Part shown: positions 1-64,000 of the stretch, piece by piece
Layout: every line of letters starts with the position of its first letter
Position numbering within the stretch: position 1 is the stretch's first letter
Made by a program: the position numbers and the translations under genes
Source: Owenia fusiformis
Lineage: Eukaryota > Annelida > Polychaeta > Sabellida > Oweniidae
Assembly (NCBI GenBank): GCA_903813345.2
Contig: CAIIXF020000011.1
Location: 11,940,842-12,004,841 of the forward strand
DNA: 64,000 nucleotides
Reading direction: 5' to 3'
The notes under the pieces: model-generated
The model's database searches: none
What the model was told of the DNA's origin: nothing
The model's input: the letters and a program-made list of their open reading frames with translations, nothing else

Positions 1-1
1 T

Positions 2-753
2 GAAACGGCAAAGAAAATTTATGAACATTTTAAAAGTAACGATGTGAAAATAAAGTGCAACATTCATGATCATAATCAACAGATCAGTAAAATCGAAAAG
101 ACGAAAATGTCAACGAACAATTCGATTTATGGCATGTGATTAAAAGTGTAATGAAAAAATTTAGTAAAATCAGCAAAGGTACAAAGACCAATATTGGGAA
201 AACCTGGCATCCACAACTATTTGACAAAGCTGACGGAGTAGAAAACCATTTCATTTATTCTATCATGAACTGTGGTGGAGACAAAAATAATCTTACTGAC
301 AGTCACGATGCCATCCCGCTACATTATCATGGTAACCACTATAATTGCCGCTTGAGCTCACCTTGTAACAAAAACAGAAGCTATCAGCCCTCAAAAGTTA
401 TCATCACAAACCCGGATGCCATTCGTCTCCTCATTGATTTTGTAACAGATTCAATAGTTTACAAAAAGCCACACCTTGTTTTATCCGGCCTTTCAACATT
501 TTATATTGAGGCTGCAAATGGAGCACTCCGCTCATTTGCTCCAAAGAAACAATCATTCGGTGAAGTGGCATACAGATTGAGGACAGATCTATTTATCCTT
601 GACTGGAACGAAAATGTTAATAGGAAACAACACCGGGTACCAACGCCTAAAGGCGATGGGACCCTACGCGAAGGACTAGGAAAAATTAAAAAATCTCGAA
701 AAAACTACAAATATTTGAAACAATTGTGGCTGCAATCTTTATTATTATACTGA
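2..753 (+). pseudogene. Frameshifted C-terminal fragment of a DDE transposase-like protein
   Basis: Two overlapping reading frames make one protein. The frame starting at base 2 reads through an HDHNQQ segment and stops at 137-139. The frame open from base 91 carries FDLWHVIK and continues to the stop just after 750. The family pattern, a D in a D-x-WH-x-x-K motif followed far downstream by an acidic residue in a TFYIEAANG-APKKQSF block, matches the second and third catalytic regions of repetitive Kolobok-like transposases as I recall them. A CGG-type cysteine pair and a CxxxxxC pair lie between. The frame change near 91-115 means the copy is dead or has an indel error. The 5' part is cut by the window edge. 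Transposase character is fairly safe; the superfamily name is a guess. Confidence 0.6.
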
Positions 754-2340
754 AACACACAATGCTTGTCTATTTTACAGTACTTATATTATTTTGTTAC
801 ATGTACCAATACATATTTCAATCAAACTCTTCGTTTTGTGATCTTTATCTGCAAAATATGATAATATCTTGTATTGAATTGATTCGACGATATGAGGTAC
901 CTATTTAGAATCCATCACAATGTAATATAGATTTGACAGGCCTACCTTGTTAATCGATCTATTTCTTATAATCCCAATATTAATTACGTATTGTGTTTCC
1001 ACATAAATCAATCAATTCATAAATCCACTAAAGGAAGCGTTAAAGTCTGGTAGTAAATGTTCTCTGTCAATCACATTTAAACTCTCCTCACAAATGTTAT
1101 ATGCAATTACTAATTAATGCAGCCCCAAGTTACAAATAATATATGTACAGCTTCATCAAATGTCCAAAATCCTAGACCCCCAATGCGTATTAATGCGAAA
1201 TGTACTTTTTGTAAATAAACAAAGTATTAAAAAACCTTGGCCTTGTTGATTATCAAACACCCCTAATTTTTTAATGATCAACTAGTCCATTTAACCGCCA
1301 TTTTGTTTTTGTACGGGAAAGTCTACGTTACCCTTTAAAACTTTAAACTCCCAGCATAAACTTCCAGAATTTCTCCGAAATTAGCTCATCTTGGTGAATG
1401 TAACTCGCACAGCTGTATTGAAAAGAGTCTTCTTCTATTCAATCAGCCTCAATTTTAAAGTGCATATTTTATTTTTAAAGTGATTTCATTGTTTTCTGTC
1501 GACTGGTAAGATACGCCCAAGCAAATGACAAGATGGATGACCCAGTCCCTTGACCTCACCTTGACCGATGGTGATCACATATTCAATATTACCAAGATGG
1601 CAGTTTCAAATTTTCTAAAATCGCTTCAAATAATACTATGTTAATTACATGGCGAGTAAGTGATGTCACCTCTCAAAAGGAATTCTCAACGAGTTGCATA
1701 GCAACCATGGAATAAACAATTTCTGATCAGTCTCTTGCAAAATCCTGAATATTCACTTATTTCTACGGTTCATTGCAAATCACTAATATTTATCTTACGA
1801 ATGAATTCTTCTAACATTAGAAATTAATATCTCATAAATTATGGTAAATTGAATCGGTAGGAAACACGAAGAAATACATTTTTCAAAGTAGGTCAAATTT
1901 TTTAGAAGGGTAAACTTCCAGGGAATTTTATGATTGTCACGTCTTACAAGAATGGGTCACGTAACTTTGTGCCCATCTTTTTAGTCAGTCGACCTGTTCA
2001 AAGTACATTTAGTACTAATTATCGCATTTCAGAACAATTAGGAAACAATATTTTCTATCTACATCGATTACAAAGCATCTAAGGTATGTAAATTTATATG
2101 AACAACTGAGTCAATAGGGATAAATAGCCCAACGAGAGTCGGCGGTCTTGAATCTTGTTTCCAGTCCAGTAATTGATATCTATCTCGTTCAAAGATATAT
2201 TAGACATCCGTGAAATCAAGGGAAACTTTTCAAATCAACAAGCATGGATATTTTATTCAGTTTTTGTCTTTGGCATGCCCAAACTGACTGAGCAATTAGA
2301 CAGTGAAGTTGTACCTTAAGGGAGAAAAAATGTTGACATG
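754..2340. other. Non-coding, no gene seen
   Basis: AT-rich sequence with no ORF of coding character and no convincing exon with paired splice sites. The short ORF overlapping the end of the transposase fragment is low-complexity and hydrophobic. Confidence 0.5.
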
Positions 2341-2344
2341 GGGT

Positions 2345-2800
2345 TCATAATTTTTAGACTTTTAGGACAGAACATCCAAAATGGCTGCCATAACATTTAC
2401 CAAGAATGCCGAAAAAATAAATTATTCCCTAAAATTTAAAATCAATCCATCAAATGGTTATCTTGAAAATGAGTAGACATGACTTTACAGACACAATTTT
2501 GGGACGGAAAATCCAAAATGGCCACCTTAAAATTTACCCAGAATGCCAAAAAGTATTAAGTTCTAGATTTCTATACTAAGAACAGCCGTGAAAATTTCAA
2601 ACTGATTTCAAACAGTCAACCTAAAAATGGGTAGACAAGACTTCACAGACAAGATTTTAGGACGGAGAATCCCAAATGTCTGCCTTGACATTAACCAAGA
2701 ATGCCAAATATTTAACCATTTCTAGATTTTCTTTCTAAGAATCATTCCTGAAAATTTGAAATCAATCCGTCAAACTGTTATCCAGAAATGGTATTTTTGA
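2345..2800. repeat. Degenerate tandem repeat, three copies
   Basis: Three copies of a block with TTTTRGGACRGA-A-ATCC-AAATG-CTGCC followed by ACCAAGAATGCC start near 2360, 2497 and 2655, so the spacing is 137 and 158 bp. Copies are diverged and have no coding signal. The stretch after them, to about 3288, holds nothing I recognise. Confidence 0.6.
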
Positions 2801-3288
2801 CCTAAAGGAATCAATATAATTTTTTGATAATGTATTTGGACATGTTGTTTTCTCATCAGAATAGTGAAAATTATTTCACTCTAACGATGGTTATAGCTGC
2901 TTAATCAGCAATATTCGAATTAGTTGTGACGTTATTGGCCCCCACGTGATCTCTAACTGGTCCCCACGTGGCCAGTTTTGGTCCATAATAATGTCAAGAT
3001 GTTTTGTTATTTGTTTACACAACATACCTATAGAGCCCATGCCGTGACGTTGTTTTTGTTTAGTCTTTTGTTTCCTTAACTTAGTTATTAGCACTGACTG
3101 AAATATTATTATAGGCAAGTTAATCTTTTAGAATAATAGTATGTCTGATTTGAAAATATCAGCAAAGGAAAATATATTTGGTGAAAAGTTCAAAGATTTA
3201 TGTAATAAAGGATGTTATTGGAGCAAGCTGACATTGCAATCAGACAAGTGATTTCCTTCTAACTCTTCTCATGAATTCTCATGAATGG

Positions 3289-4528
3289 TTTCTCACGGTG
3301 CCCATGTCAAGCTGCGCGCCTACTTAGGCGCGCAGTTTGTTTCGATCACAAACTGCGTGCCTAAGAACATTGCATCATTTAAGTTGGAGTCTGTATTTTG
3401 AAACGTAATTTAAAGACATTTATCCTGCATTGTTTTCTTGTTCAATGCGTTCATTCTGTGGCGAATATATGAATCTCGCAAATACTAGCAAAAACTATGT
3501 GCAAATGAATCTAAGTTTTAAAACATAAGCAGATTAATGGCATTTTCGTCACTGATTTAACGGGAATTTATACGTAAATCGATCTAGCACTTTAAACATG
3601 ATTGACAAATACTTGAGACTCGTTTTATATTTAATTCCTTACACATTTATCATGTATAATTCAAAATATTTGAGATAAAACAGATAATCAGGAGATTAAA
3701 AAGAAAGAAATCACAAACTGCGCGCCTATTTTAGCCAGAAATTACAAACTGTGCGCATACACTATTAAAACTACATATTATCATTGGAATTTCTACAGAG
3801 GCACGTGTAGGTGTTTTTCATGTAGCTTTGGCAATTTTGCTTTATCGTCAGATTTTATGAGATTTTCATATTGAAAGTCAAAATGTAATAGAAGTGACAA
3901 TTAAGTTGGGAACGAAAAAAACTTTTATTTTCAGATCACCATCTTGGTGGATGGACTCTCATGGTGTTTCAATTATGGGGTTCTACTATTAGACACATAT
4001 GTGCCTTGTATGGCGATTATGTTTTCTAGTAATACAAAACAAGCTTGGATGGGCAAGCAGTTTGGAAATATTAGGCACGCAGTTTGGGAAATACATGTGA
4101 ATATAGGCGCGCAGTTTGACAAGAAAAATGTTTAAATCACGTTTATGGCGTATTATCGTTTTGAACACAAACTTTGCTGATTTAATCAGATACACAGACA
4201 CAATGGCTGAATAAACGGCAAATGACGATAAAAAGACATAGATATAACTTTACACTGTAAATTTTGAACACAGAAGTTACTTGAGACCCTTATATTGAGA
4301 TAACTAGGTTAACATCGGGAAAAACATTGAGTACTATGAGTAAATTAAGTTCATCTTCACAGAATGGTACTATCTTTAGAACGAGACTAACCTTGTATTT
4401 TTCGTATTTTGGCTCTTTTAGGGAGTCGTGTCCTCCCCGTCTCACATTTTGAAATATGCGCGCAGTTTGTCAGAGTTTCAAACTGCGTGCCTAGTAGGCA
4501 CGCTGCTTGACATGGGCATCGTGTTTCT
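3289..4528. mobile_element. 1.23-kb foldback-type element with a dispersed GCGCGCAGTTTG motif
   Basis: Ends at 3294 and 4523 are inverted copies (CACGRTGCCCATGTCAAGC continuing into GCCTACT-AGGC-CGCAGTTTG). They are directly flanked on both sides by TTTCT (3289-3293 and 4524-4528), a candidate 5-bp target duplication. The motif GGCRCGCAGTTTG or its complement recurs about ten times inside (near 3311, 3330, 3350, 3713, 3746, 4050, 4073, 4105, 4456, 4478, 4494). No transposase ORF is present, so it is non-autonomous. Superfamily unknown. Confidence 0.7.
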
Positions 4529-4627
4529 CGTGTTAACAAGCATGATAATGCTGTGTAATTCTGTAATAATTAGTGTTCCATCATATATTGATACTTATAT
4601 AATGCACTGATATAATGCATACATATA

Positions 4628-5244
4628 CAGGGTGTCAAAAAACAACAGCACCCCCCTCTACAGCAAAAACTCCTTAATGTTACATCGCATGTCATATATC
4701 ATTTGAAAGATAATTTAATTCTGGAGTTACTCATCAAGTTTCATTTTATAACATTTTATATTAAAAAAGCTACATTGTTTCAAAGTTTGCTACTTCAGTA
4801 CTTTGTTTGCCGCTTTGTCACTGATTAAGGGTCAAATCTTCAGAAAGTGGAATATATAGGAAATGGCCCAGATCTCATCTGCGCTGAATATATAGGGTCA
4901 ATTGTATGTAGGGAAATTGATGGACAAGGGGTCTTTTGAAAACAGAAACAGTAAGGATGTATTTCTGAAGAAGGTGGGGAAAATGCTACGAGGATTACGC
5001 AATGCTACACCACTATTTGAATCTTTATTTAGCCATATCCATCAAGATTTGCTGCTGTTCGTGCAGCAAGTGGTGCCCATACTAACTACTAATAATAGGC
5101 TGTAAAACTGTAAAATCACATGATACAAAGCTGAAAATTTTCAGGTAACTCCAGAATTAAATTATCTTTCAAATGAGATATAACATACTATGTAACATCC
5201 AGTACTTTTTGCTGTAGAGGGGGGTGCCGTTTTTTGACACCCTG
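4628..5244. mobile_element. TA-flanked MITE, CAGGGTGTCAAAAAA family
   Basis: Inverted ends of roughly 100 bp begin CAGGGTGTCAAAAAAC and end in the complement, with TA on both sides (4626-4627, 5245-5246), as in Tc1/mariner-derived MITEs. The inner arms include GATAATTTAATTCTGGAGTTAC and its complement. No ORF spans the element. Confidence 0.8.
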
Positions 5245-5246
5245 TA

Positions 5247-7123
5247 CATGAATTATTTTGGCATATGTTTCGTTCATGGGGTTTCAACTAGAAATTGAAA
5301 GCCCATGGTTTCATTGCAGCAGCCAAGGACATCTAGATCATTCTACAAAATTATATAAAACTGTTCAACAAAACTGTATAAAGCATATGATTCCATTCTA
5401 AATATAAGTACAAAGTTGTAATGTATAATTGGATTATGTGATATGTTCATCTTCATTGGAATATATGACCACATTAATATATGTATTTTATCCACCTAAG
5501 CTCTAATACTTGTTAATTGGCATTAACTTTCATATTTATATATACTTGTAGACATTCTTTATCTTTTTCATCAGTAAATCAATTATTCAGAATTCTTAAT
5601 TTTGTTGTTTAATTTTGCAAAATCATAATTTAATAGTCAAATATAACTTTCATATGAAACTAAAGTTCTTATTCAAAGGTAGAATCAGTCTATTAAGTGG
5701 ATGACAAAATTCAGTTATCAATTGAAGTTACTAAAGATTAACAATGATAAATGTGATATGAGCATATTCTATAATTGAAATAACTTTTTTAAACTCAAAC
5801 CATGAGACCTGATTCAGTAATATTTAGACATTATCGAACACTTGTAATGTTTTAAAGCAAAGAAACACCCGTTCTCAAACACTTACAAAACACTCAAGTA
5901 TAATGTAGATGGCTTGTGCTCCATGAAATACCGGTAATTACCATGATTATTTCCATGGAATATCAGTATTTACCAGGGAAATGTGTAAAATTAAAGGTTT
6001 ACGTAGGTTCAAGCAAGGGAAAGATCAATACCCGGTGATTTCAGCGGGAAGTGGCGTTTCGTTCATTGGATGAGCTGCGCGCGCACGCATAAATGTGATT
6101 ATCCAATATAATTTAGGGGAGGGCTATTTGAAGTAGTTTTTGGTCTCAGGCGCGACCCAGGGCTGTTGTCTTAAGGACATTTCGTTGAAAATAAGCCATT
6201 CGGCTGATAATTGGTAAGAGTTTGCGATCTTATAATGTATAACTGTTACTCAGACACATATTTTGACACGATTCTGTTGGAAATAAGCTTTGAACCGAGA
6301 GATATTCACGATTGATATGCACATTTTTGATTGTGCCATTGCTTTTCTATTGCACAACCCATGTATTGATAGAAGAAACATTAATAATACAGATTGGTTT
6401 ACCTTCAATACATGGCAGACACTACATATCGGTCTATTAATACCAGTTTGTGCCTTAAATAGTTTTATATTTCCATCCACGGCCTGGAGCCTGGGTGTGT
6501 TTGTCTCTTATGTGTATGCTTGTGTATGGACTTCTAATCACTAGCAGAATTTAACATGATGCAAACTCGACATTATAACTCATGCTGTAACATTTTGACT
6601 TCGCTGGAAAACAATAGGAATTATTTTTCTTGCCAATCAATCATGAATCACAATCAAAATTTCAGAATGATCAATCAGGCAATGATCCAAAACAAGTTAT
6701 AACATTATATGATATTCAGCAAGAAGTCCGGTAGAAATACAGAATATTTAAACATCAAAGCTGAAAGTTAAAAGCTAATCTGTCAATTTTCTGTCTGCAA
6801 AAGAGCGTCCCAAGAGCGTTTACATTTGACACAATAACAGACTGAGGCCTTGAAATCTAGGATTCCCCAGGAAAATATGACGTCATACTAATTAGCATAA
6901 GGATTTCCCTATTGGGGTGGGTCGAGCCTTGTTCGAAAACACAATCCATAAATACATGCTAATTTCTAAGGAGATAGGAAGTGTATAACGTGTTTATCGA
7001 TTTTGTTTAAAGATTTAATCAATTATCAAATTGTTTAAGTGGATAAAGTGGTCACACTTGCTTCAATTCATAGCGAAATCGACGGATAGAAACTGACCGA
7101 ATTCCCGATATCCTACCCCGTAT
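5247..7123. other. Non-coding, no gene seen
   Basis: AT-rich with a locally GC-richer stretch near 6040-6160 (ATTGG box, GCGCGCGCACGC run) that could be promoter-like, but no exon follows it convincingly. A fragment near 5285-5310 shares AAAGCCCATGGTTT with the hairpin at 15,162. Confidence 0.4.
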
Positions 7124-7290
7124 TACTGTAGGCTATAAGCACAGTGACCTACAGAGGGCGCTATCACAAACAAGTACTGGACGAACCGATAAATTCCCGG
7201 GTATTGGTACTGTAGGCTATAAGCACAGTGACCTACAGAGGGCGCTATCACAAACAAGTACTGGACGAACCGATAAATTCCCGGGTATTG
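7124..7290. repeat. Perfect 84-bp tandem duplication
   Basis: TACTGTAGGCTATAAGC starts at 7124 and again at 7208. The second copy is identical to the first over 83 bases, through CCCGGGTATTG. Each copy contains a short inverted repeat (CTGTAGG ... CCTACAG). Confidence 0.95.
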
Positions 7291-9088
7291 TAACGCCCTT
7301 GGTTCAAGACTCGAAATAAGCAGGTAAAGTATCCCTCCTTACGATTTTCTTGCAGAATAGACTAGACAGCCATTTAGCTGTGAAAAGATCGAAAATACTT
7401 ACAATGCTGATACATATTAATTGATAAGTCGTATAATTGGCATATTTTCTTGAATTTTAACATTTAATGTCCCAAACTCCAACAAACTGCAGTAAAGTAC
7501 ACACCATAAATCATATTTACCAAAATGGGTGTCCCCAAGGCTTCATACCAGCGTATGCATAATGTATTTGTCACAAGTTTGAGCTGAAATTTCGCTAAAA
7601 TGAAGTAGGGTAGTCTCTGCCAGGTTTGTTTATTTTGGTTAGCTTTTATGGTATGTGCTCAGAAGCAAATAATTCATAATCAAATAATCTGATTGGTTTA
7701 AACTTTGCTGCACATGTGCACAATGTGTTCCATGGTTTTCTCTAGTGATTTCGTTTCGTTTCATGGAGTTTGTGTTTCAGTGTAACTTCCACCAAAATGG
7801 CGGACCAATGACAGAATTAACAGGTAAAATCACTTCGCAATTTTAAAAGAACTTTTCACCTATAATAGCAAAACTTTTGTTTTATTTGTGCATTCTATTT
7901 ATCAGATAAGAGTCTCAGGGGTATGTAGGCAAATTCATTTTGGTAGGAGCACTCCGTTTAGTTTGAAAATGCACCCTTTATTATTTTATATCATCACTGC
8001 TGTACATCTTCAATCATTTAAACTTATCCCACCATTTGTTTACGATGTTGCGCCTCCAAAGCAAGAAATTAAGACATGATAACGATAAATAACCCCTCCA
8101 ATTTCCATGTTAAAAATGTGGGGTGACACCATAATTGATACAAAATGTTATTTCTTCCGGTGCACATCGCACTGACCTATCAATGGATCGTAATCAATCG
8201 ATTAGAGCGTAATCTGACAGAGTTTATGTTTATAAGTAATTTTCCGTCCTAGGCAGACGTTGCCTGTATGACAGTTCTAATTTTTGAAACTAACGTAGCT
8301 GGGGGCTACTTGTACGCCAGCAGAATCGTCAATTGAAATTTTCCACTCTAATTCTAGCTGAAATTCATTTTCTCAGATGTTGTATGTTTGATAAAAGATA
8401 ATATCACATGTAAGTATAAGGTGTATTTGAAATTTATTATGAGATTTGAGATCGAAAAATGCAAATCAGTTTGAGGTTAATTTTCCATTGACTTTTGGTA
8501 GTGTGACATTACCAACGCTCCTTTTTGTGATTGATTTCCAACCCTGGTCATGGATGATGTTGATAAACTAGTCAATTGGACATACCCACCCATGTGACAG
8601 TGAGTGAGATTGATTTTTCAGATATTTTTATCAAAATGAAAATTTATTCAATTTTGATTTTGAAATTGATTGAACATTTCTTGATACATTGTAGCTAATT
8701 CAAGCACAATCTATGACTCCTAACTACATTTACTTGTTATTATTTACATCACTTAACAAAAGATTTCATAAAAACAAGTGTGATGTTGTACTTACTGATA
8801 TAAATCGGAAAATTTAGATGATTTCTCCGTCAAGTATTCACCATTTTACTTCCGGTTTCAGAATCACTGAACGAAATGCAACTGTAAACACTTACTTTTA
8901 AAAACAAGTTTTCAAAATTAGTTTTTAAGACAAAGATAGATGTTATTGTAATGTGTATGATAAATCTAACAGCTTCTTGGACCTTTATAAACCAGGGCTG
9001 TTATATATCGTAAAGCTTTAAATACGTTGGAATTCCCCGGGAATTTTATACACTTCACCTTGGGCGGACTCCTTCACAAAAATATACA
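7291..9088. other. Non-coding, no gene seen
   Basis: No coding ORF. An ATG in good context near 7797 (AAAATGGCGGAC) meets a stop after four codons, and no continuing exon was found. Confidence 0.4.
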
Positions 9089-9150
9089 TGTGGTTGGAAG
9101 TTGACAACTATGGATCGCACGGACACATTTGTAATTTGGAGCTGAAAACT
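9089..9150. repeat. Solitary unit of the 13.1-13.8 kb satellite
   Basis: GGAAGTTGACAACTATGGAT ... GGACACAT ... TTTGGAGCTGAAAACTATG matches the repeating unit seen in many copies from 13,140 to 13,790. Confidence 0.6.
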
Positions 9151-9213
9151 ATGTCAAAGACAAATCCAAGACAAAGTTCCTCTCATATAGAAACAGAACT
9201 ATATATTCAAACT

Positions 9214-9541
9214 CAGGGGCGGATCTGGGAACCAACAAGGGGGGGGGGGGGCCAAACTCCTGGTCTGAGAAAAAACGTACGCGCTTGCGCGGAAAAAAAT
9301 TTTGGGCCCCTAAAACCAAAATGTGGGCCCAAATTTTGAAATTTTGAGGCCCATTTTCTTCAAAATTTGGCCTATAATAAAAAAAATAAGGCCTTAGAAG
9401 GCCCATTTATGACCAAAAAGGCCCACTTTTTAGGGCCACAAGGCCTTTGTTGGATCAAAAAAATTTTTGGGCCCAATTTTTTTTTCTGGGCCCACCCGAG
9501 GGGGGGGGCGGGCCCCTGGGCCCCCCCCCAGATCCGCCAGT
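9214..9541. mobile_element. Short hAT-like MITE with G-rich ends
   Basis: Ends CAGGGGCGGATCTGGG and CCCAGATCCGCCAGTG are inverted, with long G or C runs just inside. The interior is rich in GGCCC blocks. The CAGGGGCGG terminus resembles hAT-derived MITEs; an exact 8-bp target duplication could not be defined. Confidence 0.65.
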
Positions 9542-9545
9542 GAAA

Positions 9546-9713
9546 CTTATGATCGGACATAAGTGATGTTACCTGAGACTAACATAAGTTACTCAGTTTT
9601 GCTTTATTGCAATCACGATGGACCACAGACGTATATCAACTAGGCTTACGTAACATCCATGTTGTAACCTAGAATTACACATCATACTTATCTGTATCAT
9701 GTCCGATCATAAT
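9546..9713. repeat. Small inverted-repeat element
   Basis: TTATGATCGGACAT near the left end pairs with ATGTCCGATCATAA at the right end, about 165 bp apart, with further weak pairing inside. It lies between two MITEs. Confidence 0.55.
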
Positions 9714-9756
9714 TTTGAATAATAGTTCTGTTTCACTTGAATTTTGATTGTATGTC

Positions 9757-9944
9757 AGGCCCGTAGCCAGGATTTGCAAAATTTGCAAATTCCAGGCCGG
9801 GGGATTTACTTGTGACAATTTTGGTCCAAAAGAGGGCAAAATCACTTAAAAAGTGCTCAGAATGGTGAAAAACTGCATGATTTTGAAAGATTTTTGGGCC
9901 GGGGGGGGGGGCGCTCGAACCCATCGACCCCTGGCTACGGGCCT
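9757..9944. mobile_element. Short MITE with AGGCCCGTAGCCAGG ends
   Basis: AGGCCCGTAGCCAGG at the left is the complement of CCCTGGCTACGGGCCT at the right, with a G run before the right end. A related, partly degraded copy is at 38,008-38,140. Confidence 0.75.
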
Positions 9945-10707
9945 TATTCACAATGTGTCGCATCCTATTCCTATGGCAATCGCCATCGCCATCGCAAAGA
10001 TCGCTAAAATTATTATTCACAATCAAAGTGCGATTGCGACTTAGCAAATTCATCGCATTAATAGATTATTGGAAAACTAAGCTCCTAGAAGATATAATTT
10101 TGAGAGAGGTTGAGCGGGTCCTAGCAAAGCTAAACGGGTCCCATACCCATCAAAATAGAACTTAAAATATATCATGGGATAGAATCGAATAAACTACTCA
10201 TATAAATGGATGTTGCATCTCTAAAATCATTAACACGCCAACAATTTTATTTTATCTAATCTTAGTATTCATTATTAACACCACAGAGTCGTAAATCAAT
10301 GGAATACCATAATTGGTTTCAGCCGTCCTATGTTTTCTTTACTTGTTGTACAGTAAAGCTGCTAACACATTGCTATCCTATTGCGATTGCTATTGCTACG
10401 CGATGTCCATAGATGCAATGCTAAAATTCTTTAAAACCTTGGATTATTTGTATGTCAACCAACATTTGCATGTTTAATCACAACATGTACATAAATAGGG
10501 TCATCATATAGTATATCATTCAATTTTTATACAGATTCAACTAACACTCTTTGATAAATCATGAAGCCATTTTTCCAAGATTTTAGCATGTAAGTGAATG
10601 GAACTCTAGCCCAAGTTAAAAGCTGAATAAAAGATGGCAGCATTAGATTTCATTGCGTTTTCTGCTATTTAGAAACTATCCTATTGCGATACTTTGTGAA
10701 TAAGGCC
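9940..10707. mobile_element. MITE with GGCCTTATTCACAA ends
   Basis: GGCCTTATTCACAATGTGTCGCA at the left pairs with the complement of TTGCGATACTTTGTGAATAAGGCC at the right. The left end abuts the previous MITE. Multiple ATCGC/GCGAT words occur inside. No coding capacity. Confidence 0.7.
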
Positions 10708-11770
10708 TCTGTATGACATATTCGAGACCGTACTAATGCTACCAGGGGGAATTGAACCTATAGGCCTTTGCTACATGGTGACAAAATGTTTCTAGTTTCG
10801 GCGTTGAATGTCGGGTCTCGCATCATTTGAATGCGATTTTAGGCGATCTGTCTGCATGTGTCCAATTTTCGGAAAATCAATGTGAGACAAAATCATTTCT
10901 CTTGGGATTTTATCAGAAATTCAGAAGGAAATTCCAAAGAAGACGTGAAATGAAAGTCTCATTTAATATTTTAATTGAAAAATGAAGAATAGGTAATGGT
11001 AAAACACCTAGTCACGATCAAATGACTGAAATCCCTGGCTTCTGTGCAAGAACACCTCAACGCTCATCCATTGGATTAATTTTTAAAGAAATCATTAAGA
11101 CAGCAGAATGTTCAGTCAATACCATTGCATGGCATATGATTTCAAAGTAAAATGTTAAATAATGAGTTGGAAGAGAAAGAAAATAGAACTGCTAAACACC
11201 TGAATGGAAAAAATGATCAGCTTACACCTATTCTAAAAATGGGGGTATGAGAACACCTGAAATCACTGTGTGTGATTGCATTGAATGCAGTTCCAAAATA
11301 TCGCTCAGAAGGTGCAACCACACCTAAATATGACTGAAAGGTTTCTAGAAGACTTCCTCATTAATGAGCTTACCCTCTATACGAAGCTAAAAGAATGTGA
11401 TGGGTTTAAACAAACGATGTGTAACATTTTTGTTGACATAAAAATCTTTCATTTTTCTTTCAAAAGTGGGCACTTTTAAAATGGCCATAACAAGAAGAAT
11501 ATTAAATGTTAAGTAACACATTTTGTCTCACATTGCCAACCATAGATTGTAGTTTCTGTAAATGAAAAATGAAGCTGATTACATATGTATCAAGGAAATT
11601 GATTCATTTTTGGAGGGTTCTGTTTTTGGGTCACCCTGTACATCTTACCATTCTGTTGGTGAGTAGCTCTATTCATTGTTAGTGGCAGAAACTAGATCGT
11701 AAAATTGAATAAATTAAGGAAGTCTCAAAGAAGTCTCTGAGTGAGGTATCAATTGCAATTGGTGAAACAC
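10708..11770. other. Non-coding with a solo CAGGGTG-type MITE end
   Basis: No gene seen. TTTTTGGGTCACCCTGTA near 11,622-11,639 looks like the right end of a TA-flanked MITE of the kind seen at 4.6, 51.7 and 58.7 kb, but no partner left end was found. Confidence 0.4.
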
Positions 11771-12690
11771 CCTTGGTATACGCAGCTAATGAAAATGGAT
11801 CGGTATGGACTCAAAAGCTGGATCGGTTAAGAATAAAGGTTATATTTGAATTCAAAACAGCCATAACTTCCTTAAATGATTTGAAGTATCCTAAATTTTC
11901 TCCGATTTTTAAATCAAGTACGCCTTAATGCGCATTTTCTCTTTTCTCTCGAAAATGATTACCTCATTTTCACAATAAAGGAGCACGTAGGTTATCGCAA
12001 ACAATTTCAGAAGGTTATATCTTTGATTATGGCTATTTTCTGACAATGAAGACAGGTTTATCTTTTAGATCAATTCATTATCTCAAAGAAAATTATATAC
12101 AGTAATAATTAAGTCAAACAAACTTGGAGATATTTAACTAGCAATCAACCCATCAACACACTTTTCAAAGATGTTGACCCGATTTTCACCAAAAATGCAA
12201 TCATTTTTTACAATGTTTAATGCATTACTATTCTTTATTTTGATGTATCAAATAGTTCTTGAAAGAAAAACTTAATTGCTTTACGATAAGTGTTCCCCAT
12301 GTTATTTCTCATGCTATCCATTAGTTTCAGTTTATTTTGGTCCTCCAAATGCAGTATCTTTAAAGTTCCTGGAGCAATCAACTTTTCCTTTTAGGAAATC
12401 GAACATGTCTCAAAGCACATTCTAATTATGCATTCAACAACATAATAAAAGGTTGCATTTTTGGTGAAAATTAGGTCAAAATTTTCGAATAAGTATGTCC
12501 ATTGGCCCTACAATATCACTTCGGTCTGCTAAACTAAATGATCATTATATATATTTTTCTTGAAGATAATGATTGGATCTAAAAGATACACCCATGTTCA
12601 TGATCAGAAAATATTCATAATTCAAGTTAGAATCGTTTGAAACTGTTTGCGATAACCTACGTGCTCCTTTTCTTAGGTACGTCCAACATA
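11771..12690. repeat. Repeat copy A: unoccupied paralogue of the Polinton target
   Basis: From CCTTGGTATACGCAGCTAA to GGTACGTCCAA this matches the DNA on both sides of the 42.8-47.2 kb Polinton (42,749-42,786 and 47,161-47,422). At 11,803-11,808 the single word GTATGG sits where the other copy has the GTTTGG duplication. The copy is itself interrupted by a MITE (11,977-12,670) that the other copy lacks. Confidence 0.85.
11977..12670. mobile_element. 694-bp MITE with GGAGCACGTAGGTTATCGC ends
   Basis: AAAGGAGCACGTAGGTTATC at the left and its complement at the right continue as ~100-bp imperfect arms (CGCAAACARTTTC, then ATCTTTTAGATC). Comparison with the paralogous repeat near 47,390 (CACAATGACTTC) shows the insertion point. 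Confidence 0.8.
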
Positions 12691-13139
12691 TATAATAATT
12701 ATGCAATAATTGGATTTATGAAATTATAAACAGTTTGTTGAGGGGAAGTACATATGAAAGTATAGAAAAAATGAAGTAAGAATGATCCATCCCCTGGACA
12801 AAGATCACATGACTGATGTCCAGGTCACGAGATACTAGTAACTGGGACTTCATTATTCCACTGAACTTCAAAGAAGTATGAATGCTGAAAACAACCCACA
12901 ACCCACCCTTGAACCAAGAAATATAGGGTAAATGTAGATAACAATTGAACATATTAAGGTAAGCAAAACAATAAAATATCTTTAAGGCCTATGTCCCTTT
13001 AATTGGGCTAAATAAATTATCATTTAGGCTAATTGTACGAATTAGACTCCCTGACGGCAAACTGTTAGAATCAGAATAAAAATTTTCCTACAAAGGATTC
13101 ATTACAAATAATCGTTTTATTTGTTTTTACAAGGATCTT

Positions 13140-13790
13140 AACATTCCAATCTCTTAGACATATAGTTATAATTTGGAGCTGAATATTTTGGATCTCATGG
13201 ACATAAAGTGCTAAATTGAAGCCGACAACTATGGATCTCAAACATATTCAGTGATCATTGGAATTTGACAATTGTGGATCTCATAGACACATACAGAAGC
13301 TTACATGGTTTTCATAGATACATGTATGTTCCGTGACCATTCGGAGCCGATAACTAAGAATCTCTCGGACATATACATGTACATGTATAGTGATAATTGT
13401 AATAATTTAGAGCTGAATATTATGGATCTCATGGACATATAGTGCTAAATTGAAGCCTCCAACTATGGATCTCAAACATATTCAGTGGTCAATGGAAGTT
13501 GATAATTTAAATGAACGTTTCAGTGATTATTGGAAGTCGACAACTAAGGATCTCTTGGACATATACAGTGATAATTTAGAGCTGAATACCATGGATCTCA
13601 TGGACATATAGTGCTAATTAAATTAAAACCGTGACTATGGATCTCCAGTGATCATTGGAAGTTCACAATTATGGATCTTGAACATACATTTTTTCAGTGA
13701 TAATTTGAAGCTGATGTCTTTTGATCTTCAACATATTAAGAGATCAATGGAAGCCGAGAACCATGGATCACATGGAAACTTGTAGATAGA
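13140..13790. repeat. Degenerate satellite, ~50-60 bp units
   Basis: Repeated words TATGGATCTCATGGACATATA, AGTGATAATTTGGAGCTGAAT and GGAAGTTGACAACTATGGAT recur in order about a dozen times with point changes and gaps. No coding signal. Confidence 0.75.
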
Positions 13791-14149
13791 GTAAATCACG
13801 ATTGACACAAAAACATTATTTATTCTTTGTTAAATAAAGGTATTACAATTTTACTTTGGCATATCAACAAGGCCTTCTAGTTGCATTTCAGTAGAGTTTA
13901 GAGAAATCAAATTGGAAATTTCTATTGAACGTATTACTTAACTGTGTTCAATAGATTAAAAACGCACACATCATCAATATTTTCAAGAACTGAGAACTAT
14001 TTGTAAAGAGGAAATCCATCGTTTATGCCACCTTTTAGCAGATTAAGGAAGAAGAAGTAAACACAAAACATTAATCATTTTTATTGTACACATGTTTATA
14101 TATATATTTTTTTTTTCTTTTGGTAGAGTATGTTAGATCACAATTTTTC

Positions 14150-15095
14150 AACACACAATATGCAATTACAGTCAATCACACGATAGAGTCATTGGTGGTG
14201 CCACTGAAGAGTATGATAATGTTTCTCTCAAGGGTAGGGATTACAAACAATATATAACCGCAGTCCATAAGTTAATTTCTCGCCATAGTCTAGGTAGATT
14301 ATTAAAGTCATTAGTGATGCGACACTACAAGAGTGCAATTACGTTGTTCTCTTCAAGTTAAGGATTGCACACAATATGTAATATGAGTCCATAACTAAGT
14401 TCTTTCACCATTAAAGGTGGAAGGTAGCTAAGTTACAGAGTCATTAGTGCTGCACACAAGAATATGATTATGTTGCTCTCTCTCTACAAAGTAAAGGATT
14501 GCACACAATATGTAATTGCAGTCCATAGCTAAGTTCCACCACCATTGCAGTCTAGGTAACAGAGTCGGGGTGCCACACAAGAGTCTGATAAGGTTGTTCA
14601 CTTCAATGTAAGGATTGCACAAAAGTAATCGAAGTCCATAACTAAGCTCTGCCTATCACTGTTATAGTCTAAGTAACAGATTCATTAGTGATGCCACACA
14701 AGAGTACGACAATGTTGTTCTATCCAAGGTGAAGATTGCACACAATATGTAATCACAGTCAAAAACGAAGTTCCACCACCATTAAAGTCTCGATAACAGA
14801 GTCCATTGTGGTGCATACAAGAGCACGATAATGTTGTTCTCTCCAAGGTAAGGATTGCACATATGTGAACACAATCCATAACTAAGTTCCTCCACTATTG
14901 TAGTCTTGGTAATAGAGTCATTAAGGGTGCCACAGAAGAGTACGATAATGATGTTCCCTCTAACGTAAGGATTACACACAATATAAATCGCCAGTACATG
15001 TATGTCCCACCACCATTGTAGTTTAGGTGACATTGTCATCAGTAGTGCCACACGGAAGTATGGTAATGTTGTTCTCTCCAAGGAACAGATCACAG
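14150..15095. repeat. Degenerate ~120-bp satellite, seven to eight copies
   Basis: The word GGATTGCACACAATATGTAAT, or a variant, occurs near 14,240, 14,363, 14,488, 14,612, 14,733, 14,853 and 14,968, a spacing of 115-125 bp. Each unit also has GTCATTAGTG-TGCCACA and AAGAGTA-GATAATGTTGTTCTCT. ORFs over it are by-products of the repeat. Confidence 0.9.
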
Positions 15096-15161
15096 AACTG
15101 AAAGTAGATAAAATGAGGGAAATCAACAATTATTTAACTTTTCAGAGATGAGTATGTTTTA

Positions 15162-15260
15162 CCATGGGCTTTCAACTAGAAAGCCCATGGTTTTACTAAT
15201 CACTTAAGGAAACAAGTCATTCACAATAACATGCCCTGTTACATTTTACATGTTATTGTG
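15162..15260. repeat. Two adjacent hairpins
   Basis: ACCATGGGCTTTC-AACTA-GAAAGCCCATGGT forms a near-perfect hairpin at 15,162-15,192. ATTCACAATAACATG pairs with CATGTTATTGTGAAT at 15,219-15,261. They could be ends of foldback elements. The sequence from there to 15,560 has no clear gene. Confidence 0.75.
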
Positions 15261-15569
15261 AATGTGTAACACCAGAGGCCAATTTAACATTTAATTAATT
15301 TAAAACGCTTTCAACAAAATGAAATTTGGCAAATTCAAAAGCTTACAAGATAACATTTAGTTATCAAGACCATTTTGAAAGTATCCAACACCAAAGTGGA
15401 AAACGAAACTGAGGCTTAGAATAAAGGTATATTCCAGACCAAAAAACATTATCAAGAGAGTCAAAATAAGTATCCAAACAGAAAATAAATAATCATTATC
15501 GTAGAAAAAACACCAATGGCAACATGTATGACATATGAAGTAAAAATAACTTAAAACCCCATGAAGAAT

Positions 15570-15690
15570 TAAGGTGCAGTGGTACTTAAAAGGGAATGAC
15601 AAAACAGGAAGTGACAAATAATGTGGCATTTTTTGACATTCTTTGAACAAAGATAGCAGAGTTCTGTTTTGACCTCCACTGAACTGAACA
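15570..15690 (-). repeat. Left flanking copy of the 34-35 kb repeat, inverted
   Basis: AAGGTGCAGTGGTACTTAA ... ATGACAAAACAGGAAGTGACA ... GAACAAAGATA-CRGAGTTCTG ... TTTTGACCTCCA is the reverse complement of 34,840-34,965. The tandem array begins directly after it. Confidence 0.85.
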
Positions 15691-15699
15691 GAATCACAC

Positions 15700-16320
15700 A
15701 TCTTCCAGTGGCTTGCTCATCTTCCAGTGGTTTGCTCATCTTCCAGAGGGTCGCTCATCTTCCAGTGGATTGCTCATCTTTCAGTGGCTGGCTCATCTTC
15801 CAGTGGCGTGCTCATCTTCCAGAGGCGTGCTCATTTTCCAAGGGGTGGATCATCTAGCGGTTGGATCATCTTCAAGGTTGCTCTTCTTCCACCAGATAGA
15901 TCATCTTCAACTGGGAACTTGGTTTCCAATGGGTGACTTGTTTTGCAGTGTGTGGCTTGACTTCAAGTGGATCATCTTCAAGCGGGTGGATCATCTTCAA
16001 GCAGGTAGCTCATCTTCCAATGGAGGGATCATTTTCTAGAGGATAGCTTGCTTTCCAATGGGTAACTGGGCTTGCTCATCTTCCAGTGAGTTGCTCATCT
16101 TCCAGTGAGTTGCTCATATCCAGGGAGTTGCTCATCTTCCAGCGGGTGAATTATCTTCCAGCGGGTGGATCATCTTCCAGTGGTTGGATCATCTTCTAGC
16201 AGTTTGATCATCTTCAAGGTTGCCATCTTCCACCAGATAGATCATCTTCAATTCTGGAGCTTGGCTTTCCAATGGGCGACTTGTCTTGCAGTGTGTGGCT
16301 TCCAGTGTGTGGCTCAGGAG
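15700..16320. repeat. 19-bp minisatellite, block 0 (diverged)
   Basis: Degenerate copies of TGCTCATCTTCCAGTGGGT with many variants (GATCATCTTCAAGCGGGTG, CTTGGTTTCCAATGGG). More diverged than the later blocks, as expected at the edge of an array. Confidence 0.85.
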
Positions 16321-17330
16321 CTAGTGGGCTGATCACCTCCAAGCTAAAGGTAAATCTGGAAGAAATATTGTACATTAGGAAATAAAAATACTGTACTTAC
16401 TTGAACCCCACATCCTAGAGATATAACTTCCATCACAGACAGTGCTTCTTCAGCAACACACAGATATCACCAGAATAACAATATCCTATGAAGATACAGA
16501 CGCTGCAGGCAGATGGTGTATATTGTAGTTACTCTCATAAACTCCTCGGAAAAACAGAAGCTTATCTTCAGGGGAAGAGGAGTGCATCTGAAAGTACATA
16601 CAAAATAGGAAAAGCTTAGCAGTGGTCTCAATTTTCAACAAGGTTTCAGTGATCAAGACACTATAATAACAGGTGGAGGAGGGAATACGAATCTCCAGTG
16701 AGATCATCTTTCAGCAGGTTGATCATCTTCCACCAGGTGGATCATCTTCCAGCTGATGGGTCATCTTTCAGGGAGTAGCTTGTCTTCAGATGAGTGGCTT
16801 GACTTTCAGCAGATGGCTTGTAATCTGGTAGAATGCTCGTATTGCAGGAGCTGGCTAATATTCTAGTGGGTGCCTCATCTTCCAGTGGATGGCTGGTCTT
16901 CAAATGATTTTTTTTATCTTTTTGAGGGTGGTTCCTCTTCCAGAGGATGGATAATCTTCCAGACGGCATTTTCTGTTCCAGTTGGTTACTTGGCTTCCAG
17001 TTTGTGGCTTAGATTCTAGTGGGCTGATCACCCCCATGCTAAAGGCAAATCTGAAATACTCTAAATTTGGAAATAAAACTTCTGTACTTACTTGAGCAGG
17101 ATCCTAGAGACTTTTCTCATCTTGAACAAAGCTACTGCAGTCGCACAATGACATCACCAGAATAACAACATTTTATGTAGGTACAGGTGCTAAAGACACA
17201 AGCTCCTTATTGTAGTTACGCTTTGAACCATCTCAGAAAGGGTAGACGTTTCTACCTCCAGGGTAAGAGAAGTGCATCTGTAAGTACCTGTAAAATATGA
17301 AGTCAGCAATGATTTAATTTTTGATTTGTA
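16321..17330. repeat. Internal duplicated module in the array unit
   Basis: The stretch 16,321-16,690 (GGGCTGATCACC ... GTACTTACTTGA ... ATATCACCAGAATAACAA ... GTGCATCTG) recurs in diverged form at 17,017-17,330 (GGGCTGATCACC ... TGACATCACCAGAATAACAA ... GTGCATCTG). A looser minisatellite-like stretch lies between. The same pair is found in each array unit, and a third, more diverged form is at 33,490-33,880. No function recognised. Confidence 0.8.
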
Positions 17331-17597
17331 GTTACAATGCCAAAATGATCGAGCCACTTTACAGGCGGAGGAGTGAATGCAAGGCATTCCTTTTATTGAT
17401 CCTTGTAAATATCTCTTGGCCTTGTACCCCTCCCGGCTCAAGATTTACATCATCAAATCAACTAACTGCCTGAACAGAAGTATCTATGTAGAACATGAAT
17501 TAAAATTATGTTTTTGAATATTGAATTGCCCCCACCCCCAAGACCAATATAATGAATAGTTTTATTTATCTTTTGATATGTAAAGCCAACATACACA

Positions 17598-19781
17598 TTA
17601 TCTCCACATTTGCTCTACACTATAGCTACCCTCGTCCACGTGGGTGTAACGTTCCTGTTGTTTCTTTAGTTGCAGACACCTATTAGTACAAGCAATAGCA
17701 ACATGCTTTGTAGATACAAACACTGCAAACAGCTGACCCAAATCATTGATCCACTCCAAAACATCACAACCAGGGTAGAAATTGTTATGACCTGAAAGTA
17801 CTAAAAAAAGGAAAAAAGTCAGCAATGATTTGACTTTTTTCCTTAAAAGAAATGAGTAAATATACCCATCTCACTGAAATGGCCATTTTCAGATATGAGT
17901 ACATTTACATATTACTTTTAAGAGAATGCATGAACATGCAAAATGTCACCACTGGCCATGTGTTAAAGATGCATTTAGTTCCAGTAAGCCGAACACTAAC
18001 TGATTACTGCCATCAAGAAGTTTCGTCCACTCACCAGTTTGAGAATATAACAATATGTCAACACTCTGTAGTGACATAAAAGTCAAATCATTGCCCAGTA
18101 AGTACAGTTGATTAAAAACTATAAACAAAAATCATAGCATTACTGAATTAATGGTCAAATTGTTGCTTTAAAAGCTAGCATTATAATATTCAAATGATCA
18201 AGACCAAATTGATAGAACTAGAAATATTTTGTTGGTATAAGTCTCAGAATGAAAATTACCAAACACATGCAAACAGAACCATTGTTCCCTGTGTTGCACC
18301 CAAGAACCTGCTTTGCTGGAAATACAAAAAATATGCTGTAATACTTGTTAAACTTAATATAACAATTTACATAAATTGCCCAAAATTAAAATCAACAGAA
18401 TGGGAGGGATGGAGTAAGGTAGTAATATATCTTAACTAAGTAATAAAATATTGCTTCCAGCTGTTCCCTGTGTGGCTGCTACCAAGGTCATTCTTCTGGT
18501 GGACGTGTGATTCTGTGCAAGGAGAAAATTCATTTATGAGTAACTTCTGCATGAAACAGTAGTAGTTGTAGTCCAGAACATTAGTAGTCTTTTATCTTCT
18601 TCACAACACCTACATTGAGAAAATGATTTAATTGACTACCTTAACTCCAAAGCATGCAAGGGATTATCATTTATTGCAAAAAATAACCTTAAAAATCTGA
18701 ACAAGTCACCTTTGTCAATCAGAGTCTAGATCATAAATACCTAGACGGTTGATTGCTTTTTGGACCAAAACATGGTCGCATTTACACTGACCTCAAAACA
18801 AGAAAAAAACAAGTTAAATTTAAAAAATTGATGAAAGTTAAGATCATCTACCAACTCGCACTAAAAAAGAGAATGGAAGTCGAAAACTGAGATTAACATA
18901 CTAAGGTATGTTAAGTCTCAGGTGAAAATGAGTTTACAAAAAAAAATATGAAGACAATATTTTCCAAATATGGCACACGTCTCTTCCATTTTGATATAAA
19001 CCAGGTGGATTCCATTATTCTTTCATTTCAGAACATAGAATCTGCTAGGAAGCTTTCAGGCCAACACACCTTAACAAAGGATCAAACAATGGGTGACCAT
19101 CCCTTCGCTCATGTCGTATGCTGTCTAGAGAGATTAAGAAGAATAACAAGAATGACATCCTCGGCCATGCATAATTAGGATACATCACATTAAAAAGATG
19201 AAATACAAGACCATACCACTATCAATTCCCAATAGTATCTTTACTGTAACACTGATAAGCAATGTCTACCTACCTAAAGAGTGCAAGGTAACATGTATCA
19301 ACCCCGAGGCCATTCCGTACAGATCCAAGTGGAATCTTGCTGCGTCCTCACAAGATCTCTGGATCACACTATATCCGTCATAGCCAACTACTAACATTAC
19401 AATACCAGCAAGTAAAAATGAGTGGACCTTCACCAGAGATCGACAATACCCCTCCAGAACGACCCAATGCATGCCGGCACCACAGAATGCATTGAAGAAA
19501 GAAAATTCAGAATACCTCCTCCTGGTGGGTGCAAGACCCATCATTTTCACTCGCAAGTAAAGAATGTTTTCGCCAGCCATCAGAATATAGGCGAAACAAA
19601 GAACCAAGCTCAACAATAAGAATCCAACATGGAAACTGTTGGTCGGGACTTACAAGGAATCGATACCTGAAACCCATGCATCCAGAGATTGATAGACACT
19701 GATCATCAGAATCACAGTGGAGGTACTACGAGGAACATCAAACGGTATGACCGAGTAAACCAGAGCTCTCAATGCAATGGA
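17598..19781 (-). CDS. Unrecognised multi-exon membrane protein gene, array copy 1
   Basis: Four exons can be joined in part. 19654 upward is open to a stop at 19,782 and ends at the donor TT|GTAAGT. 19274-19635 encodes two or three hydrophobic segments (GFLLLSLVLCFAYILMAG; HSFLLAGIVMLVVGY) and ends G|GTAGGT. 19070-19124 (55 nt) fits its phase exactly. After a gap where one or more exons are uncertain (one candidate, CCEEDKRLLMFW, at about 18,545-18,620), a 31-nt exon 18035-18065 ends at a strong GTGAGT donor. It joins in phase to the last exon 17598-17791, which ends SVEQMWR-stop with AATAAA at 17,561-17,566. No family was recognised. A possible further exon (LDQVLGGLPLFMFYVV, ending at 19,769) lies upstream in another frame, so the 5' end is unresolved. 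Confidence 0.5.
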
Positions 19782-20179
19782 TCAGAATGACCCATGCTCA
19801 ACAATGCCATTCTTAGATATTCCTCAAAATCAATCGGGACAACATAAAACATGAACAATGGAAGGCCTCCCAACACTTGATCCAGTGTTAAGACATGTTT
19901 AGCAATCCAGCCTCATAGCAGATTCCAGGTTCCTTCACTCCAGAATAATGGGTTGGCCAACAAAATCCACTGGTTCAATCAAAATGGAAGGTGTCCCACT
20001 AATCCAGAAGAATCGGCCGCTCCTAAATACCATAGAAAACCATAGATGGAAAACATGTCTAGCTGGCAGATGGCCCCATATGGAATGACTAATAGGATAA
20101 CTCAACAAATTTACTTAACTTAGGTGACAGGATCATCGCGATGAAGCTCATCTTTAGGTAGTGGATTCAAGGAGGTGAC

Positions 20180-20870
20180 TCATCTTCCAGTGGATGGCTC
20201 CTCTTCCAGTGGGTGGCTCCTCTTCCATGGGATTGTTCATCTTCCAGCGCCCAACGGGTGGCTTATCTTGCAGCGGGTGGCTTATCTTCCAGCGAGTTGC
20301 TCCTTTTCCAGCAAGTTGCTCCTCTTCCAGCGAGTTGCTCCTCTTCCAGCGAGTTGCTCATCTTCCAGTGAGTTGCTCCTCTTCCAGTGAGTTGCTCCTC
20401 TTCCAGTGAGTTGCTCCTCTTCCAGTGAGTTGCTCCTCTTCCAGTGAGTTGCTCCTCTTCCAATGAGTTGCTTCTCTTCCAGTGAGTTGCTCATCTTCCA
20501 GTGAGTTGCTCATCTTCCAGTGGGTTGCTCCTCTCCCATTGGGTTGTTCATCTTCCAGTGGGTTGCTCATCTTCCAGTGGGTTTCTCATCTTCCAGTGGG
20601 TTGCTCATCTTCCAGGGAGTTGCTCATCTTCCAGTGAGTTGCTCATCTTCTAGATAGTTGCTCATCTTCCAGTGGGTTGCTCATCTTCCAGCGGATGAAT
20701 TATCTTCCAGCGGTTGGATCATCTTCTAGAAGTTTGATCATCTTCAAGGTTGCCATCTTCCATCAGATAGAACATCTTCAACTGGGAACTTGGCTTTCCA
20801 ATGGGTGACTTGTCTTGCAGTGTGTGGCTTGCAGTGTGTGGCTTGCAGTGTGTGGCTTCCAGTGTGTGGC
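20180..20870. repeat. 19-bp minisatellite, block 1
   Basis: Unit GTTGCTCCTCTTCCAGTGA (19 bp), about 25-30 copies, flanked by looser relatives. Because 19 is not a multiple of 3, each frame reads all three phases and gives a 19-residue peptide repeat. Several frames on both strands stay open for over 200 bp. This is a property of the repeat, not proof of translation. Confidence 0.95.
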
Positions 20871-22154
20871 TCAGGTGCTAGTGGGCTGATCACCTCCAAG
20901 CTAAAGGTAAATCTGGAAGAAATATTGTACATTAGGAAATAAAAATACTGTACTTACTTGAACCCCACATCCTAGAGATATATCTTCCATCACAGACAGT
21001 GCTTCTTCAGCAACACACAGATATCACCAGAATAACAATATCCTATGAAGATACAGACGCTGCAGGCAGATGGTGTATATTGTAGTTACTCTCATAAACT
21101 CCTCGGAAAAACAGAAGCTTATCTTCAGGGGAAGAGGAGTGCATCTGAAAGTACATACAAAATAGGAAAAGCTTAGCAGTGGTCTCAATTTTCAACAAGG
21201 TTTCAGTGATCAAGACACTATAATAACAGGTGGAGGAGGGAATACGAATCTCCAGTGAGATCATCTTTCAGCAGGTTGATCATCTTCCACCAGGTGGATC
21301 ATCTTCCAGCTGATGGGTCATCTTTCAGGGAGTAGCTTGTCTTCAGATGAGTGGCTTGACTTTCAGCAGATGGCTTGTAATCTGGTAGAATGCTCGTATT
21401 GCAGGAGCTGGCTAATATTCTAGTGGGTGCCTCATCTTCCAGTGGATGGCTGGTCTTCAAATGATTTTTTTTATCTTTTTGAGGGTGGTTCCTCTTCCAG
21501 AGGATGGATAATCTTCCAGACGGCATTTTCTGTTCCAGTTGGTTACTTGGCTTCCAGTTTGTGGCTTAGATTCTAGTGGACTGATCACCCCCATGCTAAA
21601 GGCAAATCTGAAATACTCTAAATTTGGAAATAAAACTTCTGTACTTACTTGAGCAGGATCCTAGAGACTTTTCTCATCTTGAACAAAGCTACTGCAGTCG
21701 CACAATGACATCACCAGAATAACAACATTTTATGTAGGTACAGGTGCTAAAGACACAAGCTCCTTATTGTAGTTACGCTTTGAACCATCTCAGAAAGGGT
21801 AGACGTTTCTACCTCCAGGGTAAGAGAAGTGCATCTGTAAGTACCTGTAAAATATGAAGTCAGCAATGATTTAATTTTTGATTTGTAGTTACAATGCCAA
21901 AATGATCGAGCCACTTTACAGGCGGAGGAGTGAATGCAAGGCATTCCTTTTATTGATCCTTGTAAATATCTCTTGGCCTTGTACCCCTCCCGGCTCAAGA
22001 TTTACATCATCAAATCAACTAACTGCCTGAACAGAAGTATCTATGTAGAACATGAATTAAAATTATGTTTTTGAATATTGAATTGCCCCCACCCCCAAGA
22101 CCAATATAATGAATAGTTTTATTTATCTTTTGATATGTAAAGCCAACATACACA

Positions 22155-24339
22155 TTATCTCCACATTTGCTCTACACTATAGCTACCCTCGTCCACGTGG
22201 GTGTAACGTTCCTGTTGTTTCTTTAGTTGCAGACACCTATTAGTACAAGCAATAGCAACATGCTTTGTAGATACAAACACTGCAAACAGCTGACCCAAAT
22301 CATTGATCCACTCCAAAACATCACAACCAGGGTAGAAATTGTTATGACCTGAAAGTACTAAAAAAAGGAAAAAAGTCAGCAATGATTTGACTTTTTTCCT
22401 TAAAAGAAATGAGTTAATATACCCATCTCACTGAAATGGCCATTTTCAGATATGAGTACATTTACATATTACTTTTAAGAGAATGCATGAACATGCAAAA
22501 TGTCACCACTGGCCATGTGTTAAAGATGCATTTAGTTCCAGTAAGCCGAACACTAACTGATTACTGCCATCAAGAAGTTTCGTCCACTCACCAGTTTGAG
22601 AATATAACAATATGTCAACACTCTGTAGTGACATAAAAGTCAAATCATTGCCCAGTAAGTACAGTTGATTAAAAACTATAAACAAAAATCATAGCATTAC
22701 TGAATTAATGGTCAAATTGTTGCTTTAAAAGCTAGCATTATAATATTCAAATGATCAAGACCAAATTGATAGAACTAGAAATATTTTGTTGGTATAAGTC
22801 TCAGAATGAAAATTACCAAACACATGCAAACAGAACCATTGTTCCCTGTGTTGCACCCAAGAACCTGCTTTGCTGGAAATACAAAAAATATGCTGTAATA
22901 CTTGTTAAACTTAATATAACAATTTACATAAATTGCCCAAAATTAAAATCGAACAGAATGGGAGGGATGGAGTAAGGTAGTAATATATCTTAACTAAGTA
23001 ATAAAATATTGCTTCCAGCTGTTCCCTGTGTGGCTGCTACCAAGGTCATTCTTCTGGTGGACGTGTGATTCTGTGCAAGGAGAAAATTCATTTATGAGTA
23101 ACTTCTGCATGAAACAGTAGTAGTTGTAGTCCAGAACATTAGTAGTCTTTTATCTTCTTCACAACACCTACATTGAGAAAATGATTTAATTGACTACCTT
23201 AACTCCAAAGCATGCAAGGGATTATCATTTATTGCAAAAAATAACCTTAAAAATCTGAACAAGTCACCTTTGTCAATCAGAGTCTAGATCATAAATACCT
23301 AGACGGTTGATTGCTTTTTGGACCAAAACATGGTCGCATTTACACTGACCTCAAAACAAGAAAAAAACAAGTTAAATTTAAAAAATTGATGAAAGTTAAG
23401 ATCATCTACCAACTCGCACTAAAAAAGAGAATGGAAGTCGAAAACTGAGATTAACATACTAAGGTATGTTAAGTCTCAGGTGAAAATGAGTTTACAAAAA
23501 AAAATATGAAGACAATATTTTCCAAATATGGCACACGTCTCTTCCATTTTGATATAAACCAGGTGGATTCCATTATTCTTTCATTTCAGAACATAGAATC
23601 TGTTAGGAAGCTTTCAGGCCAACACACCTTAACAAAGGATCAAACAATGGGTGACCATCCCTTCGCTCATGTCGTATGCTGTCTAGAGAGATTAAGAAGA
23701 ATAACAAGAATGACATCCTCGGCCATGCATAATTAGGATACATCACATTAAAAAGATGAAATACAAGACCATACCACTATCAATTCCCAATAGTATCTTT
23801 ACTGTAACACTGATAAGCAATGTCTACCTACCTAAAGAGTGCAAGGTAACATGTATCAACCCCGAGGCCATTCCGTACAGATCCAAGTGGAATCTTGCTG
23901 CGTCCTCACAAGATCTCTGGATCACACTATATCCGTCATAGCCAACTACTAACATTACAATACCAGCAAGTAAAAATGAGTGGACCTTCACCAGAGATCG
24001 ACAATACCCCTCCAGAACGACCCAATGCATGCCGGCACCACAGAATGCATTGAAGAAAGAAAATTCAGAATACCTCCTCCTGGTGGGTGCAAGACCCATC
24101 ATTTTCACTCGCAAGTAAAGAATGTTTTCGCCAGCCATCAGAATATAGGCGAAACAAAGAACCAAGCTCAACAATAAGAATCCAACATGGAAACTGTTGG
24201 TCGGGACTTACAAGGAATCGATACCTGAAACCCATGCATCCAGAGATTGATAGACACTGATCATCAGAATCACAGTGGAGGTACTACGAGGAACATCAAA
24301 CGGTATGACCGAGTAAACCAGAGCTCTCAATGCAATGGA
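22155..24339 (-). CDS. Unrecognised membrane protein gene, array copy 2
   Basis: Same exons as copy 1: 23832-24193, 23628-23682, 22592-22622 and last exon 22155-22348. The 116-residue hydrophobic region and the last exon translate identically to copy 1, which implies very recent duplication or conversion. Splice sites and polyadenylation signal are conserved. Confidence 0.5.
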
Positions 24340-24737
24340 TCAGAATGACCCATGCTCAACAATGCCATTCTTAGATATTCCTCAAAATCAATCGGGACAA
24401 CATAAAACATGAACAATAGAAGGCCTCCCAACACTTGATCCAGTGTTAAGACATGTTTAGCAATCCAGCCTCATAGCAGATTCCAGGTTCCTTCACTCCA
24501 GAATAATGGGTTGGCCAACAAAATCCACTGGTTCAATCAAAATGGAAGGTGTCCCACTAATCCAGAAGAATCGGCCGCTCCTAAATACCATAGAAAACCA
24601 TAGATGGAAAACATGTCTAGCTGGCAGATGACCCCATATGGAATGACTAATAGGATAACTCAACAAATTTACTTAACTTAGGTGACAGGATCATCGCGAT
24701 GAAGCTCATCTTTAGGTAGTGGATTCAAGGAGGTGAC

Positions 24738-25430
24738 TCATCTTCCAGTGGATGGCTCCTCTTCCAGTGGGTGGCTCCCCTTCCATGGGATTGTTCATCT
24801 TCCAGCGCCCAACGGGTGGCTTATCTTGCAGCGGGTGGCTTATCTTCCAGCGAGTTGCTCCTTTTCCAGCAAGTTGCTCCTCTTCCAGCGAGTTGCTCCT
24901 CTTCCAGCGAGTTGCTCATCTTCCAGTGAGTTGCTCCTCTTCCAGTGAGTTGCTCCTCTTCCAGTGAGTTGCTCCTCTTCCAGTGAGTTGCTCCTCTTCC
25001 AGTGAGTTGCTCCTCTTCCAATGAGTTGCTTCTCTTCCAGTGAGTTGCTCATCTTCCAGTGAGTTGCTCATCTTCCAGTGGGTTGCTCCTCTCCCATTGG
25101 GTTGTTCATCTTCCAGTGGGTTGCTCATCTTCCAGTGGGTTGCTCATCTTCCAGTGGGTTGCTCATCTTCCAGGGAGTTGCTCATCTTCCAGTGAGTTGC
25201 TCATCTTCTAGATAGTTGCTCATCTTCCAGTGGGTTGCTCATCTTCCAGCGGATGAATTATCTTCCAGCGGTTGGATCATCTTCTAGAAGTTTGATCATC
25301 TTCAAGGTTGCCATCTTCCACCAGATAGAACATCTTCAACTGGGAACTTGGCTTTCCAATGGGTGACTTGTCTTGCAGTGTGTGGCTTGCAGTGTGTGGC
25401 TTGCAGTGTGTGGCTTCCAGTGTGTGGCTC
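24738..25430. repeat. 19-bp minisatellite, block 2
   Basis: Near-identical to block 1 with the same unit number; a few single-base differences (for example CTCCCCTTCC near 24,776). Confidence 0.95.
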
Positions 25431-26718
25431 AGGTGCTAGTGGGCTGATCACCTCCAAGCTAAAGGTAAATCTGGAAGAAATATTGTACATTAGGAAATAA
25501 AAATACTGTACTTACTTGAACCCCACATCCTAGAGATATATCTTCCATCACAGACAGTGCTTCTTCAGCAACACACAGATATCACCAGAATAACAATATC
25601 CTATGAAGATACAGACGCTGCAGGCAGATGGTGTATATTGTAGTTACTCTCATAAACTCCTCGGAAAAACAGAAGCTTATCTTCAGGGGAAGAGGAGTGC
25701 ATCTGAAAGTACATACAAAATAGGAAAAGCTTAGCAGTGGTTTCAATTTTCAACAAGGTTTCAGTGATCAAGACACTATAATAACAGGTGGAGGAGGGAA
25801 TACGAATCTCCAGTGAGATCATCTTTTAGCAGGTTGATCATCTTCCACCAGGTGGATCATCTTCCAGCTGATGGGTCATCTTTCAGGGAGTAGCTTGTCT
25901 TCAGATGAGTGGCTTGACTTTCAGCAGATGGCTTGTAATCTGGTAGAATGCTCGTATTCCAGGAGCTGGCTAATATTCTAGTGGGTGCCTCATCTTCCAG
26001 TGGATGGCTGGTCTTCAAATGATTTTTTATCTTTTTGAGGGTGGTTCCTCTTCCAGAGGATGGATAATCTTCCAGACGGCATTTTCTGTTCCAGTTGGTT
26101 ACTTGGCTTCCAGTTTGTGGCTTAGATTCTAGTGGGCTGATCACCCCCATGCTAAAGGCAAATCTGAAATACTCTAAATTTGGAAATAAAACTTCTGTAC
26201 TTACTTGAGCAGGATCCTAGAGACTTTTCTCATCTTGAACAAAGCTACTGCAGTCGCACAATGACATCACCAGAATAACAACATTTTATGTAGGTACAGG
26301 TGCTAAAGACACAATTGTACAAGCTCCTTATTGTAGTTACGCTTTGAACCATCTCAGAAAGGGTAGACGTTTCTACCTCCAGGGTAAGAGAAGTGCATCT
26401 GTAAGTACCTGTAAAATATGAAGTCAGCAATGATTTAATTTTTGATTTGTAGTTACAATGCCAAAATGATCGAGCCACTTTACAGGCGGAGGAGTGAATG
26501 CAAGGCATTCCTTTTATTGATCCTTGTAAATATCTCTTGGCCTTGTACCCCTCCCGGCTCAAGATTTACATCATCAAATCAACTAACTGCCTGAACAGAA
26601 GTATCTATGTAGAACATGAATTAAAATTATGTTTTTGAATATTGAATTGCCCCCACCCCCAAGACCAATATAATGAATAGTTTTATTTATCTTTTGATAT
26701 GTAAAGCCAACATACACA

Positions 26719-28911
26719 TTATCTCCACATTTGCTCTACACTATAGCTACCCTCGTCCACGTGGGTGTAACGTTCCTGTTGTTTCTTTAGTTGCAGACAC
26801 CTATTAGTACAAGCAATAGCAACATGCTTTGTAGATACAAACACTGCAAACAGCTGACCCAAATCATTGATCCACTCCAAAACATCACAACCAGGGTAGA
26901 AATTGTTATGACCTGAAAGTACTAAAAAAGGGAAAAAAGTCAGCAATGATTTGACTTTTTTCCTTAAAAGAAATGAGTAAATATACCCATCTCACTGAAA
27001 TGGCCATTTTCAGATATGAGTACATTTACATATTACTTTTAAGAGAATGCATGAACATGCAAAATGTCACCACTGGCCATGTGTTAAAGATGCATTTAGT
27101 TCCAGTAAGCCGAACACTAACTGATTACTGCCATCAAGAAGTTTCGTCCACTCACCAGTTTGAGAATATAACAATATGTCAACACTCTGTAGTGACATAA
27201 AAGTCAAATCATTGCCCAGTAAGTACAGTTGATTAATAAAAACTATAAACAAAAATCATAGCATTACTGAATTAATGGTCAAATTGTTGCTTTAAAAGCT
27301 AGCATTATAATATTCAAATGATCAAGACCAAATTGATAGAACTAGAAATATTTTGTTGGTATAAGTCTCAGAATGAAAATTACCAAACACATGCAAACAG
27401 AACCATTGTTCCCTGTGTTGCACCCAAGAACCTGCTTTGCTGGAAATACAAAAAATATGCTGTAATACTTGTTAAACTTAATATAACAATTTACATAAAT
27501 TGCCCAAAATTAAAATCGAACAGAATGGGAGGGATGGAGTAAGGTAGTAATATATCTTAACTAAGTAATAAAATATTGCTTCCAGCTGTTCCCTGTGTGG
27601 CTGCTACCAAGGTCATTCTTCTGGTGGACGTGTGATTCTGTGCAAGGAGAAAATTCATTTATGAGTAACTTCTGCATGAAACAGTAGTAGTTGTAGTCCA
27701 GAACATTAGTAGTCTTTTATCTTCTTCACAACACCTACATTGAGAAAATGATTTAATTGACTACCTTAACTCCAAAGCATGCAAGGGATTATCATTTATT
27801 GCAAAAAATAACCTTAAAAATCTGAACAAGTCACCTTTGTCAATCAGAGTCTAGATCATAAATACCTAGACGGTTGATTGCTTTTTGGACCAAAACATGG
27901 TCGCATTTACACTGACCTCAAAACAAGAAAAAAACAAGTTAAATTGAAAAATTGATGAAAGTTAAGATCATCTACCAACTCGCACTAAAAAAGAGAATGG
28001 AAGTCGAAAACTGAGATTAACATACTAAGGTATGTTAAGTCTCAGGTGAAAATGAGTTTACAAAAAAAAAAATGAAGACAATATTTTCCAAATATGGCAC
28101 ACGTCTCTTCCATTTTGATATAAACCAGGTGGATTCCATTATTCTTTCATTTCAGAACATAGAATCTGTTAGGAAGCTTTCAGGCCAACACACCTTAACA
28201 AAGGATCAAACAATGGGTGACCATCCCTTCGCTCATGTCGTATGCTGTCTAGAGAGATTAAGAAGAATAACAAGAATGACATCCTCGGCCATGCATAATT
28301 AGGATACATCACATTAAAAAGATGAAATACAAGACCATACCACTATCAATTCCCAATAGTACATGTATCTTTACTGTAACACTGATAAGCAATGTCTACC
28401 TACCTAAAGAGTGCAAGGTAACATGTATCAACCCCGAGGCCATTCCGTACAGATCCAAGTGGAATCTTGCTGCGTCCTCACAAGATCTCTGGATCACACT
28501 ATATCCGTCATAGCCAACTACTAACATTACAATACCAGCAAGTAAAAATGAGTGGACCTTCACCAGAGATCGACAATACCCCTCCAGAACGACCCAATGC
28601 ATGCCGGCACCACAGAATGCATTGAAGAAAGAAAATTCAGAATACCTCCTCCTGGTGGGTGCAAGACCCATCATTTTCACTCGCAAGTAAAGAATGTTTT
28701 CGCCAGCCATCAGAATATAGGCGAAACAAAGAACCAAGCTCAACAATAAGAATCCAACATGGAAACTGTTGGTCGGGACTTACAAGGAATCGATACCTGA
28801 AACCCATGCATCCAGAGATTGATAGACACTGATCATCAGAATCACAGTGGAGGTACTACGAGGAACATCAAACGGTATGACCGAGTAAACCAGAGCTCTC
28901 AATGCAATGGA
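26719..28911 (-). CDS. Unrecognised membrane protein gene, array copy 3
   Basis: Same exons: 28404-28765, 28194-28248, 27156-27186 and last exon 26719-26912. Coding parts translate as in copies 1 and 2. Small insertions (3 bp near 27,236, 6 bp near 28,361) fall in predicted introns, and the 8-bp insertion near 26,313 lies downstream of the stop. All three leave the coding exons intact. Confidence 0.5.
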
Positions 28912-29309
28912 TCAGAATGACCCATGCTCAACAATGCCATTCTTAGATATTCCTCAAAATCAATCGGGACAACATAAAACATGAACAATGGAAGGCCTCC
29001 CAACACTTGATCCAGTGTTAAGACATGTTTAGCCATCCAGCCTCATAGCAGATTCCAGGTTCCTTCACTCCAGAATAATGGGTTGGCCAACAAAATCCAC
29101 TGGTTCAATCAAAATGGAAGGTGTCCCACTAATCCAGAAGAATCGGCCACTCCTAAATACCATAGAAAACCATAGATGGAAAACATGTCTAGCTGGCAGA
29201 TGACCCCATATGGAATGACTAATAGGATAACTCAACAAATTTACTTAACTTAGGTGACAGGATCATCGCGATGAAGCTCATCTTTAGGTAGTGGATTCAA
29301 GGAGGTGAC

Positions 29310-29985
29310 TCATCTTCCAGTGGATGGCTCCTCTTCCAGTGGGTGGCTCCTCTTCCATGGGATTGTTCATCTTCCAGCGCCCAACGGGTGGCTTATCTTG
29401 CAGCGGGTGGCTTATCTTCCAGCGAGTTGCTCCTTTTCCAGCAAGTTGCTCCTCTTCCAGCGAGTTGCTCCTCTTCCAGCGAGTTGCTCATCTTCCAGTG
29501 AGTTGCTCCTCTTCCAGTGAGTTGCTCCTCTTCCAGTGAGTTGCTCCTCTTCCAGTGAGTTGCTCCTCTTCCAATGAGTTGCTTCTCTTCCAGTGAGTTG
29601 CTCATCTTCCAGTGAGTTGCTCATCTTCCAGTGGGTTGCTCCTCTTCCATTGGGTTGTTCATCTTCCAGTGGGTTGCTCATCTTCCAGTGGGTTGCTCAT
29701 CTTCCAGTGGGTTGCTCATCTTCCAGGGAGTTGCTCATCTTCCAGTGAGTTGCTCATCTTCTAGATAGTTGCTCATCTTCCAGTGGGTTGCTCATCTTCC
29801 AGCGGATGAATTATCTTCCAGCGGGTGGATCATCTTCTAGAAGTTTGATCATCTTCAAGGTTGCCATCTTCCACCAGATAGAACATCTTCAACTGGGAAC
29901 TTGGCTTTCCAATGGGTGACTTGTCTTGCAGTGTGTGGCTTGCAGTGTGTGGCTTGCATTGTGTGGCTTCCAGTGTGTGGCTCAG
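29310..29985. repeat. 19-bp minisatellite, block 3
   Basis: As blocks 1 and 2 but exactly one 19-bp unit shorter, which accounts for the shorter period of this unit. Confidence 0.95.
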
Positions 29986-31263
29986 GTGCTAGTGGGCTGA
30001 TCACCTCCAAGCTAAAGGTAAATCTGGAAGAAATATTGTACATTAGGAAATAAAAATACTGTACTTACTTGAACCCCACATCCTAGAGATATATCTTCCA
30101 TCACAGACAGTGCTTCTTCAGCAACACACAGATATCACCAGAATAACAATATCCTATGAAGATACAGACGCTGCAGGCAGATGGTGTATATTGTAGTTAC
30201 TCTCATAAACTCCTCGGAAAAACAGAAGCTTATCTTCAGGGGAAGAGGAGTGCATCTGAAAGTACATACAAAATAGGAAAAGCTTAGCAGTGGTTTCAAT
30301 TTTCAACAAGGTTTCAGTGATCAAGACACTATAATAACAGGTGGAGGAGGGAATACGAATCTCCAGTGAGATCATCTTTTAGCAGGTTGATCATCTTCCA
30401 CAAGGTGGATCATCTTCCAGCTGATGGGTCATCTTTCAGGGAGTAGCTTGTCTTCAGATGAGTGGCTTGACTTTCAGCAGATGGCTTGTAATCTGGTAGA
30501 ATGCTCGTATTCCAGGAGCTGGCTAATATTCTAGTGGGTGCCTCATCTTCCAGTGGATGGCTGGTCTTCAAATGATTTTTTATCTTTTTGAGGGTGGTTC
30601 CTCTTCCAGAGGATGGATAATCTTCCAGACGGCATTTTCTGTTCCAGTTGGTTACTTGGCTTCCAGTTTGTGGCTTAGATTCTAGTGGGCTGATCACCCC
30701 CATGCTAAAGGCAAATCTGAAATACTCTAAATTTGGAAATAAAACTTCTGTACTTACTTGAGCAGGATCCTAGAGACTTTTCTCATCTTGAACAAAGCTA
30801 CTGCAGTCGCACAATGACATCACCAGAATAACAACATTTTATGTAGGTACAGGTGCTAAAGACACAAGCTCCTTATTGTAGTTACGCTTTGAACCATCTC
30901 AGAAAGGGTAGACGTTTCTACCTCCAGGGTAAGAGAAGTGCATCTGTAAGTACCTGTAAAATATGAAGTCAGCAATGATTTAATTTTTGATTTGTAGTTA
31001 CAATGTCAAAATGAGCGAGCAACTTTACAGGCGGAGGAGGGAATGCAAGGCATTCCTTTTATTGATCCTAGTAAATATCTCTTGGCCTTGTACCCCTCCC
31101 GGCTCAAGATTTACATCATCAAATCAACTAACTGCCTGAACAGAAGTATCTCTGTAGAACATGAATTAAAATTATGTTTTTGAATATTGAATTGCCCCCA
31201 CCCCCAAGACCAATATAATGAATAGTTTTATTTATCTTTTGATATGTAAAGCCAACATACACA

Positions 31264-32832
31264 TTATCTCCACATTTGCTCTACACTATAGCTACCCTCG
31301 TCCACGTGGGTGTAACGTTCCTGTTGTTTCTTTAGTTGCAGACACCTATTAGTACAAGCAATAGCAACATGCTTTGTAGATACAAACACTGCAAACAGCT
31401 GACCCAAATCATTGATCCACTCCAAAACATCACAACCAGGGTAGAAATTGTTATGACCTGAAAGTACTAAAAAAAGGAAAAAAGTCGGCAATGATTTGAC
31501 TTTTTTCCTTAAAAGAAATGAGTAAATATACCCATCTCACTGAAATGGCCATTTTCAGATATGAGTACATTTACATATTACTTTTAAGAGAATGCATGAA
31601 CATGCAAAATGTCACCACTGGCCATGTGTTAAAGATGCATTTAGTTCCAGTAAGCCGAACACTAACTGATTACTGCCATCAAGAAGTTTCGTCCACTCAC
31701 CAGTTTGAGAATATAACAATATGTCAACACTCTGTAGTGACATAAAAGTCAAATCATTGCCCAGTAAGTACAGTTGATTAAAAACTATAAACAAAAATCA
31801 TAGCATTACTGAATTAATGGTCAAATTGTTGCTTTAAAAGCTAGCATTATAATATTCAAATGATCAAGACCAAATTGATAGAACTAGAAATATTTTGTTG
31901 GTATAAGTCTCAGAATGAAAATTACCAAACACATGCAAACAGAACCATTGTTCCCTGTGTTGCACCCAAGAACCTGCTTTGCTGGAAATACAAAAAATAT
32001 GCTGTAATACTTGTTAAACTTAATATAACAATTTACATAAATTGCCCAAAATTAAAATCGAACAGAATGGGAGGGATGGAGTAAGGTAGTAATATATCTT
32101 AACTAAGTAATAAAATATTGCTTCCAGCTGTTCCCTGTGTGGCTGCTACCAAGGTCATTCTTCTGGTGGACGTGTGATTCTGTGCAAGGAGAAAATTCAT
32201 TTATGAGTAACTTCTGCATGAAACCGTAGTAGTTGTAGTCCAGAACATTAGTAGTCTTTTATCTTCTTCACAACACCTACATTGAGAAAATGATTTAATT
32301 GACTACCTTAACTCCAAAGCATGCAAGGGATTATCATTTATTGCAAAAAATAACCTTAAAAATCTGAACAAGTCACCTTTGTCAATCAGAGTCTAGATCA
32401 TAAATACCTAGACGGTTGATTGCTTTTTGGACCAAAACATGGTCGCATTTACACTGACCTCAAAACAAGAAAAAAACAAGTTAAATTGAAAAATTGATGA
32501 AAGTTAAGAGCATCTACCAACTCGCACCAAAAAAGAGAATGGAAGTCGAAAACTGAGATTAACACACTAAGGTATGTTAAGTCTCGGGTGAAAATGAGTT
32601 TACAAAAACAAATATGAAGACAATATTTTCCAAATATGGCACACGTCTCTTCCATTTTGATATAAACCAGGTGGATTCCATTATTCTTTCATTTCAGAAC
32701 ATAGAATCTGTTAGGAAGCTTTCAGGCCAACACACCTTAACAAAGGATCAAACAATGGGTGACCATCCCTTCGCTCATGTCGTATGCTGTCTAGAGAGAT
32801 TAAGAAGAATAACAAGAATGACATCCTCGGCT
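31264..32832 (-). pseudogene. Truncated array copy 4 of the membrane protein gene
   Basis: The last exon (31264-31457), the 31-nt exon (31701-31731) and the 55-nt exon (32736-32790) are present. The unit ends at about 32,832, before the large hydrophobic exon. Copies 1-3 continue into CATGCATAATTAGG, whereas here unrelated TTATAACTTATAACG follows. Without its 5' exons this copy is probably non-functional. Confidence 0.6.
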
Positions 32833-32944
32833 TATAACTTATAACGTATACTTATAGGTAAACGTACAAGGTGTTTCATAATGTGGGCTTTTCGTCAGGA
32901 AAGATCTTCTCAGACTGTAATAAATACAGGTCAAAGGGATGCCA

Positions 32945-33480
32945 GCAGGTGGTTGTTCATCTTCCAGTGGGTTGTTCATCTTCCAGTGGGTTGTTCATCT
33001 TCCAGTGTGTTGCTCATCTTCCAGTGAGTTAATCATCTTCCAGTGAGTTGCTCATCTTCCAGTGAGTTGCTCATCTTCCAGCGGGTGAGTTATCTTCCTG
33101 CTGGTGGCTTATCTTCCAGGGGGTGGCTTATCTTCCAGGGGGTGGATCATCTTCAAGCGGGTGGATCATCTTCCAGCAGGTTGCTAATTTTCTAGCAGGT
33201 GGATCCTCTTCCAGTGGGTTGTTCATCTTCCAGTGGGTTGCTCTTCTTCCAGTGAGTTGCTCCTCTCCCGGTGAGTTGCTCATCTTCCAGTGAGTTGCTC
33301 ATCTTCCAGTGAGTTGCTCATCTTCCAATGGGTTGAATAGAATTATCTTCCTGTGGTTGGATCATCTTCTAGCAGTTTGATCATCTTCAAGGTTGTCATC
33401 TTCCACCAGACAGATCATCTTCAACTGGGAACCTGGCTTTTCAATGGGTGACTTGTCTTGCAGTGTGTGGTTTCCAGTGT
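32945..33480. repeat. 19-bp minisatellite, block 4 (diverged, after the breakpoint)
   Basis: Same unit type (GTTGTTCATCTTCCAGTGG, GTTGCTCATCTTCCAGTGA) but with its own variant order, so it was not part of the recent homogenisation. Confidence 0.9.
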
Positions 33481-33489
33481 GTTGCTTAG

Positions 33490-33880
33490 GTGCTAGTAGG
33501 CTGATTACCTCCAAGCTTAAGGTAAATCTGGAAAAAATATTTTACATTAGGAAATAAAAATACTGTACTTACTTGAACCTCTATCCTAGAGATGTGTCTT
33601 CCACACTAGATAATGCTTCTTCAGTAAAACAGATATCACCAGAATAACAACATCATATGCAGATACGTATACAGGCGCTACAGGAAGATGGTGCATATTG
33701 TAGTTACACTGTACCATCTAAAACCTCACAGAAAGGACAGAAACATCTTTAGAGGAAGAGGAGAGCATCTGAAAGTTCATACAAAAGAGGAAAGGTTAGC
33801 AATGATTTAATTTTTCAATTTTTTAAGATGGTTTCGATGATCAAGACATTTCCATAACAGGGAGATCAAAAGTTGGGATT
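33490..33880. repeat. Diverged terminal module of the array
   Basis: GTAGGCTGATTACCTCCAAGC ... ATATCACCAGAATAACAACATC ... GGAGAGCATCTGAAAG aligns with the module at 16,321-16,690 but with many substitutions. It marks the old edge of the array. Confidence 0.85.
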
Positions 33881-33959
33881 CTTAGGCAATAATTTGTATA
33901 CGAGATATTGTATATATTGTATATTGCTCTAAATAATACAATAAAAAAAATTGATATCA

Positions 33960-34965
33960 TTCTTAGGAAAAGAAAAAATGAAAAAACTGATCAATTGAAA
34001 ATCGATCTATTTTCCTTTTTACTACAGCCATTATTGTTTCAAATTTTTTTTTCAAAATTTCAAAGATTGTATCATAAGCAATACATTGGACACATTTTCT
34101 GAAAAATCAAAAGATTCAGTTCATTGACATTTCCTGAGCACCTACTTTAAGCTATTTTTCAGTCACATTTTCAGAGGGCTGAAAATGTTATTTCATGTTC
34201 TGACCGTTTCCATTGTGTTCCCGGTCATGTAAATGATATGTGGAACTAGTTAAACTGACTGGAGGTCCAAACAGAACTCTGTTATCTTGGTTAAAAAAAT
34301 TCAAAATCAAGCATGGTTTTGTCATTTTGTTTTGTCATTTCCTGTTAACTTCCATAGCACCTTAACAGGAAATGACAAAACAGGAAGTGGAAAAATGTGG
34401 CATTTTTGACATTTTTTGAACAAAGATAACAGAGTTCTGTTTTGACCTCCAGTCAATTCAAATAGTTCCACATATCATTTACAATAACTTTTTCAGTCCG
34501 CTGAAAATGTGACTGAATAAAAGCTAAAAGTAGCCTGTCAGGAAAGGTCACTGGACAGAATCTTTTGAATTTTTCAGAAAATGTACCCAATATATTGCTC
34601 TAACTGATAAAAAGGAAAATAGATCGCCTTTCAATTCAGTTTTTTTCTTTTTTTTCTTTTTTTACGAATGATATCACATTTTCAAAGATTGTATTAATTA
34701 GAGTTATATAATGGGCACCTTTTCAGAAAAATTCCAGTGACCTTTCCTAATCTCCTACTTTTAACTATTTTCCGGTCATGTTAAGGGTCATTCTGACCAT
34801 GTACATTGTGATCCTTGTCCTGTAAATGATATGTGGAACTACTTGATTTGACTGGAGGTCAAAACAGAACTCCGTTATCTTTGTTCAAAAATGTCAAAAA
34901 TGCCGCATTTGTGTCACTTCCTGTTTTGTCATATCTTGTTAAGTACCACTGCACCTTATAGTAGA
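33960..34965. repeat. Large imperfect palindrome plus a third direct copy
   Basis: The left arm (GATCTATTTTCCTTTTTAC ... AATGATATGTGGAACTA ... GACTGGAGGTC-AAACAGAACTC) and right arm (GAGTTCTGTTTTGACCTCCAGTC ... CACATATCATTTAC ... AAAAAGGAAAATAGATCG) are inverted about a centre near 34,350. A third copy in the left-arm orientation follows at 34,680-34,965. A fourth, inverted, copy is at 15,570-15,690. Confidence 0.85.
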
Positions 34966-35352
34966 ATTTTAAATGTTTGTGAGTACTTTGAATTTAAAAA
35001 AATAAGCAATCAAAAGACCAAATTGAAACAGTTTATGTAAAAATAGAAGCATTTATATTTATCCTGACTTTTGCATATTTCAGATAGTAATGTATAATGT
35101 GCAGCAAAGCTGTGGCCTTTTGTAATTTAGAGAGTTTCAGCCATGTTATTTTTTCGAAAATAACATGGCAGAGAAGTATCAAAATAAAAGAGGACACAGA
35201 TATGATAGCTAAACTACAAAACAAACTAAAATATACAAAAGTTAGGATAAATATAAATGTTTCTATTTTTACATAAACTGTTTCAATTTGGTCATTTGAT
35301 TGCTTATTTTTTAAATTCAAAGTACTCACAAACATTTAAAATTTTACTATAA
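34956..35352. mobile_element. 397-bp palindromic element
   Basis: TTATAGTAGAATTTTAAATG at the left is inverted at the right (CATTTAAAATTTTACTATAA). The arms of ~125 bp are nearly perfect through AAATAAGCAATCAAA and TTATATTTATCCTGACTTTTG. A second perfect hairpin, GCCATGTTATT-TTTTCG-AAAATAACATGGC, sits in the centre (35,139-35,169). Confidence 0.85.
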
Positions 35353-36365
35353 CATGGCTGAAATGACAAGAAGGTACAGGCTTATTGCACAAAAAAACTA
35401 AATAGTCTGAAATATGCAAATGTCATTCATGTACAATATGAATATACTTTTCCACATATTATTGCACAATGGTCTCCTGATTTCTTATTTTGGGGTTCTA
35501 CTGACGCAGTAAAACAGTAAAATGAACTGTTGATGAAGCTTATATTATCTACTTTATGAACATGAATGTCATCAATCGTTAGGATTATTATATCAATGAT
35601 AAATATTACAAAATTTGGGATAAATTCCTACCAAGTGTTCCTCCATTATGTCGTTCTCCAATCTACAATCTGATTGGTTTATGTAAGAAATGGCGGGAAA
35701 TAATAAGGAGCATATATTATTGCATATTAAATAGACCAATCCAGTAAATCATGCCATCTATTGGTTAAGATGTCATTCTTACAATTTCAGTGCAGAAATA
35801 GGATTAAAATATTGCTAAAAAACCTCTTTCAATTCTGTTTACAAACATTGCTGCCTGTAAAGTATGACATCATAAATCTAGCCAATATACCCTAGTTTCC
35901 TTGGTTCACAAATAGGGGTCAGGATTTATTGGAAAGGTCAATTAGAGCAATTGATCACTGTGGGTAACGTTCGCGTCGCCTCGGGCGCACCGCGCATGCC
36001 CGGCGCTCCTACCAACCAACCTAGTGCGTATAAGATGTCAAAATTAACGCCCATCATAACACATCTAGATTTATGATATTTTAATATTTTTGAGACATCT
36101 CGCCATTTTAAATCTCGGTTGTAAAACTTCTTATTTTGTACTTTAAAAAGTAGGTCACTAAATTTTCTCATTTTTCGATACATTTGATAGAACTCCACTC
36201 TTTTCTCGGTACATTAGTGTACTCTTTGAGCAAAAATGAGAGTTAGACAATATGTGTTACATATTTGTAACATGTGACTCTATTAGAATGGCATCAATAG
36301 CGGAAAGCACACCTCGACTTTATCGTATTTGTTTATGTACGTTTATGTTATAAAACCATACATAC

Positions 36366-36441
36366 CTTCGGTATCCCAGCGCTTGATCTCCTCTAGAAAC
36401 TGCTGTTGCTTGTCGAAATCTGTGGCTTTTTCAACTCCTCT
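36366..36441 (-). CDS. Possible isolated exon
   Basis: Open minus-strand stretch encoding a polar, coiled-coil-like peptide (DFDKQQQFLEEIKRWDTE) followed by a good donor, GAAG|GTATGT. The upstream limit is an in-frame stop and no strong acceptor is seen, so it may be a remnant. The rest of 35,353-36,743 has no gene that I can support. Confidence 0.3.
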
Positions 36442-36743
36442 TTAGATATTCAGCTGCTAAAGTGTTAGGAACTTATACATTGAGCTCGTGTCTATTTCCG
36501 CGGTTCTTCAAGTCTATGTAATCGTTAGGTTCTGTCACTGTCGGCAATGAATTTCTTGACATTTTTGTAGACTGCATCTCTGTTTTCCCCTTTCAGATCT
36601 CGTTTGAATGAAGTAAAAGAATCCCGCTATGATAAGCGTCCAGTTTCAGTTTGCGGTCAGATAAAAAACTAAGTACACCTCCACGTGTCAAAGCTCAGAA
36701 TGAAGTTACATGCCGCTCTAATATGTATTCATCACTTGGGATC

Positions 36744-37791
36744 AACTGGAAGCGAAGACATGATGTCTCGTTTCAACATGGCCGGACTTCCGGAAACAAA
36801 TTTTGTTGGAACTTGAAACAGGGATAATTAGTTTATCTACATATATATCAACGTTGTAATATGTATTTGGAGTTAAATTTGCACTTGAAAGCACAGTAGA
36901 TATTTTAAGAGTTGAACTCTTTTGGGACTCAGTGAAATACTCAATGAATTCGGCGGACAATTTACAGTGACGATAATTTCTGGCCAAATTTAGGATATGG
37001 CCTTCATCTTTAGAATTTTATACAAGAAGGGATAACTGAAATGGTACATTGAATCAGTACAAAGTACTGTTTGTCAATCATACTACCATAAAGATCTGTC
37101 AATACAACCAGGTGCGTAGGAAAGTGAAAATTCAACACTGAAAATATATACTAAGGAGATTTGTCAAATTGTATGTGTTAGAACACTAAATTTACGCTGG
37201 TGAAACGTCATTAATCAACAATAGTGTCATCAAAGTATGTATATAGCCTTATACTATGGAGCTGGACGCCAAATTTTTTTACCATGACAATCTTATATGC
37301 CTTCGGTCTGTCGTAATATAGTCCTCGCAAGCTCGGCCTATATTGATGACAGACCTCAGGCATATATTCAATGATATGGACATTACTGCTAAATATAGCC
37401 TTTTCGAATCATGAAAATGAACAAGTGTAAAAACGTTGTCAATTATGTAGCGCCATCTTCCATGTTTTGTAAAAAGCAACAAACTGTATACCCATATAAA
37501 TACGATGTCTTCCTTTCATGCTCCAGAAAGCTATGTACGGCTTCTTTTCTTTGAGCAAGTGTCTTCATTTTACAAGCGATATAGATAAATATCCAATCAG
37601 TTTTGTATACTAGTATCTGATATATATTTCGAAACCTGAATCTACGTACTAAATACGTGCCAAATATTAAGTTAAAATTTAGAGGATAAAAGCGATTGAA
37701 TCGGGATTACAAATATTCTTATCAAATTCAGATTCCGGAAGTCCGACCATATTGAAACGAAGACCGTCTTCGTTTCCAGTTCCAAAAATTC
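36744..37791. mobile_element. 1.05-kb inverted-repeat element
   Basis: AACTGGAAGCGAAGAC ... TTTCAACATGGCCGGACTTCCGGA at the left is inverted at the right (TCCGGAAGTCCGACCATATTGAAA ... CGTTTCCAGTT). Arms are about 50 bp. No transposase; a minus-strand 81-codon ORF over the left arm is not protein-like. Confidence 0.75.
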
Positions 37792-38007
37792 GTGCAACAA
37801 CAATTAACTCAGCATCTACTCATACCGCCTGTTCCATTTACACGACGCATAAAGATATCATTCGTGAGCTAATATTCCTTCGCTCAAATATCAAAAGCAC
37901 ATAAACAACATGAACAATAATTATAAATAGATGGCATATAGATACAAATCGCTTTCAAAACAAGTTAAATACAACTTTTACATACCACTGACAGATATAT
38001 GAATGAC

Positions 38008-38140
38008 TCCAGGCTCGTAGCCAGGATTTGCCAAGGGGGTTCACTCATTTTTTGACCTCAAAAAGTGCTCAGTATTTTTGGCCAGGGGAGGGGCGCTTCT
38101 CTCGAATCCCCCGACCCCCCCCCCCCCCCTGCGCCCCTGG
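38008..38140. mobile_element. Degraded relative of the 9.76-kb MITE
   Basis: AGGCTCGTAGCCAGGATTTGC ... AAAAAGTGCTCAG ... GGGGCGCTTCTCTCGAA-CCCCCGACCCC aligns with 9,757-9,944. The right terminus is altered by a C run. Confidence 0.65.
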
Positions 38141-40027
38141 ACCCGATGGAATCTAAAATGGGAGTGGAACACTCAGCATATAAAATTGTAAACTATAGAA
38201 GGAAAACAGCAACAAAAACAAACATCGATAAAGACAAAGGGGAAGGGGAGTGTTACCGGTAGAAAAAGCTTTAACCCACCGACGTGTAGTCACAAGTCTG
38301 CAGACTCGACACCAAAAAAGACCTAAGAGGAAAGTAATAGGGAGAAGACCAAGAAAGAAGAAACTAAAGAGGACAAGAAAATAACAACAACAGAAACATA
38401 GAAGAAACTAAGAAGACAAAAAGTGAAAAAAGACAAATAAAATCAGAAGAAGTATGAAGAAAATAGCAGCAACTTGAAATAAATGTTCAAGCTGGACTGA
38501 ATGAAGATGACATGAACAGCATATAAACAAGACGTCTGTCCGTTCGTCCGTCATTCCGTCCGGGCGATAACTCAAATACCAGTTGACGGATTTGATTCAA
38601 AATTTATGGGCTTTTGCTTATGGGGGTGAAACTTCTACTCGAGAAGGAATTTTCAATATGGCCACTTATTCAAAATGGCCGCTATTTTTCGTAAAAATGT
38701 AATCTTTGATTATCCAAATACTAGTGGAGGATTTTTGTTTCAAATTTTATATGCTGATGCTTAGTGACAAATGGAGATGCTGGAGAAGATATTAAAATGG
38801 TGGCCATTTTTCGTAAAAAACGCAATCTTTGATAACTCAAATACCAGTGAACGGATTTGGTTCAAATTTTATATGATGATGCCTAGGGACAAAATAGATT
38901 GGTTTCAAGATGGCGGTTGAATTTCAAAATGGCCGCCATTTTTCATAAAAAAACGTAAGTTTGATAACTAAAATACCAGTCAACAGAGTTGGTTCAAATT
39001 TTTGATAACTCAAATACAAATTGACGGATTATATTCAAATTTTATATGCTGATGCCGAGGGACAAAGGAGCTATCCTGAAGAAGAGATTTCCAAAATGGT
39101 TGCTGAATATCAAAATAGCAGCCATTTTTCGCAAAAACGTAATCTTTTATAACTCAAATACCAGTGAACGGATTTGGCTCAAATTTTATTTACATGATGC
39201 CTATGAACAAAGTAGATTTGTTCAAGAAAGGATTTTCAAGATGGCGGCTGAATTTCAAAATGGCAGCTATGTTTCATAAAAAATGTAATCTTTGATAACT
39301 CAAATACTAGTGGACGGATTTGGTTCAATTTTTTATGTTTCTGCCTAGGAACAAATGAGCTATCCTAAAGAAGAGATTTTCAAAATGGCTGCTTAATTGC
39401 TAAATATCAAAATGGCAGCCATTTTTCGTAAAAAACGTAATCTTTGATAATTCAAGTATTTTATGTGATGATGCCTTGGGAAAAGTAGATTTGTTCGAGA
39501 AAGAATTTTCATGAGGCAGCTGAATTTCAAAATGGCCGCCATTTTTCATTAAAAACGTAATCTTTGATAATTCAAATACTAGTGGACGGATTTGGTTCAA
39601 ATTGTATAAGTTGATGCCTAGGGATAAAGGAGCTACGCTGAAGAATAGATTTTTAGAATGGCTGCGAAATAGCAAAATGTCAGCCATTTTTTGTAAAAAA
39701 TATAATCTTTGATAACTCAAATATTAGTTAACGGATTTGGTTCAAGTTTTATATGCTGATGCCTAGGGACAAAGGAGCTACCCTGAAGGAAAGATGTTCA
39801 AAATGGCTGCTAAATATAAAAATGGCTGCCATTTTTCATAAAAAACATAATCTTTGATAACTCAAATACCAGTGATCGGATTTGGTTCAAATTTTATATG
39901 ATGGTGCCTAGGGAAAAAGTAGATTTGTCCAAAAAAGAATTCTCAAGATGGCGGCTAAATTTCAAAATGGCCGCCATTTTCAGAAAAAACTTAATCGTTA
40001 TAACTCAAATACTAGTTGACGGATTTG

Positions 40028-40714
40028 GTGCAGTATGGCAAGTGATTTTAGACGGTCATATCTTTCACCATGAGTACTTTTCTGTGCATAAATACAGTGG
40101 TTTTTATTAAAACAATATGTTTTCTTTCAAGTGAAGTACCCATGATGATAAAAATATAAATCAAACAATTTGAAAAATTATGAATAGGGACCCCAAGTCA
40201 ACATTTTTCCAAAATATTGAACCTATTTACTAAAAAAAGGGGATCTTCTTTTTCTGATTTTTATTGCATGAAAACATTAATCAACAAGGAGTCTAAGACA
40301 TGTTCAAAAATAGAATGGTATTGAAAGTCTAGTTTTGAAGATATCAATTTTCGATGACCAAAATTATGGTTGAAAACAATGGATAGCACGAGTATTCCCT
40401 ATGGGAAAATAACTCATTTCAATACCCATTCCCTTTTCAGAAATTGTTAATATAGCGTAGATGAGACTTTCGTTATGTTTAAATTGAGAAAAACAAGATC
40501 CTCATTTTAGAAAATGATAAGCCTAACATTTTTCAAAAAGTGCCAAGGTGGGGCCCTTATCCATAATTTTTCAAAGAGTTGGTTTGATATTTTACTATCA
40601 TGGGGACTTCACTTGAAAGAAAACATACTGTTTCAATAAAAGCCACTGTATGTATGGCCACAAAGTACTCATGGTGAAAGATATGACTGTCTAAAATCAC
40701 TTACCATACTGCAC
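40028..40714. mobile_element. 687-bp foldback element inside the satellite
   Basis: GTGCAGTATGGCAAGTGATT ... ATATCTTTCACCATGAGTAC at the left is inverted at the right end (GTACTCATGGTGAAAGATAT ... CCATACTGCAC). The arms of ~120 bp include ACTTCACTTGAAAGAAAACA. Confidence 0.85.
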
Positions 40715-41025
40715 ATGGTCTTTTTATATGCTGATGCCCAGGAATGAAAGAGCTACGCCGAAGAAGAGATTTTTAGAACGGCTGCTCAATTCAAAAATGG
40801 CTGCCATTTTTCGAAAAAAAATTAAATTTTTGATAAATCAAATACTAGTGCACGGATTTGGATCAAATTTTGCATGATGATGTCTAGAGACACAGTACCT
40901 CTGTTTGACAAAGAATTTTCAAGATGGCAGGTGAATTTTAAATGGCCACTATTTTTCGTAAAAAAATGTAATCTTTGATAACTCAAATAGCAGTAAATGG
41001 ATTTTGTTCAAATTTTATATGATGA

Positions 41026-42045
41026 TTCAATTCAATTTCAATTCAATTATTTATTTCATAATTCTTATATAATATACACTATAAAAACAAGCCGCTAGAC
41101 ACCCTAGTGGGTATATGTTGCGGTTTAACAGAAATCATTAAAATGACAACTAGACTACATATAAAAGAAAACACTTATATTATGTTACATGTAGGTATAT
41201 AAAAATGGTATTAACAATTAATCTAAGGATGTACAATGCAAAAATGTTACAAAAATCGGGTACCAGTATAAAATCAACAGTATAGTATGATATTGGTATT
41301 ATACATTATCGATAGATGAGTAGTTTTTTATATGAAGATTTGAAAATATTTAGAGTGGAGCATTTTTTAATATCATGTGGTAGAGCATTCCAAAGATTAG
41401 GACCCAGATAGCGAAGGGAAAGTTTAGAGCATTTAGGGATATGAAAATAATGCAATTGTCTTGTGTAATGATGATGAATATTAATGTTGATATCAAACAA
41501 GTCTTGAAATAGATTTTTTGGAAGACTGGGGTGCTTATTAAAGATTTTGTACATGAACTGACCAGTACAATATCTGTTGACATCAAAAATATTTAATATT
41601 CTAAGATCTTTAAATAGGGGAACGGAGTGAGAAAGTCTATCCTTATTTAAAGCTAGCCTTAAGAATTGTTTCTGCAGTTTATGTAGACGATCATAAAATG
41701 ATTTAAATGTGTTACCCCAGATTATGTTGCAATAATTTAATTGAGAGTGTATCAATGAGTAGTAAATTGTTTTGAAACTGTCTATTTGAAGTAGATGTTT
41801 AATGTGATAAAGAGAACCAATGACGCGAGAAATCTTTGTTTCAACAGATTTTATGTGCTCTTTAAATTTCAAGTTTTTATCAATAATAATTCCAAGAAAG
41901 TCAATTTTTTCCCGGAAATTTATGTTCTCATTGCGTATTTTAAGATTCAGATTTGTTTGATTTTTTTTGGGTCCAAATAGAATAGCATTGGTTTTGCCAA
42001 TATTAAGTGAAAGTTTGTTTGCTTTTATCCAGTCACTTAATGACG
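41026..42045 (-). mobile_element. 5'-truncated non-LTR retrotransposon (LINE)
   Basis: Minus-strand element ending at its 3' side in a TTGAA-type repeat tail (AATTGAATTGAAATTGAATTG, read on the minus strand). Its 5' end is cut off in the middle of the reverse transcriptase ORF. The flanking satellite resumes on both sides within the same unit (TATATGATGAT before, AAATGATGCCTAGGG after), so ATGATG is a likely short target duplication. Confidence 0.85.
41306..42043 (-). pseudogene. C-terminal part of LINE reverse transcriptase
   Basis: The uninterrupted frame covers the end of the RT domain and the post-RT region of Jockey/CR1-like ORF2. Visible marks are WIKANKLSLNIGKTN, the FLGIIID block, HLLQIDSFKTIYYSLIHSQ, YCNIIWGN, LHKLQKQFLRL and YLGPNLWNALP. 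The endonuclease and the catalytic RT core are missing because of 5' truncation. The frame is still open, so insertion is fairly recent. Clade cannot be fixed from this portion. Confidence 0.85.
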
Positions 42046-42780
42046 ATCAGGTAAATGATGCCTAGGGACACATTAGCTCTGTTCGAAAAAGGAATGTAAT
42101 CTTTGATAACTCAGATGCTAATTGACGGATATGATTTGCATTTTATATGTTGATGCCTAGGGACAAACAAGCTCTGCTCAAGAAGAAAATTCAAGATGGC
42201 CACTAATAATTAAAATACATTTTGTTCGTTGGGATTTGCTAATCCGTGGAGTTGCTGTTTTTCTGGTATGATTATTTTCAATAAACTAATATCAAGTTCA
42301 ATATCATTGTTATAAAATGTGTATATGTACAGCTCATACAAAGACATGTCTATAGTCAATGCAGAATGATTTTTGAAACTGAAAGAACAACTTTAAATCC
42401 TGAATGAGAAACGTGATTTAAAATGCGCTGTTACTTTTTATGTATACATGTATATGCTCCTTGGTGTCCTGTAGATCGACCAATGTTCTGACGGATGCCG
42501 TACGGTCATCAGGAGATAGCCTTGCGATACCCATGCGGTATCGTTCAGATTTAGCTGTTTGTGGGCGCCGTACGGTGCCTGTTCTAATGTGACCGTATGA
42601 TTATACTCACGGCGAAATCAAGACATCGGGTTTACGTGTGGATCCAATAATTTACAAGTTTACAATCATCGTGCCTTTTTATCGTTCTTAACTTATATAA
42701 GAACTGTGACTTAATTCATTCGTCCGTGTGATAGGCCGCGTTAAGCAACCTTAGTATACGCAGCTAACGAAAATGGATCG

Positions 42781-42786
42781 GTTTGG
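42781..42786. repeat. Target-site duplication, left
   Basis: GTTTGG directly before the AGTAG terminus; identical to 47,161-47,166. Six-base duplication is the Polinton/Maverick hallmark. Confidence 0.95.
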
Positions 42787-43018
42787 AGTAGTTACAGAAA
42801 CGAGAGTTCTGACGCACCTTTAACATTGAGTCCTATGGGGAGGGACACGATTTTTCATAGTACCCTCCCTAACATGGGCTCCAATGGGGAGGGACATCTG
42901 TGAGCCTCCCTGAGCTCGGGAGGCACATACGGGGACCCCACCCCTCCCCCTCGGCGTGGTGGCGTGTACATATTTCGGGAATCTCGGGCCCTAAGAGTAA
43001 CGGACGCCCTACCCCACG
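42787..43018 (+). repeat. Left terminal inverted repeat
   Basis: 232 bp, matching the complement of 46,928-47,160. The differences I see are a C-run length (5 versus 7) and a one-base gap (CTAAGAGTAACGG versus CTAAGGTAACGG). It contains two inverted GAGGGAC-GGGAGG style blocks. Confidence 0.95.
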
Positions 43019-43029
43019 ACTATACGTTC

Positions 43030-43562
43030 CGGAAGTTAGCCATTTTGACAGGAAGTCAGCCATTTTGACCGGAAGTCAGCCCGGAAGTCAGCCATTTAAC
43101 CGGAAGTCGGCCATTTTGAAGCTTTCTAGCAGGAAGTCAGCCATTTTGCATCTGTCTGGGCAAGAGGGTGACATCATAGCGGAAGTGAGGCATCTTTTAG
43201 TCGGCCTGGGTAGGTTTTAAAACGGAAGTTAGCCATCTTTTCCCTACCTCCTCCCACTTCCTCCTTACCTCCTCCTTACCTCCCCCCGCCTCCTCCCTAC
43301 CTCATCATTACCTCCTCCCTATATCCTCCTTACCTCTTCCCACCTCTTCCTTACCTTCTCCCACCTCCTCTCTACCTCCTCCCGCTTCCTCCTTACCTCC
43401 TCCCACCTCCTCCCTACCTCATCATTACCTCCTCCTTACCTCCTCAAACCTCTTCCTTACCTCCTCCCACCTCCTCCCTACCTCCTCCTTACCTCATACC
43501 TCCTCCTACTTCCACCCAACCTCCTCCTGTCTCTTCTCCATCTTCCAAACCTCCTCCCCTCC
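43030..43562. repeat. Subterminal repeats inside the left end of the element
   Basis: 43,030-43,241 has about eight copies of GGAAGTCAGCCATTTTGAC with variants. 43,242-43,562 is a polypyrimidine tract of CCTCCTTACCTCCTCCCACC type units. Subterminal repeats of this kind may bind the integrase or other transposition proteins; that is inference. Confidence 0.85.
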
Positions 43563-43734
43563 CTTTACTTTAATATTCAATAGTTTATAATGTCATAAAT
43601 GCCTGTTTATGTTTACAATTGATCTTAATTGACACATTTTGAACCAATCACAATACTGCACATTAGAATATTCTTATATATTTTAAGTTGTCCATGTTTT
43701 GAGTCATTTTACTGATAGATCTTGAACAGACAAC

Positions 43735-45326
43735 ATGTCTTTCAATTGTTCTGAGTGTAGTGTGAATTTTACGAGAGGTGATAACCTATCAAGGCATATG
43801 AATAAGTTTCATGGAGAAAAAATGCATCAGTCTGATGTTATGCTGAAACATCCGTTTACTATGATAGCAGGTATAGGCATGGACATGTTGAAATTAAAAG
43901 TCTGATAGGTTTCTAAATATAGAAAGAGAGCATGTCAATTTATTAAAAAAAAAATTTTTTTGTTGTATTTTCAGCCGGACCAACATCGTCGGGGAAGACC
44001 TGGCTTATGAAGCACTTGATCAAAAATGTTGAACGGTATATATCCCCAATTCCTAGAAGAATCATCTGGTGTTATGGTCAATGGCAGCCTGCCTACGAAG
44101 AGCTAAGAAAATACCCACATTTGGAATTTGTGAAGGGAATACCAGAGGATATTGATGATTCAAGATACCTTGACACTTCAGTTCCTACTTTGATACTTCT
44201 CGATGATCTTATGAATGAGGCAACAAATGATCAACGGATATGTGATCTCTATAGCAAAGGCAGTCACCATCGAAATCTGTCTGTGATATGCCTACTCCAG
44301 AATATGTATCATCAAGGAAAAATGAATAGATCGATGAGCTTAAACTCTCACTATATGATACTGTTTAATAACCCGAGAGATCGCCAACAGGTGGCATTCT
44401 TATCGAGGCAGATGTACCCCGGAAATGGAAACAAGTTGGTCAGAGCATATACCAACGCAACTAGTCGACCCTATGGTTACCTGCTTCTTGATCTGAAGCA
44501 AGAAACTTCGGAGCACAGCAGATTGAAACCAAATGCCTTTACTAAAAGTGAAGTTGAATTTGAAAGTCATCACGATTCCCGCAACTTCAAGGAACCAATG
44601 AATGATTCAAAACACTTACTTGAAAGACAGGGTATTTCAGAAGTTGACTATCCGACGACAACATTTATAAATAGTAGTGATGTTAAGAACTACCCTTACA
44701 TGGAACGTGAATTTCGAGAAGACAGCATGGTATCCTGTGATGACTGTGGTTTAGTATTTGATAGCATTCACGACTTACAGAGGCATATAAAAAAGTGGTG
44801 TCAAGATCAGGGACCACTACCCAAGAGGATGAGGACCCAATCTACCCAAAATATTGAGGAGAAGATTCCTCAAGACAAAGACAATGACGTTGATGACGAT
44901 GATGGTGATTTGAAAGCAAATGAAACATTTGCATTCTTAAAGAAGTGGTCTATAAGACAGAATGAGGAAGACCACCGACGTAAAGTGGATGAGTATATGG
45001 ATAGAGGGATGGATAAGACAGAGGCTGTAGAAAAGGCAGATAATAAACTATTGTCAAAGAATAAGGAAGAATTTATAAAAGGATATAAACAATTCGTCAA
45101 GCTAACGGTTGATGTAAAAGACAATGCGTTACACAGAAATATAATTGATTCAATAAATAATATGATGAGGAGGGGTGTCTCTGTGAACTTAGCCATTAGG
45201 AAGACACTTTTAAAAAACAAACACAAGTTTGATGAGGTCTTTATAGAGGATACAGACCAGGAAAGTAGCTCCGAGGAAGAACAGAGTGAATCCGAAAACG
45301 AGGCTGTTGAATCAAGCACTGAGTGA
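43735..45326 (+). CDS. Polinton-type FtsK/HerA-like ATPase with zinc fingers (two exons)
   Basis: Exon 1 is 43735-43870, intron 43871-43974 (GTATAG ... TTTTCAG) and exon 2 is 43975-45326, giving 495 residues. The start ATG lies in AACATGTCT after a clear non-coding tract. A C2H2 finger (C5, C8, H21, H26) comes first. The intron falls just before the Walker A loop GPTSSGKT (47-54). Walker B is LILLDDL (118-124) and the sensor-like strand LSVICLLQN ends near 155, matching packaging ATPases of Polintons and related viruses. A second C-x2-C-x12-H-x4-C finger is at 300-321, and the C-terminus is acidic and serine-rich. Reading the ORF from 44,007 alone would lose the Walker A loop. In Polintons this protein is thought to pump DNA into capsids, so its retention here without capsid genes is odd. 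Confidence 0.88.
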
Positions 45327-45385
45327 TAAATATTAGCAATTTAAAGAGAGATCGTCATTAAGGAGTCAGATTCCGACAGTGTAAG

Positions 45386-46483
45386 ATGGCATATCAAGAC
45401 TATTTAAAGAAATTATACTTTGACAGTCGAAATTCTGGAGCCTTTGCTGGACCAGACAAACTCTATAGAGCTGTACTAAATGATGGGAAATACCAGCTGT
45501 CCCGTTATCAGATAAAGAAATGGCTGGACAATCAAGAAGCTTATGGCCTACAGAGACCTTATAAGAAACGATTCGCTCGTAACAAAGTATATGTCTCGCA
45601 TATTGACGAACAATGGGATGCAGATCTTATGGATGTCTCTAATATATCATCGCAGAATGACGGGATAAAGTATATCCTGGTTGCGATTGACATTATGTCT
45701 CGCTTTGCCTGGGTTAGACCGCTACACTCCAAAACTGGAAAGGCAGTGGCGGAGGCTTTCGATGATATATTGAAAGAAGGTCGACAACCAGATGTCACTA
45801 GGACGGACAAAGGTCAAGAATTCCGCGCTAAGGTTGTACAAACATTGTTGAATAGATGGGGAGTCCGCCATTTTGTTACGGGTAATACCCCCAAGGCCAA
45901 CTATGCAGAAAGATTGATAAAGACGTTAAAGACTAAAATAATGAGGTATATCACGTACAAACAGAACCATAGATTTATAGACAATTTACAAAACTTTGTG
46001 AAGAGTTATAACGCCACTTGGCATAGGGGTATAAAAATGGCTCCTAAAAATGTATCTAAAGACGATGAATTGGTTATTTGGTGGCGGATGTATTATCCTA
46101 AATCAACTATCGTTAAAACCAAATCTAATCACATCTTTAAATTCCCCATTGGAGCTCTGGTAAGAATTACCCAGTCGAGACATGTTTTTAGTAGAGAATA
46201 CGACCAACATTGGACAGGGGAAATTTTTAAAGTAACGAAACGTTTTATTAGGCAGGGCCTCCCATTATATCGTTTAAATGATTTTCAAAATGAAGACATT
46301 AAGGGTACTTTTTACCAATCGGAGCTTCAAAGAGTACAAGCGAACGAAGATGATATTTGGAAAGTAGAAAAAATCTTGAAAACACGAACTAGACGAGGGC
46401 AACGGGAACATTTAGTGCGTTGGCAATATTGGCCAAAAAAGTTTGATTCGTGGGTTAAAGATTCCGATTTAATACCTTTGTAA
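45386..46483 (+). CDS. Polinton-type DDE integrase with C-terminal chromodomain
   Basis: 365 residues, intact, starting 59 bp after the ATPase stop at ATGGCATATCAAG. Retroviral-type rve core: first catalytic D in WDADLMD (D80, or D83), second in TRTDKGQEF (D141), E in NYAERLIK (E175). The D-E spacing is near the usual 35. The N-terminal 70 residues are helical and basic; no HHCC zinc ligands are visible. Residues 322-363 form a chromodomain (IWKVEKILKTR ... HLVRWQYWPKKFDSWV), a module that can bind modified histones and steer insertion. The protein belongs with the widespread transposon-derived F54H12.3-like integrases. It would cut and join the element ends and make the 6-bp duplication. Confidence 0.93.
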   Translation: MAYQDYLKKLYFDSRNSGAFAGPDKLYRAVLNDGKYQLSRYQIKKWLDNQEAYGLQRPYKKRFARNKVYVSHIDEQWDADLMDVSNISSQNDGIKYILVAIDIMSRFAWVRPLHSKTGKAVAEAFDDILKEGRQPDVTRTDKGQEFRAKVVQTLLNRWGVRHFVTGNTPKANYAERLIKTLKTKIMRYITYKQNHRFIDNLQNFVKSYNATWHRGIKMAPKNVSKDDELVIWWRMYYPKSTIVKTKSNHIFKFPIGALVRITQSRHVFSREYDQHWTGEIFKVTKRFIRQGLPLYRLNDFQNEDIKGTFYQSELQRVQANEDDIWKVEKILKTRTRRGQREHLVRWQYWPKKFDSWVKDSDLIPL

Positions 46484-46927
46484 TTTGTGTATGATTCAAT
46501 GAAGAATTTTGAATGTTATAATGTAAATATGTATTATAGTTGATGTATTTTGAAAAGAAGTGTGTTGACGAATTAGCAAATAAATATTTATCCCAACCAA
46601 ATGTAACATCCATTAAACGGTATGATCTTAAATCGATGAAGGACGTTACACTAATTAAAGTTGATGGATGGTTGATTGATAATCGATAATCGAGCTAGGT
46701 CCGCACTTTAAAGTACAGTCCAGAGTAATTTGTTTCGTAAACTGACAGCTGGATGACCTTAAAACGATAAGACCTCGCGAGTACGAAACGCCTGGTTGAT
46801 AGGTAATCGATAATCCGCCTGGGCCGCACTTTATAAATAAGGCAGTGACATTTACGACGCGTACTGGTTTATCGATTTATTGTTTTTGGCGGGAATTCGA
46901 ATAGTATCCTTACAGTAAACGTACAAA
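46484..46927. other. Non-coding right arm of the element
   Basis: Contains a direct repeat of GGTTGAT-GATAATCGATAATC followed by CGCACTTTA, at about 46,670-46,715 and 46,792-46,835. AATAAA at about 46,580 could serve as a polyadenylation signal for the integrase. Confidence 0.6.
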
Positions 46928-47160
46928 CGTGGGGTAGGGCGTCCGTTACCTTAGGGCCCGAGATTCCCGAAATATGTACACGCCACCACGCCGAGGGGGG
47001 GAGGGGTGGGGTCCCCGTATGTGCCTCCCGAGCTCAGGGAGGCTCACAGATGTCCCTCCCCATTGGAGCCCATGTTAGGGAGGGTACTATGAAAAATCGT
47101 GTCCCTCCCCATAGGACTCAATGTTAAAGGTGCGTCAGAACTCTCGTTTCTGTAACTACT
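46928..47160 (-). repeat. Right terminal inverted repeat
   Basis: 233 bp, near-identical complement of the left repeat; ends CTGTAACTACT. Confidence 0.95.
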
Positions 47161-47166
47161 GTTTGG
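47161..47166. repeat. Target-site duplication, right
   Basis: GTTTGG directly after the CTACT terminus. The paralogous empty site at 11,803 has one copy (GTATGG). Confidence 0.95.
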
Positions 47167-47759
47167 ACGCAAAAGCTGGATCGGTTCGGAATAACGCTTA
47201 GGCTATATTTGAATTTAAAACAGCCATAACTTGCTCAATATTGACTTCTTCGTGTTCAATTTGAAATCTATGATTTCCCCAAATGATTTGAACTACCCCA
47301 AATTTTTAAAGATTTTTAAATGAAGCATAACTCTATAAATGCGCATGTTTTCTTTTTTCTCCCGAGGACTTTCTCATTTTCACAATGACTTCTCTTTGGT
47401 ACTTCCAAAATACAAATTATATTTTTCTACATCAAGGTATGATGTTAATGACATAAAAAGTCTTATGTTATTTTACATTTAGCATAGTTCATCTATCATT
47501 CACTCAAAACATTGGATTAATGTGTCATTGATACATCACACTGATATCTAAATTTCTGTATTTTACAATTATATTGTATTATTGCATTTTACATTTTATG
47601 ATGTTGTAATAAGAATTGTATTTTACAATAACTTTATTTTTGAATTCAGTATTAAGTCTAGTCTTTAGGTCAATTTTGTATATTGTAGTTTTTAATTTTT
47701 TTAGTGACTAATATGTCATTGTAATGACATCAGAGAGTCAATAAAAGATTATATATATA

Positions 47760-47848
47760 ACTTTCCATAAGAAACAAAATGATGTATAACATGTTATCAA
47801 TGCTACATGTATGAGTTTAGAGGGGGTGCATACATATGCAACACCCTG
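47760..47848. mobile_element. Solo right end of a TA-type MITE
   Basis: CAATGCTACATGTATGAGTT followed by TAGAGGGGGTGCATACATATG and CACCCTG matches the right end of the element at 58,652-59,256. No left end is present. Confidence 0.75.
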
Positions 47849-48201
47849 TCAAATTAAATGCATTTCAAGTCCTAGGATTTCAGTCGCACTTTTAATGAAT
47901 CAATTGTTGCTAGAACACTTGCATTATCATCTGAAAAGTAATAATTTGATCAACAATTTGAACACATTTTAGAAGAGTTTTGTTGGGTCCAAAGAGGTGA
48001 AAACTTCTTTCCTGGACCTACACACAACCAATGTCACTAATCAATTATATATTTACCTTGTTGTTTTGGTTAACTTTTATTTATTTCAATTTGGGTTTAA
48101 ATATTTTTATGAAGTGTTCTTCATATAATATTCTCAAAGAAACATTGTCCGTTTTGAATGTAAAAAACGGTAATACTTCGAATTTTGTCTTTTCTTTAAA
48201 T

Positions 48202-48350
48202 TTATGCACACTTTGCGATGTGATCACTCACAGGTAACATTCGTACAGATTCATCCCTAATCTGTTGTATGTGTACACGGATCAATACATCCCCTGTTTG
48301 ACCAAGGTAGAGTTCGCCACATCCGGCACATATAACAGTATAAGAACATA
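48202..48350 (-). pseudogene. Penelope-like element GIY-YIG endonuclease fragment
   Basis: The minus-strand reading gives VICAGCGELYLGQTG, then RVHIQQIRDES, then LPVSDHIAKC and a stop. This is the typical C-terminal GIY-YIG region of Penelope-like retroelements (cysteine pair, a GELYLGQTG block in place of GIY-YIG, RVH-QQIRD, P-S-HI-C). Only about 48 codons remain, with no reverse transcriptase nearby, so it is a relic. Confidence 0.75.
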
Positions 48351-49970
48351 TTATAAAAGATTACTGGAACTGCAACTAACCATTCTTTTAGGGGCAATTA
48401 TTTTGTCCTTGTAGGGGCAATTCCCCTCTTCATACAAATGAAAACAACATAAACATCGTTTATCCCCGCATTTTTAACGTTTTGTTGAATATGGTCAATG
48501 TCAAGGTTAGACGAATTGCGATTTGGTTACAATTGATTTGATGTTTTTCGGTTGTCTGCTGTACTGCATATTGATTTTTTGTTTTTAAGTACATTATCCA
48601 TACCCATTCAAATTATTTAGAGTGAATGTCCAAATGAGTAGCATTTCCATGAACCTAAATCGAGTTTTCAAACACTGTCTTCAAATCATGTAAAGCTATG
48701 TGGAGCAGTATCCAAATTATCGGAAAGGATCTTAAAAGAAGATTGGAATGTTTAGATCCTTGTAATAAAAAAATGTTCCTAATGAGTTCCTAATAGTGTT
48801 GATGCAATTGTTCCGAACCGATCCATTTTCTCGGTGCAAGCAGGAGAAAACTCTTTCGTCACCAAGTTTGGGATTTTTATAAAATCAAACGCGTGGCATT
48901 GAAACCAGAGATGTGAATTGCATGCCATTTGCATCATACCCATGATGCAGAAAATGATAGAAAATTGATTGTGGTGCGCAATAATAGAGTTCTCACAATA
49001 TAACCAATCACTTAGACCCAAAGTAATGTTTTATACCTTCAAAATGCATTCAAATTGATAAATGAGCTCTACTTATCAACTGAATGCTATTTTGTTGCGA
49101 CTTTTAAGGTTTATTCCAGGAATATGTTGGTAAGTTGTTTACATTTATAATGGTAAGCGGGGTAAGAAGGGCCGTGGGGCAAGACGGACCACCAAGTTTA
49201 TTTTATTGTTTTAAAGTATATATCGCCTGATATTATTCTGACATGGGATCATCATGGCACCGACCTCACTCGCCGTTCATTTTGTTTCATTTAGGCGCCA
49301 GATTCAATCGGCGCCACCTTCCCCAAAAAGTGGCCTTTTTGCCCCACTTCTGTAAGACTTTGGTAAAATCTACAATTCAAAGAAGGTTTCTGATAGAACA
49401 GTCCTCCTTGCCTCACGGGGGCCCGTCTTGGCCCATGACCACACAAAATCATTTTTTAAAAAGTGAGGGGCATATTATCAATTCAAATATTTATTTCAAA
49501 ATCAATACCATTGTATCTCAGAGAACCAATGTTCTTTGTTTCAATAAACATGGGTTCAGCGGACAGAAACCCTAGCAAAATATCTTTACAAGCTGTTACA
49601 AATGAGTCCCCTAATCACGTTTTGGTTATAATAAAAAACAGAATTGTACGTTGTCTTCTCGAGTGTACGTTGTCTATTTAAATGAAATGGCTTGAACAAT
49701 TACAGTGTTATTTTATCTCGAATAAACCTAGATCTAGTTCTGAACTTTCCAGATCAGATATAGCATTAACGGTGCACCGCCACATACTAATCACCACACC
49801 GCCATAGCATTCAAACCAGAGGTAAAGGTATTTACCTTATTTTTAACACCATTTGTACTAGAGAAACTTGAACACATTATTTGAACAACACTTGATAGTC
49901 ATCAATCCCCCTTATGTATTTTGAAATAAAATTATAGCATTGTTTAATATTACATCTCATAAATTTCATC
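48351..49970. other. Non-coding, no gene seen
   Basis: Several short ORFs, none protein-like. A weak inverted pair, GGGGCAAGACGGACC near 49,175 and GGCCCGTCTTGGCCC near 49,422, may be remnants of an inverted-repeat element. Confidence 0.4.
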
Positions 49971-49971
49971 T

Positions 49972-50358
49972 AAGGTCAGGGTGCATGTTCGGAATTATGC
50001 TGCATTCCTCAATTGAGTTTATTCTGCTATTTTTCAAACAGGAAACACTCCTTCCCCACACTGTCTTAATCTTTCAGTTTTGCAAAAAGAGTGCACGTAT
50101 GTGCCTAGAAAAGACTAGTGAGAAGATTTGTTTTGTAAAATGTATAAAAACGAGAAAATTCAGTGAAAAAATTCAGAATTTTTTTATACATTTTATCAAA
50201 ACATTCATCTCTACATTCTTTTCTAGGTACATTAGTGCACTCGTTGTGCAAAAGTGAGAGATGTAGACATTGTGGGGAAGGAGTGATTCAAATTTGAAAA
50301 ATAACATGTGCCCCTATTGCGGGTTGCAGCAAAATTCCGAACATGCACCCTGGCCTTA
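49972..50358. mobile_element. ~387-bp nested inverted-repeat element
   Basis: Outer arms TAAGGTCAGGGTGCATGTTCG and CGAACATGCACCCTGGCCTTA; inner arms CACTCCTTCCCCACA ... TTTTGCA-AAAGAGTGCAC ... and their complement ending GTGGGGAAGGAGTG. A fragment of the inner arm (GGTACATTAGTG-ACTC) is also found near 36,205. Confidence 0.8.
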
Positions 50359-50582
50359 AATAGACAATGTACACTCCAATTGACAACATAAAACTCTGAT
50401 TTTACTTTACTTTTCTGTTATCTCAAAATCTGCTTGGAACTACTACTATAAGATTGGAATTACTATAGGAAATTCCTCTAAGAGAAAATCCAAGGGATTA
50501 AAGAAGGTGTCAGCATTAAATAATTTGAGAAATTATTGGCATACATGAAATCTACTGAAAACAGCTTTTATATTATTCAAAA

Positions 50583-50800
50583 GCGTTGATTATCAATTAT
50601 TTCCAGCCCTCTGAAGTTTGAATGAAAATACCTGGGTGTTAATTCAAAGAAAATCCTCGAAAACTAGAAATATTTTTTTGGGGATTGATTAGCGTTGATT
50701 ATCAATGATTTCCAGCCCTCTGAAGTTTGAATGAAAATACCTGGGTGTTAATCCAAAGAAAATCCTCGAAAACTAGAAATATCTTTTTGGGGATTATATG
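50583..50800. repeat. 109-bp tandem duplication
   Basis: GCGTTGATTATCAAT starts at 50,583 and 50,692. The copies, through GAAAATCCTCGAAAACTAG and TTTTTGGGGATT, differ at only a few bases. Confidence 0.95.
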
Positions 50801-51690
50801 GTGCAATCTTATAGTCAATAAAATGTAAAGTGTAATGATGATTTTAGATGAAAAACATTAGCAAAATGCATGAAAAAACTCCCCCGATTCATTCTACAAA
50901 CAACTCGCGGCGTTTTTAACCCAACCCATACACTAAGCAGAAAAGACCATGTGAATTACAAAACACATTTATTTATATGAGTTTCATTTATTTATGTTCA
51001 ATAATACTTACGGCAATACATATTATATGCAATGCCACATAAGATATGCAATCTTCAATCTTAATTAGTTTGACAAGGATTGATCAATATACGAAGTCCA
51101 GCAAAAAAACAAGGTGGCCAGGAGTGTCGAAACTGAACTCCACTGGGACAAGCCAGAGTTCAGATCAGCAAGTTTGCATATTTCAAGGAGTCAAAGGGGG
51201 GAGAAACATAATTTAGACCAAGAAAAAATGTTCACGTTGAGTGTTTTTGGATATACGGTTTAAACTGTACGGAATTAACTAAATTATTTTCAAGATTCAC
51301 AATATTCAAAGAGCAACAAAAATACCTTTCAATTCAACAATTTCAAAATAAAATACCTAAAATAAGAGTAGTAAAACTCTAAATGTACCATGGTTATCTT
51401 ATGTAAAAGATGATGGAAATAGACATGACAATTTTAGGAAAAAGACATGACAAGGAATAAGACCCCAATATATTCTAAAATGGAAACAATTTTTGTCAAG
51501 GTTGCTTGCTAGTACCAGTGCAACTAACTAGATCTGATACTACCTTTAAACATTGAAGAGTTTTTCTCTATAGAAGTGTTACAAAGATGTTCCATTTTAC
51601 AGGTTTTACTATATATTTCTCTTACACTCATGGGTCAAAAAAGTAATCATGTATATTTGGATAACTCTGAATTGGCAATAACAGAATGAA

Positions 51691-52844
51691 CAGGGTGGGC
51701 CAAAAAGGTAACCCAAACAAATGTTAACAAGAGATCATTAAAAAAAATGAAGGCTCGTGTGAAGGAGATGTTTGCAGTGTTGCAATGAATTGTATTGATA
51801 AATAGGGATGCTTCCTTTTATTCGCGGTTGTAATTTACCGAACGGCAAAAGTATCTAAAAATCCGAACATTTTGAACTGATTAAGATCTTAAAATTGTGA
51901 AGGTCTGAGTACCTGGACCTCTTAGAAAACATCCAAACATATCAAAAAGTGAAGATGGGTCAATTTGATTCTCGTTCTCCGAAGATATTAATAAAATAGT
52001 TAAACCTTCGGAGTTTTTTTAATGCTGTAAATTGTTCACAATTCTAAATCAAGAAGTCGCTCGTATTTCTGTCGTATTTAGGAAATCATGTTGCCGAGAA
52101 TCAGTGCACAGTGTTCATGGTGTTGTTGTAAAATTGCTTATATGTCGTTTGAAACCCTCTCCAACGCAATTTTATTATAAACTAACACCTTAGGGTTAAA
52201 CTTTTGCTCGAGGAATTAACTCATTTTCATCAATAAATATTAACCCATCAGGTTTTCTACTAGTAAACTAACGTTTAAACCTCAGTCCATTGTCGTTAAC
52301 ACTTACTACTAAACCCAAGTGAGATATGGCTCTTGCCTCAGCACGAGCCAATAAGTCAGTCATTCAGCATGGGTTTGAGTATTTGGAACAATTAAACCTT
52401 GTTCAATGATCTTTAATTCTCTTAAGTTTCATTGGTCTATGCAAAATGGTCATGGTTTTATGGCCACTTTACAAAACATGCCCAAAATGCTGGTGTCGCC
52501 TCTGGAGGTAAACTTGAATGCATCAGGTAAAGTTGTTTTGACTACAGGCTCATAGTATAGATATCTAGTTTAGTTTTCCTTCAATACAGAGTTGTTAATG
52601 TACACATTATCTTGAATTAGCCCAACAGATAAAATTCTGACTGGCTGATTTTGGAATCTTTCCGCATTTGAAGAGTGTTTTATAAAATGGCCATAAAATG
52701 GCAACCATTTGGGGAAAGACCAATGAAACTCAGTAAAATGAAAGAACATTGAACAAGGTTAAATTGTGCCACTTATGACTCTAAACCCACATTGGATGAC
52801 AGAGTTATTAACATTTGTTTGAGATACCTTTTTGGCTCACCCTG
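51691..52844. mobile_element. 1.15-kb CAGGGTGRGCCAAAAAGGTA element
   Basis: The left end CAGGGTGGGCCAAAAAGGTA, then ACAAATGTTAA, is inverted at the right (TTAACATTTGT ... TACCTTTTTGGCTCACCCTG). TA follows on the right; the left neighbour is AA. Inner arms also pair (CTTGTTCAATGATCTTTAATT with its complement near 52,745). No ORF. Confidence 0.8.
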
Positions 52845-52846
52845 TA

Positions 52847-53997
52847 CATACAACTATTTAACTCAACACCTACATAAAGATCTAAATCATTTGATTAGAA
52901 GGGAGTCAATGAAACAATTTGCTTTCTCTGTTTTTGAATTGTCTGACATCTTAACTGACAAGTAGCATGAATATTTCATGCCATCAAGGTTTTAAACACA
53001 GGTAAATGGCTGCTATAACCCAGCATGTATACAGGACATAAATGATTCATATACCAGTGTAATGTTCATTTCTTGTTTCAAGTATACAAAAATTCATTCT
53101 TTACAGTTATAATAAGGAAAATAAACAATACATCAAAGCATCTAAAAACTTAACGAGTCATGATAGTATATTTCCTGGAGAGTATATTTCGCTTCAAGAA
53201 TGATCAACTGAAATACATTCAGGCCACCATGAAATATTTTGCCAGGGTTGGCGGGTATGACAATGGACGCAAAAAAGGTTCACATACAGTACATGTATTT
53301 CTTGGCATAATGACATAAATAGAAAGGAGAATGCTTGGCAAATATCAATATTTGATTTTAATGTGAAAATAATTTCAATTGAAAAAAATGTACAATAATG
53401 TTACACTCATCATCTAGCATATTATTTTCACAAAACACTGACAATTCAACCCAGCCACCAAATACATACTTAAGAACTGGATTATTGAAGACTACAAAGT
53501 CCCAAGAAAAATGGCCATTCTAAGACAATGTGAAAGAATGGCTGGTCACCAAGTTGATGGTATTTAGAGTGTAATAAGTATACATCTTAAACCAACATGG
53601 ATCGCAACAAGCTAACTGCACTGGTATGGAGATGATGTACAATAAAACCTCTTCTAGAGGACACTCTTATATAGAATACACTATAAAACACTGTGCCGCA
53701 GTTTGTTGACCATAATAGCAGTTAATTGAATCACAAATGTCTGTCAAAATTCTTTCAATAGGCTACTTGAAAAAATTCATTTACAGACGAGCTACATTCG
53801 ATATTGAGCACCATCAATCAAACTCATACTCAAAATTGTAAAGAACTGCTTTGAAAATATTTTTTGTCTGCCATTGTGATTACAATAACTGCAGTTACTG
53901 TCATCTAACTGTGGCCCAAACACAAGCAGAAGTGTTCCTTAGATACAGGTTCCACTGTACTTCAGCTGTTCATAGAACTGGGGAATTTTGGCAAGTT
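52847..53997 (-). other. 3' flank or 3'UTR side of the REPS gene
   Basis: Directly downstream of the REPS stop on the minus strand. No coding signal and no clear polyadenylation signal was identified, so the UTR end is unknown. Confidence 0.4.
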
Positions 53998-54172
53998 TCA
54001 ACTGGAGAAAGGTCTCAAATGTTCCATTTGTATTTCTAAAGCGATCCTCTGTTCCATTACTTCTTGTAATTCTTGGTTCAGTTCACCATTCAGTCTATAT
54101 AACATTGTATTTTTCTCCTTCTGTTTTCTCACCAACATTTGTATCTCTTTTTTATCTTTATTTGTAATATGT
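53998..54172 (-). CDS. REPS1: REPS last exon, C-terminal coiled coil
   Basis: Acceptor TATTTTTCAG|AC, stop TGA at 53,998-54,000. It encodes [20 protein letters not shown] and then a heptad-rich stretch ending RPFSS, aligning residue by residue with the REPS1 C-terminus that binds RalBP1. Confidence 0.93.
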
Positions 54173-57100
54173 CTGAAAAATACAGATTTTGATCAATATA
54201 TTTGTACACAATAATACATGGATGTGAAGTACGAAATTATATGTTTGAAACATATTAATCCGGTGTTGTCATAACTGGGTGCCACGCGACAATCAAACTT
54301 AATTCTAAATTAGAAATCCCAAATTGGTCAATATCACGGAGGGTAGAATTTTAGAAAGAGAAGTAATGCAATAACTAGTTACCAAGGAATAAAATGAACA
54401 CTTAGTATTAGTAAACACTTCAAATTATACAGAAATGTCATTAAATATAAATCATACACAACAATATTTTGATTATTTTCACAATAATGAATTTGATCAA
54501 ATGGTTCTCCATGTTCACACAAAAAGAAGTGATTATTAACCAGAGATATCATTGTAAACCACATATCATTGTATGGAAATTGTTATCCTGGAAATTAGAT
54601 GTAAAAAGAGACAATAACAAGAAGTAAATGGATACCTATTAACTTTCCTATCAAAATCATCAATGCCTGGTTCTGTAGCTCCTCCTGTTGGTGAGACTGA
54701 TCGCTCACTGGATAATACTGCCGTGCTGAACTCTGTAAAGCAGAAATACATGTACAAACAGGATGTCACAAAACTAACAACCCAGATCCAACATGTCTTG
54801 GAAAAAGTAGATCTTCACTTGCTCAGGGTCTTACTTCATTCAAACTTCAAGTTTACTAGAATCTGAGCAAGCAAAGATAAGCAATTATCCAAAACTCGGT
54901 TCTGACCAGCAGGTCTAAAATCCTTATATGGGCAAAAGAACTTTGTATCCAAATAATCAATTAAGAACTTGAGATTGAACATCCTTGAGAAACCGTAAAG
55001 CATTAAATGGCATTCATACTTAGGGTAACAATTTCACGATTGAGCCAAAAACTGTTCTATATCTGGTACACATCTTTTTATTATAATGTTTTGAATTTTC
55101 ATCATGTATTGAAGTTAAAGAAATATGTATAAAGATAAAAGTTTGCGATTCATAAAATTCAAATGCAATAGACTAGATGCGAGTAGAAATGATCTTGATG
55201 TACGATATTAAAAATCTAAATTCAGTCAAACTGATGTCCTATTTGGAATCTACACGTAAAATTAGTTCTAGAAATGTTGTTTTGAAAAGAGTTTATCAAC
55301 TTTGAAAATTTAATTTTCTTTGAAAATTTAATTTTCTTTGAAAATCTGACTTCTAGGTCGGGGAGATTCCCCATAGACCCCATGTTGTAAAGTCACAAAA
55401 AGTGATAATATTTAATTCTTTTACTGGACATATTTTGATTTGTATAACTATCAGATACATAAGGGTAATATGAAAAGCGAACCACTAAAATTGATGAATA
55501 TTCAAGTTTAAGAGAATTTTGTAATACCCTGCCATGTTATTTCCCCCGAATCAGCCATGTGGTGGCGAAACTGGTAACTACCTACTCGCATCTGGGTAAT
55601 TGCCGAAAGATGATAGATAGATAAATAAATTGATAATTTGCAAATTGAAGTTGTATTTTATTTAAAATTATGCAAGAAGCCATATTTAAAATAGACAAAA
55701 TATTTAAAATTTCCTCTTACCTGAGTCAGCTCCATAGCCACCCTAGAAATAAAAATCAACAAACAATTAGTAATGCAAAACATAACTACAATTTCAAACA
55801 GTGTTATGACTTATAATTTGTAAAAAATGTTGTCACTCACAGTCTCATGATCAAACTTGGGCTCAAAATTTACTCTCTCTCAGCATTTGGAAAATGTTTT
55901 ACAATATTATATATTTTATAAATAAAAGATTTATTTCTCTCACATTTAGTGGGATCAGATCAAAATATTAATAGGTTTTTGAGAAACTAAATCAAAGAAA
56001 TGCTTGTTTGCTTGATCTGTTAAATGCATTGAGATCATGTGGTACCTTGGAACAAGTTGTAGTCTTACATAAAATAAAAGGTGCTCCTTTTGCAATTAAT
56101 AAGTGGTAGTCTTGCATTAATAAATGGTAGTCTTGCATTCAATAAGTAAGTTTTTTGTTTAATGAGTGGTAGTCTTGCATTTAGTTGCTGATAGTCTTGC
56201 ATTAAATTAGTGGTAGTCTTGCGTTTAGTTACTTATAGTCTTGTATTAAACAAGTGTGGTAGTTTTGCATTTAATAAGTGGTAGTCTTGCATTCAATAAG
56301 TGATGTTTTTTTGTTTAATGAGTGGTAGTCTTGCATTCAACTGCTGATAGTCATACATTAAATTAGTGGTAGTCTTGCATTAGATAAATGTGGTAGTCTT
56401 ACATTAATAAATGGTAGTCTTGTATTAAACAAGTGTGGTAGTTTTGCATTTAATAAGTGGTAGTTTTGCATTCAATAAGTGGTACTCTTATGTTTAAAAT
56501 GTGCATCTCATTTGTTAAATGTGCTTAAAAGATACAAATCATCGATAATTGCTGGTCGAATGCCAACTGTTAATACAACAATGGTCACAAAAGCATCAAA
56601 CCTCTAGAACTCCATACATGTCAAAGAATGTTAATGCGATCTATCAGGACCAAAACCAAATTTGCTTTACTTGATTGGGGTAAAATGTCAAGGTCCTTGC
56701 GGAATGACAAGGCTAAGGAGTTATGAAAATGGCTAACAAAAAAGACTGATAAATCTAAAAATCCACTGCAGTCAAAAAACTGATGCAAACATCAGAAATA
56801 TCAAAAATATCAAAAACACAAGCTTGAGTTAACAAAAGGGTTACTTCATACAGCAATATGTCCATTACAGTATAACGAAACAAATACAGTAACATACAAC
56901 TTATGAAACAGGTAGAAGTGAAATTAGAAGTGAAGTAGAATACCACCAAAGACCACGTTTCAGAATTGTATACATTAAAAGGGAGAAGTTACTTTGTTGT
57001 ATCCACTTAAAAGCCAATATAATGTGGATATATTCTAATCCTGTAATAAATTGTAGATTTCATGCAATTACATTTCTTATGAGAAGACAAAACAAGATAT

Positions 57101-60100
57101 ATCTTCAGTTATTATGTAGAATGTTATGAAAGTCTGAAAGTAGTTAGCCTTAGTACTGTATTCCATTCCATCCCATCATGCAACATCAGGAAATCCCAGC
57201 ATGCACAGTGGTGTCAGACATCCCAGCATGCAATGCAGTCCTCTACTCACCAGGCGATTATAATCTAGGGAATATGACCTCCTGTGTCGCTCTGTTGTAT
57301 CAGAACCTCCATTGTCAGAATCAACATTTAACCCTTCTTGGGATGGAATGGACTCAAATTTAGCAAAATTAGCAAAGTTCTCATAGTTTTTGGACTTGTT
57401 TTGCACTACACTTATTGCGGGGTCACTTGCACGAGTCAATAGCTTTCTACGAGTAACCTAAAAGTCGACAGAGGAGAGAACATAACAATGATAAAGAATA
57501 GCGCAGAAGATTCCATTTATGAATTAAGATATCGCACTGGTCGTGTTTTAAAATGCCAAATATGGTCAAAACCTGTGGTAAAGTAAATATTTGCCTGACT
57601 CCATTGTCAATAATAGCAACTTACTAAAGTCTTTTTAAGCCACTACACCGAATATAATTGCAACTAATTTAGATGTTTGAGAGGAAAATATTTCAGTTGA
57701 AAAGTTGAATTAGGAGAAAAGGAGCGGTTCATTTTAGGAATATAGCAACAATACAATCTGATATATCTTTTTCATAATTAATGTAATTAAAAAACTGATT
57801 TGGATGTGAATTCATGCAATTTTTTCATTCACTTGTTTTAAAAAATACATTAGAGACATCAAAAACATGTATTTTCAATGACTCTAGGCTCAATGTTTAA
57901 TCATGTCAACTCCAGTTGTCTCCCCAACTCAATGCACTACGAATAACAAAATTAAATTGGCTGGAATTAGTTAAATTAGAATCAATGAATAAGTAAGTCC
58001 TGACACTGGCAAACGTTTCAGTGTGAAGCTGATACAGTGACATACTTTAAACTTGGCAACTTTATTCAAATCTAATTGAAATATGGCATACTATAAACAG
58101 GACCAGAGATAACTTAAAGGCAGGACCTTGTTCATCAGCATTTTTCAAAACCCAAAGATAGCTACAAGATGTGCAGTTTCTATCATACAACAATAGAATA
58201 TGTCTCTAATGACAACTAGACTTCACTACACACTACACTACACTCTACAACATCTGTGATTTTTTCATCAAATTGTGACGGTGAATATTTTAGATAAAAG
58301 ATGGCACTGGACCAGTGGACCTACCTGCGGGTGCTGACCTCTAGGAGGAACAACTGGTGGGGGCATCATTAAACCGCCACTGTTACCTGGAGAAAGATGC
58401 AAATCAATCAACATTTATTAACTATTGAGTATTCATGATTATGAAACCTCTTTAATATTGAGTCATGTCCTCCCTATGATTTTTTCTCAAGCACATGCAA
58501 ATTATTCTCATTTCAGTTATTCAAAATGTTTCTCTAATTTAAAGTGCAAATTGATTTTCAAGTGATTGCATGCCCATTTTCAAAATCTCAGTTAGGTATG
58601 GAACTTGCTTGCTGAGGGTGCTGGAGCTGATGACTAGCTGTATCAACAATACAGGGTATTTCATATGTATGCACCCCCCTCTAAACTCAAACATGTAGCA
58701 TTTCAATCATTTTGTTCCTTATGGGATGTTACATAGGATTGGAAAGTTTCAGAATCCAGGGGTGTCACTGACAAAAGATATAATGTATCAAACATTGTGG
58801 GTATGGGTCATTTAGATGGCAATTTCTGGTGATTTTTAGGACAATTTCAAGGACAAATTTAGTTTCCGTATTGCACATTTCTAGCTATTGTCACCATGGC
58901 AGAGCTCATTCGACATGTCTGTGGCAGTTATGCACAAAGATATATAGACAGGATTCATGCAGTGGCTTATAGGGAGGTCAGGGACCATTGAACCACCTTT
59001 ATCACTAAAATTGGGAAGCAGACAAAGTGAACAGATCACTGGACTGGCTTAAAAATCCTTACAAAACTGCTTATAAATGACCCCCTACCCACATATTTTG
59101 ATGGATTGTATCTTTTTTCAGGGACACCTCCAGATTCTGACACTTTCCAATCCTCTTTAACTTTTCATGAAGAACAAAATGATATATAACTTGATAGGGT
59201 GGCAATGCTACATGTATGAGTTTAGAGGGGGGTGCATACATATATGAAACACCCTGTATACAAACAAAACAGAACTATAGACTCTAAATGACATTAAATA
59301 GACCCGTCATATGGTCGATACAAATTATGTTTATATGAATGCTATAATTCTATAAATACTTACTTGGACTTATATTAGTCATTAAGTTAGGTTTTATATT
59401 TCCAGCTATTTACGTATGAAATGAATGCAGCATGAGAAAAGAAAAACAACAATGTTACGTTTAAGTTAATGGATTTTCGCAATATTTATGCGATAGCATA
59501 TACATATGATCAAATCTGTAATCTGATTGGTGTAAAATATAATACGTATCCATCATTGAACCAATCAGGTAACACAATAGTTATTCAAAAATTATGCATT
59601 AGGTACCTGTAGAAGGCGGAGAAGATTCATGCTTTAGAATGAAAAATAGATAATAAAAGAGAAAACTCGAACTGAATCATGAAATCGAAACAAAAAAGAA
59701 AATCTATGAACATATCCTCATGATATGATTACTATACAACCTACAAATAGATTCTGCATGACTTTTAGTAAAATCATCTCGAGAATATAAATGAACTAAT
59801 GAATTTACTCGCATTCCTTTACAATTTTCAAGAGATCTTACTGCATACTAATCTAACTATGATCATAAAATAGTCCAAAAATCAGAATGTCGTGTAAACT
59901 GCACCATTTACAGATTTTAATATGAAACCTATCAGGAAATACCAAAGCTTGAAACAGTTATGGTATTATGAATTCATCTCATAGATTTCAATTCTTCAAG
60001 AGTTTTTAAAGCTTTGGTATGATTAGAAAAGAAAGATGGTTTGCAGAACAAAAGTACATCAATAGTGTTTAAAGTTACAGGGTACTTTTAGAATTTTATT

Positions 60101-63100
60101 TTTAGATATTTAGCAGCCGTGTCACTTTTATCTCTCATAAATTCATCTATTTTCCATTCTTTTTTCATTTCAAAACCAAACTCATTAACCATGACATTTC
60201 TCCAGGGTATATACCAACCTTGTTGTAAAATATCATTAGCATCAAGAGATGAGCTCCTGGAATGACCATGGGGTCTGGGGGGTGGGGTAGGTGCACTATG
60301 GTCCGACCCCTCACCCCCTAGATTTTCTTGAGAACCTACGAGTGACAGGTCGCTCCCCTTATTGACTATAGGGGGAGGTAGGAGAATAGCTTCTGTGTTT
60401 GAATTAGCAGCTACAAGCGAAAAATAAAGAAAAAGAAAAACTATACAACTATGAAATAATAAAAACATGGTGTCAGGCAAATGCATGGGTAGTGTCCAAG
60501 ATTTATAGCCCACCGATTTGGCCATCATACTGGTATTATACTGTGTTCCAACATTCGGATACTACCCATGATAATGCATGTTCTACTGGAAATTAGGTTC
60601 AAATCTATTCTATAGTACTAACAGCACACCAGAACACCCTGACAACGTAAAGTCAGTCGACACCGTTGTCACAAATGGCAGCAATAAGTTTGTATTCGTT
60701 TCGATTTTCATTAACTGCATGTTTAATAGAGCACCTAGATTAAATTCCTTTGGTACGACAATCAATCAAAGTGTCTTTCTACTCATTGTATGGCGTTCTA
60801 CCTTCAAATTAAAGCCTTCAATTTTACTGATGAAAATATCACACGGGACAATGGATACTGTATAAATGACAACGGTAACATTATCTAGAAAGACAACAGT
60901 AATGCGTCTAGTTCCCGTTGTCTTTCTCCTATGTTCCAGTGTAATATATCCACCATTCAAATCTTTTGTCACATCTTACAATGCATCATTGACCCTGTTC
61001 ATTGATGATATGGAAGACAATGGTAACTGACCTTACAGTTGTCAGGGTGTTCCCATGTGAACGAGGAGTTGGCATATTTCTCAGATACGGCATTAAAAAA
61101 ATAAAAAATAAAAACAAAACAAAAATCTAATAATAAATATTATAAAAGTGCAAACTGAAAATTACATGATAGCAGGGTAGTCAAATTAAGCAATAGACTT
61201 CCATTAAAAACACTTGGAATGTTATACTACATGTAGTTTATAGTGTAGCAATGGAGATGAAATGAAAGAAAGGTGGCTGGCTACTTGTTATAATTTGACT
61301 GCCCTGGCCTTTCTAGTGTGGGGATAAATTTGGCAATAGGGGGGTTAAGCTTCATATTTTAAGAGAACATGTAGATGAATATGTAAAGTAAAACCCTCTA
61401 TGGATTAATCCTTGTTTTTGTCATATTGATGTACGTACGTACGGACGAACGGAGGTGTCCCCAATATCCCTCGGGATAAAAATTGAGTGCATTCTTCATG
61501 AAATAAAAACTAAGAGACAGCAGGTATAGCCATGCACATCAGCATCTGAGCCTCATCGGGTTTAAATTACAATTGGTCACTTGAGAGAGTAAAAGTTTTT
61601 TTAAGAAAAAATTTAATTCTGAACTTTGGAGCCTGCAGATGGTCAGGTGACCAGTCAAAAACTAATGCCTATAGGTAAAGTTTGCTAATGAAGGTAAGCT
61701 AGAAAGTGGGGCAGGTGACTGTTGCTCAAACAACGATGCGTTATCCAAGCAACTGTGTTTTGCTCAAGCAACTGTGCATGGTTATCACCTCCTTGATTTA
61801 AGCCAACATATTTCCTTTACTTGGCAAAAGTCAAGAATGTGGCAAAATATTGGGGTGAATGGAAATCAAATCAAATCTTACTTGTTGTCAATACTCAAAT
61901 CAACTCCTATAGTGACAGTGAGATTTTGGAACTGACCCAGAAGAATAGCACGTTTTATTCAAATGAAATCTGTTGAAATATAGAAAGCTGGACAGACAAG
62001 TAATAATTCAATAAGCTAACCATTCACCACGTGAGACAAAAATGACTGAACATACATGATGAAATATGGGACTTGCTCATAAGCCTACAGGGTGGGCCAA
62101 AAAAAGATATTAAAAATGTTTCAAAATATTTTGGACCACCCAGGGTGCATTTATATCTATCTAATCGCTATGAATCAGTTTAAATAAATATAAACTTTAA
62201 AAAGTTCTACCTGAGTGAGCTTTTTTAGGTGTCGGTCTAGGCCGGCTTTGTAGTGGCGTATTTAGCCCAAGTGACGCTCCACCAGAGGTCGCTGCCTCAC
62301 TTGCTTCTAGTTCAATAAGAGATTCGGTATTTTGTATTGTATATGATCGCTGTTTCCTTGGACTGGTTAAATCTGGTTGTTGAGAGGGGGGTTGTTGTTG
62401 GGTTGCTGCCTGCTGTTGGGCTGCATCATATGATATGGGCTCTAGAATAATTGGAAGACAAGTAATATGTTAGTATATCATGGTCTGCTGTTGGACTGCA
62501 TCATATGATATGGGCTCTAGAATAATTGGAGGACATGTAACATGTTAGTATATCATGGTCTGCTGTTGGACTGCATCATATGATATGGGCTCTAGAATAA
62601 TTGGAGGACATGGAACATGTTAGTATATCATGGTCTGCTGTTGGACTGCATCATATGATATGGGCTCTAGAATAATTGGAGGACATGGAACATGTTAGTA
62701 AGTATATCATGGGATAAACAACTAAATGGCTTAGTTTATCATGAAATATAGACCTCACTGTATCAAATGAATTACAACACATCTTTCTATGGATATAAAA
62801 CACCCAAGTTGTATACAACCTCATAAAAATCTTTGCACCAAAGGTGTATAAACTATAAAACCTCATAAAAATCATCTTTCTTTTCTTTAAGGAAGCAAGA
62901 CAAGGATACAGAATGTCAAAATATTTAAATGTCTTACCCGATACTGTTCTATCTCTAGTGGCGCCATCTGCTGGTATGGCTTGCCCATCAGGTGACATCC
63001 TCAGTGCAACAGGATGGGCAATTTCCTGATGCAGAGACAGCTTTATTGAAAACAGTTAATAGTTTTAAAAAATGAACAAATCGTATAAGGAGGGCAGTTC

Positions 63101-64000
63101 AACTAGCTTTTTCATGATTTGATTGCAAATATAATATTCTTGGCACATTTACATGCACAATGTAACCACCTGCAATTTGTTACAGATGCAAACCGCTGAA
63201 CATCAACTTCTGAATGCTAAACACCAACTTCAGAACACCATCCATAAAAAAAGTTGGGAGACTATAACAATGTCACCACTTGTGATGGTGACATAAATCT
63301 TGTGGTTGTGACATAAAACTTGTGGTGGTGACATAAAACCACATTTCAGATATGATATCATGAATATTTATCTAATAGAAATATCACTGAATTATCCTAA
63401 ATAATCTACAAAGTCCTTTTATCATACATTACATATACACTACTTACTGGATCTGGTTGTATGGGTCTAAAGTCAAAGTTGACTGGCTTACATCCTGGTG
63501 AGCTAACACTGCTACTTGCAGGGCTGTCAATGGGGTATGTCACTGTGGGGACCCACTGGAATTAACATTAACATAAACTTCAAGCAATAGGAAACAGAGG
63601 AGAGGAGGGTGGCTGAGATTTGTCTTGTCACATAGTTGGCAGGTGGAAAAGTGCCCAGATAGCTCATGAATTGCAACATCTTGGTAATCTTTGCTGTAAT
63701 GGTGAAGAAACATAGCATACTGTGTTTACAGGTGCCTGTGTTTAAATAAAACTTTCATGAAATTATTGACAAAATTTTTATGACCATATTATTAAAGAAT
63801 CTTTGAGAAACCTTAGAAATATTTGAGGGTAACAATGGAGCAATATCTCATACCATATTTGCTGGTGGAGTTGTGGGAGTGGTTCACTTAATGGTACTTA
63901 ATTAAATTATGAACAAGGCACATGATGTAATAATGAAAATAGCAATATAGCTTACCATATTTGCTGGTGGAGTTGTGGGAGTGGTGCGCTTTATGGTACT
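53998..64000 (-). CDS. REPS1: REPS1/REPS2 orthologue, 3' part of the gene (10 exons, partial)
   Basis: RalBP1-associated Eps-domain protein, an adaptor linking Ral GTPase signalling through RalBP1 to endocytosis; it acts in the cytosol at the plasma membrane. Exons in coding order: >64000-63956, 63555-63448, 63025-62938, 62441-62211, 60410-60219, 58386-58325, 57457-57251, 55742-55721, 54732-54636, 54172-53998. From 63555 on all phases match and all introns are GT-AG; the first join was judged only from its donor. Vertebrate REPS1 landmarks recur in order: a DP[12 protein letters not shown] block, [31 protein letters not shown], and the C-terminal coiled coil with [12 protein letters not shown] and [13 protein letters not shown]. 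The N-terminal EH domains must lie beyond base 64,000. Whether it is REPS1, REPS2 or the single invertebrate ancestor gene cannot be decided here. Confidence 0.9.
54636..54732 (-). CDS. REPS1: REPS exon before the coiled coil
   Basis: Acceptor GCTTTACAG|AG, donor AATAG|GTATCC, 97 nt. The Ser/Thr-rich frame [17 protein letters not shown] ... DDFDRKVN matches the required phases. Confidence 0.85.
55721..55742 (-). CDS. REPS1: REPS 22-nt microexon
   Basis: Acceptor TTATTTCTAG|GGT, donor CTCAG|GTAAGA. Encodes GGYGADS plus one base, exactly bridging the phases of its neighbours. The microexon is a candidate for alternative splicing. Confidence 0.8.
56098..56490. repeat. Minisatellite in a REPS intron
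   Basis: About 17 degenerate units of AATAAGTGGTAGTCTTGCATT (roughly 20-24 bp) with length variation. Confidence 0.85.
57251..57457 (-). CDS. REPS1: REPS exon with NFANFAKFE motif
   Basis: Acceptor GACTTTTAG|GTT, donor CGCCTG|GTGAGT, 207 nt, phase 0 at both ends. It carries [14 protein letters not shown] (compare FADFSQFE in vertebrates) and a second RRSYSLD phospho-type motif. Confidence 0.9.
58325..58386 (-). CDS. REPS1: REPS short proline-rich exon
   Basis: Acceptor TTTCTCCAG|GT, donor CGCAG|GTAGGT, 62 nt, phases 1 to 0. Encodes [15 protein letters not shown], like the AVPPRPQPSQ stretch of REPS1. Confidence 0.88.
58652..59256. mobile_element. TA-flanked MITE in a REPS intron
   Basis: The left end CAGGGTATTTCATATGTATG, then CACCCCCCTCTAAACTC, is inverted at the right. 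TA stands on both sides (58,650-51 and 59,257-58). It is the complete relative of the solo end at 47,760. Confidence 0.85.
60219..60410 (-). CDS. REPS1: REPS exon with PPPRP-SRSSSLD motif
   Basis: Acceptor GCTTGTAG|CT, donor CAAG|GTTGGT, 192 nt, phases 1 to 1. [18 protein letters not shown] is the most diagnostic REPS1 match: a proline-rich SH3 ligand next to a likely phosphoserine site. Confidence 0.92.
60624..61058. mobile_element. 435-bp MITE in a REPS intron
   Basis: CACACCAGAACACCCTGACAAC at the left is inverted at the right (GTTGTCAGGGTGTTCCCATGTG); the pairing continues through AGTCAGT/ACTGACCTTAC. Confidence 0.75.
62211..62441 (-). CDS. REPS1: REPS exon, Gln/Pro-rich
   Basis: Acceptor ATTATTCTAG|AG, donor CTCAG|GTAGAA, 231 nt, phases 1 to 1. 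It begins [10 protein letters not shown] with a Gln-rich run and ends [10 protein letters not shown], a candidate SH3-binding stretch. Three partial copies of its acceptor lie just upstream (see the 75-bp repeat). Confidence 0.88.
62431..62700. repeat. 75-bp tandem repeat carrying a 3' splice site
   Basis: TGATATGGGCTCTAGAATAA begins at 62,431, 62,506, 62,581 and 62,656, an exact 75-bp period. Each unit holds, on the minus strand, the acceptor ATTATTCTAG and the first ~12 codons of the Gln-rich REPS exon ([10 protein letters not shown]). Read on from the three upstream copies, the frame reaches TAA within about 15 codons. Confidence 0.95.
62938..63025 (-). CDS. REPS1: REPS exon with HPVALRMSP block
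   Basis: Acceptor TGCATCAG|GAA, donor TCGG|GTAAGA, 88 nt, phases 0 to 1. [15 protein letters not shown] resembles the HPVPIRMTP stretch of vertebrate REPS1. Confidence 0.88.
63448..63555 (-). CDS. REPS1: REPS exon, Ser/Pro-rich linker
   Basis: Acceptor AATTCCAG|TGG, donor CCA|GTAAGT, 36 codons in phase 0. The end FRPIQPDP leads into the conserved HPV-RM block of the next exon. Confidence 0.85.
63852..63900 (-). pseudogene. Duplicated REPS exon end with in-frame stop
   Basis: A 102-bp-offset copy of the exon at 63,956. The coding core for [10 protein letters not shown] and the donor (GTATGA instead of GTAAGC) are kept, but the codon CGC of the real exon is TGA here. It can only be skipped or non-productive. 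Confidence 0.75.
63956..64000 (-). CDS. REPS1: REPS exon (partial, cut by window edge)
   Basis: Encodes [12 protein letters not shown] and ends ATG|GTAAGC in phase 0. Thr/Pro-rich linker after the EH domains. Confidence 0.7.

What the first reader, a model, noticed from the sequence alone, without database searches (positions are those of the whole stretch)
42787..47160. A 4.4-kb Polinton carrying only a packaging-type ATPase and an integrase
Seen: intact 232-bp terminal repeats beginning AG, perfect 6-bp duplication, spliced ATPase with Walker A and B, intact DDE integrase with chromodomain, and nothing else. Known: Polintons/Mavericks normally also carry protein-primed polymerase B, protease and capsid genes, and the ATPase is a capsid-packaging enzyme. 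Keeping an intact ATPase without capsid genes suggests that the ATPase has a second role in transposition, or that the element hitchhikes on capsids and polymerase of full-length relatives, like a satellite virus.
Basis: partly seen in the sequence, partly recalled or inferred. Interest (0 to 1): 0.92.

Follow-up and report, generated by a model that had tools for sequence, protein, structure and literature searches.

The report
Polinton split into trans-sharing pieces
A small mobile element with only an integrase and an ATPase turns out to share its ends with separate elements carrying virus-like capsid genes or a polymerase-like gene, as if one virus-like transposon had been split into pieces that help each other move.

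Summary
In detail: 42787-47160 is a 4374-bp element with ~242-bp terminal repeats, a 6-bp duplication, a spliced packaging-type ATPase and an integrase, and no capsid, protease or polymerase gene. It is not a lone wreck. The 40 scored terminal-repeat matches in the genome (of 76 candidates) fall in 22 elements: 16 of this kind (A), 4 of 9.3-10.4 kb with a polymerase-B-like gene, a related zinc-finger ATPase and the same integrase (B), and 2 of 8.0 and 9.3 kb with capsid, penton-like, protease and a different small ATPase but no polymerase or integrase (C). A capsid-gene search gave three more C copies. Two further capsid elements (D) have their own integrase and other ends; C looks like D minus integrase, wearing the A/B ends. 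None of 22 capsid matches lies within 30 kb of any of 45 polymerase matches. A is not a simple deletion of B: their ATPases differ at saturated synonymous distance under purifying selection, while the 3' half and ends are 98-100% identical, and end polymorphisms are shared by A, B and C. Best reading: a Polinton system split into components that share ends and act in trans. Packaging into particles is not shown.

The parts
42781..42786 (.). left copy of the 6-bp target-site duplication GTTTGG
42787..43028 (+). left terminal inverted repeat, ~242 bp, begins AGTAGT; shared at 97-98% with elements B and C
43031..43541 (.). GGAAGTCAGCCATTTT repeats and CT-rich tandem repeat, not shared with B
43735..43870 (+). 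ATPase exon 1 with one C2H2 zinc-finger motif (by reading)
   Evidence: exon 1 stretch conserved in 14 of 15 copies compared, L012 has a deletion in it
43871..43974 (+). GT..AG intron (by reading)
43975..45326 (+). ATPase exon 2: A32-like P-loop domain, C2H2 finger, C-terminal helical domain
45386..46483 (+). DDE integrase (INT1) with chromodomain
45586..47160 (.). stretch 96-100% identical per 50-bp bin to the B elements (recently exchanged); upstream from 43968 ~70%
46856..47160 (-). right end; outer ~242 bp are the terminal inverted repeat, 305 bp shared with both ends of B and C
47161..47166 (.). right copy of GTTTGG

Best explanation
The 4.4-kb element (A) is one component of a Polinton-derived system whose functions are split over separate elements with the same ends. 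INT1, carried by A and B, recognises the common ends and inserts A, B and the integrase-less capsid element C with 6-bp duplications. B supplies a polymerase-B-like enzyme that probably copies linear forms of all three from those ends; C supplies capsid, penton-like protein, protease and its own packaging ATPase. The zinc-finger ATPase of A and B is a repurposed packaging ATPase that works with INT1 and the ends, for example by holding or moving linear DNA. Shown: the gene contents of the elements read, shared ends, duplications, mosaic structure, exchange of ends, selection on the ATPase. Inferred: trans-mobilisation of C by INT1 (strong), replication in trans by B (moderate), role of the ATPase (weak to moderate), packaging (not tested).
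For: All 22 elements behind the 40 scored end matches have perfect 6-bp duplications and A/B/C ends; three more C copies likewise. C has no INT or polymerase gene detectable in the C11 and C6 copies or the C1 flanks, yet has at least five copies. C shares its capsid module with D at 96-98% but lacks D's integrase and has A/B outer ends instead of D's. End polymorphisms at columns 9, 34, 41 and 74 are shared between classes. A/B 3' halves 98-100% identical beside ~70% ATPases, with a different breakpoint in copy L018. 0 of 22 capsid matches within 30 kb of 45 polymerase matches, nearest 41 kb.
Against: A full-length element could be absent from this assembly, lie among the 36 unscored end candidates, or have capsid or polymerase genes too diverged for the DNA searches. 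13 of 20 capsid places remain unclassified. Gene conversion at chromosomal sites could also share ends without co-replication. No expression, particle or free-DNA data.
Confidence: 0.6

Rival explanations
1. A is a self-sufficient two-gene transposon (integrase plus ATPase helper, working like IS21 IstA/IstB, Tn7 TnsB/TnsC or Mu A/B); the capsid elements C merely parasitise its ends.
For: A is the most numerous class among the scored end matches (16 of 22 elements), young (full-size copies 97.6-99.9% identical), integrase open in 14 copies and ATPase open in 14 copies without premature stop, both genes under constraint.
Against: The ATPase is A32/packaging-like, not the AAA+ type of those helpers (recalled). 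Integrase-type enzymes do not by themselves excise (recalled), so a copying step is expected. B with a polymerase-like gene shares ends and exchanges sequence with A.
Confidence: 0.25
2. A, B and C are different internal-deletion derivatives of one complete Polinton that lives in the population or outside this assembly and mobilises them all.
For: Defective derivatives sharing ends are common for DNA transposons (recalled); 36 of 76 end candidates were not scored; D carries integrase plus capsid genes.
Against: A's ATPase is at dS about 1.9 from B's, so A is not cut from B. C and B carry different ATPases and no common interior beyond the ~476-bp end. No polymerase match within 30 kb of any capsid match.
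Confidence: 0.12

Closest known systems
Polintons/Mavericks (polintoviruses)
   Same: Terminal inverted repeats, 6-bp duplication, rve integrase with chromodomain, A32/FtsK-type ATPase; C/D carry capsid, penton-like protein, protease and ATPase
   Different: 15-20 kb with pPolB, INT, ATPase, PRO on one element in PMC4028283 (passages); there nine elements without MCP had also lost PRO and ATPase, whereas A and B lack capsid genes but keep an ATPase
Bidnaviruses and Vesanto virus
   Same: Split genome of Polinton-type polymerase relatives; putative segments with similar terminal inverted repeats (PMC8363768, passages; PMC11071296, passages)
   Different: ssDNA, parvovirus-type capsid; not a set of integrated Polinton elements with integrase
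Meldvirus/adintovirus genomes lacking PolB and integrase
   Same: Adenovirus-class virion proteins without recognisable PolB and integrase (PMC11071296, passages), as in C
   Different: Seen as viral contigs; no partner elements with shared ends in the passages I saw
Satellite viruses / virophages
   Same: Small element depending on another's genes
   Different: Here the capsid element itself lacks integrase and polymerase, so dependence appears mutual; no outside helper virus needed by the model
IS21, Tn7, Mu (recalled)
   Same: Integrase-type transposase paired with an ATPase
   Different: Those ATPases are AAA+; here it is packaging-ATPase-like

Membership tests
Polinton/Maverick | Long terminal inverted repeats beginning AG (AG recalled) | tested here: met
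   ~242 bp, AGTAGT
Polinton/Maverick | 6-bp target-site duplication (recalled) | tested here: met
   27 of 27 elements with both ends in hand: 18, 4, 2, 1, 2
Polinton/Maverick | rve integrase, often with chromodomain | tested here: met
Polinton/Maverick | FtsK/A32-type ATPase | tested here: met
   homologues with Pox_A32; BFVD best hit a virion packaging ATPase, E=1.1e-5; but no Pfam ATPase hit for the A protein itself and no PDB fold hit at E<=0.001
Polinton/Maverick | protein-primed PolB on the element | tested here: not met
   absent from A by tblastn with B's four polymerase frames; a polymerase-like gene is on B only
Polinton/Maverick | capsid, penton, protease on the element | tested here: not met
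   absent from A and B
Polinton/Maverick | length 15-20 kb | tested here: not met
   A 4.4, B 9.3, C 8.0, D 8.9 kb
Multipartite virus | complementary genes on segments with conserved termini | tested here: met
Multipartite virus | segments packaged in particles | not testable with these tools
   no virion or read data

The most novel reading that the evidence does not exclude
This is an integrated multipartite Polinton: a dsDNA virus-transposon with its integration/ATPase, polymerase and capsid genes on separate elements that share ends, are copied and packaged in the same cells, and reassort ends; its A/B ATPase has become a transposition factor.
Probability: 0.3. Interest if true: 0.95.

Novelty: new variant of a known kind. 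Interest (0 to 1): 0.85.

Why it matters
Polintons are thought to bridge transposons and viruses. A young, apparently recently active set in which the capsid genes have lost their integrase and taken the ends of another integrase family would show how such bridging elements split, cheat and cooperate, and gives a natural system to test whether Polinton ends are the signals for integration, replication and packaging, and whether a packaging ATPase can serve transposition.

Tried and rejected
Simple deletion of B to give A: rejected by the saturated ATPase distance beside a near-identical 3' half. A lone relic: rejected. Viral contigs: two scans, with the ATPase and the MCP alignment, confirmed no relative (22 and 65 pattern matches, none confirmed). 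PDB sequence search found nothing for the capsid protein or the small ATPase, weak adenovirus proteinase hits for the protease, nothing for the B polymerase exon. PDB fold search of the A ATPase gave no match at E<=0.001. The C-terminal helical domain was not searched alone. The host was not identified. Paper searches for split, capsid-less or multipartite Polintons: (listings and abstract starts); I recognised no report of a split Polinton, which does not show that none exists in print. My first end windows for ten capsid loci found only 2 with C ends; that was partly a wrong guess of place (C1 copy), and the remaining loci stayed unclassified after a second try. Only small within-family samples: 26 ATPase and 3 integrase polymorphisms in A; the integrase number (1 synonymous, 2 nonsynonymous) is uninformative.

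Full report
1. The element. The window holds a 4374-bp element at 42787-47160 with terminal inverted repeats (164 nt perfect, ~242 bp at 97.5-98%), the duplication GTTTGG, an ATPase gene with one inferred intron and a 365-aa integrase with rve and chromo domains. The window lies in an unnamed 498-Mb genome of 525 contigs; I did not identify the host.

2. Copies. A search with the left end scored 40 of 76 candidates. I paired them and read the elements: all 40 lie in 22 elements. Class A: 16 (14 full-size at 4.36-4.38 kb, 97.6-99.9% identical to the window copy; one with a 1.45-kb insertion, one with an internal deletion). Class B: 4 (three of 9.3 kb, 99.6-99.8% identical to each other, and one of 10.4 kb). 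Class C: 2. All 22 have perfect 6-bp duplications, and the five duplications of further elements read later are perfect too. The ATPase exon 2 is open in 14 of 16 A elements (L012 frameshifted, L025 deleted in part); the integrase in 14 of 16 (L020 interrupted, L025 deleted in part).

4. The capsid genes genome-wide. The capsid gene gives 22 matches at about 20 places (20 of 20 candidates scored). Five places have C ends and duplications: C11, C6, C12, C5 and C1. For C12 and C5 I read only the ends, so their content is inferred from size (about 7.98 and 7.91 kb); the C1 copy is 10.25 kb with a 2.55-kb insertion and shows no integrase or polymerase in the flanks read. Two other places, C2 and C4, are class D: the same capsid genes (mostly 96-98% DNA identity, about 93% near the penton gene), an integrase INT2 at 36% identity to INT1 next to the penton gene (open in the C4 copy, apparently frame-broken in the C2 copy), other outer ends (AGTAGTAAATCATA; 883-bp repeats in the C2 copy, 8.86 kb), shared subterminal stretches, and no match to the B polymerase. 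The remaining 13 places are unclassified: eight were probed at ends and twelve without finding A/B/C ends at the guessed places, apart from the C1 copy and the two D copies later resolved. The C sequence lacks the INT2 gene where D has it, and carries the A/B outer ends where D has its own. So C reads as a D-type capsid element that lost its integrase and took A/B ends.

5. Polymerase genome-wide. The B polymerase exon gives 45 matches (38 of 38 candidates scored): four at ~100%, which are the four B elements, one broken copy at 91-96%, and others at 66-81%. No capsid match lies within 30 kb of any polymerase match; the nearest pair is 41 kb apart. Both searches are DNA searches and miss distant families.

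6. A is not a deletion of B. Between A (window) and B (L021) the ATPases have dN 0.25 and dS about 1.9, saturated in several stretches (ratio about 0.13), the first 60 integrase codons dS 0.63, and the rest of the integrase dS near 0. Element positions 2800-4374 are 96-100% identical per 50-bp bin, positions 1180-2500 mostly 60-80% with a low stretch of 38-58%. In copy L018 the B-like part starts near 2540, about 250 bp earlier: an independent exchange.

7. Exchange of ends. In the first 232 bp of the 44 ends of the 22 elements, alleles at columns 9, 34, 41 and 74 cross class lines: T9 in A and C, A34 in A and C, G41 in A, B and C, T74 in B (7 of 8 ends), one A and one C end, A74 in one A and one C end. 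The penton-side end of the C1 copy matches 569 bp of the A/B right end. Recurrent point mutation cannot be excluded for single columns, but the combination fits exchange.

8. Selection. Among 14 A copies the ATPase shows 13 synonymous and 13 nonsynonymous changes and no premature stop, leaving out the exchanged patch of L018. Under neutrality 20-27% of non-stop changes would be synonymous; P for 13 or more of 26 is 0.0008 to 0.011 depending on transition bias. About half of the changes are in one copy, L018. Together with the A-B ratio this supports a kept function in elements without capsid genes, though part of the A-B distance may have accrued in ancestors that had capsid genes.

9. The ATPase. 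205 relatives were found, many labelled Pox_A32, with Mytilus and Pinctada among the named ones. In the 27-sequence alignment a C-terminal C2H2 finger and a following helical region occur in part of the family; the model gives the ATPase domain and a confident helical domain at about 320-425 (mean pLDDT 71.7 overall). Viral fold matches are virion packaging ATPases (5 at E<=0.001).

10. Literature. Krupovic et al. 2014 (PMC4028283, passages) surveyed 72 Polintons: 46 with full-length MCP, 13 split, and nine without MCP that had also lost protease and ATPase, taken as concerted loss. A and B go against that pattern. Split genomes with similar ends are known in the bidnavirus-like Vesanto virus (PMC8363768, passages), and adenovirus-class genomes without PolB and integrase in PMC11071296 (passages). 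Yutin et al. 2013 (PMC3671162, passages) leave open whether Polintons began capsid-less.

11. Verdict. Trans-mobilisation of C by INT1 through shared ends is well supported by anatomy; replication by B in trans and a non-packaging role of the A/B ATPase are plausible; packaging is untested.

Noticed in passing
window 20179-30477 (also 15699-16809 and 32951-33335): Arrays of a 19-bp unit (CTCATCTTCCAGTGGGTTG) recur with start-to-start spacing of about 4.56 kb (20179, 24737, 29309), as in a tandem duplication.
   Followed up: no
window 38667-40029: Tandem arrays of ~122-145-bp units with 'CAAAATGGCCGCCATTTT'-like motifs.
   Followed up: no
L020 3247-4697: About 1.45-kb insertion inside the integrase gene of a class A copy; not identified.
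   Followed up: no
L026 201-1584 and 1585 on: The left 1.37-1.38 kb of this class C copy is tandemly duplicated, the inner copy lacking the outermost 12 bp of the end.
   Followed up: partly
L056 692-3246: 2.55-kb insertion between protease and small ATPase in the C1 copy of class C.
   Followed up: no
G000:C4:30392283-30510905: Cluster of five capsid-gene matches within ~120 kb.
   Followed up: no
G000, whole genome: Many other B-type polymerase relatives at 66-81% DNA identity, among them places on small contigs C91, C369 and C457: several related families.
   Followed up: no
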